This document shows positions 1 through 43,954 of a DNA stretch of 43,954 nt, in pieces. This DNA comes from an uncultured delta proteobacterium (lineage in GTDB: Bacteria > Myxococcota_A > Polyangia > Polyangiales > JADJMO01). The notes below the pieces were generated by a model, which saw only the letters and a program-made list of their open reading frames with translations, was not told where the DNA came from and searched no databases. Each line of letters starts with the position of its first letter. Within the stretch, counting starts at the first letter, position 1. The stretch is taken from contig CAIXWQ010000382.1 of assembly GCA_903923175.1 (NCBI GenBank), positions 1 to 43,954 on the forward strand. Direction: 5' to 3'. The translations under genes and the position numbers were made by a program.

Positions 1-115
1 CGACGCAAGCCGTGAGCAGCGCGGCCGCGAGGATGGCGCGGGGCGCGCGCGCTGCGGACGCCGCGCGCGCCGCTGGCTCCGAGCGAGCTGCGGGAGCCGA
101 GGGAACGGAGGGCAT
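1..115 (-). CDS. N-terminus of a putative lipoprotein running off the left edge (partial)
   Basis: Reverse complement from ATG at 115 reads MPSVPSAPAARSEPAARAASAARAPRAILAAALLTACV..., a signal peptide with lipobox LTAC; open at the window edge so absent from the ORF track. Confidence 0.45.
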   Translation of the reverse strand, partial: MPSVPSAPAARSEPAARAASAARAPRAILAAALLTACV

Positions 116-281
116 CGGGGGAGGCGCGGCCAACCCGCGGGCGATAGCACGAGCGGCGGGGGCGGCGCACCCGAGCCGGCTCGTCCACGTCTCCCCGGCG
201 CCCCCGCCTTCATGGGAGGCGCTCACGCGGGCCGATGCTAGGCTCGAAACGCTACGCGCTCCGCGGCGTACCCACACGAAG

Positions 282-1166
282 ATGCCCCTCGCCCGCCGAC
301 TCCACGCCCACGCCCGCCCGCTCGCCCTCCCCCTCGCCGCGCTCGCCGGCCTGGTCGGGCTGGTCGGCACGACGCTCGCGCCCGCCGGCCTGCTCCCGAG
401 CGGCGCGGTGCCGACGGTCCAGGCCGCCACCAACGGCCCGAAGACCCCGGGCTGGCTCGGCGTCGGCATGGAGAAGCCGAAGGCGCTCGGCGGCGTGCTG
501 GTCACGCGCGTGATCCGCGGCTCGCCGGCCGCGCAGAAGGGGGTGCGGCTCGACGATCGCATCGTCAAGGTCGACGGCAAGGTGGTCTCGGATCCCAGCG
601 ACGTGAGCGGCGCGGTCGCGGCCAAGGGGGCGGGCAAGAGCGTCGTGCTCGAGCTCGTGCGCGACGCGCAACCCCTCGCCGTCACGGTGGATCTCGCGGC
701 GCGGCCGACCCCCGAGCAGGTGTTCCGCATGGACATGGTCGGGCGCAAGCTGAGCAGCCTGCCGCCGCTCGCGCTCGCGTCGGGGCCGGGGCCCGTCGCG
801 TATCCCGCGCTCGACGGCCGCGTGGTGCTCGTCGACATGTTCGCGACCTGGTGCGGCGCCTGTCTGCAGCTCGGCCCCTACTACCAGGCGATGCACGCCA
901 AGTACGCGTCGCAGGGGCTCACCGTCCTCGGCATCTCCGACGAGGCCCCGAAGGCGCTCGCCGGCTGGGCGAAGCAGAACGCCGTGACGTACACGGTCGC
1001 GAGCGACACCACGAGCAGCGCCTTCGCGACCTTCTCCGCGCCGGCCATCCCGGCCTCGCTCGTGGTCGACAAGCACGGCGTCATCCGCGACGTCGAGATC
1101 GGCTTCGAGCTCGCGCAGGTGCAGAAGACCGAGGCCCTCATCCAGGCCCTGCTCAAGGAGCCGTGA
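282..1166 (+). CDS. PDZ domain plus TlpA/thioredoxin-like fusion protein, exported
   Basis: Signal-like N-terminus; PDZ motif GWLGVGM...GGVLVTRVIRGSPAAQKGVRLDDRIVKVDGK; thioredoxin-like VVLVDMFATWCGACLQLGPYYQAM with CxxC and cis-Pro region SAPAIPASLVVDKHG. Start chosen at 282 instead of the ORF start at 12. Confidence 0.85.
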   Translation: MPLARRLHAHARPLALPLAALAGLVGLVGTTLAPAGLLPSGAVPTVQAATNGPKTPGWLGVGMEKPKALGGVLVTRVIRGSPAAQKGVRLDDRIVKVDGKVVSDPSDVSGAVAAKGAGKSVVLELVRDAQPLAVTVDLAARPTPEQVFRMDMVGRKLSSLPPLALASGPGPVAYPALDGRVVLVDMFATWCGACLQLGPYYQAMHAKYASQGLTVLGISDEAPKALAGWAKQNAVTYTVASDTTSSAFATFSAPAIPASLVVDKHGVIRDVEIGFELAQVQKTEALIQALLKEP

Positions 1167-1230
1167 GCGCGGCGCAGCCGAGCCGCGTGAAGGCCACCCG
1201 AGCCGAGAGAGCCACGAGGGCCGCGTCGCG

Positions 1231-2646
1231 ATGACCAAAGTGCTCGACCCCGACGCGATGGTCCGCGTGCTCGGAGAGCTCTGCGCGGTGCTCCGCCGGC
1301 GCGGGCTGCCGATCGCGCCGCCCGAGATCATCGACGCCGCGCGCGCGCTGGTCGTGTGCGGCCTCGACGAGCGCGCCACGGTTCGCGAGGCGCTCGCGAC
1401 GACGCTGGTCAAGCGCGTCGCCGACCGACCGATCTTCGACGAGTCCTTCGACGCGTTCTTCGCGCACGACGCCCGGGCGGCGGGCGACCTCTTCGAACGG
1501 CTGCGGGCCGACGGCTTCGACGACGCGGAGCTCGCCGCGCTGCGCGAGATCCTCGCGGCCGACGCCGACACGGGCACGCTGGCCGCGCTCCTCGGCGCGG
1601 GCGGCGACGCCGAGCTCACGCGCCTGCTGCTGCGCCCCGACGTGCAGCGCGCGCTCGAGGGGCTCGGCAGCCAGCTTCAGATCGGCTTCTTCACGCAGCG
1701 CGCCTCCGAGATCGTCGGGCTCGGGCGCGCCTCGGGCGGGCTCGCGCGCCTGCGCACCGCGCTCAAGGGCGCGCTCGGCGAGCGGGGCGAGGCGATGGCC
1801 GAGAGGCTCGCGAAGGAGCTCGATCGCACGCGCGGCGAGGTCCGCGACTTTGTGCGCCGCGAGATGATGCGTCGCAACCCGGGCGCGCAGACCGACGCGA
1901 AGAAGCGCCGCCTCGAGCGCACGCCGTTCACCTCGCTCTCGGACGTCGAGGTCGAGGAGGTGCGCCGCGCGGTGCGCCGGCTCGCCGAGAAGCTCCGAGG
2001 CAAGGCGCGCGTGCGTCGCCGCCACGCGCGGCGCGGCGCGCTCGATCTCCGCCGCACCATGCGCCTCTCCTGGAAGACCGCCGGCGTGCCGACGTGCCCC
2101 GCGCGCAAGCTGCGCCCGCGCGATCGCCCGAAGCTCGTCCTGCTCTGCGACGTGAGCGACTCGGTGCGCCTCGCCGCGCGGTTCATGCTGGAGCTCGTCT
2201 GGGCGCTGCAGGAGCTCTTCGCCGACACCCGCAGCTTCGTCTTCGTGAGCCAGCTCGGCGAGGTGACCAAGCTGTTCCGGCGCGAGCCGGTCGGCGCCGC
2301 GCTCGGCCGCGTCTTCTCCGGCGAGGCCGTCTCGCTCGCCGACAACTCGAACTACGGGGCGGTGTTCGCGCGCTTCTGGGACGAGCACCAGGGGCTGATC
2401 GACAGGCGCACCACGGTCGTGGTCATCGGCGACGGCCGGAACAACTACCAGGCCGACGAGGCGTGGGCGCTCGCGGCGATGAAGCGTCGGGCGCGCGCGC
2501 TCCTCTGGATCAACCCGGAGCGCCGCGGCTCGTGGGGCATCGGCGACAGCGCCATGCACAAGTACGCGCCCGAGTGCACGCGCGTGCTCGAGGTCGCCTG
2601 CGCGGCGGAGCTCGAGGACGCGGCGCGGGCGCTCGTCGCGCGCTGA
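1231..2646 (+). CDS. VWA domain-containing CoxE-like protein
   Basis: C-terminal VWA: RPKLVLLCDVSDSVRLAARFMLELVWALQELFADTRSFVFVSQLGEVTKLF...TTVVVIGDGRNNYQ; Arg-rich N-terminal half typical of CoxE-like proteins. Confidence 0.8.
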   Translation: MTKVLDPDAMVRVLGELCAVLRRRGLPIAPPEIIDAARALVVCGLDERATVREALATTLVKRVADRPIFDESFDAFFAHDARAAGDLFERLRADGFDDAELAALREILAADADTGTLAALLGAGGDAELTRLLLRPDVQRALEGLGSQLQIGFFTQRASEIVGLGRASGGLARLRTALKGALGERGEAMAERLAKELDRTRGEVRDFVRREMMRRNPGAQTDAKKRRLERTPFTSLSDVEVEEVRRAVRRLAEKLRGKARVRRRHARRGALDLRRTMRLSWKTAGVPTCPARKLRPRDRPKLVLLCDVSDSVRLAARFMLELVWALQELFADTRSFVFVSQLGEVTKLFRREPVGAALGRVFSGEAVSLADNSNYGAVFARFWDEHQGLIDRRTTVVVIGDGRNNYQADEAWALAAMKRRARALLWINPERRGSWGIGDSAMHKYAPECTRVLEVACAAELEDAARALVAR

Positions 2647-2768
2647 GCTCGAGCCGGGGCGGGCGCGGAGCGGAAGATCCGACCGAGCCCGCGCCCGTCA
2701 CGCCGGAATCGGCGCGATCTCGCGGGATCGGCTTGCCCGCCCACCCCCTCGCGTCTACCCCGCGCGCG

Positions 2769-4721
2769 ATGGCTTCACTCGTCTCGCGCTGGGCCCTCGC
2801 GACGTTGTTCGCGACCTCCGTCGTCTCGCTCGGCTCGGCCGGCTGCAAGCGCCACCGCGTCGTGCGTCTCCACGGCCACGGAAAGGGCGGGCGCATCAAC
2901 GCCGTCGCCTCGGCGAGCGCGGTCGCCTCGCAGCTCGCCAAGCTCCCGACGGCACCGCCCGCGATGGCGCTCGAGGTCTGGATCAAGGATCCGGAGGCGG
3001 TCGCCGAGAAGCTCATCCCGCGCTTCATGAAGCTGCAGGGGGTCCCGGTCCCGCCGACCAAGATGCTCGTGCCGTCGCTCTCGCGGCTGCTGACGAACGG
3101 GCTCCCGCCGGAGAAGGCGCGCAACCTCGAGCAGATCGATACGACGCAGCCCTTCGGCTACATCGTCCTCGACACGCCGCTCGGCACCGCGCCGACGGCC
3201 GACGGCGGCTCGCGCTTCGTGCTCGCGGCGACCGCCAAGGACGCCAAGACCGGCCAGAGCTACGTCGACGACTACGCGAGCCAGGAGGGGGCCACCAAGG
3301 AGAGCTGCGTCCTCGGCGGCGGCCGCCAGATCGCCTGCTACAAGGGGAAGAACACCGGTCGCTACCTCGCCTACCTCGACGGGCGCGTGCTGCTCTCGAC
3401 GGACAAAGAGGCGATCACCGAGTCGGCGCCCCGCGTCGCGGCCGGCATCGAAGCCGCCAAGACGCAGTCGCACCTGATCGTCGCGCGCGCGCCGAAGAGC
3501 TGGATCTACGGGCCGTTCAAGCGCGGCATCGAGTCGGCCTGGGTGAACTGGGTGGGGCCGCAGCTCGGCGGCGCGACGACGGGGCCGGCCAAGGCCTTCT
3601 TCGACGACATCGCGACCTCGGCGCAAGGCACGTTCCCGGGCGTCGGCGACCTCGAGGTCTTCGTCGACGCCACCGACGATCAGGCGAGCGCGACGCTGAC
3701 GCTGCTCGCCGACCCGGGGACGCCGTTCGCGAAGTTCCTCGGCGCCTATCCGACCGAGGCGCCCTCGACGCTGTTGATGGCCCCCCGCGACTCGCTGGCC
3801 GCAGCCTCGTTCCGCTTCCCGCTCCCCTGGCTCGAGCTGATCCGCAAGTTTCTCACCACGCCGCCCCCCGGCGTCGAGATCCCGGCCGATCTCAAGGCCA
3901 AGACCGAGGCGGCCTTCAGCGACTTCCAGGCCGCGCTCACCGGCGACGTGCTCATCGCCAACCTCGCCGATCCCCCCCCCGGCGGCCCCGGCACCAACGT
4001 CATGCGCTTCGGCGTGAAGGACGTCGCGTCGGCCAAGAAGGCCGCCAAGGGGCTGGTCGACTTCCTCATCCCCGACAAGCTCCCGCGCACGCCGATCACG
4101 GGCGACGAAGGCGCGGCCGGTGAGGTCGTCGAGATCCCGATGGAGATCCCGCAGGGGGCGCCGCCGGGCACCAAGCTGCCGCCGATCGGGCTCGGCTGGG
4201 TGGTCAAAGGCAACTTCCTCTACGTCGCGCGGGGCTCGAACCCGAAGGAGCGCGCGCTCGCGTTCGCCAGCGGCAAGGCCGACACCGTGCTCGGCGCCGA
4301 CGCCATGGTGAAGACGCGCATCGGCACGATGCCCGCGAACGCCGCCTTCGCCTCGGTGGTCGCGCCGTTCCGCGCCGACACGCCGATCGCCGCCGCGTTG
4401 AAGCAGCCGCCGCTCCCCGAGGCGATCTCGTTCGCCGTCGAGCCGTCGGCGAACGCGCTCGTCGTGCACGCGAAGTTCGACATCGAGCTGACGTTCGCGG
4501 TCATCGCCCCGATGCTGCTGGCGCCGCCGCGTGGTGCCGGCGGTCCCGGCGGCCCTGGCGGTCAGCCTGGGATGATGCAGCCGGGGATGGGCATGCAGCC
4601 GGGCATGCCGCCGGGGATGATGGGCGGCCCTGCCGGCTCCGCGGTCCCGCCGGTCAACGTCCCCTCGGCCCCGAGCGGCGCCACGCTCGATCTGCCGACG
4701 CGACGCCACACCGACTACTGA
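2769..4721 (+). CDS. Hypothetical lipoprotein with Gly/Pro/Met-rich C-terminus
   Basis: ATG at 2769 inside the longer ORF; lipobox LGSAGCKR; C-terminal GGPGGPGGQPGMMQPGMGMQPGMPPGMMGG. Confidence 0.7.
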   Translation: MASLVSRWALATLFATSVVSLGSAGCKRHRVVRLHGHGKGGRINAVASASAVASQLAKLPTAPPAMALEVWIKDPEAVAEKLIPRFMKLQGVPVPPTKMLVPSLSRLLTNGLPPEKARNLEQIDTTQPFGYIVLDTPLGTAPTADGGSRFVLAATAKDAKTGQSYVDDYASQEGATKESCVLGGGRQIACYKGKNTGRYLAYLDGRVLLSTDKEAITESAPRVAAGIEAAKTQSHLIVARAPKSWIYGPFKRGIESAWVNWVGPQLGGATTGPAKAFFDDIATSAQGTFPGVGDLEVFVDATDDQASATLTLLADPGTPFAKFLGAYPTEAPSTLLMAPRDSLAAASFRFPLPWLELIRKFLTTPPPGVEIPADLKAKTEAAFSDFQAALTGDVLIANLADPPPGGPGTNVMRFGVKDVASAKKAAKGLVDFLIPDKLPRTPITGDEGAAGEVVEIPMEIPQGAPPGTKLPPIGLGWVVKGNFLYVARGSNPKERALAFASGKADTVLGADAMVKTRIGTMPANAAFASVVAPFRADTPIAAALKQPPLPEAISFAVEPSANALVVHAKFDIELTFAVIAPMLLAPPRGAGGPGGPGGQPGMMQPGMGMQPGMPPGMMGGPAGSAVPPVNVPSAPSGATLDLPTRRHTDY

Positions 4722-4869
4722 CCGCGCGGGCGCCGCGAGGCGCGTGCGTGGGCGCGGCTCGACGCAGGGGCGCGAGGTCGCGAAGTGGCGCGGGGGCGTC
4801 GCGTCCGTCAGACTGAGGGGGCTCGCTGCTCTTCCGCCGCTTCGCTTCGACTCGCTCCTTCGTCTCCGG

Positions 4870-5736
4870 ATGCCTCGCCCCTTCTCTCTCCGCACGATCT
4901 TGTGGCCGGTCGCCCTGCTCTCGGGGGGCGTCGCCGCTGCCGCGTTGCCCTCGGTCGGCTGCTCGTACGAGAGCGCCGCCGACGCGACGACGACGCTGCA
5001 CCCGATCGACACCGGGACCTCTGGCGACGCCCAGCTGATCGAGGTCGGCGGCGACGACGGCGGCCACGTCGAGCTGTGCGGCGCGGTCCGCCGCTGCGAC
5101 CCCGATCGCACCGACATCTGCTCGAGCGCGCCCAACGACGCCGGCAGCGACACGGGCGACGCCGATGCCGTCCCCGACGCCCCGACGCTGCTCGCGTGCC
5201 GCGTGCTGCGCGAAGGCGGGAGCGTCATCGCGTCGTGCGCGCCGGCCGGCACCGCCGCCGACTCCGCGTACTGCACGAGCGACGACGACTGCGAGCCCGG
5301 GCTCGCGTGCGTGGGCGATCCGGGGCGTTGCCTGCCGTACTGCTGCGGCGCCACCGCGGGCGCAGATCCCTGCGGCAAGGCGCGCTACTGCGCGGCGCTG
5401 GCGGTCGCCGCGCGTCCGAACGATCGCGTCCCGGTCTGCGCGCCGCTCGACAATTGCCCGCTGCTCCAGGACCAGGACCACTGCCCGACCGGCTCCTCCT
5501 GCACCGTCGTGCGCAACGACGGCGCGACGACGTGCGTGCCGATCGGCTCCGGTCAGGACTTCCAGGCGTGCCCGTGCGATCGCGGCTACGTCTGCCTCGG
5601 CCCCGACGGCAACCGGCTCTGCCGCAAGCTGTGCAAGGTCGGTGACCATACCGCGTGCGGCGCGGGCACCTGCGAGGCGCTCTCGACCATCCCCTCGGGC
5701 TTCGGGATCTGCACCGCCGCCGACGGCGGTCTCTAG
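4870..5736 (+). CDS. Hypothetical Cys-rich lipoprotein
   Basis: Signal peptide MPRPFSLRTILWPVALLSGGVAAAALPSVGC; about two dozen Cys in the mature part (CTSDDDCEPGLACVGDPGRCLPYCCG...). Confidence 0.7.
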   Translation: MPRPFSLRTILWPVALLSGGVAAAALPSVGCSYESAADATTTLHPIDTGTSGDAQLIEVGGDDGGHVELCGAVRRCDPDRTDICSSAPNDAGSDTGDADAVPDAPTLLACRVLREGGSVIASCAPAGTAADSAYCTSDDDCEPGLACVGDPGRCLPYCCGATAGADPCGKARYCAALAVAARPNDRVPVCAPLDNCPLLQDQDHCPTGSSCTVVRNDGATTCVPIGSGQDFQACPCDRGYVCLGPDGNRLCRKLCKVGDHTACGAGTCEALSTIPSGFGICTAADGGL

Positions 5737-5752
5737 CCGGCTTCTGGCCGAG

Positions 5753-6547
5753 TCAGTCGCGGAGCCACTTCGGCGCGCGCTTCTCGCGCAGCGCGGCGAG
5801 CGCTTCCTTGTGATCGTGCGTCCGCCACGTCTCGACGAAGCGGTCGAGCTCGCGCTCGTACGAGGCCGCGCGGTCGAGCTCCAGCGCGTCGAGCATGCCG
5901 AGCTTCATGGCTGCGATGGCGCGCGGCGCGCCGGCGATCACGTCGCGCGCGATCTCCCGCGCGCGGGCCAGCGCGGCGCCGTTCTCGACGACCTCGTCGA
6001 CCAGGCCGACGCGCAGCGCGTCCTCGGCGCTGCACGGCGCGCCGGTGAGCAACAGCCGCTTGGCCGCGCCGAGCCCCACCAGGCGCACCAGCCGCGTCGT
6101 GCCGCCCCACCCCGACGCGACGCCGATGCGCGTCTGTTTGAACGAGAGCCAGGCCCCTTGCTCCGCGACGCGCAGATCGCACGCCGACACGACCTCGCAG
6201 CCGCCGCCGTAGACGTCGCCCGAGATCGCCGCGATCACCACCGCGGGCATGCGCTCGAGACGGGCGAGCGCCGTCATCACCTCGCCCGCGAACGCGCGCG
6301 CCTGCGCCTCGTCGGCGATGGCCGCGACCTCGCGCAGATCCGCCCCGGCGAGGAACACGGGCTTCTGCCCGGGCCCGCGCGGCGCCGCGGCGAGGATGAT
6401 GGCACGCAGCGAGCCGTCCGCCTCCGCGAGCGCGATCGCGTCGCAGAGCCGCTCGATCGTGGCGCGATCGAGCGCGTTGGCGCTGGCCGGCCGATCGATC
6501 GTCCAGAGCTCGACCAGACCACCTTCTTCGCGCGTGACGTGGAGCAT
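5753..6547 (-). CDS. Enoyl-CoA hydratase/isomerase family protein
   Basis: Crotonase motifs: FLAGADLREVA, AVVIAAISGDVYGGGCEVVSACDLRVAEQGAWLSFKQTRIGVASGWGGTTRLVRLVG. Confidence 0.9.
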   Translation of the reverse strand: MLHVTREEGGLVELWTIDRPASANALDRATIERLCDAIALAEADGSLRAIILAAAPRGPGQKPVFLAGADLREVAAIADEAQARAFAGEVMTALARLERMPAVVIAAISGDVYGGGCEVVSACDLRVAEQGAWLSFKQTRIGVASGWGGTTRLVRLVGLGAAKRLLLTGAPCSAEDALRVGLVDEVVENGAALARAREIARDVIAGAPRAIAAMKLGMLDALELDRAASYERELDRFVETWRTHDHKEALAALREKRAPKWLRD

Positions 6548-6610
6548 CGGAACTCCTTCGACGGGCGTCGTCGCCCGCTGAACCGTGCGGCTCGCTCGCC
6601 CCGCGTGGGG

Positions 6611-7828
6611 CTATTCGAGGAAGTCTTTGTCGCGCAGCTTGCGCGGGATGTACTCGTCGGTGACGAAGCTGATCCCCTTGTTGGAGAGGGCTTCGATCTC
6701 CATCTTGAACCCGGCGTTCACCAGCGCGTTGATCTCGCGCTGCCACTGCGGCGCCTTGAACCACGGGTAGCCGAGCATCTGCTTGGCGCGCGTGACGTCC
6801 TCTTTCTCGAGGTCGATCTTCACGTCCTCCGACAGCTTGTACTTGTCGTAGTCGTAGATCGACATCCCGATGAAGCGGGCCTTCGGCAGCGCGAGGCGCA
6901 TGCTCTCGTACGCGAGGCTGATCGAGCCCTGCTTGAGCACCGAGTAGATGTACAGCCCCCACGGATCGCAGTCGACGAGCACGTAGACCGGGAGCTTCAG
7001 CTCGCGGGACATGCGCTGCAGGAGCCTTCGGGCGCCGCGCGCCCCCTGCCCCTCGGTCGTCATCAGGATGCAGTTGGCCTTGCGCCAGTACTTGTCCTCG
7101 TTGAGACGCGCCCAGACGGCGAACTTCTCGACGACGAGCACGTACTGCGCGGTGCACTTCGTGAACTTGATCGCGTAGTCCTCGACGATCGACGGGATCG
7201 CGTAGCCGCCGCTGCCGAGGCGCGACAGATCGATCTCGTCGCCGTTGTCCTCGATGGTGAGCGTGCCGACCACGCGTCCCTTCGGGTTGGCGAAGAGGTG
7301 CAGCTCCTCGCGGAGCGCGTCGACGGTGACCTCGAGGTCCTCGATGACCGGATCGCTCTCCTCCTGGCCATCGAAGGTGTTCTCGCGCGTCCCCTTGATC
7401 GTGTGCTTCGTCATGTAGAAGAGATCACGGATGCTGGTCGTCTTGCCGACGTCCAGCAGCTCCTTGACCGCTCCGGCGACGAGGAAGGTCTGCATGAACT
7501 TCTTCGCCATCGCCTTGTTGAAGAACTCGCGGGTCTGCGCGCGGTCGCCCAGCTCGATGAGGTTCTTCTGCTCGTTGAACGAGACGTTCGAGAGCGCGCG
7601 CAGCGGGATCGAGAGCGTGGGGTTCTCGCCGCGCGCGACGGCGCCCACGGTGGCCTGCGCCATCTTCTCGATCTTGCCGAGCGTCTTGACCGCGCGCGCG
7701 CGCTTCTCGTCGGCGAAGCGCTGCTCCGAGGCGGTGAGCGGCGCCTCCACGTAGGGCTTCGGCGCGCTCGCCGTGGGCCCGCTGGTCGTCGGCGTCGCAC
7801 CCTTCTTCGCTGCCTTCTTGGTCGCCAT
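6611..7828 (-). CDS. top6A: DNA topoisomerase VI subunit A (Spo11/Top6A family)
   Basis: Catalytic-Tyr region TTSIRDLFYMTKH; Toprim motif LPVYVLVDCDPWGLYIYSVLKQGS; C-terminal block MLGYPWFKAPQWQREINALVNAGFKMEIEALSNKGISFVTDEYIPRKL. Confidence 0.95.
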   Translation of the reverse strand: MATKKAAKKGATPTTSGPTASAPKPYVEAPLTASEQRFADEKRARAVKTLGKIEKMAQATVGAVARGENPTLSIPLRALSNVSFNEQKNLIELGDRAQTREFFNKAMAKKFMQTFLVAGAVKELLDVGKTTSIRDLFYMTKHTIKGTRENTFDGQEESDPVIEDLEVTVDALREELHLFANPKGRVVGTLTIEDNGDEIDLSRLGSGGYAIPSIVEDYAIKFTKCTAQYVLVVEKFAVWARLNEDKYWRKANCILMTTEGQGARGARRLLQRMSRELKLPVYVLVDCDPWGLYIYSVLKQGSISLAYESMRLALPKARFIGMSIYDYDKYKLSEDVKIDLEKEDVTRAKQMLGYPWFKAPQWQREINALVNAGFKMEIEALSNKGISFVTDEYIPRKLRDKDFLE

Positions 7829-7846
7829 CCGTCGTGCCTCTTCTGA

Positions 7847-10021
7847 CTACTTCTTCACGGGGTGGATGATCGGCAGGACGAGCTGCTTCTTGCCGTTCGC
7901 TTTGGCGCCCTTGGCCGGCGGCGGCGGGGGCGGCGCGGGCTTCTTCGAGGCCTTCGGCGCGGGCGGCGGAGGAGGCGCAGCCTTCTTCGAGGCCTTCGGT
8001 GCGGGTGGCGGAGGAGGCGGCGGCGCAGCCTTCTTCTTCGCTGCAGGCGCCGGAGGAGGTGGAGGCGGCGGCGGCGCAGCCTTCTTCGAAGCCTTCGGCG
8101 CGGGCGGAGGAGGCGGCGGTGCGGCCTTCTTCGAGGCCTTCGCGGGCGGCGCCGGCGGCTCGGCCGCGGCCTTCGGCGCCTTCTTCTTGGGCGCCGCGCC
8201 GTCGTCGTCGTCGTCCGCAGCCGGCGGCGGCATCGACGCGAGGTGTCGCGGCTCGGTCGGCTCGGTCGGCTCCGGGCGCTCGCTCGTCGGCGCGGCCGCA
8301 GCCGTCTCGTCGCCCTCGGTCGCTTCGGTGCCGTCGCCGTCGCCGCGGACGGCGGCCATGCGCACGAAGTTCGGAAGCGCCTCGTGGAACGAGGCCTCGA
8401 GCGTCGCCTTGTCGCCGTGGAGGATCTTCGCGATCGCGCCTGCGACCTCGGGGATGTAGCGCTCGAAGAGGCTCTTGCGCTGCGCATCGGCCTGCAGCCG
8501 CTGGCGCGCGCGCAGATGGATCCCGAGCTTGCGCCCGACGTCGCGGAGCGCGAGCTTGATCTCGGCGAGCATCTCCGGGTAGTGCGCGACCGCTTCCTTC
8601 GCCTCGTTGGTGAACGGCACCCAGACCGAGGCGAGGTGCACCATGACGGCGAGCGGGCCGACCGGGAGCGACCCCTTCGGCTGCGCGAGCTCGTAGTTCT
8701 TCCAGTTGGTGTCGAGCACTCCCTCCGTGATCGCGCACGCGCGCGGCTGGTATTGCAGCGGCACGCGGTTGGCGAAGCGGAGGATCTCGGCCGGCTCGTC
8801 GCTCGGCAGATCGCCGCCATAGGCGAGGCCGACCTCGATGACGAACGGGTTGCCGCGGTAGACCGCCGGCGGGCGCGTGGTCGACGCGTAGAATTCGGCC
8901 TTGAAGCGGCGCTTGAGCCCCTCGACCGTGAGCATCTCGCCGATCGGCACGACGCAGCTCGCGCTCGGCGGCGGGATCTTCACCTCGCCGAGCGCCGTGT
9001 GCAGGCGCTCGACGTCCTCGCCGTGCACGTCGCCGGCCTTCAGCCGCGGCGAGACCTTCGCCGCCTCGCAGATCTGCGTGGCGACCTGCATCGAGACCTT
9101 GGAGAAGTGGTCGTGCAGCGCGCGCGGCACGGTCACGTCGCCCGAGTCCTGCAGGATCTTGAGCAGCATCCCGAGCTCGACGCCGTGCGGGTGCGGCTTG
9201 ATCTCCTCGGCCTCGCGCGGCAGCTCCTCGGCGACGCGCGGGTAGTAGATCGGCTCGCCCTTGGGCGGCGCGTAGTAGAGCTCGAGGTGCGGGTTGGCGA
9301 CGACGGTCTGCTCGAGGTACGCGTCGACGCCAGTCCGCCCTGCGCGGTACGTGCCCGTCAGCTCGATCTCGACGCGGGTGCCGTGATCCTTCTCGGCCCA
9401 GTGCTTCGAGGTCTCGTCTTGCGCGTTGGGGTCGAGCTCGTCGTCGGTGAGGACGTCGGGGTTGTTGTTGCGGGTGTCGATCCGCAGCGTGATCTTCTGC
9501 GCGGGCTTCTTCTTCGCCGTCTTCGAGATGATCGTGATCGGCTTGCCGGTGGTGAGCTGGCCGTAGAGCCCCGCCGCGCTGATGCCGATCCCCTGCTGCC
9601 CGCGCGACTGCTTGAGCCGGTGGAACTTCGAGCCGTACAGCAGCTTCGCGAAGATCTTCGGAATCTGCGCCTTCACGATGCCGGGGCCGTTGTCCTCGAT
9701 GGCGACGCGGAAGCGCGAGGCCTTCGCCTCCTGCCCCTCCTTGGCCGGAGCGGCGGCGAGCATCTCGAGGATCTCGACGCGGATGCTCGGGAGGATGCCG
9801 GCCTCTTCACCGGCGTCGAGGGCGTTGTCGACCGCCTCTTTGACCGTGGTCAGCAGCGCCTTCGCCGGGTTGTCGAAGCCGAGCAGGTGGCGGTTCTTCG
9901 TGAAGAACTCGCTGACGCTGATCTCGCGCTGGCGCGAGGCCATCGCCTCGGCGGTCGCGCGTCGCTCGGGACGCTCGGGCTTGCCCGCGCTCTTCGTGGG
10001 GGGATTCGGGGTCGCGGCCAT
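7847..10021 (-). CDS. top6B: DNA topoisomerase VI subunit B with Pro/Lys-rich C-terminal tail
   Basis: GHKL ATPase motifs [44 protein letters not shown]; archaeal-type Top6B core; start [11 protein letters not shown] at 10021. Confidence 0.95.
7933..8155 (-). repeat. Imperfect tandem repeat (about five units of roughly 45 bp) encoding the ([15 protein letters not shown])n tail of Top6B
   Basis: Recurring gcgcagccttcttcgaggccttcggcgcgggcggaggaggcgg units on the + strand. Confidence 0.85.
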
Positions 10022-10046
10022 CGGAAGGCGTGCCGTTAGCGCGTGG

Positions 10047-10063
10047 CCTGAACATGAGTCAAG
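10047..10063 (-). promoter_or_regulatory. Candidate LexA-like motif upstream of top6B: CTTGACTCATGTTCAGG
   Basis: 26 bp upstream of the top6B start, overlapping a TTGACT -35-like hexamer; shares 14 of 19 aligned positions with the motif in front of dnaE2. Confidence 0.35.
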
Positions 10064-10139
10064 CGCCAGTCGCCGCGTCGAGCAGGTGCAACCGCAGCTC
10101 ATCTTCCCGCACGTGCTCGTGTTCGTGCCCCTCTCGCGT

Positions 10140-10181
10140 GCTCGGGCTCGGGCTCGGGCTCGCGGTCGGGCTCGGGCTCGA
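10140..10181 (+). repeat. GGCTCG/CTCGGG hexanucleotide microsatellite in the top6B-dnaE2 intergenic region
   Basis: gctcgggctcgggctcgggctcgcggtcgggctcgggctcga. Confidence 0.9.
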
Positions 10182-10208
10182 ACGTCGCTTCCCACGCAGC
10201 CCCTCAGC

Positions 10209-10217
10209 TTCTCCACA
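10209..10217 (+). promoter_or_regulatory. DnaA-box-like sequence TTCTCCACA
   Basis: One mismatch to TTATNCACA. Confidence 0.25.
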
Positions 10218-10258
10218 GCCCAGCGCCGCGAGATCTTTGAGGAACCAGCTCGCGTCTC

Positions 10259-10267
10259 TGTGCATAA
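10259..10267 (-). promoter_or_regulatory. Consensus DnaA box TTATGCACA (+ strand TGTGCATAA)
   Basis: Full match to TTATNCACA in a very GC-rich background. Confidence 0.4.
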
Positions 10268-10323
10268 CCCGCGGATTGACCTGAGCTTTTCGTTGCGACG
10301 AGCTTGCCGCCGCACGACGCGCA

Positions 10324-10340
10324 CTGGACACTCGTTCAGT
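10324..10340 (+). promoter_or_regulatory. Candidate LexA box CTGGACACTCGTTCAGT, 2 bp upstream of the dnaE2 ATG
   Basis: 15 of 17 positions fit the published Myxococcus xanthus LexA motif as I recall it (CTRHAMRYBYGTTCAGS). Confidence 0.5.
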
Positions 10341-10342
10341 CC

Positions 10343-13300
10343 ATGTACGTCGAGCTGCACGCCCACAGCGCGTTCTCGTTCCTCGAGGGGGCGTCGCTCC
10401 CCGAACGGCTCGCCGAGCAGGCCGGCGATCTCGGCTACGGCGCGCTCGCGCTCACCGATCGCGACGACTTCGGCGGCCAGGTGCGGTTTCTGGAGGCCGC
10501 CGAGCGGGTCGGCGTGCGGCCGATCCTCGGAGCCGAGGTCACCGTGCGCAGGACGCCGCTGCTCGAAGGCGTGGGCGACGCGCCTCGCGATCACCGAGCG
10601 GCGGGGGCCTCGTCGAAGACCGGGCGTTGGTCGGAGGACTTCTACGGCCTCGTGCTGCTGGTCGAGGACGCGCGCGGCTACGCGAACCTCGCGGCGCTGG
10701 TCTCCAAGGGGCGCTTCGAGCGGCCGCGCGGCACGCCGTACGTCACGCTCGAAGAGGTGGCCGAGCGCGCCGCGGGGCTCGTCGCGCTCACCGCGTTCCT
10801 CGAGGGGCCGCTGGCGCCCGCGCTCCGCCGCGGTGACGTCGGCCGCGGGGCGCGCTTCCTCCAGCCGTGGCTCGAGATCTTCGGCGAGCGCCTCTACCTC
10901 GAGGTGCAGGACCACGATCTGCCGGAGGAGCGAGCCGCCACCAAGACGACGCTCGCGATCGCGGCGCACCTCGGGCTCGATGGGCCGGCCGGGCGCGTGG
11001 TCGCGACCAACCACGTCCACCACGTCACGCGCGAGCTCAAGCCGGTCGAGGACGTGCTGCGCGCGATCAAGCACGAGTGCACCCTCGACGCGGCCGGCGA
11101 TCGGCTCTTCCCCAACGACGAGCGCCACCTGCGCGCCCCGCAGGAGATGCTCCGGCGCTTTCGCGCGTGCCCCGAGGTCGTGAGGCGATCGCTCGAGATC
11201 GCCGAGCGGTGCGGGTTCACGCTGCGCGATCTGGTGGCGCCGCTGCCGTGTTTTCCGGTGGATGAAACCTCACCCCCCTGGCCCCCCTCTCCGCCAGCGG
11301 CGAGGGGGGAACGTGAGGCTCGAGCCCCCTCTCCGCCTGCGGAGAGGGGGTTGGGGGTGAGGTCTTCGACGGTCGGCATCGGCGCCGACGGCCTCGTCAT
11401 CCCCGGCGTCGAGCGCGTCCTCGGCCACGATCGCGACGTCGAGCTCGAGGCGCTCACGTGGGAAGGCGCCAAGACGCGCTACGGCACGCTGCTCGAGCTG
11501 CCGAAGTATCGCGACCAGCTCCTGCACGAGCTCTCGCTCATCCGGCGGATGAAGTTCGCCGGGTACTTCCTCATCCTCTGGGACATCGTCCGCGAGGCCA
11601 AGCGGCGGCGCATCCTCGTGCAGGGGCGCGGCAGCGCGGCCAACAGCGCGGTCTGCTACTCGCTCGGCATCACCGCGGTCGATCCGATCGGGCGCGCGCT
11701 CCTGTTCGAGCGGTTCCTCTCCGAGGGGCGCTCCGAGCCGCCCGACATCGATCTCGACATCGAGCACGAGCGGCGCGAGGAGCTGCTCCAGTACGTCTAC
11801 ACGCGTTATGGACGCGATCACGCCGCGATGGTCGCCGCGGTGCACACCTTCCAGCCGAAGCAGGCCGCGAAGGACGTCGCGCGCGTGCTCGGCCTGTCGC
11901 CGCAGCAGGGGAACGCCCTCGCCTCGCTCTGCGATCGCTTCGTCGGGATGGACGGCTGGCACGGCTCCCACAAGCCCACGCCCGATCACAAGACGCCGGA
12001 CGAGCTGCGCGGCGGCTACGAGCGCGTGTCGCCCGATCGGCTGAAGGACGCCGAGGCGATGAAGCGCGCGGGGCTCGATCCGAGCGACAAACGCGTGTCG
12101 CTGGTGCCGTGGCTCGTCGAGCGCATGGTCGGTCTGCCGCGGCATCGCGCCATCCACACCGGCGGGTTCGTGCTCTCCGAGAAGCCGATCTTCGAGGTCT
12201 GTCCGGTCGAGTGGGCGTCGATGCCGGGGCGCACGATCCTGCAGTGGGAGAAGGACGACCTCGGCACGCTCGGCCTCGTGAAGTTCGATCTGCTCGGGCT
12301 CGGGATGCTCACCGTGCTGCGCATGCACCTCGATCTCGTCGAGCAGCACCGCGGCGAGCGGCTCGATCTCTGGCAGCTCCCGCACGACGACCCGGAGGTC
12401 TACGACGCGATCTGCGCGGCCGACACGGTCGGCGTCTTCCAGATCGAGTCGCGCGCGCAGATGAACACGCTGCCCCGCCTGCGCCCGCGGCAGTTCTACG
12501 ATCTCGTCGTCGAGGTCGCGCTCATCCGGCCGGGCCCGATCCAGGGCGAGATGGTGCACCCGTACCTGCGGCGTCGCATCGGGAGCGAGCCCGTCACGTA
12601 CCTGCACCCGTCGCTCGAGCCGCACCTCGCGCGCACGCTCGGGATCCCGCTGTTCCAGGAGCAGGGGATGCGCGTCGCGATCGAGATAGGAGGCTTCTCG
12701 CCGAGCGAGGCCGACGAGCTGCGCCGCGCGATGGGGCACAAGCGATCGCGCGCGAAGATGGACGTGCTCGCCGACAAGCTGCGCGAGCGGATGGGCGCGC
12801 GCGGGCTCGATCTTGCGGTGGCCGAGCGCATCGTGAAGCAGCTCTCGGCCTTCGCCGACTACGGCTTCCCCGAGAGCCACGCGGCGTCGTTCGCGCTGCT
12901 CGTGTACGCCTCGGCGTTCCTGCGCTGGCACTACATGCCCGAGTTCTACGCGGCGATCCTGAACGCGCAGCCGATGGGCTTCTACTCGCCGGCGTCGCTG
13001 GTGGAGGACGCGAAGCGGCACGGCGTGGTGGTGCTCCCGCCCGACGTGTCGTGCTCGTCGTGGGACTGCACGATCGAGGATCTGCCGCCGCAGCTGCCAC
13101 GCGCCGAGGAAGTGCCGCGCTGCCCGATCTGCGATCCGAGCGAGGCCTGCGAGCACGGCGCGGTGCAGGCGGCCGAGAACGCGCGCGTGCACCCCTTCGC
13201 GATGCGCGTCGGGCTCCGTTACGTGCGCGGCCTCGGCGGCGGCGTACGCGAGGCGATCGAGCGCGCGATCTCGCCGCGCCCACGGTCGATCGTCGAGTTC

Positions 13301-13894
13301 GCCGAGCGCGCGGGGCTTTCGTCGCACGTGCTGCTCGCGATGGCCTCGGCGGGGACGTTCGACTCGCTCGAGCCCGATCGTCGCCGCGCGGTGTGGGAGA
13401 TCTTGCGCGTGGGCCAAGGGCGCGCGGGGCCGCTCGATCTGCCGGGGCTCGAGCGCGAGGCGCCCGAGCTGCCGCGCATGACGGCCGCCGAGGAGCTCGG
13501 CACCGACTACGCGCGCCTCGGGCTCTCGACGCGCGATCACCCGATGCGGCTGCTGCGCGGCGAGCTCGACGCGCGCGGCGTGACCATCGCACGCGCGCTC
13601 GCGGCCACGCCGCGCAAGCAGGTGAAGATCGCGGGGGTCGTGATCTGCAGGCAGCGTCCGCCGACCGCGAAGGGGTTCGTCTTCCTCACGCTCGAGGACG
13701 AGACCGGCATGGTGAACGTGGTGGTCGAGCCCGCGATCTTCGACCGCACGCGCCGCGACATCGTCGGCCACCCCGCGCTCGAGATCGACGGCGTCCTCGA
13801 GCGCCAGGACGGCGTGGTGAACGTGAAGGCGAAGGAGGTGCGACCGCTCGCCTTGCCGTGGACCGACGGACTGCGATCGCGGGATTTCCACTGA
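10343..13894 (+). CDS. dnaE2: Error-prone DNA polymerase III alpha subunit (DnaE2/ImuC)
   Basis: PHP start [23 protein letters not shown]; palm motifs [23 protein letters not shown] and [36 protein letters not shown]-terminal OB region [31 protein letters not shown]. Confidence 0.95.
11267..11363 (+). repeat. REP/MITE-like palindromic element inserted in frame within dnaE2
   Basis: Terminal inverted repeats ACCTCACCCCC (11267-11277) and GGGGGTGAGGT (11353-11363), enclosing hairpins CCCCTCTCCGCcaGCGGCGAGGGG and CCCCCTCTCCGCctGCGGAGAGGGGG. Confidence 0.8.
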
Positions 13895-13902
13895 CCAACC
13901 CC

Positions 13903-13936
13903 TTGACGAACTTCGACCCATATCTAATTTGAAGTT
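13903..13936 (+). promoter_or_regulatory. Putative sigma70-type promoter and operator-like inverted repeat for the arsR-sdpI pair
   Basis: TTGACG (13903-13908), 16-bp spacer, TAATTT; locally AT-rich; inverted repeat AACTTC...GAAGTT (13909-13914/13931-13936). Confidence 0.5.
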
Positions 13937-13944
13937 TATCGAAC

Positions 13945-14253
13945 ATGTCAGAAAATGAACGGGGGGCGTTCGCCGCCCTCGCCGATCCGACCCGCCGCGG
14001 GATCCTCAAGCTCCTGCGCCAGGGCTCGCGTGCGGCCGGGGAGATCGCGGGCTCGTTCTCGCTGAGCAAGCCGACGATCTCGCATCACCTGCGGCTGCTC
14101 GAGGAGGCCGGGCTCGTCCGCTCGGAGCGGCGTGGCACGAGCATCGTCTACACGCTCCAGGCCAACGTGCTCGAGGAGCTCGCCGCCGAGCTGCTCGATC
14201 TCACCGCGGGGCTGCGCGTGCCGGGGGATCCCAAGAGCAGGCGCACTCCGTAG
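13945..14253 (+). CDS. ArsR/SdpR-family winged-helix transcriptional regulator
   Basis: FAALADPTRRGILKLLRQGSRAAGEIAGSFSLSKPTISHHLRLLEEAGLVRSERRGTSIVYTL. Confidence 0.92.
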   Translation: MSENERGAFAALADPTRRGILKLLRQGSRAAGEIAGSFSLSKPTISHHLRLLEEAGLVRSERRGTSIVYTLQANVLEELAAELLDLTAGLRVPGDPKSRRTP

Positions 14254-14321
14254 CGCGCGCACGTCTCGTTCTCTCGCGCGTCCTCGCGCACCGCTTCGCG
14301 TTCTCGTCCAAGGAGTGGTCC

Positions 14322-15008
14322 ATGACCTCGCTTTCGACCTCGACCCCGAGCGCCTCGCCCTCGGGCGACGACGGCAACCGCACGCTCGACGTCGTCACGC
14401 TCGTCGTCCTCGGCGCCACCTGCGCCGTGACGGCCGCCCTCTATCCGCGGCTCCCCGCCCGCATCCCGATCCACTTCGACGTTCGTGGCGTCGCCGACGG
14501 GTGGGCGGGCAAGGGCTTCGGCGCCTGGCTGATGCCGCTCACGATGCTGGGCGTCGTCGCGTTCGTCCGCGTCGGCGCGCGCTTCCTCGCGCCGTCGTGG
14601 CGCGCGCGCACGGCGACGTCGGCGGCGTCGCTGCTCCTGCTGATCGTCACGATCGGCATGCTCGCGATCCACTTCTTGATGCTGCACGTCGCGCTCACCG
14701 GCGTGGCGAGCATGGGGGCGTCGCTCGGCGTGGTGCTCGGCGCGCTCTGGCTCGCGCTCGGCCTCGTGATGCCGCGCCTGCGCCGCAACCCGTGGATGGG
14801 CATCCGCACGCCGTGGACGCTCTCGAGCGACGAGAACTGGGCGCGCACGCACCGCGTCGCGGGCATCGCGATGAGCGTCGCCGGGCTCGTCGCCGTCCTC
14901 GCCGTGCTCGCCGGCTCGCTGGCGACCGCGATCGTCGCGGTGATCGCCAGCGGGCTCGGGCCGCTCGTCTACTCGTTCGTGATCGCGCGAAAGCTCGACG
15001 ATCGCTGA
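14322..15008 (+). CDS. SdpI/DUF1648-family integral membrane protein
   Basis: LPARIPIHFDVRGVADGWAGKGFGAWLMPL (DUF1648) and RNPWMGIRTPWTLSSDENWARTHRVAG (SdpI signature); follows the ArsR regulator. Confidence 0.9.
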   Translation: MTSLSTSTPSASPSGDDGNRTLDVVTLVVLGATCAVTAALYPRLPARIPIHFDVRGVADGWAGKGFGAWLMPLTMLGVVAFVRVGARFLAPSWRARTATSAASLLLLIVTIGMLAIHFLMLHVALTGVASMGASLGVVLGALWLALGLVMPRLRRNPWMGIRTPWTLSSDENWARTHRVAGIAMSVAGLVAVLAVLAGSLATAIVAVIASGLGPLVYSFVIARKLDDR

Positions 15009-15012
15009 GCGC

Positions 15013-17559
15013 TCAGGCCCGCGGCGTGGCGCCGAGGGCCTTGATGGCCTCCACCGCCTTGCCGTGCAGCGCGTCGACCTCCCCGTCGGTCAGCGTCCGG
15101 CTCATCTTCGGATCGCGATAGGTGAGCCGGAACGCGAGCGAGCGCTGCCCCGCGGGCACCCCCTCGCCGCGATAGAGGTCGAACAGCTCGACGCGCTCGC
15201 AGAGCTCGCCCGCCGTCTTCTGCAGCGTGCTCGCGAGATCGCCCGCGGTGAGCGTCTCGACGGCGATCACCGCCACGTCGCGCGTGGTCGCCGGGAGCGT
15301 CGGCAGCGCGCGGAACTGCGGCCGCGCAGGGCCCGCGCGCTCGATCGCGCGCAGATCGATCTCGATCACCAGGGCCGGCCCCTCGAGCTCCAGCCTGTCG
15401 ATCACGTCCGGGTGGACCGGACCGAAGCTGCCGACGTCGATCGGCCCCTCGGCCGAGGCGATCACCAGCTTGGCGGCGCCGCGTGGGTGGAGATGCGAGG
15501 GGCGGGCCGCTCCGGCGAGCAGCTCCACGCTCGGCGCGCGACCGGCGAGGCGCTCCACCAGCCCGAGCGCGATCCCCTTCGCGTCCCACACGTCGACCTC
15601 TTCGCCCGCGCCGATCCACGCGTCGCGCGGCCCAGCGAGCACCACCGCCAGCGACGGCACTTCGTCGCAGAGCCCGCGCGCGGCCTCGGCCCCACCGGCG
15701 AGGAAGCGCCGACCGACCTCGAAGACGCGCACGCGCTTCTCGCCGCGCCGCCGTGACCGACCGAGCCCACCGAGCAGCCCAGGGAGCAGCGAGGTGCGCA
15801 TCACGCTCCGCTCCTCGCCGAGCGGGTTCAGCAGCGTGACGGTGGCCTCCGGCGCGCCGACCGCCGCGAGCTCGCGCGGGCTGGTGAAGCTGTACGAGAT
15901 CGTCTCCGACAGCCCGAGCTCGCGACCGGCGTGGCGCGCGCGGCGCTCGAGCCAGCCGTCGTAGCGCGCGGGCTGCGCGGGGATGGTCGGCACCACCGCC
16001 GGGATGACGTCGTAGCCGCGGCAGCGCCCGATCTCCTCGACGAGATCGACCTCGATCGCGAGATCGGGGCGGTGCGACGGGAGCACGACCTCGGTGGTCG
16101 CGCGATCGCCCTCGCCGCTCCAAGGCGCGACCTGGCAGCCGAGGCGCGTGAGCAACGCCGCGGCGACGTCGCGATCGACCTCGACGCCGAGCACCGCCGC
16201 GATCTTCGCCGCGCGGAAGAAGACCTTGCGCGGCTCGTACGGAAGCGAGACCACGTCGAGCATCCCGTCGGCCGCGGCGCCGCCGGCGAGCTCGAGGGTG
16301 AGCGCCGCCGCGCGGGCGATCGCCTTGGTCACGCTGCCGCGATCGACGCCGCGCTCGAAGCGGTGCGACGACTCGGTGTGGAGCCCGTGGCGGCGCGCGG
16401 TGCGGCGCACGCTGCGCGGATCGAACCACGCGCACTCGATGAGCACGCGGCGCGTCCCCTCGGAGATCTCGCTGTTGCCCGCGCCCATCACCCCCGCGAG
16501 CGCGACCGGCTTGCCGCCGCCCGGAGCGCCGTCGCAGATGACGAGATCGTCGACCACCAGCGTGCGCTCGATCCCCTCGAGCGTGACGACCTTCTCACCC
16601 TCGCGCGCGAGCCGCACGTGGATGGCCTCGCCCTCGAGCTTGTCGAGATCGAAGGCGTGGAGCGGGTGCCCCTGCTCCATCATCACGAGGTTGGTCACGT
16701 CGACGGCGTTCGAGAGCGAGCGGACGCCGAGCGCGTGCAGCCGGTAGCGGACCCAGAGCGGCGAGGCGCCGATGGCGATCCCCTCGACGACCATCGCCGC
16801 GTACTCGGGGCAGCGCTCCTTGGCGCCCGCGTCGACGGTCACCTTCGCGCGCGACGCGACCGGCACGCCGAGCGAGCGCGCCAACGCGTTGGCTCCACCC
16901 GAGAGCGGCGGCGAGAACGGCAGCTCGAGCAGCGCCGCGAGCTCGCGCGCCACGCCGACGTGGCCGAGCGCGTCGGGGCGGTTCGGCGTGACGCCGACCT
17001 CGAGCACGTCGTCGATCACCCCGGGGACGGCCACGTGGAACGGCGTGCCGGGCGCGGCGAAATCGCTCGCGAGCACGATGATCCCGGGATCCCCCGCGTG
17101 GCTCGCGTGCTTGTCGCCCGCGTCGCTCTTCGCCGCGTCGTCGCCCTTCGGCTTGGCCTCGCCGAAGCCGATGCCGAGCTCGCGCTCCGAGACGAGCATC
17201 CCCTCGCTCACCACGCCGCCGATGTCGCGCGGCGTGAGCGTCACGCCGAGCGCCGGGAGCGTCGTGCCGACCGGCGCGAGGAGCACGAGCCCGCCCACGG
17301 CGGGGACGTTCGGCGCGCCGCAGACGACCTCCGGGTTCACGCCCCCCTTGTCGACGGTGACCAGCTGGAGCGAGCTGCGCTTCGGGTGCGGCTTCTTCTC
17401 GAGCACGCGCGCCACCACGACCGGCTCGATGCCGGCGCCGAAGCGCTGTACGGCCTCGACCTCGAGCCCGGCGGCGGTGAGCCGCGCGGCGATCGTCGCC
17501 GTGTCCAGGTTCGACAGTCCGGGGAGCAGCTCACGCAGCCAAGCGACCGAGACGCGCAT
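15013..17559 (-). CDS. pheT: Phenylalanyl-tRNA synthetase beta subunit
   Basis: MRVSVAWLRELLPGL; tRNA-bind domain; LHAFDLDKLEG; HTESSHRFERGVD; C-terminal FDX-ACB LPTLPATTRDVAVI...LFDLYRGEGVPAGQRSLAFRLTYRDPKMSRTLTDGEV. Confidence 0.96.
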   Translation of the reverse strand: MRVSVAWLRELLPGLSNLDTATIAARLTAAGLEVEAVQRFGAGIEPVVVARVLEKKPHPKRSSLQLVTVDKGGVNPEVVCGAPNVPAVGGLVLLAPVGTTLPALGVTLTPRDIGGVVSEGMLVSERELGIGFGEAKPKGDDAAKSDAGDKHASHAGDPGIIVLASDFAAPGTPFHVAVPGVIDDVLEVGVTPNRPDALGHVGVARELAALLELPFSPPLSGGANALARSLGVPVASRAKVTVDAGAKERCPEYAAMVVEGIAIGASPLWVRYRLHALGVRSLSNAVDVTNLVMMEQGHPLHAFDLDKLEGEAIHVRLAREGEKVVTLEGIERTLVVDDLVICDGAPGGGKPVALAGVMGAGNSEISEGTRRVLIECAWFDPRSVRRTARRHGLHTESSHRFERGVDRGSVTKAIARAAALTLELAGGAAADGMLDVVSLPYEPRKVFFRAAKIAAVLGVEVDRDVAAALLTRLGCQVAPWSGEGDRATTEVVLPSHRPDLAIEVDLVEEIGRCRGYDVIPAVVPTIPAQPARYDGWLERRARHAGRELGLSETISYSFTSPRELAAVGAPEATVTLLNPLGEERSVMRTSLLPGLLGGLGRSRRRGEKRVRVFEVGRRFLAGGAEAARGLCDEVPSLAVVLAGPRDAWIGAGEEVDVWDAKGIALGLVERLAGRAPSVELLAGAARPSHLHPRGAAKLVIASAEGPIDVGSFGPVHPDVIDRLELEGPALVIEIDLRAIERAGPARPQFRALPTLPATTRDVAVIAVETLTAGDLASTLQKTAGELCERVELFDLYRGEGVPAGQRSLAFRLTYRDPKMSRTLTDGEVDALHGKAVEAIKALGATPRA

Positions 17560-17618
17560 GCACCGCCGTTACCACGTCGGAGGCGCTGGCGGGACGGGTC
17601 TCGGCCAGACCGCACCGG

Positions 17619-19085
17619 TCAGTGCCAGAAGCCGAGCGAGAGCCCGTAGTTCGACCAGCGGGGCGCGAGATCGAGCATCGTGTTGAGCCGCCACTGGGTG
17701 TCGCCGTCGAGGAGATGGAAGATCGACCAGGTGAAGAGCTCGACCTCCACGCCCCCCGTCACGTGCTGCCGGAAGGCCTTGGCGTCAGGCTCGGAGCCGA
17801 AGCGGGTCGGCTCGATGTACGACCCCAGGCGGAGCTTGAGCTGCCCCGGGAGCAGCTCGGTCTCGACCCCCGCGCGCACGGAGAACGTCGCGTTGCGCCC
17901 GGCGCGCGTGACCTTCTGCGAGAAGTACGACTCGAGGCTGATGCCGTCCTCGGTCGGCCCGGTCACCAGCAGCCCGAGCGTCAGCAGCACGTACTCGCGC
18001 CCCATCGCGCGGTAGCGCTGCTTGCGGAGCGCCTTGACCTCATCGTGGAAGCGCGCGGTCTCCGCGTCCTCCTCGACGCGCAGCTTCTTGTCGCGCTCGG
18101 CGAGCTCGCGCTCGACCCGCGGCCGCTCCTCGGCCGTCGCGTCGGCGAGCTTCTGCGTGCGCTCGCCCGCCCGCCGCTCGCGCGCGCGGCGGATCTCGGT
18201 TCGCAGATCGGCCTCGTCGTCGTGGGGGTTCACCCACTTCGGGTTCAGCGGCCGGGGCCCGCCTTGGAGCGCGACGCCGAGATCGACCTCCCACGGCAGG
18301 TGCGCGTTGCCGGGCGCGACGAGGCCCCCCGCGGAGGTCGCCTGCGCCCCGCCGGGCTGCGTGGTGGTCACGGGCATGCGGTACGTCGCGCCGATGCGAA
18401 ACGGCAGCTGGTCCGGGCGGACCAGCACGCCGAGCTCCGGCGCGGCGCCCGTGAGCGAGACGACGTTGGTCGTCGCGCCGTTGAGCGTGCGCGAGATGTC
18501 GAAGCCGACGAGGCGCAGACCGGTCCCGACCACCAGATCCCCGCCGAAGAGCGAGCGCGCGAGCAGCGCGTGCGTGCGCGAGATCGTGGCGCCGAACTTC
18601 TCCTGGTCGGCCGTGGCGTCCGGCGAGAGGTTGTAGTGCTGCAGATCGCTGACGACGCCGAAGCCCCACGCCCCGAGCTGCAGGTTCGCGCCGAGCGTCA
18701 GGAAGTAGAAGTCCTTGTACGTGAACGGCGTGATGTAGCCGCGGTTCTCGAAGTCGACCTGCTTGAACGCGGAGGGGAAGGTGATCGAGGCGTCGACGTC
18801 GTAGTCGGCCCAGGAGTTCGACCACGGCGCGCGCAGCGCCGGCGCGGCGGCGTTCATCGCGTAGCCGTCGGTCCCCTCGCCCAGCGCCTCGTACGCGCCG
18901 CCGAGCGCGACGATGCGCCCCGACGACAGCACCGGGCTCGTGACGAGATCGAGCTGGCAGTCGGTGGTCACCGCGGCGACGGCGCCGCACGCCGCCCGCG
19001 CGCGGATCGGCACGCTCGCGAGCGCTGCCGCGAGGGCGAGCGCCGCGCCGACGCCCACGCGAGGGCGCGCGAGGCGACGCCTCAC
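17619..19085 (-). CDS. Outer-membrane beta-barrel protein (FadL/PorV-like) with internal charged helical insert
   Basis: GTG start at 19085 overlapping the upstream stop; signal peptide; SGRIVALGGAYEALGEGTDGYAMNAAAPAL; alternating aromatic strands ending ...YGLSLGFWH. Confidence 0.7.
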   Translation of the reverse strand: MRRRLARPRVGVGAALALAAALASVPIRARAACGAVAAVTTDCQLDLVTSPVLSSGRIVALGGAYEALGEGTDGYAMNAAAPALRAPWSNSWADYDVDASITFPSAFKQVDFENRGYITPFTYKDFYFLTLGANLQLGAWGFGVVSDLQHYNLSPDATADQEKFGATISRTHALLARSLFGGDLVVGTGLRLVGFDISRTLNGATTNVVSLTGAAPELGVLVRPDQLPFRIGATYRMPVTTTQPGGAQATSAGGLVAPGNAHLPWEVDLGVALQGGPRPLNPKWVNPHDDEADLRTEIRRARERRAGERTQKLADATAEERPRVERELAERDKKLRVEEDAETARFHDEVKALRKQRYRAMGREYVLLTLGLLVTGPTEDGISLESYFSQKVTRAGRNATFSVRAGVETELLPGQLKLRLGSYIEPTRFGSEPDAKAFRQHVTGGVEVELFTWSIFHLLDGDTQWRLNTMLDLAPRWSNYGLSLGFWH

Positions 19086-19732
19086 GGCTCCTTTGCGTTC
19101 GACGCGCTCCCGCCGCCCAGCAGGAACCGCGCGAGCGGCTCGGCGTCGAGCTTCGCCGTCGACAGCAGCGCGTCGAGCAGGGTGCGCCCGAGCTTGGCGA
19201 GGTCGAGCAGCGCCCGCACGCGCCGCGCCTGGAAGTCGGCCCGCGCGCGGGCCTCGCCCCCCTTCGCCGCCTGCGCCTTGCGGGCGGCCTCGAGCTCCTG
19301 GAGCGCGCGCTCGAACGACTCGACGGCGGCGCCGATCTCGATCCGCTCGCGCTCGCCGAGGACGCGCGAGATCATCCGCCAGAGCGCGACCTCGGCCGAG
19401 AAGAAGTCGCGGCGCTCCCCCTGCACCCAGACCTTCTTCACGACGCCCCAGCGGATCAGCTCGGCGAGCGTCATGCTCACCGCGCCCGAGGAGATGAGGA
19501 GCCGGTCCTTCAGGTCGCCCGCCGTCAGCGGCGTCGGCGACAGGTACAGGAGCGTCCAGATCCGCCCCATGTTCCGCTTGAAGCCCCAGAACTCCATGAG
19601 CCGCCCGACCGCGTCGCTCACCGCGGCCTCGGCCGACGACAGCGCAGGCTCGGCGTGCGGCGCGGTGGCGGCCGCGTCGTCGCGAGTCTTTGCGCGCCGC
19701 TGGAGGACGGTCATCACGGTCGAGCTTAGCAA
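19082..19732 (-). CDS. GbsR/MarR-family transcriptional regulator
   Basis: GRLMEFWGFKRNMGRIWTLLYLSPTPLTAGDLKDRLLISSGAVSMTLAELIRWGVVKKVWVQGERRDFFSAE; likely start at MTVLQRR (19714). Confidence 0.85.
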   Translation of the reverse strand: MLSSTVMTVLQRRAKTRDDAAATAPHAEPALSSAEAAVSDAVGRLMEFWGFKRNMGRIWTLLYLSPTPLTAGDLKDRLLISSGAVSMTLAELIRWGVVKKVWVQGERRDFFSAEVALWRMISRVLGERERIEIGAAVESFERALQELEAARKAQAAKGGEARARADFQARRVRALLDLAKLGRTLLDALLSTAKLDAEPLARFLLGGGSASNAKEP

Positions 19733-19780
19733 GGCGAGCGGAGGAAGGCCGAGAACGCGGAGCTTCGGGCGCGGTCGCGC

Positions 19781-20887
19781 TCAGGCGGTCCGCGCGACGA
19801 GGTCGAGCGCCACCGCGGCGAGGGCGTCGCGCGCGGGGCCTCGCGGAACGGCGTCGAGCGCCTCGACCGCGCGCGAGGCCTCGGCCTCCGCGCGGCGACG
19901 GACCTCGTCGCAGGCGCCCGAGGCGCGAATCTTCGCGCAGAGCTCGTGCGCCAGCGCGTCGTCGGGCTCCTCGCGCAGCTTGCGGATCGTCGCGACCAGC
20001 GAGCCGTCGCGGGCCACCGCGCGGAGCAGCGGCAAGGTCGGCTTCCCCTCGCGGACGTCGGCCACGAGGCTCTTGCCGGTCACCCGCTCGTCGCCCACGA
20101 CGTCGAGGAGATCGTCGACGATCTGGAACGCGACGCCGACGTGCGCGCCGTAGGCCCCGAGCGCGTCCGCGACGCGCGCGTCCCCGTGCGCCGCGAGGGC
20201 GCCCGCGCGGCAGGTCCAGGCGAACAGGGCGGCCGTCTTCCCCTGCACCACGCGCTCGTAGGTCGCCTCCGAGAGATCGAGCGTCGTGCGGCCGCGCAGC
20301 TGCACGACCTCGCCGTCGACCATGGCGCGCAGCGCGCCGAGGAGCGTGCCGAGGATCTCCCCGCGGCGATCGCCGAGCTGGTGCACGACGTCGAGCGCGT
20401 GGACCAGCAGCAGGTCGCCCGAGAGCACCGAGACGGCGTTGCCCCAGACCATCCGCGACGTCGGGCGCCCGCGGCGCTCCGGCGCGTCGTCGAGCACGTC
20501 GTCGTGGAGGAGGGTGGCCGAGTGGATCAGCTCGGCCGCGAGCGCGACGGTGCGCGCGCGCATCGCGCGATCGCCCGAGAGGCCGTTGGCGGCGGCGGCC
20601 GACAGGAACGTCGCGAGCGGCCGGACTCGCTTGCCCCCCGCGCCGACGAGGTGGAGCGCCGCTTCGCGCGCCGGCGAAACGCCGCGGTCGCACGCCTCGG
20701 CGAGCGCCGAGGTGAGCCACGCGAGGTCGGTCGAGAGCAGCGCGGACACCGCGTCGAGCCGCGACTTCGCGCGGTCGTCGACGCGCGGATCCCGCGCGAC
20801 TTCGCGGAGGAGGCGCACCCCCTCGGCGATCTCTCCAGCCGGCCCGCGCGCATGCTCGTCGCGCGGGGCCTCCACCGTGGCCGTCAT
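19781..20887 (-). CDS. Polyprenyl diphosphate synthase family protein
   Basis: GGKRVRPLATFL; first Asp-rich motif LLHDDVLDDAPERRGRPT; second Asp-rich motif FQIVDDLLDVVGDERVTGK. Confidence 0.94.
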   Translation of the reverse strand: MTATVEAPRDEHARGPAGEIAEGVRLLREVARDPRVDDRAKSRLDAVSALLSTDLAWLTSALAEACDRGVSPAREAALHLVGAGGKRVRPLATFLSAAAANGLSGDRAMRARTVALAAELIHSATLLHDDVLDDAPERRGRPTSRMVWGNAVSVLSGDLLLVHALDVVHQLGDRRGEILGTLLGALRAMVDGEVVQLRGRTTLDLSEATYERVVQGKTAALFAWTCRAGALAAHGDARVADALGAYGAHVGVAFQIVDDLLDVVGDERVTGKSLVADVREGKPTLPLLRAVARDGSLVATIRKLREEPDDALAHELCAKIRASGACDEVRRRAEAEASRAVEALDAVPRGPARDALAAVALDLVARTA

Positions 20888-20901
20888 CGCTGGCTCCTCT
20901 C

Positions 20902-20925
20902 AAGTTTCAAAATATTTTGAAGCTT
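20902..20925. promoter_or_regulatory. 24-bp near-perfect palindrome upstream of the polyprenyl synthase
   Basis: AAGTTTCAAAATATTTTGAAGCTT; central 16 bp TTCAAAATATTTTGAA is a perfect palindrome; AT-rich island in a GC-rich background. Confidence 0.75.
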
Positions 20926-21018
20926 CACGGACTTTAGGGAAGACGCCCGCGCCGTCAAGGCCAACCGCGCCCGCGCGCCGCGCAACGAGCCCGACAGGCG
21001 GCTAGGCTACCGGGCGCG

Positions 21019-21777
21019 ATGACCCCGACACCGCCCCCGAACCGAGCGCCGACGGCGCCTCGGCCCGCTTCGAGACACGTCGTCGTGGTCGGCGCGACCG
21101 GCTCGATCGGTCGCGCGGTCGCCCGCGCGGTATGCGACCGCGGAGACCGCGCCACCCTCGTGGCCCGCGCGTCGGCTCGCCTCGTCGCGCTCGCGGCAGA
21201 GCTCGGGCCCCGGGCGACGCCCTTCGCGCTCGATCTCTCCGACGAAGCCGCGCCCGCGCGCCTGGCCGAGGCGGCGCCCGACGCGACCGATCTGGTCTTC
21301 GCCCTCGGCTCGTTCCCCCGGACGCCGCTCGAGACCGTCGGCCGCGCCGACTTCGCCGCGGCGGTCACCGAGCACTGCGCGCTCTTCGTCGAGTGCACGC
21401 GTGCGCTCGCGCCCGCCATCGCCCGCGCGGGCGGCGGGGTCGTCGGCTTCGGCGACGACGGCGTCGAACGCCCGTACCCGAACCACCTCGCCTACCTCGC
21501 CGCGAAGGGCGCGCTCACGGCGGCGGCGCGGGTGCTGTCGCTGGAGCTGGGCGCCGGCGAGAAGGCCCCAGCCGATCGCGCAGGGCCGGTCCGCGTGGGG
21601 CTCGTCGCGATCGGCGTGGTGACCGACCCCGAGCTCGACGACCCCGCGCGCCGAGCCGCCCTCGCGCGCCGTTCTCGCCTCGGTCGCACGGGGACGCCGG
21701 AGGAGGTCGCGCACGTCGCGCTGGCGATGCTCGACGCGACGTGGGTGACCGGCGAGGTCTGGCACGTCGGCCGCTGA
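21019..21777 (+). CDS. SDR-family NAD(P)-dependent oxidoreductase
   Basis: VVVVGATGSIGRAVARAVCDRGDRATLVARASARL; YLAAKGALTAAARVLSLELG; GTPEEVAHVALAMLDATWVTGEVWHVGR. Confidence 0.88.
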   Translation: MTPTPPPNRAPTAPRPASRHVVVVGATGSIGRAVARAVCDRGDRATLVARASARLVALAAELGPRATPFALDLSDEAAPARLAEAAPDATDLVFALGSFPRTPLETVGRADFAAAVTEHCALFVECTRALAPAIARAGGGVVGFGDDGVERPYPNHLAYLAAKGALTAAARVLSLELGAGEKAPADRAGPVRVGLVAIGVVTDPELDDPARRAALARRSRLGRTGTPEEVAHVALAMLDATWVTGEVWHVGR

Positions 21778-21874
21778 CCTTCGCCCTCGGGCGGGCCGCC
21801 TCCGGGGCGGGTCGTCCAGGCGCCCTTCACGTCCCGCTGGCGGCGCTGCCCGGCTTCTCGTACATGCCGGCGCC

Positions 21875-22609
21875 ATGTTCGAAGACGGCGCGCGGGCGCT
21901 GATCGTGACCCCGACCTACAACGAGCGCGAGAACCTGGAGCCCTTCCTCGAAGGAGTGTTCCGCTGGGCGCCGAGCGCCAACGTGCTCGTGGTCGACGAC
22001 AACAGCCCCGATGGCACCGGCGATCTCGCGGACGCCATCGCGGCGCGCGATCCGCGCGTGCGGGTGATGCACCGCCCCGGCAAGATGGGGCTCGGCAGCG
22101 CGTACCTCGCCGCGTTCGCGCAAGGGCTGGCGAACCCGGCGTACGACGCGTTCCTCGAGATGGACACGGATCTCTCGCACGATCCGCAGTACCTCCCGCA
22201 GTTCTTCGCCGCGCTCGACCGCGGCGCGGACGCGGTGATCGGCTCTCGGAACATCCCCGGCGGCGGCGTCGAAGGGTGGGGCCTCGGCCGTCACTTCATC
22301 TCCAAGGGGGGCTCGCTCTACTCGCGCACGATCCTCGGTCTGCCGGTGAAGGACCTCACCAGCGGCTACAAGGCGTTCAAGCGCGGCTCGCTCCAGGCGA
22401 TCGACCTCGCGGGCATCCGCAGCGAGGGGTACTCGTTCCAGATCGAGATGACCTATCGGCTCCTGCGCAAGCGGCTGCGCGTCGAGGAGATCCCGATCGT
22501 GTTCGTCGATCGGCGCCAAGGGGCGTCGAAGATGAGCCGGAAGATCTTCGTCGAGGCGATCGGCGTCGTGTGGAAGCTCCGCGCCGACGGGCTGCGCGGG
22601 AAGCTGTAG
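21875..22609 (+). CDS. Polyprenol monophosphomannose synthase / GT2 glycosyltransferase
   Basis: ALIVTPTYNERENLEPFLEGVF, VLVVDDNSPDGTGDLAD, FLEMDTDLSHDPQYLP, DLTSGYKAFKRGSLQAID, IPIVFVDRRQGASKMSRKIFVEA. Confidence 0.94.
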   Translation: MFEDGARALIVTPTYNERENLEPFLEGVFRWAPSANVLVVDDNSPDGTGDLADAIAARDPRVRVMHRPGKMGLGSAYLAAFAQGLANPAYDAFLEMDTDLSHDPQYLPQFFAALDRGADAVIGSRNIPGGGVEGWGLGRHFISKGGSLYSRTILGLPVKDLTSGYKAFKRGSLQAIDLAGIRSEGYSFQIEMTYRLLRKRLRVEEIPIVFVDRRQGASKMSRKIFVEAIGVVWKLRADGLRGKL

Positions 22610-22640
22610 GGCCGTACACGCCCCTTCGAGCTCGGCACGA

Positions 22641-22661
22641 GGGGAGCGGCGCACGCTCCCC
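22641..22661. terminator. Hairpin between convergent genes
   Basis: GGGGAGCG-gcgca-CGCTCCCC, perfect 8-bp stem, no T-tract. Confidence 0.5.
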
Positions 22662-22688
22662 GGTAGGGCGGTCGCTCGACGCGCGTGG

Positions 22689-22940
22689 CTAGGTCGGCCG
22701 CGAAGGCCGCCCCACGCACTTGCGCGCGACCTCGACGGCCTCGGGCTTCGAGTCGGGGTCGAGCCGCGCGGCGCGGTCGGCGCAGTCGAGCGCCTGCTCG
22801 TCGCAGCCCATCCGCTCGAACGCCCGCGCGAGCACGAGCAGCTCGTGCGACTCGAGGTCGTCCGGCGCTACCTGGTAGCGCTCGAGGTAGTCCCCCAGGG
22901 CGGCCGGAGGGATCGAGTAGCGCGCGCTTCGTTCGGCCAC
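22689..22940 (-). CDS. Small TPR-like hypothetical protein
   Basis: HELLVLARAFERMGCDEQALDCADRAARLDPDS. Confidence 0.55.
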   Translation of the reverse strand: MAERSARYSIPPAALGDYLERYQVAPDDLESHELLVLARAFERMGCDEQALDCADRAARLDPDSKPEAVEVARKCVGRPSRPT

Positions 22941-23110
22941 GGAGGGCCCGAGCGTAGCACCGTGGTCGAGCCCGCGCCGCTCGTGCGTGGGCGGACCGCT
23001 CGTCCGTGCGCCGTCGGCCGCTTTCGACGCGGCGGGAGCCGCCCAGCCTCCGTGCGCCGCGAAGGGTCAAGCTTGCGTCGCAGTGCCCCCCGGGTGCATC
23101 ACGAACGCCG

Positions 23111-25252
23111 ATGGCGAGCCCGGCCCACGAGCGCTTCGAACAGGGGCTGAACCCCGCCCAGCGCGCCGCGGTGGTCCACGGCGACGGCCCGATCCTCGTG
23201 CTCGCGGGGGCCGGCTCCGGCAAGACGCGCGTGATCACCAACCGCATCGCGCGCCTGCTCGCGATGGGGGTGCCGGCGACGTCGATCCTCGCGGTGACCT
23301 TCACCAACAAGGCCGCCGGCGAGATGCTCGAGCGCGTCGTCGGGCTCACGGGGGCGCGCGCCGCCCAGGGGCTCACCGTCTGCACGTTCCACGCGTTCGG
23401 CCTGCAGCTGCTCCAGCGCGAGTCGCGCTACCTCGGCTTCGGCCAGGGGTTCTCGATCTTCGACCAGTCCGACGCGTCCGGCACCATCCGCGAGCTGCTG
23501 CGCACGATCAACGTCGACGGCGGCAAGCGGCTCGACATCGGCGCGATCGTCTCGCGCATCTCGCTCGCCAAGAACTCGTTCCAGGGCCCCGACGAGATCC
23601 CCGACGGCGGCGATCTCGACGGCGACGCGGCCATCTACCAGCAGATGGCGAAGCTCGTGTACGGCAAGTACGTCGCCGCGCTCAAGGGCTTCCACGCGCT
23701 CGACTTCGACGATCTGATCTGCGAGCCGGTGCGGCTGCTCACCAAGTTCGACGAGCTGCGCGAGCGCTGGCAGAAGCGCTTCCGCTACGTCCTCGTCGAC
23801 GAGTACCAGGACACCAACCGCGTGCAGCTCGAGCTGCTGCGCCAGCTCGCCGGCGGGCACCGCAACCTCATGGTCGTCGGCGACGACGATCAGTCGATCT
23901 ACGCCTGGCGCGGCGCCGACGTGACCAACATCCTCGCGTTCGAGGATCACTTCGTCGGCGCGAAGGTCGTGAAGCTCGAGCAGAACTACCGCTCGCGCAA
24001 GCCGATCCTCGACGCGGCCAACGCCGTCGTGCAGGCCATGCCGGCCAAGAAGTACCTCAAGGCGCTCTTCACCGACCGCGTCGGGGGCGAGCCGCTGCAG
24101 CTGGTCAACTGCTCGATTCCGGAGGTCGAGGCGTCGTTCGTCGCCGGCGAGATCCAGCGGCTGATCCAGACCGGGACCTCGCCCGCCGAGATCGCGGTGA
24201 TGTACCGCGGCAACAAGCAGGCGGAGCTGATCGAAGCGGCGCTCCGCGAGCGCGACATCGCCTACACGCTGGTCGGCGGGCAGTCGTTCTTCGAGCGCAA
24301 GGAGGTCAAGGATCTCCTCTGCTACCTGCGCCTCGCGGTGAACCCGATCGACGAGATGTCGCTGCGCCGCGTGCTCAACTACCCGATGCGCGGCATCGGC
24401 GAAGGGGCGATGGCGAAGCTCGAGGCGTACTCGATCACCAAGGATCTGCCGCTGTTCCGCGCGGTGCAGCGCGCGGGCGAGATCGAAGGGCTGGCCGCCG
24501 CGGCGAAGGCCGGCTGCGCGCGCCTCGCCGAGGTGATCATCGACGCGAAGGCCGCGCTCGTCGCGCACAAGCCCGCGTCGCTCGTGGCGAAGCAGATCGC
24601 CGAGGCGATCGCGCTCAAGGAAGATCTCCACGCGGCGAGCCCGAGCGGCGAGGCGGCCCAGCGGCGCTGGAACAACGTCGAGAACCTCTACAAGACGCTC
24701 CAGCGCTACGAGACGCGGGCCGAGGAGACGGCCTGGGAGCTCGACGCGCCGCGCGCCCCTGCCCTCTCCGAGATCCTCCACCGGCTCACGCTGCGCATGG
24801 CCGAGGAGAAGGAGGAGTCGCAGGGGCTCGTGACGCTCACCACGCTGCACGGCGCCAAGGGGCTCGAATACGACGCGGTGTTCCTGATCGGGCTCGAGGA
24901 GGGGATCCTCCCGCACAAGCGCACGACCGATCCAAAGGTCACCGACGTCGTCGAGTACGTCACCGATGCGAGCGGCGACGTCGTGCAGAAGGAGGACGCG
25001 GTCGACGAGGAGCGTCGCCTGTTCTACGTCGGCGTCACGCGCGCGAAGGAGCGGCTCTACCTCTGCCGCGCGCGCGCCCGGCAGCAGCGTGGGCAGATCG
25101 TGCCGCGCTCGCCGTCGCGCTTCCTGGCCGACGTGCCCAAGGAGCTGTGCGAGACGCGCGAGGTCACCGAGCTCGCGAAGCTCGACGTCAAGCAGCTGGC
25201 GCAGAAGGCCGGCAAGGCGCTCGCGGGGTTCGGCGCGAAGCCGAAGTTCTGA
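23111..25252 (+). CDS. uvrD: UvrD/Rep/PcrA-family ATP-dependent DNA helicase
   Basis: LNPAQRAAVVHGDGPILVLAGAGSGKTRVITNRIARLL, VLVDEYQDTNRVQLELLRQLA, VVGDDDQSIYAWRGAD, QGLVTLTTLHGAKGLEYDAVFLIGLEEGILPH, RRLFYVGVTRAKERLYL. Confidence 0.95.
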   Translation: MASPAHERFEQGLNPAQRAAVVHGDGPILVLAGAGSGKTRVITNRIARLLAMGVPATSILAVTFTNKAAGEMLERVVGLTGARAAQGLTVCTFHAFGLQLLQRESRYLGFGQGFSIFDQSDASGTIRELLRTINVDGGKRLDIGAIVSRISLAKNSFQGPDEIPDGGDLDGDAAIYQQMAKLVYGKYVAALKGFHALDFDDLICEPVRLLTKFDELRERWQKRFRYVLVDEYQDTNRVQLELLRQLAGGHRNLMVVGDDDQSIYAWRGADVTNILAFEDHFVGAKVVKLEQNYRSRKPILDAANAVVQAMPAKKYLKALFTDRVGGEPLQLVNCSIPEVEASFVAGEIQRLIQTGTSPAEIAVMYRGNKQAELIEAALRERDIAYTLVGGQSFFERKEVKDLLCYLRLAVNPIDEMSLRRVLNYPMRGIGEGAMAKLEAYSITKDLPLFRAVQRAGEIEGLAAAAKAGCARLAEVIIDAKAALVAHKPASLVAKQIAEAIALKEDLHAASPSGEAAQRRWNNVENLYKTLQRYETRAEETAWELDAPRAPALSEILHRLTLRMAEEKEESQGLVTLTTLHGAKGLEYDAVFLIGLEEGILPHKRTTDPKVTDVVEYVTDASGDVVQKEDAVDEERRLFYVGVTRAKERLYLCRARARQQRGQIVPRSPSRFLADVPKELCETREVTELAKLDVKQLAQKAGKALAGFGAKPKF

Positions 25253-25284
25253 GCGGGCGACTCCGACGGTTCGTTCGACGCCGG

Positions 25285-25599
25285 CTATCCGAGCGCCGCC
25301 AGCGCCCCCTCGAGCTCGCCGAGCGCGTGGTGGTCCCCCTTCGCGCGGGCGGCGGCGATCCCCTGCTCGAACCACGCGCGCGCGACGTCTTTCTTGCCGA
25401 GCGAATCGGCCACGCCGCCGGCCATCAGGTACTGGGCGATGTACGTCGCGTCGAAGCTGCGCAGCGCCTCGAACGCCTGGAGCGACTCCTCGAGCCGACC
25501 GAGCGACTTGAGCTCCATCGCAAGGGCGTAGCGGGCGAAGGCGGCGTCGCCGGTCCCCGACGCGATCATCTTCTGCAGGACCTCGAGGCGCTTCGACAT
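25285..25599 (-). CDS. Small TPR-like hypothetical protein
   Basis: YALAMELKSLGRLEESLQAFEALRSFDATYIAQYLMAGGVADSLGKKDVARAWFEQGIAAARAKGD. Confidence 0.65.
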   Translation of the reverse strand: MSKRLEVLQKMIASGTGDAAFARYALAMELKSLGRLEESLQAFEALRSFDATYIAQYLMAGGVADSLGKKDVARAWFEQGIAAARAKGDHHALGELEGALAALG

Positions 25600-25684
25600 C
25601 CGTGGGCCGTATCGCGAGCCTGGCCGCTGATCAATCGAAACGAGGCCGACGGCGCCTCGAACGCCGAGCGGGCCCGATCGCAGC

Positions 25685-26404
25685 TCAAGGGGCGCCGTGG
25701 GCGCGCGCGCAGGTGCCGTCGTCCGGCGCGAGGTCGAAGCCGGGCGCGATGATCGGCGCGAGCGGCTTCATGGCCGCGGGGTCGCCCACGAAGACGTCGA
25801 TCGCGTCCCCCTTCACGCCGCCGCCGTGGTCGTCGGCCCGCAGGCAGCCGTCGTGACGCTCGCCGGCGTTCGGCGCGGGGAGCACGACCCCGTCGAGCTG
25901 GCGCGCGTAGTACCAGCGCCCGAGCTCGAAGCGCTTCGGATCGACCGCGATCGAGCGAAACGGCGTGGCCGGGCGCCCCGAGGCGGTCATCCCCCAGGCG
26001 CCGGTGGTCACCTCGCGAAAGCAGAGCGGTCGGACCGTGTGCACCCCGACCACGCGGCCGTCGCAGAGCTTGCCCGAGCCCTGCATGGTGACGGCCCGAA
26101 GGAACTTCGCCGAGACGCTCGCGAGCGCGCCGCCTCCGCACTTGGGGAGCGAGACCTCGCGCGCGTCGGGGCACGGCTCGAAAGCGACGTGATAGAGCGT
26201 CACCTTGACGTGACGCGCCCCGTCCAGCGATCGCGGCGACGTCGGCGTGGCCGTGCCGGTCGCGGCGCTCGTCGGCGTGGTCGCTTCGGCGATCGGGCCG
26301 CTCGGCGCGCTCGGCCCCCCGCCCGCCCCGTGCCGCGCGCCGCAGGCGACCAACACGCACACGCAGGTCAAGGGGAGGCACCGAACGCCCCGCCCCGCGC
26401 CCAC
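25685..26404 (-). CDS. 3D (Asp-Asp-Asp) domain lipoprotein
   Basis: Putative GTG start; LTCVCVLVACG lipobox; SIAVDPKRFELGRWYYARQLDGVVLP...HDGCLRADDHGGGVKGDAIDVFVGD fits the 3D/RlpA-like fold. Confidence 0.7.
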   Translation of the reverse strand: MGAGRGVRCLPLTCVCVLVACGARHGAGGGPSAPSGPIAEATTPTSAATGTATPTSPRSLDGARHVKVTLYHVAFEPCPDAREVSLPKCGGGALASVSAKFLRAVTMQGSGKLCDGRVVGVHTVRPLCFREVTTGAWGMTASGRPATPFRSIAVDPKRFELGRWYYARQLDGVVLPAPNAGERHDGCLRADDHGGGVKGDAIDVFVGDPAAMKPLAPIIAPGFDLAPDDGTCARAHGAP

Positions 26405-26533
26405 CGTCGCGCCTGCGCTCCGAGTCGAGGTGTCCAAGACCGCTCTTTCATTGACAGGATCGCGTGGGAGCCGCCACCATCCGTTCAGCCCACCCGCCGC
26501 CGTCGATCCGGGGGAGGCAACGCGAGGAAATCC

Positions 26534-27307
26534 GTGGCCGAGGCGCTCCGCATCGAGGTCGTTGGCGAGACCAACGTCGGGATGAAGCGAAATCACAACG
26601 AGGATAATTTCGCGATCCTCGACGAAGAAGGGCTCTACATCGTCGCCGACGGGATGGGCGGGCATGCCTCTGGAGAGGTTGCCTCGAAGCTCGCCGTCGA
26701 CACGATCCGCGAGTTCTTCAAGTCCACCGGCCAGGATCCCGACAAGACCTGGCCGTACAAGATGGAGCGGGGCAAGGGGTACGAGGAGAACCGCCTCATC
26801 ACCTCGATCAAGCTCGCGAACCTGCGCATCTTCGAAGAGGCGCAGGGGAACATCGGCAAGCGCGGGATGGGCACCACCGTCGTCGCGACCTTCGCGGTCG
26901 AAGGCGGCGTCTACCTCTCGCACGTCGGCGATTCGCGCATCTACCGCATCCGCGACGGCAAGATCGAGCAGCTCACCGAGGACCACTCGCTGCTCAACGA
27001 CTACATCAAGATGAAGCGCCTCTCCGCCGAGGAGATCGCGAACTTCCCGCACAAGAACGTGATCGTGCGCGCGCTCGGGATGAAGGAGAACGTGAAGGTC
27101 GACACGCGCTTCGAGACACCGAAGGCGGGCGACATCCTCCTGATGTGCAGCGATGGGCTCTCGGGCCCGGTCGACGACGCCGACATGCTCGCGATCGTGC
27201 GCAGCAGCACCGACTTGAAGGGCGCCGTCCGTCGCCTCATCGCGCGCGCGAACGAGAACGGTGGCCCCGACAACATCACCGCCGTGCTGATCCGCTGGGT
27301 CGCGTGA
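26534..27307 (+). CDS. PP2C-family serine/threonine phosphatase
   Basis: GMKRNHNEDNFAI, LYIVADGMGGHASGEVAS, GMGTTVVATF, HVGDSRIYRIRDGKIEQLTEDHS, LMCSDGLSGPVDD, GGPDNITAVLI. GTG start at 26534. Confidence 0.94.
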   Translation: MAEALRIEVVGETNVGMKRNHNEDNFAILDEEGLYIVADGMGGHASGEVASKLAVDTIREFFKSTGQDPDKTWPYKMERGKGYEENRLITSIKLANLRIFEEAQGNIGKRGMGTTVVATFAVEGGVYLSHVGDSRIYRIRDGKIEQLTEDHSLLNDYIKMKRLSAEEIANFPHKNVIVRALGMKENVKVDTRFETPKAGDILLMCSDGLSGPVDDADMLAIVRSSTDLKGAVRRLIARANENGGPDNITAVLIRWVA

Positions 27308-27315
27308 GGGAGTGA

Positions 27316-27335
27316 CCCCAGGCCGACGCCTGGGG
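27316..27335. terminator. Hairpin between convergent genes
   Basis: CCCCAGGC-cgac-GCCTGGGG, perfect 8-bp stem, no T-tract. Confidence 0.55.
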
Positions 27336-27355
27336 CACGCCAGCCGACGCGGACG

Positions 27356-28717
27356 TCAGGCCGTGACCAGGCCCGGGAGCGGGCCCGTGCAGTACGTCGG
27401 GTTGCCGAACGTCGTCACGTCGGCGAGCCCCATGGCGTGGCACAGCGACACGAGCAGATCGTTGTGGTTGGTGCCGGTCGGGAAGCGGAGCCAGCGCCCG
27501 CCCGGGATGGCACCGCCGCAGCCGCCGAGCAGCAGGAACGGCATGTCGTAGCGCGAGTGCGCGTTGCCGATCGAGAGCTCGTTCACGCAGACGATCACGG
27601 TGTTGTCGAGCATCGTCCCGCTCCCTTCGGGGATGCTCTGCAGCCGCCCGGCGAAGTACGCGAGCTGCTGCGCGAACCACACGTTCATCTTCGTGAGCGT
27701 CTCCTGCGCCGCGGCGTCGGCGTCGCCGGTGTGCGAGAGCTCGTGGTGCCCCTGCGTCGCGCCGAGCCAGGTGTGCACCGTGGCGCTCACGGCGTTGGAC
27801 CACTGGAGTGAAGCGACGCGCGTGAGGTCGCAGGCGAGCGCGGCGACCAGGAGATCCATCTGGAGCTTGCCGATCGCCGGGAAATTCCCGACCTGATCGG
27901 TGTCGAGCGCGGTGGGCGGCGCGCCCGGGAGCGCGCACGCCGCGGGGAGCGGGCCGGTGCCGAGATCGAGCCGCCGCTCGATGTCGTGCACCACGTCGAG
28001 ATGCGCGGCGAGCTTCACCCGATCGGCCGCGCTCACCCGCGCGTTCAGCTTGCCGAAGTCGCGCGAGACGCCGTCGAGCACGCTCTTGCGCTGCGCGCGG
28101 AGCGCCGCCGACGCGGGGTCGCTCGGGGCTCCGAGGGTCGCGAAGAGGCGCTTGAACGCGCGGCTCGGCTCCGACTCCGGCGGCACCGGCTGCGCGGCCG
28201 CGCGGTAGCACATGCGCGTCCACACGGTCGCGCCGATGACCTGCACGCCGAGCTCGAGCGAGGGGAACGGCGTGGTCTGGCCGACGCGGCTCGCGATGTA
28301 CTGATCGACCGAGGGGCCGTTCGCCCAGCCGGTGGCCTGCCCGCCCGCGCCGACGAAGAGGCTCCCCGCCTGCAGCTCGCGCCCGGTGAGCAAGCCGCCC
28401 ATGCCGACCTGGTGCATGTCGCCCGGGCCCGAGTACGTCACCCCCATGTCGACGTTCTCGAGGATCACGAGCTGATCCTTGAACGCCTCGAGCGGCTCCA
28501 TGATCCGGCCGAGCGTGAAGGACCCGGGCGTGCCGGTCGGCCACCACGCGTTCTGGATGGTGCCGTCGGGCGTGTACCAGAACACGATCCGCTTCGGGAA
28601 CGCCGGCGGGCCGGCCTGCGAGCGGCCGACGTCGACGAAATTGAGCAGCGGCAGCGCGATCGCAGCGCCACCGAGGCCGCGGAGGAAGTTCCGGCGCGAG
28701 AGGCTCGACCGGCTCAC
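27356..28717 (-). CDS. DUF1552-family protein with Tat-like signal
   Basis: SRRNFLRGLGGAAIALPLLNF; RIVFWYTPDGTIQNAWWPTGTPGSFTLG; MHQVGMGGLLTGREL. GTG start overlaps the upstream stop. Confidence 0.85.
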   Translation of the reverse strand: MSRSSLSRRNFLRGLGGAAIALPLLNFVDVGRSQAGPPAFPKRIVFWYTPDGTIQNAWWPTGTPGSFTLGRIMEPLEAFKDQLVILENVDMGVTYSGPGDMHQVGMGGLLTGRELQAGSLFVGAGGQATGWANGPSVDQYIASRVGQTTPFPSLELGVQVIGATVWTRMCYRAAAQPVPPESEPSRAFKRLFATLGAPSDPASAALRAQRKSVLDGVSRDFGKLNARVSAADRVKLAAHLDVVHDIERRLDLGTGPLPAACALPGAPPTALDTDQVGNFPAIGKLQMDLLVAALACDLTRVASLQWSNAVSATVHTWLGATQGHHELSHTGDADAAAQETLTKMNVWFAQQLAYFAGRLQSIPEGSGTMLDNTVIVCVNELSIGNAHSRYDMPFLLLGGCGGAIPGGRWLRFPTGTNHNDLLVSLCHAMGLADVTTFGNPTYCTGPLPGLVTA

Positions 28718-30399
28718 AGCGAGCCTCCGTCGGCGCGGCGGCTGCGGAACGCGGGCGTTTGCGTGAGCGCCACGAGCAGCTCGCGGAGGTCGTAGTGGGC
28801 CTTGGCGAAGGCGCTGCCGAGCGCGTCCAGCGTGCACCGATCGACCGTCGTCTCGCTGCGGCCGTAGCCATAGCGGAACCACTGGGTGACCACGCAGTCG
28901 CGCACCTGGCCGCTCTTGCGCAGGCGTTCTTCGAGCTCCAACGCCCCGTCGAATTTCCCGTTCACGTCGTACGAATCGAGGATCTGCCCGGTGGCGTCGA
29001 CCGGCGTCTTGCCGTCGACGTCGCGCCAGCGCCCCTCCGGATCGAAGTGCTCGAAGCCGAACCCGATCGGGTCCATCAGGTGGTGGCAGCCCGCGCAGAC
29101 CGGATCGCTCTCGTGCTGCTCGAAGCGATGCCGCGTGCTGGTGTTCGGATCGACCGCCGGCGCGTTGATCGCGACGTTGTTCGGCGGCGGCGGGATCGGC
29201 TGGCAGAGGAGCTTCTCGCGCACGAACTTGCCGCGATGGATCGGCGAGCTCTGATCGGGGCGCGAGTGGATCGCGAGGAACGAGCCCTGCGTGAGCACCC
29301 CGGCGCGTCGCGTCGCGTCGACCGGCACCTTGACGAAGCCGCTCGCCGGCGCCCCCTGCAGGCCGTAGAAATCAGCCAGCGGCTTGCTCACGAAGGTCCA
29401 CGGCGCCGTGAAGAGCGTGTCGAGGCGGCCGTCGTTCCAGAACACGTCGTCGACGAAGAGCCGCGTCTCGGTCTTCATGTCGTTACGGATGGCGTCGGTG
29501 TATTCGGGCGCCGACTTCGAGAGCGTGTCGAGCGTGGCGAGGTCGAACAGCTGGTCGTGGAAGTCCGCGACGACCGCGTGCGCGCGCGGATCCTGGAGCA
29601 TCCGCCGCGCCTGCGCCTCGACCTGCTGCGGCGTCGCGAGCTCGTCGCGCTGGGCGGCCGCGAAGAGCGCGTCGTCGGGCATCGTCCCCCAGAGGAAGTA
29701 CGAGAGGCGCGAGGCCATCTCCCACGACGTGAGCGGCACGCTGGTCGCGCCGGTCGAGGCCGCGGCGGGCGCAGCGCCGAACTCCACGCGGTAGAGGAAA
29801 TACGGCGACTGCAGCATCGCCTCGAGCACCATGCGGATCGCGACGTCGTAGCTCGCCGCGCTGCGCCCCTCGCTGAACACCTGCAGCAGCGACGCGAGCT
29901 GGTCGGCGTCGAGCGGGTGACGGTAGGCCTTCTTGCCGAAGGTGGTCACGAACGCCGCCGCGCACGCAGCCTCGCCGCCCGCCGCGGCCGGGTCGCACGG
30001 AGCGAGCTTCGAGACGTCGGCCGCCGCCGCGAGCTTCTCCGCGGCGGCGAGGTACTGCTCGCCGAGGAGGGCGCTCACGACGAGCGCGGTCGCGTTGTTG
30101 TCGAAGCCGAAGGCCTGCTCCTCCGGCGCGAACTGCTGCGCGGGCTGCGTCGTGTCGCCGAGCAGATCGTGCACCGTGTTGTCGTACTCGAAGCGCGTCA
30201 TGCGACGGATCGGCGACGGTCCGGGCTCGCTCACGCCGTCGCAGCGCGCGGTCGACGCGCCGATCGGGGCCTGCGGGATGAAGCCTGGCTTCGCGTCGCC
30301 GACGCTCCCGTCACAGGCCGAGAGCGCCGCCGCGCACGCGACCGCCGCGGCGACGAGGACGCGCGCTCGGTTCTGGGGTTTCTCGTTGCTCCGAGCCAT
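28714..30399 (-). CDS. DUF1592/DUF1588-family lipoprotein with CxxCH motif
   Basis: RRMTRFEYDNTVHDLLGDTTQPAQQF; RLSYFLWGTMPDDALFAAA; HESDPVCAGCHHLMDPIGFGFEHFDPEGRWR; TVDRCTLDALGSAFAKAHYDLRELLVALTQTPAFRSRR. Confidence 0.88.
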   Translation of the reverse strand: MARSNEKPQNRARVLVAAAVACAAALSACDGSVGDAKPGFIPQAPIGASTARCDGVSEPGPSPIRRMTRFEYDNTVHDLLGDTTQPAQQFAPEEQAFGFDNNATALVVSALLGEQYLAAAEKLAAAADVSKLAPCDPAAAGGEAACAAAFVTTFGKKAYRHPLDADQLASLLQVFSEGRSAASYDVAIRMVLEAMLQSPYFLYRVEFGAAPAAASTGATSVPLTSWEMASRLSYFLWGTMPDDALFAAAQRDELATPQQVEAQARRMLQDPRAHAVVADFHDQLFDLATLDTLSKSAPEYTDAIRNDMKTETRLFVDDVFWNDGRLDTLFTAPWTFVSKPLADFYGLQGAPASGFVKVPVDATRRAGVLTQGSFLAIHSRPDQSSPIHRGKFVREKLLCQPIPPPPNNVAINAPAVDPNTSTRHRFEQHESDPVCAGCHHLMDPIGFGFEHFDPEGRWRDVDGKTPVDATGQILDSYDVNGKFDGALELEERLRKSGQVRDCVVTQWFRYGYGRSETTVDRCTLDALGSAFAKAHYDLRELLVALTQTPAFRSRRADGGSL

Positions 30400-30422
30400 C
30401 CGCGGTCGTAAGCCTCGCCGAA

Positions 30423-31352
30423 GTGCAGTCCCTGGGCGCCCGAGCGAACGCGAGCCGCAGCGACGCTGCGCGCCGTCCGCCGCCCGTCGGAGCATACTGC
30501 GTCGCCGCGGCGCTCGCATGCTCGGTCGGCGCGCTCGCGCCGGCGGCGAGGGCCGACGACGCGCAGGTCGAGTCGACCGGCGCTCGACGGACGCACCGAA
30601 CCTTCGATCCGGACCACGACGCCGTCGGGCTCGAGCTCGGCCTGGGCTTGCTCGGTCGCACGTTCGTGTACGCCGATCGCGGTACGGCGAACCTGCGCGA
30701 CTACTCCCTTTACGGCGCGCCGACGTCCTACGTCCGCGCGGAGGCATGGCCGAGCCTCCTCGCCCCTCGCCTCCCGTTCGACCTCGGCGTCGTCGGCGGT
30801 GCGTCGACCGCGTTCGGCTCCAAGAGCACGATCGACGGCGCGCGCATCGGCAACGCGTGGACGCGTTGGGACGTCGGGCTCGCCGCGCGCGTGCGCATCC
30901 CCCGCGGCAGCGCGCGCGTCAGCCTCGCCTACGGCCGCGATCGGTTCGCGTTCTCGACGAGCGACGTCGTGTTCTACGAGCTGCCGCAGGTCGACTACGC
31001 GTACGTGCGCGTCGGCGCGGACGCGCGGGTCGGGCTCGGCCGGTTCGCCGCGCTCGCGAGCCTCGGCTGGCGGTTCGCGGTGCTCGGAAGCCGCGACGGC
31101 ACGCAGCGCGAGACCATCAGCGACCGCTTCTCGCACTCCACCGTCGGCGGCATCGACGTGCAGCTCGGCGCGGCCCTGCCGCTGTGGCCGCTGCTGCGCC
31201 AGCGAGGGCTCCGCGGCCTCGAGCTGCGCGCGGCGCTCGAGTGGACGCGTTGGTTCTACGCGATGCACCCCCAGCTCGGCGACGAGTACGTCGCAGGCGG
31301 CGCGCTCGATCACATGTTCGGCCTGCGCCTCGGCGCAGCGTGGGTCTGGTGA
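30423..31352 (+). CDS. Hypothetical exported, beta-rich outer-membrane-like protein
   Basis: Signal-like N-terminus ending APAARADD; alternating strand pattern VRIPRGSARVSLAYGRDRFAFSTSDVVFYEL...FGLRLGAAWVW with C-terminal aromatic. Confidence 0.65.
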   Translation: MQSLGARANASRSDAARRPPPVGAYCVAAALACSVGALAPAARADDAQVESTGARRTHRTFDPDHDAVGLELGLGLLGRTFVYADRGTANLRDYSLYGAPTSYVRAEAWPSLLAPRLPFDLGVVGGASTAFGSKSTIDGARIGNAWTRWDVGLAARVRIPRGSARVSLAYGRDRFAFSTSDVVFYELPQVDYAYVRVGADARVGLGRFAALASLGWRFAVLGSRDGTQRETISDRFSHSTVGGIDVQLGAALPLWPLLRQRGLRGLELRAALEWTRWFYAMHPQLGDEYVAGGALDHMFGLRLGAAWVW

Positions 31353-31357
31353 GAGCG

Positions 31358-31975
31358 ATGCGCAGCTCGCGCGCGCCTCGCGCCTCTCGCGCCTCTCGCG
31401 CCCCTCGCCCGCGGCCGCCGCTCGCCTCGCTCGCGCTCCTGCTCGCCGAAGGCCTCGCGCTCGGTGCGGGCGTCCTCGGCTGCCCCGGCACGCTGTCGCT
31501 CGAGGAGAAGCAGCACCTCGCGTACGACTGCCCCGACGTCCCCTCGGTCATCCTCGCGCGTCGCTGCGCAAATGCGGGCTGTCACGACGCGACCGCGGCC
31601 GCCGCCAACCTCGACCTCGCCTCGCCGAAGGTCGCGCAGCGTCTGGTCGGCGTGCAGGCGAGCGGCGGCGCGGGCGCGCTGATCGATCTGCGCGATCCGG
31701 AGAGCTCGGTCCTGCTGACGAAGCTCGGCGATCGTCCGACCTTCGGCGCGAGGATGCCCTCGGGCCGCCCCGCGATCGACCCCGCGAGCTACGCGTGCGT
31801 CCACGCGTGGGTCTACGCGTTCGTACCCGTCGAGACGACGACCGACTCGGGGCCCCCCGCGTCCGACGCGGAGCCCGACGCCGACGCCGACGCCGCGACG
31901 GACACCGGGCCGGCCGGCGACGCTCAGGACGTCGACGCCACCGACTCCGCTTCCGCCGATGCCGACGCGGGCTGA
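31358..31975 (+). CDS. Lipoprotein with CANAGCH cytochrome-c-like motif and Asp/Ala-rich C-terminus
   Basis: LALGAGVLGCPG lipobox; SVILARRCANAGCHDATAAAANLDLASP; SGRPAIDPASYACVHAWVYAFVP. Confidence 0.7.
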   Translation: MRSSRAPRASRASRAPRPRPPLASLALLLAEGLALGAGVLGCPGTLSLEEKQHLAYDCPDVPSVILARRCANAGCHDATAAAANLDLASPKVAQRLVGVQASGGAGALIDLRDPESSVLLTKLGDRPTFGARMPSGRPAIDPASYACVHAWVYAFVPVETTTDSGPPASDAEPDADADAATDTGPAGDAQDVDATDSASADADAG

Positions 31976-34503
31976 GGCACGGCGAGCGGCTCGAAGCCGC
32001 CGTCGAGCCAGATCAGGACGCCGGGGAGGATCACCAGCGCCGCGACGAGGCAGGTCACCTCGCCGATCACGGCAGCGAGGCCGAAGCTCCGCACGGCGCC
32101 GTTGATCGAGCCGAGAAGCGCGAGGTAGCCGAGCGTCGTCGTGAGGCTGCACAGCACGACCGCGCCGCCCGTCTCGCGCACGACGCGCACCACGCTGCCG
32201 CGCCCCTCGATGCGCCAGCGATGAACGACGTTCACCGCGTAGTCGACGCCGATCCCGAACGTGATCGGCACGGCGATGAAGTTCAGGAAGTTGATCTTCA
32301 CCTGCGCGAGCGCGAGCGCCGCGCCCATCCAGGCGACGCCGAGGACCAGGCTCGCGAGCACCAGCACCGTCATGAGCACGCCGCGCTTTCCGCGCGAGAA
32401 CGCGAGGATCACGACGAGCGCGGTCATCGCGAACGAGAGCACCATCGCCTTGGGCGAGTCGTCGATGACGGCGGAGAGCATGTCCGCGAAGATGACCGCG
32501 CGGCCGCTGCCGATGATCGTCTCGCCGTTCGGCAGCTTCGTCTCGCGGTACGAGTCGGCCCAGAGCAGCAGGTAGTGCACGTCCTTCACGCTGCGCCCGT
32601 CGCGCGGCACGATGTAGACGACGCGGCCGCGCGTGCCGTCCTTCTCGGTGAACGGGCGCGCCACGCGCTCCGGGAGATCCTGGACGTCGAACGCGGTGAG
32701 GTCCGCGGGAGGCAGCGAGGGCTCGAGGTCCGCCCAGTCGGCCGGCGAGATCTTGCCGAGCTCGTGGACGCGGTCGATGCGCTTGCGCGTCTCGAGCAGC
32801 AGCTTGACCTTCTCGGCCTGCTGGTCCGGGATCAGGTCGTAGATCGTGATGATCTTCTGGAACGGCTTCTTGTCCTCGGGGGCGGCGTCGAGGCGCGCCA
32901 TCAGCGCGGCCTTGAGCGGCTTCACCTGATCGAGCCGATCGACCATGATCGCCATGCCGTCGGCGCCGCTGCGGCCGGTGACCTTCGGGACGTCCTCGGC
33001 GAGCTCCTGCGCGGGCGAGAGCCGCTGCGTCCCCTCGCGGTTGCCGAGCTTGCCGGTGTCGTACTCCATCGGATCGTGCTTCACGTAGCGGACGCTGAGC
33101 GCGATCGCGCCCACGCCCACCAGGATCCCGAGCGCCGCCGTCAGCCTGGGCGCGACGCGGATGGCCCACGCGAACGGCGCCCCGAACGGGATGCCGTGGT
33201 CGATGATCGCGCGGATGCGGCCGCGCAGGCCCGGCTTGGGCGCCTCGCCCGCGTGCGACGGCCAGATGCGCTCGAAGACGACGAGCAGCGGCGACATGAA
33301 GGCGAAGTTGGCGATCCAGCAGAGGACCATGCCGTACGCGCCGATCGCCCCGAAGTGCTTGAACCCGCGAAAGTCGGTGGTCGCGAGCGAGAGGTACGCC
33401 GCGCCGGCCGCCGCGGTCGCGGTCAACGTCGGGCGCCAGGTGCCGCGGTACGCCGTCTCGATCGCGTCGGCGAGCGACTTGCCGAGCCGCCGCTCCTCGT
33501 TGAAGCGCGCCCGGAGGAGGATGCCGTTGTTGATGCCGTTGCCGAAGACGATCGAGACGAGGAAGCCGCTCGCGGTGTTCAGGTGGCCGATCGCGAGCCG
33601 CGTCACGCCGAAGGTCCAGAGCACGCCGACGCCGATCGCCAGCGCCATGGAGAGCACCGCGCGAAAGCGCAGGAAGAAGAGGTAGTCGACGAGCAGGATC
33701 ATCAAGATCCCCGTCGCGCCGACCGAGAGCAGGTCGCCCTTCACCGCGCCGTACTGCTCCGACGCCGTGATCACGTCGCCCGTGTAGGCGATCTTGATCG
33801 CTGGGTCGTACGTGGTCGGCGCGAGCCCCGCGACGACCGCCTCGACCCGCCCGCGCAGCTCGGCCACGTTCTTGAGATCGGTGCCGGCGACGGGCGTGCG
33901 CACCAGCACGACGAGGCGCTTGCCGCTCTCGTCCATGTAGTAGCCGTCGGGGTACGGCGGCCCGGCCTGCGGCGCGCCCGCCTGCTTCTGCTCGACGCCG
34001 AGCTGCTTCTCTATCGTCGCGCGCGTGATCGGCTCGGGCTCCTCGAGCCCGCCGTTCACCTCGTAGTCGTAGCGGTCCTCGACCTTGTCGTGGAGCTCCT
34101 GGACCTTCTGCAGCGAGAGGAAGAGCGCCTTGCGCTTGCGGAGGAACTCCTGCTCCGCCTGCACGCCGTCCTCCGCGGTGCCGACCCACTCGGGCCCGAG
34201 CGTGCGCAGCCGCGCGACCAGCGCGTCGCCGAAGCGCTGCAGCCCCTTCTTGTCGTTGCCGTCCGCGACGACGGTGAGCGTCGACGAGCCCGCCGAGCGG
34301 TCGCCGACGCGCCGCAGCTCGCGCACGCTCGCCTTGTTCTCCGGCAGCAGCGACTCGAACCCGGTGCGCAGCTCGAGGCGACGCGCGAGCAGGACCGCGG
34401 GGATCGTGAGGACGATGGCGAGGATCAGCAGCACCCAGGGGCGCTCGACCTGCAGCAGCACCAGTCGGCGGAGGATCCCAGGCGATTTCGGTTCGGAGCC
34501 CAT
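31924..34503 (-). CDS. RND/MMPL-family transporter
   Basis: Two transmembrane repeats; SIVFGNGINNGILLRARFNEERR; PITFGIGVDYAVNVVHRWRIEGRGSVVRVVRETGGAVVLCSLTTTLGYLALL. Confidence 0.9.
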   Translation of the reverse strand: MGSEPKSPGILRRLVLLQVERPWVLLILAIVLTIPAVLLARRLELRTGFESLLPENKASVRELRRVGDRSAGSSTLTVVADGNDKKGLQRFGDALVARLRTLGPEWVGTAEDGVQAEQEFLRKRKALFLSLQKVQELHDKVEDRYDYEVNGGLEEPEPITRATIEKQLGVEQKQAGAPQAGPPYPDGYYMDESGKRLVVLVRTPVAGTDLKNVAELRGRVEAVVAGLAPTTYDPAIKIAYTGDVITASEQYGAVKGDLLSVGATGILMILLVDYLFFLRFRAVLSMALAIGVGVLWTFGVTRLAIGHLNTASGFLVSIVFGNGINNGILLRARFNEERRLGKSLADAIETAYRGTWRPTLTATAAAGAAYLSLATTDFRGFKHFGAIGAYGMVLCWIANFAFMSPLLVVFERIWPSHAGEAPKPGLRGRIRAIIDHGIPFGAPFAWAIRVAPRLTAALGILVGVGAIALSVRYVKHDPMEYDTGKLGNREGTQRLSPAQELAEDVPKVTGRSGADGMAIMVDRLDQVKPLKAALMARLDAAPEDKKPFQKIITIYDLIPDQQAEKVKLLLETRKRIDRVHELGKISPADWADLEPSLPPADLTAFDVQDLPERVARPFTEKDGTRGRVVYIVPRDGRSVKDVHYLLLWADSYRETKLPNGETIIGSGRAVIFADMLSAVIDDSPKAMVLSFAMTALVVILAFSRGKRGVLMTVLVLASLVLGVAWMGAALALAQVKINFLNFIAVPITFGIGVDYAVNVVHRWRIEGRGSVVRVVRETGGAVVLCSLTTTLGYLALLGSINGAVRSFGLAAVIGEVTCLVAALVILPGVLIWLDGGFEPLAVPQPASASAEAESVASTS

Positions 34504-34580
34504 GTGCGCCGCCACCGCCTATCACGGATCGGGCCATCGATCCCGAGCGAGCGCGGGCGTCGCTGCCGGCGCGCCGGCGT

Positions 34581-34620
34581 CCGTTTTCCGACGCTCGGAC
34601 CCGCGCGCTGTCGGAAACGG
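34581..34620. other. Inverted repeat in the intergenic region between the RND and flippase-like genes
   Basis: CCGTTTTCCGAC ... GTCGGAAACGG, 11 bp pairing with one bulged T, 17-nt loop. Confidence 0.55.
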
Positions 34621-34715
34621 CGTGAACCGGCGTTGGGAGTCGGCAGCACACCGCGACGTGGATGTCAGGGCCCGTGCCTCGCTCCGAAGCGCGCAGGGAG
34701 GCTCAGGGGGAGCCG

Positions 34716-35825
34716 TCAGCTGCCAGCGATGACCTGCTCGCCACGCCGGAGCATGCCCGGATCGAGCGCGGCGGCGAGCGCGGCGGCGACGATGTGCCAG
34801 ACGAACTGGATGCTGTAGAGCAGGAAGACGTAGACGGAGCCCTTGCCCATCACGACTTCGGAGGGGAAGTACATCGCCAGCGCGCCGAAGGTCGCCGCCT
34901 GGAACGCGCCGAAGAGGCCGGGCCCCGCGGGCACCAGGATGCCGACGGCGAGCACGCCCATCACCGCGCACGCGTGCCCGAAGCCCATGGGCAGACCGCA
35001 CGCGATGCCGAGCGTCCACATGAGCACGCCGTTGATGCCCCAGTAGGCGAGCGTCTCGGCCATGAACGGCAGCGCGTAGCGAGGGCCGGCCAGGAAGTGC
35101 AGCCCGCTCGCGATCCCCTCGACGATGCCCGCGAGGCGCTCACCGAGCTTGGCGCTCACGCGCCCGACGGTGGCGTGCACCATTCGCCGCGCGAAATCCC
35201 GGGCGAAATAGAAGACCGCCATCGCGCCGAACGCGCACACGAAGACGGCCAGCGCGGCGTAGCCCATGGCCGGGATGGTCGCGACCGGGATGTTCAGATC
35301 GCCGATCGAACGCGGGAGCGGGTCGAGCCGCGGCACGAAGACGAGCGCCCCGGCGAGGAGCGCGGTCACCACCAGGCCGTCGAGCACGCGCTCGGCCCCC
35401 ATCGTCCCCAACGCGGCGCTCATCGTGACCTTCCGGCCATCGCGGATCAGCCAGGGCCGCACGACCTCCCCCGCGCGCAGCGGGAGCATCAAGATCGCGA
35501 AGAAGCCGAGCCAAGACGCCGCCAGCACACGGCGCGTCGAGATGTCCGGCGCGATCGGCCGGAGCAGGTGGCGCCAGCGGACCGCGCGGATGACGTGGAT
35601 GGTCATCAGCAGCCCGACGTGCACCGCGACCCACCCCCAGCGGACCCCGGCGAACTGCTCCGCGCTCGGCACGAGCCGCAGCCCAGCCCGTCGCAGCCCC
35701 CAGGCGAAAAGCAAGGCGATGACGATCGAGGCGATCGTCTTGAAGCCGTGCCGGCGCATGAACGAGCCGCGAGGCAGCTGGGTGCTCGGCGCCGGCGGCG
35801 AGTCGGGCGCCCCCTCGCTCGTCAT
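34716..35825 (-). CDS. Lysylphosphatidylglycerol synthase TM region / UPF0104 flippase-like protein
   Basis: HVIRAVRWRHLLRPI, ASWLGFFAILMLPLRAGEVVRPWLI, ALGTMGAERVLDGLVV, VPAGPGLFGAFQAATFGALAMYFPS. Confidence 0.85.
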   Translation of the reverse strand: MTSEGAPDSPPAPSTQLPRGSFMRRHGFKTIASIVIALLFAWGLRRAGLRLVPSAEQFAGVRWGWVAVHVGLLMTIHVIRAVRWRHLLRPIAPDISTRRVLAASWLGFFAILMLPLRAGEVVRPWLIRDGRKVTMSAALGTMGAERVLDGLVVTALLAGALVFVPRLDPLPRSIGDLNIPVATIPAMGYAALAVFVCAFGAMAVFYFARDFARRMVHATVGRVSAKLGERLAGIVEGIASGLHFLAGPRYALPFMAETLAYWGINGVLMWTLGIACGLPMGFGHACAVMGVLAVGILVPAGPGLFGAFQAATFGALAMYFPSEVVMGKGSVYVFLLYSIQFVWHIVAAALAAALDPGMLRRGEQVIAGS

Positions 35826-36081
35826 GGTCTCCGCGTTCTTCCCGGGCTCGAGCCCGGTGCCTGTTGCGATGGGCGGCTGCACTCGTTCTCTCCGGACGGG
35901 CGCGGCGCGACGGCAGACGCGAGCGCGACCCGGCGTGGCCGGGCCTGGCTCCTCCTACCGCGTCCGAGGCCGTCGGGCCAGGGCGTCTGCAAACCGGAGG
36001 CCCGCGTCCGCGCGTCGCACTGGGCGCTCCGGCTGCGCGCGGCGAAGCCCGTCGTGGGGCAGGTCCCGTCGGACTGCCGGC

Positions 36082-37359
36082 TCAGAGGCTCCAGTAGAAG
36101 ATGTCGCGCTCCATCTCCGTGGGCTTGAAGGCGCTCTTCACGTCGATGAAGAAGCCGCCGTCACGGACGAACGACAGGAGCTTCGTCGCGCCCATCTCCA
36201 GGTACTGCTTGTGGCTTACGGCGACGACGAGCGCGTCGAGGTCCTTGAAACGCTCGAGATCGCTGAGCTCGAGCCCGTATTCGTGCATCGCCTCTTTGGC
36301 GTTGCCGATCGGGTCGTGGACGAGCGGCTCGATGCCGTACTGGCGCAGCTCGGTGATGATGTCCGGCACCTTGCTGTTGCGGAGGTCGTTGCAGTCCTCC
36401 TTGAACGTGAGTCCGAGCACGCCGACGCGCGCCCCTTTGACCCGGCACTCGCGCTGGATGAGCGACTTCACCAGCCGCTGCGCGATGAACGCGCCGACGT
36501 GGTTGTTGATGCGGCGGCCGGCGAGGATCACCTCCGGCTGGTAGCCGAGCTGCTGCGCCTTCATCGTGAGGTAGTAGGGATCGACGCCGATGCAGTGGCC
36601 GCCGACCAGGCCCGGGCGGAACTTGAGGAAGTTCCACTTCGTCCCCGCGGCGGCGAGCACGTCGGCGGTGCGGATGCCGATGCGATCGAAGATGAGCGCG
36701 AGCTCGTTCATCAGCGCGATGTTGATGTCGCGCTGCGTGTTCTCGATCACCTTCGCGGCCTCGGCGACCTTGATGCTCTCGGCGCGGTGGATGCCTGCGT
36801 CGATGATGGCGCCGTAGGCCGCCGCCACGCGATCGAGCGTGGCCGCGTCCTCGCCGGAGACGACCTTCACGATGCGCTCGAGCGTGTGCTCGTGATCGCC
36901 CGGATTGATGCGCTCCGGCGAGTAGCCGAGCGTGAAGTCGCTCCGCGCGAGGCCGGACACGCGCGCGAGGATCGGTCCGCAGATCTCCTCCGTCGCGCCG
37001 GGGTAGACGGTCGACTCGTAGACGACGACGGCGCCCTTCGTGAGCGCCTTGCCGACCGTCTCGGAGGCCCGGACGACCGGCGTGAGGTCGGGGACGTTGT
37101 TGCCGTCGACCGGCGTCGGCACCGCGACCACGAACATCGTCGCGCCCGCCAGGTCCTTCACGTCGGACGTCATCGCGAGCGACGTCGCCTTCAGGACGGA
37201 TTCGGGAACCTCGTGGTTCCGATCGTACCCGCGCTGCAGCTCCGCGACCTTCTCCTGGTGGATGTCGAAGCCGACGGTGCCGGGGAACTTGCGCGCGAAC
37301 CCGAGCGCCACCGGCAGTCCGACGTAGCCAAGGCCGATGACGGCGATGCGTTCACTCAT
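36082..37359 (-). CDS. Nucleotide sugar dehydrogenase (UDP-HexNAc 6-dehydrogenase, TviB/WbpO-like)
   Basis: IAVIGLGYVGLPVALGFARKFPGTVGFDI; ESTVYPGATEEICGPIL; PGLVGGHCIGVDPYYLTMKAQQLGY; LGLTFKEDCNDLRNSKVPDII. Start at 37359 gives better SD (GGAAG) spacing. Confidence 0.93.
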   Translation of the reverse strand: MSERIAVIGLGYVGLPVALGFARKFPGTVGFDIHQEKVAELQRGYDRNHEVPESVLKATSLAMTSDVKDLAGATMFVVAVPTPVDGNNVPDLTPVVRASETVGKALTKGAVVVYESTVYPGATEEICGPILARVSGLARSDFTLGYSPERINPGDHEHTLERIVKVVSGEDAATLDRVAAAYGAIIDAGIHRAESIKVAEAAKVIENTQRDINIALMNELALIFDRIGIRTADVLAAAGTKWNFLKFRPGLVGGHCIGVDPYYLTMKAQQLGYQPEVILAGRRINNHVGAFIAQRLVKSLIQRECRVKGARVGVLGLTFKEDCNDLRNSKVPDIITELRQYGIEPLVHDPIGNAKEAMHEYGLELSDLERFKDLDALVVAVSHKQYLEMGATKLLSFVRDGGFFIDVKSAFKPTEMERDIFYWSL

Positions 37360-37450
37360 CCGGCGCATCTTCCACGGCAGCGCTCCGGTTGCAACGGGCT
37401 TGGTGACCGCTGTGGGCGCGGCGGGCGCGTGCGCGAACGGCCCGCGGAGC

Positions 37451-38200
37451 TCAGTCGAAGTCGTCGAAGATCCGCCCTTCGAGGATCTCTCGCGGCCCGC
37501 GGCGGAAGAGCCGATCGACCTCGTCTTCGTCGGTCAGCGCGCGCAGCCGCGTGAGCGCCTCGCCCATCACCGGCACGTCCGAGGGCGCGTGCGAGTCGGT
37601 GCAGGCCGCGTAGTAGGCGCCCGCCTCGAGCAGCGTCTGCGCGCAGTCCATCGCCTTGCGCCCGTACTTGCCGACGAGCGCAGCGACGTCCAACAGCAGG
37701 ACGCCCCCCGCGCGCCGCATCGTCTCCGCGGCGGCGACGGGCTTCTTCCAGAACGCCTCGTACCGCTCGGGGTGCGCGACGACGGGGCGGAGGCGCTTCA
37801 TCCGCAGGTCGAAGAAGCGCGCCGGCAGGTTCACGGGCAGCGACTCGTACGCGAATTCGACCAGCATCGAGCGCCCCGCGCGATACGGGAGCCCCTCGCC
37901 TTTGAGCAGGCGCCCGTAGACGACCTCGTCGAGGAAGTGCTCGGCCGAGAGCTCGATGGCGGGAAGCGAGTCGCCCCCGGCGCGCGCGGTTTCCACGGCC
38001 TCACGCACGCCCTCGAACGCCGCGCGCAGCGGTGCGGCGCGGTTGTCCCAGAGCGCGGGGCGCATGTGCGGCGTCGCGACGACCGTCTCGAACCCGAGGC
38101 CGCGCAAGGCGCGAAGCAACGCGAGCGAGTCCTCGAGCGAACGCACGCCGTCGTCGACGCCGGGCACGTAGTGGCAGTGGAGGTCGAAGTAGCCTGACAT
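37451..38200 (-). CDS. CpsB/YwqE-family PHP tyrosine-protein phosphatase
   Basis: YFDLHCHYVPGVDDGVRSLEDSLALLRALRGLGFETVVATPHMRP; RPVVAHPERYEAFWKKP; YAACTDSHAPSDVPVM. Confidence 0.9.
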   Translation of the reverse strand: MSGYFDLHCHYVPGVDDGVRSLEDSLALLRALRGLGFETVVATPHMRPALWDNRAAPLRAAFEGVREAVETARAGGDSLPAIELSAEHFLDEVVYGRLLKGEGLPYRAGRSMLVEFAYESLPVNLPARFFDLRMKRLRPVVAHPERYEAFWKKPVAAAETMRRAGGVLLLDVAALVGKYGRKAMDCAQTLLEAGAYYAACTDSHAPSDVPVMGEALTRLRALTDEDEVDRLFRRGPREILEGRIFDDFD

Positions 38201-38236
38201 CTGGAGTGGGAGTCGCGACCCCGTGGGCGTCATAGC

Positions 38237-39694
38237 GTGGGCGCGCTCGCGCTGGAAAGGTGGGCGCTCGAGGGCTCTTCCCGGACCCCGGCCGGATCCG
38301 ATACCGTCGGGCATCCCGTGACGTTCGCCCTGGGCCGCCGGCTCCTTCACGCGGGCGTCGTGCAGCCGCACGAGCTGCGCCGCGCCATCTTCGTCGCAGC
38401 GTCGTCCGACGTGCCGTTCGCGCGTGCGCTGGCCGACGCCTCCACGGGCGCCGCGCGCGTGCTCGCGGAGCCGCTCGACGACGGCACCAAGCCGCGGCAG
38501 CGCACGATCCAGGCGGTTCGGGAGCTGGTCGAGAAGCTGCCAGAAGGGCTCTGCGCACGGCTCATGGTGCTGCCCGTCCGCGTCGACCCCCGCACCGGGA
38601 CGGTCGACGTCGCCCTCGTCGACCCGGCGGATCATCACGCCGTCACCGAGCTCGCCTACCACCTCCAGGCGCCGATCCGCCCGGTCGTGACCAGCCTCGA
38701 CGAGATGGAGCGAGCCATCGCCTCGCTCGTCGCGGCGACCCGAGGGCCGCGTCTCCGGCCGTCGCTCCTCCCGCCCCCGGCGCCCGCGTCGGTGGCGCCT
38801 CCGGCCCGCGCCTCCGTGCGCCCGCCTGCGTACGTCGAGGCTCCGCTGGGCGCGGACGACGAAGCGCCGCTCCCGCTCGTTCGTCGGTCGCGCAATTCCT
38901 TGCCGCCCCCGCCGGCAGGCGTGAGCGACGGCGACCGTCGGGACGCCTATCCCCAACGGGAGCGCGAGCCCGTCACCACGCCGTGGAGCCAGCCGCCGCC
39001 CGGCGCCGCCCCGCGCCCCGCGGGCGGCGGATCCGACGGCGCGCGCGAATCGCGGCGCGACACCGCCGACTTCGAGAAGCCGAAGCTCCCGCCCGGCCAC
39101 GCGGCCGCGCAGCCGATGGTGCTCGACTTCTCCAACGCCGCCCGTGAGGCGCGGGACGCCCCTTCGACGCACCGAGGCGCGCCCCCTGCCCCGTCGCGGA
39201 CGGCCATCGCGCCGAAGCTTCCGCCGTACGGCTCGCTCACCCGGGTGCTCGAGTACATCGACGAGGTGGAGACGCGCGACGAGCTGCTCGCCGCCCTGCT
39301 CGAGGGGCTTCGAACGTTCGCGCGCGGCGCCGCGATCCTCGCTGCGCGCCGCGGACGCTTCGTCGGAGTCGCGGCCGAGGGGCTCGAGCTGGAGCGCTTC
39401 CGCACGGCGAACGTCGGTCAGGAGGGAGCCGTCGCGGAGGCGATCGAGCTCGGCGAACGCGTCGGCGTGCTGCGCAGCGCGGCGGACGCGCCGCTCCTCG
39501 CCGCGCTGGAGCTCGCGGGCGCGCCGGCGATCGAGGTCGTGCTCCGACCCGCGTTCGTCGCGGGCCGCCCTGCACTCGTGCTCGCCGCGTTCGGCGTCGG
39601 CGATCTCCAGGAGGGAGCGCGACGCGCGAGGGTGCTCGCGACGGCGGCGGGGGCGACGCTCGAGCGGCTCGTCAAGAACGCGCGCGGCGGCTGA
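38237..39694 (+). CDS. GspE/MshEN N-terminal-like domain protein with GAF-like C-terminus; start uncertain (GTG at 38318 possible)
   Basis: FALGRRLLHAGVVQPHELRRAI...LCARLMVLPVRVDPRTGTVDVALVDPADHHAVTELAYHLQAPIRPVVTSLDEMERAI; Pro-rich linker; no ATPase domain follows. Confidence 0.65.
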   Translation: MGALALERWALEGSSRTPAGSDTVGHPVTFALGRRLLHAGVVQPHELRRAIFVAASSDVPFARALADASTGAARVLAEPLDDGTKPRQRTIQAVRELVEKLPEGLCARLMVLPVRVDPRTGTVDVALVDPADHHAVTELAYHLQAPIRPVVTSLDEMERAIASLVAATRGPRLRPSLLPPPAPASVAPPARASVRPPAYVEAPLGADDEAPLPLVRRSRNSLPPPPAGVSDGDRRDAYPQREREPVTTPWSQPPPGAAPRPAGGGSDGARESRRDTADFEKPKLPPGHAAAQPMVLDFSNAAREARDAPSTHRGAPPAPSRTAIAPKLPPYGSLTRVLEYIDEVETRDELLAALLEGLRTFARGAAILAARRGRFVGVAAEGLELERFRTANVGQEGAVAEAIELGERVGVLRSAADAPLLAALELAGAPAIEVVLRPAFVAGRPALVLAAFGVGDLQEGARRARVLATAAGATLERLVKNARGG

Positions 39695-39709
39695 ACCCCA
39701 GCGCGTCGC

Positions 39710-40015
39710 TCACATGCCGCGCTTGGCCTTCGAGAGATCGACCTGGTCGAGCGCCATCCGGATGAGCGCGCTGCGGTTCGCCTTGGTGAACCCGCGTTCC
39801 TTGAGCTGCTCGACCATCCCGTCGAGGCGCGAGAGGTCGTCGGTGTACATCGAGATGCAGATCACCTTGTAATGCGAGGGCTTCTGCGGAGCGTCGACCC
39901 CGCCGGGGAGCGACCGCAACCGCGGACGTTCCCCGCGTGCGTAGAACGTCCCCGAGAGGACCTCCCGCACCTCTTCACCCTCGAACAGCTCGTTCGTCGC
40001 GCGTCGCATCGTCAT
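39710..40015 (-). CDS. Small ribbon-helix-helix-like protein adjacent to parA
   Basis: HYKVICISMYTDDLSRLDGMVEQLKERGFTKANRSALIRMALDQVDL: short strand followed by two helices. Confidence 0.65.
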   Translation of the reverse strand: MTMRRATNELFEGEEVREVLSGTFYARGERPRLRSLPGGVDAPQKPSHYKVICISMYTDDLSRLDGMVEQLKERGFTKANRSALIRMALDQVDLSKAKRGM

Positions 40016-40032
40016 GGCTCTCTCCAGCTCCG

Positions 40033-40053
40033 GCGCGCGCGCAGCGCGCGTGC
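40033..40053. other. GC-rich hairpin between parA-like and RHH-like genes
   Basis: gcgcgcgcg-cag-cgcgcgtgc, 9-bp stem with one G-U pair. Confidence 0.5.
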
Positions 40054-40056
40054 AAC

Positions 40057-41361
40057 TCAACCCGCAAGCGCCTCGGCCACGCGCGCCTTGCTGGCAGACG
40101 CGCCCCTCATCTCCGCGACGTCCGTCGCGTCGCCGGCATCCCCGGAGACGCCCGAGACGCCCGGCTCCACGCCGCGCCACAGCTGCTCGACCACCGCGTC
40201 GTAGTCGCGCGCGGCGTTCGAGTCCTCGGCCCACTCGAAGATCGTCTTCGCGTACGCGGGTGCTTCCTTGATCTTCGCGGTCGCGCGGATCGGCGTCAGG
40301 CAGCGCGGCCCGAAGTGCTCCCGCAGCGTCGCCAGCGAGTCCTGGCAGATCTTCGCGCGCGCGTCGTACATCGTCGGGATCACGCCCGCGATGCGCACCG
40401 GGTGGTGCAGCAGCTGGTTGACGTTCTTCACCGTCTTGAGCACCTGCCGCACGCCGACGAGCGACAGGTAGTCGCAGGCGACCGGCACCAGGATCGCGTC
40501 GGCGAACACCAGCGCGTTCTGGTTCATCAGCGAGAGCGAGGGGCTGCAGTCGAGGATCACGACGTCGTAGCTCTGCGAGGTCGACGCGAGCCGGTCGCGC
40601 AGCACGCGGTCGCGCTCACGGCGTCCCGCCAGGTAGAGCTCCGCGGCGGCCAGCGTCTCGTTGCTCGCGAGCACGTCGAGGTTGGTGCGCACCGGCACGG
40701 CCACGGCGGTCGGCGCGAGGCCCATCACCAGCACGTGGTAGAGCGACTTCTCGACCTTCATCCCGAGCGAGGCGGCGACGTTCCCCTGCGCGTCCGTGTC
40801 GACGAGCAGCACGCGCTTGCCCCGCGCCGCGAGCGCGGCGGCGAGGCTGACGGCGGTCGTGGTCTTGCCCGTGCCGCCTTTGTGGTTGAACACGGCGATG
40901 CGACGCGGGATGCGGTCCTCGCTGGGCCGCGCGCGTCGATCGACCGGCTTCACGGCGACCGGCGCGGAGGCGGGCTCGCGCTCGGAGTCGACCGACTCGG
41001 GCGCCTCGGACGCGCCCGTCGCTCCGGCGGTGAGCCGCGTCACGCTCGCCATCGGCGGCGGGACGTACGCGTCGATGAGTCGTGCCCCCTGGGACTCGGC
41101 GAGGATCTGCTCGCGGCACGCAGACGCGCAGGCGTACTTGCGCGTCCCCTTCACGGCGACGACCTGGGAGACGAGCTCGACGTCGAAGCGCTTGCCGCAG
41201 CCGTCGCATGTGACGGTGTCACCGCTCTGGGTCTTGCCCGCTTCCTGGCAGGGACGGGAGCAGTAGAAGGCGAAGCCGCCGTCACGCTCTTGCATCTGCC
41301 AGCGGAGCTGGACCTCGAACGACTTTTTGCAAACGGTGCAGGACTCGGTCATCGCGGCCAT
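40057..41361 (-). CDS. ParA-family ATPase with two N-terminal Cys4 zinc-ribbon-like modules
   Basis: Deviant Walker A FNHKGGTGKTTTAVSLAAALA; LLVDTDAQGNVAASLG; VVILDCSPSLSLMNQNAL. N-terminal CTVC...CSRPC and CDGC...CASAC. Confidence 0.92.
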   Translation of the reverse strand: MAAMTESCTVCKKSFEVQLRWQMQERDGGFAFYCSRPCQEAGKTQSGDTVTCDGCGKRFDVELVSQVVAVKGTRKYACASACREQILAESQGARLIDAYVPPPMASVTRLTAGATGASEAPESVDSEREPASAPVAVKPVDRRARPSEDRIPRRIAVFNHKGGTGKTTTAVSLAAALAARGKRVLLVDTDAQGNVAASLGMKVEKSLYHVLVMGLAPTAVAVPVRTNLDVLASNETLAAAELYLAGRRERDRVLRDRLASTSQSYDVVILDCSPSLSLMNQNALVFADAILVPVACDYLSLVGVRQVLKTVKNVNQLLHHPVRIAGVIPTMYDARAKICQDSLATLREHFGPRCLTPIRATAKIKEAPAYAKTIFEWAEDSNAARDYDAVVEQLWRGVEPGVSGVSGDAGDATDVAEMRGASASKARVAEALAG

Positions 41362-41381
41362 CGTGTTCTCCCTACGAAGGG

Positions 41382-41402
41382 GGGGACCGTCCCGCGGTCC
41401 CC
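41382..41402. promoter_or_regulatory. Inverted repeat in the parA-like leader
   Basis: GGGGACCG-tcccg-CGGTCCCC, perfect 8-bp arms, 21 bp upstream of the start. Confidence 0.5.
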
Positions 41403-41611
41403 ACCCGCGGTGAGTGACGCCGCCTCGGCGATGCGCGTTCGCCTCGGGGCGGGATGGTCGGTACCGGGGTCGGGACCCATCGGCCAAAAAAGTGACGGCG
41501 CCCCCCCTCGGCGCAGGGAATGCGTCGCGCTGGTGGCGGGTTTCGGCGTCGCGTCCGCGTCGATCCCGCGTCTCCGACGGGCGATCGGCCCGGGAACTAC
41601 GGAGAATCCCG

Positions 41612-41639
41612 TTGACTTGAGGGGCACGGCGCTTACCAT
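41612..41639 (+). promoter_or_regulatory. Putative sigma70-type promoter for the ABC transporter genes
   Basis: TTGACT-N16-TACCAT. Confidence 0.4.
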
Positions 41640-41669
41640 GCGCCGGCCCGCAAGCCGCCCGCATGGGCC

Positions 41670-41686
41670 CGTGTGCGTCGCACACG
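41670..41686. other. Inverted repeat in the ABC transporter leader
   Basis: CGTGTGCG-T-CGCACACG. Confidence 0.5.
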
Positions 41687-41801
41687 CGCGAGGAGTCCCA
41701 CCAGGACCCCTTCCCCAACCCGGCAGGCCAGCGCGGCAACTCGACACGACGCACGCCGGACTGACCGACGAAATCACGAATCCCCAGGAGAACGGCCGAG
41801 C

Positions 41802-42818
41802 ATGGCGACCGATGTGATGATTCACACGAAGGACCTGACGAAGCGCTACGACAACTTCGTCGCGGTCGATCGCATCTCCTTCGACGTCCACCGCGGCGAG
41901 GTCGTCGGCTTTCTCGGGCCCAACGGCGCCGGCAAGTCGACCACGATGCGCATCCTCACCTGCTTCATCTCGGCGACCGATGGCGTCGCGAAGGTGAGCG
42001 GGTTCGATTGCTTCGACGAGCCGCTCGAGGTTCGCCGCGTGCTCGGCTACCTCCCGCAGCGCGCGCCGCTCTACCCCGAGATGACGGTGCACGAGTACCT
42101 GGACTTCTGCGCCGATCTTCGCCAGCTGCCGAGCGGTGACTCGCGCAAGAAGGCCGTTCGCCGCGTCGTCGAGGTCTGCGGGCTCAACTCCTTCTACCAG
42201 AAGGAGATCCGCTCGCTCTCGCACGGTCAGCGTCAGCGCGTCGGCCTCGGCCAGGCGCTGCTGCACGATCCGCCCGTCATGATCCTCGACGAGCCGACCG
42301 CCGACCTCGATCCGAACGAGAAGCGCGAGTTCCTCACGTACCTGCGCGACATCGGCTCGAGCCGCACGGTCATCATCTCGACCCACAACATCTCCGAGGT
42401 CGAGTTCGCCTGCAGCCGCACGCTCATCATCGCGAACCGCGAGGGCAAGGGCGGCCGCGTCGTCGCCGACGGCCCCGTCGAGTCGATCCGCGCGCAGGGC
42501 GGCACCGTCCGCTACCAGGTCGGCGTCGGCGCCGGCGAGTCGGGCAAGCTGCCTGGCGCGCGCGAGCTGCGGAACGCGCTCGCCGAGCTCAAGGGCGCCG
42601 ACAGCGTCACCGAGATCGGCTCGGCGGACGACAAGAGCGTGAAGGTGCAGATCGTCGGCGCGAAGGACGCGGATCTCCGCGCCGAGCTCCGCCGCGCCGT
42701 CTCGGACAAGTCGTGGGAGCTGCTCGAGCTACGTCGCGAGCTCCCTCCGCTCGAGGACGTCTTCCGCGAGCTCACGCTCGCCGAAGACCGGCGCGATCGC
42801 CTCGCCGCCGCCGAGTGA
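41802..42818 (+). CDS. ABC transporter ATP-binding protein (GldA-like)
   Basis: GFLGPNGAGKSTTMRILTCFISATDG; LGYLPQRAPLYPEMTVHEYLDFCA; SLSHGQRQRVGLGQALLHDPPVMILDEPTADLDP; IISTHNISEVE. Confidence 0.93.
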   Translation: MATDVMIHTKDLTKRYDNFVAVDRISFDVHRGEVVGFLGPNGAGKSTTMRILTCFISATDGVAKVSGFDCFDEPLEVRRVLGYLPQRAPLYPEMTVHEYLDFCADLRQLPSGDSRKKAVRRVVEVCGLNSFYQKEIRSLSHGQRQRVGLGQALLHDPPVMILDEPTADLDPNEKREFLTYLRDIGSSRTVIISTHNISEVEFACSRTLIIANREGKGGRVVADGPVESIRAQGGTVRYQVGVGAGESGKLPGARELRNALAELKGADSVTEIGSADDKSVKVQIVGAKDADLRAELRRAVSDKSWELLELRRELPPLEDVFRELTLAEDRRDRLAAAE

Positions 42819-42855
42819 TTCTCCGCTTTCATTTCGCACACTTCAGGCACGATCC

Positions 42856-43569
42856 ATGAACAGCACTCTGACCATCACGCGTCGCGAGTTCCGCTCGAAC
42901 TTCGATAGCCCCATCGCGTACGTCGTCATCGCGCTCAGCCTGCTCTTCGTCGGCTGGCTCTTCTTCAGCCAGTTCTGGACGATCAACCGCGCGACCGTCG
43001 GCCCGCTCTTCTATTACCTGCCGTGGGCGTTCGTGTTCCCGATCATCCCGGCGGTCACGATGCGCCTCTTCGCCGAAGAGAAGCGCACCGGCACCATCGA
43101 GCTCCTGATCACGATGCCGGTCCGCGACCGCGACGTCGTGCTCGGGAAGTTCCTGGCGACGCTCGCGCTCATCGCGGTGCTGCTCGTCCTCTCGTTGACG
43201 TTCCCGTACACGATCTCGCGGATCGGCAACCTCGACTGGGGCCCCGTGTGGGTCGGCTACGTCGGACTGCTCCTCGAGGCCTCCGCCGCGATCTCGATCG
43301 GGCTCTTTTTCTCGAGCCTCACCGAGAACCAGATCGTCGCGTTCTTCCTGACGCTCTGCTCGCTGTTCGCGCTCTGGGCCGTCGGGTTCCTCAGCAGCGA
43401 CACCAACGGCGTGCTCGGGAACATCATCTCGTTCGTGAGCTTCGAGCGCCGGCTCTCGCCGTTCTCGCGGGGGCTCTTCGACTTCCGCAACGCGATCTAC
43501 TTCCTGTCGGTGACCGCCTTCTTCCTGCTCGCCACCACGCGCTCGCTCGAGAGCCGCAAGTGGAAGTGA
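42856..43569 (+). CDS. ABC-2 type transporter permease (GldF-like)
   Basis: ITRREFRSNFDSPIAYVVIALSLLFVGWLFF; PAVTMRLFAEEKRTGTIELLITMPVRDRDVVLGKFLATL. Confidence 0.92.
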   Translation: MNSTLTITRREFRSNFDSPIAYVVIALSLLFVGWLFFSQFWTINRATVGPLFYYLPWAFVFPIIPAVTMRLFAEEKRTGTIELLITMPVRDRDVVLGKFLATLALIAVLLVLSLTFPYTISRIGNLDWGPVWVGYVGLLLEASAAISIGLFFSSLTENQIVAFFLTLCSLFALWAVGFLSSDTNGVLGNIISFVSFERRLSPFSRGLFDFRNAIYFLSVTAFFLLATTRSLESRKWK

Positions 43570-43623
43570 GCCGCGGCGCGACCGTCCCGACCTCCAACTG
43601 ACTTTCCCAGGAATTCCAGGAAC

Positions 43624-43954
43624 ATGGCTGACGATCCGAAGGACAAGGACGTGACCGCTGGTGAAGGCGAGGGCTCGGCCTCCGACAAGTCGGAGAAGAA
43701 GACCCCGTCGGAGTCCGACCAGTCGGTGACCCGCATCGAGCGTCCGCGCCGCGCGAGCGACCGCCCCGAGAACGAGGGCGACGAGGAATCGGCGCCGAAG
43801 GCGAAGGCTGCCAAGAAGCCGGCCGCGAGCGACGACGACGAGGCGGCCGCGAAGCCCAAGGCGAAGAAGTCGGCGTCGGCCGGCGGCCCGGTGAAGGCTC
43901 GCCGCCGCGACGACGACGAGGAAGCGCCGCGCGTGAAGCGCCCGGCGCCGAGCG
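43624..43954 (+). CDS. N-terminus of a protein with charged low-complexity leader, third gene of the ABC cluster (partial, runs off right edge)
   Basis: Open frame from ATG 43624 to the window end: MADDPKDKDVTAGEGEGSASDKSEKKTPSESDQSVTRIERPRRASDRPENEGDEESAPKAKAAKKPAASDDDEAAAKPKAKKSASAGGPVKARRRDDDEEAPRVKRPAPS; not in the ORF track because no stop occurs. Confidence 0.75.
   Translation, partial: MADDPKDKDVTAGEGEGSASDKSEKKTPSESDQSVTRIERPRRASDRPENEGDEESAPKAKAAKKPAASDDDEAAAKPKAKKSASAGGPVKARRRDDDEEAPRVKRPAPS

Follow-up and report, generated by a model that had tools for sequence, protein, structure and literature searches.

The window, the whole 43,954-nucleotide stretch of DNA from an uncultured delta proteobacterium that was analysed here, carries two genes in tandem on the minus strand. 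The first encodes a 434-aa ParA-family ATPase with N-terminal tandem zinc fingers (ZnF-ParA; 40057..41361), recognised from its sequence, an ortholog alignment and a structural model, and the second encodes a 101-aa partner with an RHH-like domain (39710..40015). The ZnF-ParA gene starts with an ATG at 41361, has a second in-frame ATG at 41352, and ends with its stop codon at 40057. The partner gene begins 41 bp further downstream with an ATG at 40015, and the last base of its stop codon is 39710. A GGAGA-like ribosome-binding site precedes each of the two starts. A preliminary description of this DNA had placed the ParA gene and the 101-aa gene correctly. Convergent with the pair is a gene for a 485-aa MshEN-domain protein (38237-39694, plus strand); cyclic di-GMP is a frequent ligand of MshEN domains. 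Divergent ABC transporter ATPase and permease genes (41673-43569, plus strand) adjoin the pair in the closest relatives only.

Zinc-finger modules and ATPase body of ZnF-ParA

The N-terminus of ZnF-ParA consists of two Cys4 modules with identical C-x2-C-x22-C-x3-C spacing, forming a 44-residue repeat. The first module covers residues 1-43 (C8-x2-C11-x22-C34-x3-C38; 41233..41361, minus strand) and is modelled at a pLDDT of about 90, and the second covers residues 47-90 (C52-x2-C55-x22-C78-x3-C82; 41092..41223, minus strand). All eight cysteines, along with F15, Q22, F59 and Q66, are invariant in an alignment of 31 orthologs from the same taxonomic order, and the modules are therefore not a product of chance. 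Duplicated Cys4 modules had been noted in the preliminary description with a spacing that was approximate, under the label of zinc ribbons. The Cys4 zinc-finger signature stands, and the label is slightly off: Pfam zf-FCS (MYM-type) was matched in 23 of the 31 orthologs (best 8.6e-7), and the predicted structure contains two compact modules, each of two hairpins and a helix (pLDDT about 86-94). A CxxC...CxxxC arrangement with the FCS signature and a predicted treble-clef fold match zf-FCS (MYM-type) fingers rather than classic zinc ribbons, as judged from Pfam and the model, and the modules would be expected to bind zinc. Some orthologs from other orders and classes have a single module (loci L157-L168, L170 and L175), which indicates that one finger suffices; either a duplication produced the tandem form or a module was lost to give the single one. 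No description of zf-FCS/MYM-type fingers fused to a ParA ATPase was found in the open-access literature.

The fingers are followed by a low-complexity linker (residues 97-146; 40924..41073, minus strand) that is predicted to be disordered (pLDDT below 50) and differs widely in length among orthologs. The Soj-type ATPase domain occupies approximately residues 153-400 (40162..40905, minus strand), with a deviant Walker A motif (KGGTGKTT), DTDAQGN, and conserved basic residues at Soj DNA-binding positions. The features of the Soj branch of ParA/MinD proteins, namely the deviant Walker A KGGxGKT/S with its signature lysine and the DxDxQGN motif, are intact, and K161, K166, D188, D190, Q192 and N194 are invariant in the 31 orthologs. 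The nearest solved relatives of this Soj-like body are T. thermophilus Soj and 8RAY, the ParA structure named in a paper on M. xanthus ParA (PMC12462528), and the latter was also ranked high by foldseek. In an alignment to T. thermophilus Soj, the arginine of the Soj DGRT motif fell on the invariant R335 and that of NVRLAEAP (NVR) on a conserved K/R. We take these two arginines to be the DNA-binding arginines of Soj, and at the level of aligned residues ZnF-ParA has the basic side chains for non-specific DNA binding. Structural matches of the ATPase found by foldseek also include FleN, McdA and the delta protein. Phage matches to the ATPase span the generic ATPase domain only.

The RHH-like partner and the upstream DNA

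The partner has a hydrophobic N-terminal motif (EEVREVLSGTFY), a basic linker, and an RHH-like C-terminal domain at about residues 48-95. Its model has helices at residues 58-73 and 81-91 with a pLDDT mostly above 90 (blocks 61-100 average 90-97), preceded by an extended segment at the expected place of the dimer strand. Weak Pfam RHH_1 matches occur in 17 of the 31 orthologs, the best with E 0.006; no member passed the curated threshold, and the window's own protein alone had no Pfam match. Because a profile search of the PDB by sequence returned nothing significant (no RHH chain reached E 1) and foldseek with the lone monomer gave no significant match, the RHH fold is likely, not proven, with the helix-helix part predicted at high confidence. 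The name RHH-like, and the fold prediction on which the preliminary description had staked its proposal, agree with the modelled helices and the weak RHH_1 matches.

The conserved pattern of the partner reads HYKVICISxYxxDLxxLDxxVxxLKxxGxxxxxRSxLIRxAL, and a helix-B motif, (N/S)-R/K-S-x-x-I/L-R, is kept in its orthologs. At the usual DNA-facing strand positions stand V51, C53 and S55, which are not the typical basic or polar residues. These unusual residues, together with McdA among the structural matches of the ATPase, would suit an RHH-like adaptor that links ZnF-ParA to a protein complex, as McdB and PomX do, with the fingers helping to capture the cargo; the cargo positioned by orphan ParAs of the chromosome is often a protein (PMC10241942, PMC9178275). 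We consider such protein positioning unlikely, since the helix-B motif resembles that of DNA-binding RHH proteins and no cargo operon adjoins the pair across lineages, whereas ParA-type positioning genes usually adjoin the genes of their cargo (PMC10241942).

The N-terminal tail carries the motif DEVxxVLxxxFY (D/E-V-x2-V-L-x3-F-Y) in 106 of 110 order-level orthologs, and more distant partners mostly have similar hydrophobic motifs instead, such as DPLxxxDxILxxxFY or VEEFF. The linker has a median net charge of +2 (67 members). This order, a disordered N-terminus and then the RHH domain, is that of ParG and SegB. In M. xanthus, the contact of ParB with ParA is made mainly by the hydrophobic residues in an N-terminal motif that also has a single basic residue (PMC12462528). 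The partner tail is similar in kind, with no invariant basic residue of the ParB R13 type, and by analogy it may contact ParA.

Domains resembling the partner RHH also occur in viruses. A gene at 2755-3180 of viral contig IMGVR_UViG_3300031712_000068 (L200) encodes a C-terminal domain with 61% resemblance over 44 aa, and viral contigs L201 and L202 encode similar C-terminal domains at 38%. The genes in L200 and L202 have no adjoining ParA. Such viral proteins possibly act as regulators for the phage or imitate the host partner.

Of 90 non-redundant upstream regions of ZnF-parA at the level of the order, 67 contain an A/T tract and then TTGRCC, where shuffled sequences gave a mean of 0.85. In the window, this promoter-like element, kept in order-level orthologs, is a T-tract followed by TTGGCC at approximately 41480..41496 (minus strand). 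Distant classes have ordinary TTGACA/TATAAG-like sequences upstream of the gene. The element may serve as promoter, as operator, or in both roles. Genome-wide scanning with a strict two-part promoter pattern gave no match, and a looser pattern showed modest enrichment with no evident clustering. No centromere-like repeat array was identified; upstream, the TTGRCC element was the only candidate found. GTTGACC-N22-GGTCAAC was seen by eye in one Sorangium strain; inverted repeats around TTGACC in Sorangium were rejected as a general RHH operator because they are not general.

RHH folds are mostly those of transcription factors. The partner could accordingly be a transcription factor, perhaps of a cell-cycle or envelope regulon, placed under ATP-dependent control by ZnF-ParA in the way that FleN controls FleQ, with nothing being moved. 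The conserved element upstream of the operon, the phage-encoded RHH-domain relatives that lack a neighboring ParA, and FleN among the structural matches of the ATPase all fit such a regulatory pair. We nevertheless find it rather doubtful: the ATPase is closest to the nucleoid-binding Soj and keeps basic DNA-contact residues that a pure regulator would not need, and the upstream element could be merely a promoter.

Conservation, ancestry and genomic setting of the pair

When 38 relatives were searched separately with each protein, strong matches to ZnF-ParA and to the RHH partner occurred in the same 31 genomes, and both were absent from the same 7. In every one of the 140 loci holding both genes, the partner lies directly downstream of ZnF-ParA on its strand, and 31 of these loci belong to other orders and classes. 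The partner served as query in retrieving most of the loci, and some genomes are counted twice. The preliminary description had made its proposal depend on the two genes being neighbors in relatives, and they adjoin in every relative examined. Among 379 genomes of the phylum that were searched, 95 carry a single copy of the partner gene, with Sorangium cellulosum, Polyangium, Minicystis rosea and Labilithrix among the named carriers. Many Myxococcota soil bacteria carry these genes besides their normal chromosome-partition genes. In a tree, all ZnF-ParAs fall into a single clade that excludes the chromosomal Soj proteins of the same genomes (SH-aLRT 100), and they group mostly by family within it, and plasmid collections contained no match to the RHH partner or the finger domain. 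ZnF-ParA and its RHH partner are a stable, obligate unit that is chromosomal and vertically inherited. This two-gene module is apparently undescribed, as no description of the architecture was found in the open-access literature.

ParA followed by an RHH protein is a typical plasmid architecture, and the pair might be seen as a type Ib partition system that a plasmid or integrated element left behind on the chromosome, now either neutral or serving only as an incompatibility factor. This origin is strongly disfavoured and, in our judgment, very improbable, given the single copy across the phylum-wide set, the invariant catalytic and cysteine residues, a tree that mostly follows families, and the lack of both plasmid homologs and mobile genes conserved alongside.

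Besides the two genes themselves, no gene family adjoins in more than 12 of 62 loci and nothing is conserved phylum-wide. Assigning a cargo by neighborhood was rejected, as no cargo gene is conserved beside the pair. The Polyangiaceae share the block parA-parB / tig-clpP-clpX-lon-purH-ZnF-parA-RHH (loci L192-L199), which is housekeeping synteny of one family and names no cargo. The distance from the pair to the canonical parB is about 12-16 kb in Polyangiaceae and 88 kb in another family; this proximity is suggestive, but it may be inherited synteny. In all loci the gene adjacent to ZnF-parA encodes the RHH-like partner and parB lies elsewhere, which differs from the adjacent ParB of ParABS systems. 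The statement in the preliminary description that no ParB is present holds within the window and not for the source genome, which has an ordinary parB on another contig. Location of the pair at the replication origin was also rejected, with dnaA far from both the pair and parB in complete genomes. In So ce26, So0157-2, So ceGT47, Minicystis and three further genomes (G354, G015 and G030), a distance of about 0.1-1.4 Mb separates dnaA from perfect parS palindromes, and in the same set the canonical parB is several Mb from both parS and dnaA. It is unusual for parAB to lie apart from parS and the origin, as it does in those genomes.

Possible function and relation to known systems

Positioning in bacteria is mainly the work of ParA ATPases, and it is the partner protein that determines the cargo. 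Given that a small protein predicted to bind DNA is invariably encoded right after this ParA motor ATPase, the pair probably positions or organises some DNA, and DNA is the cargo we favour. We give a probability of about 0.45 to the reading that ZnF-ParA and its partner are a ParA-RHH module apart from the ParABS system of the same cell, which most likely moves, anchors or organises DNA like SegA-SegB and ParF-ParG. ATP-bound ZnF-ParA dimers would coat the nucleoid non-specifically, and the RHH protein would dimerise and bind specific DNA sites. The hydrophobic motif in its flexible N-terminus would contact ParA and trigger ATP hydrolysis, so that RHH-bound DNA is tethered and drawn along the ParA gradient. 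On their flexible linker, the paired zinc fingers could act as an extra interaction module, giving ZnF-ParA a second point of contact with either DNA or a partner protein. The preliminary description had spoken of a possible positioning system; the pair is real and its genes are neighbors everywhere, but positioning is a property carried over from the ParA family, with no cargo gene conserved alongside. A more far-reaching proposal, which we offer only tentatively, is that Myxococcota have a second machine for chromosome segregation or organisation, a bacterial analogue of archaeal SegAB, in which ZnF-ParA as the motor and an RHH protein that marks sites scattered over the chromosome work beside ParABS in very large genomes. 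An obligate and widespread pair with an unusual zinc-finger extension and no cargo gene alongside, occurring beside ParABS in genomes that reach 16 Mb, points to a spatial task not yet studied.

The likeness to ParA/ParG-type pairs drawn in the preliminary description is apt, and the pair is distinct from ordinary ParABS. Soj/Spo0J, encoded in the same genomes and, in Polyangiaceae, at a distance of about 12 kb, shares the Soj-type ATPase and its catalytic residues, whereas ZnF-ParA falls in a separate clade, has a partner that is not ParB and carries additional zinc fingers. The Cys spacing and FCS signature of these fingers are shared with zf-FCS/MYM-type and TRASH fingers, and they stand, together with the flexible linker, where type Ia plasmid ParAs have an N-terminal helix-turn-helix domain. 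McdAB, PomXYZ and PpfA-TlpT likewise combine a chromosomal ParA with a dedicated partner, but their partners are not RHH proteins and, unlike ZnF-ParA, such ParAs usually adjoin cargo genes. The type Ib plasmid systems ParF-ParG and delta-omega consist of a ParA followed by a small protein with a disordered N-terminus and an RHH domain, and the delta protein is itself among the structural matches of the ATPase. They differ in that the present pair is chromosomal and vertically inherited, has no centromere array that could be found, and has a 434-aa ATPase with a Soj-like body and a 150-residue finger extension in place of a short ATPase with no N-terminal domain. The directly downstream partner (140/140) is the arrangement of both type Ib systems and SegAB, with the RHH_1 match being weak (17/31). 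SegA has no reported zinc fingers, and SegB has known palindromic sites upstream of segAB, where the present pair has only the TTGRCC promoter-like element. As described, SegA-SegB of Sulfolobales is similarly a cassette of two chromosomal genes, one for a ParA ATPase and one for a DNA-binding RHH protein, that stands apart from bacterial ParB (PMC12284271, PMC9178275).
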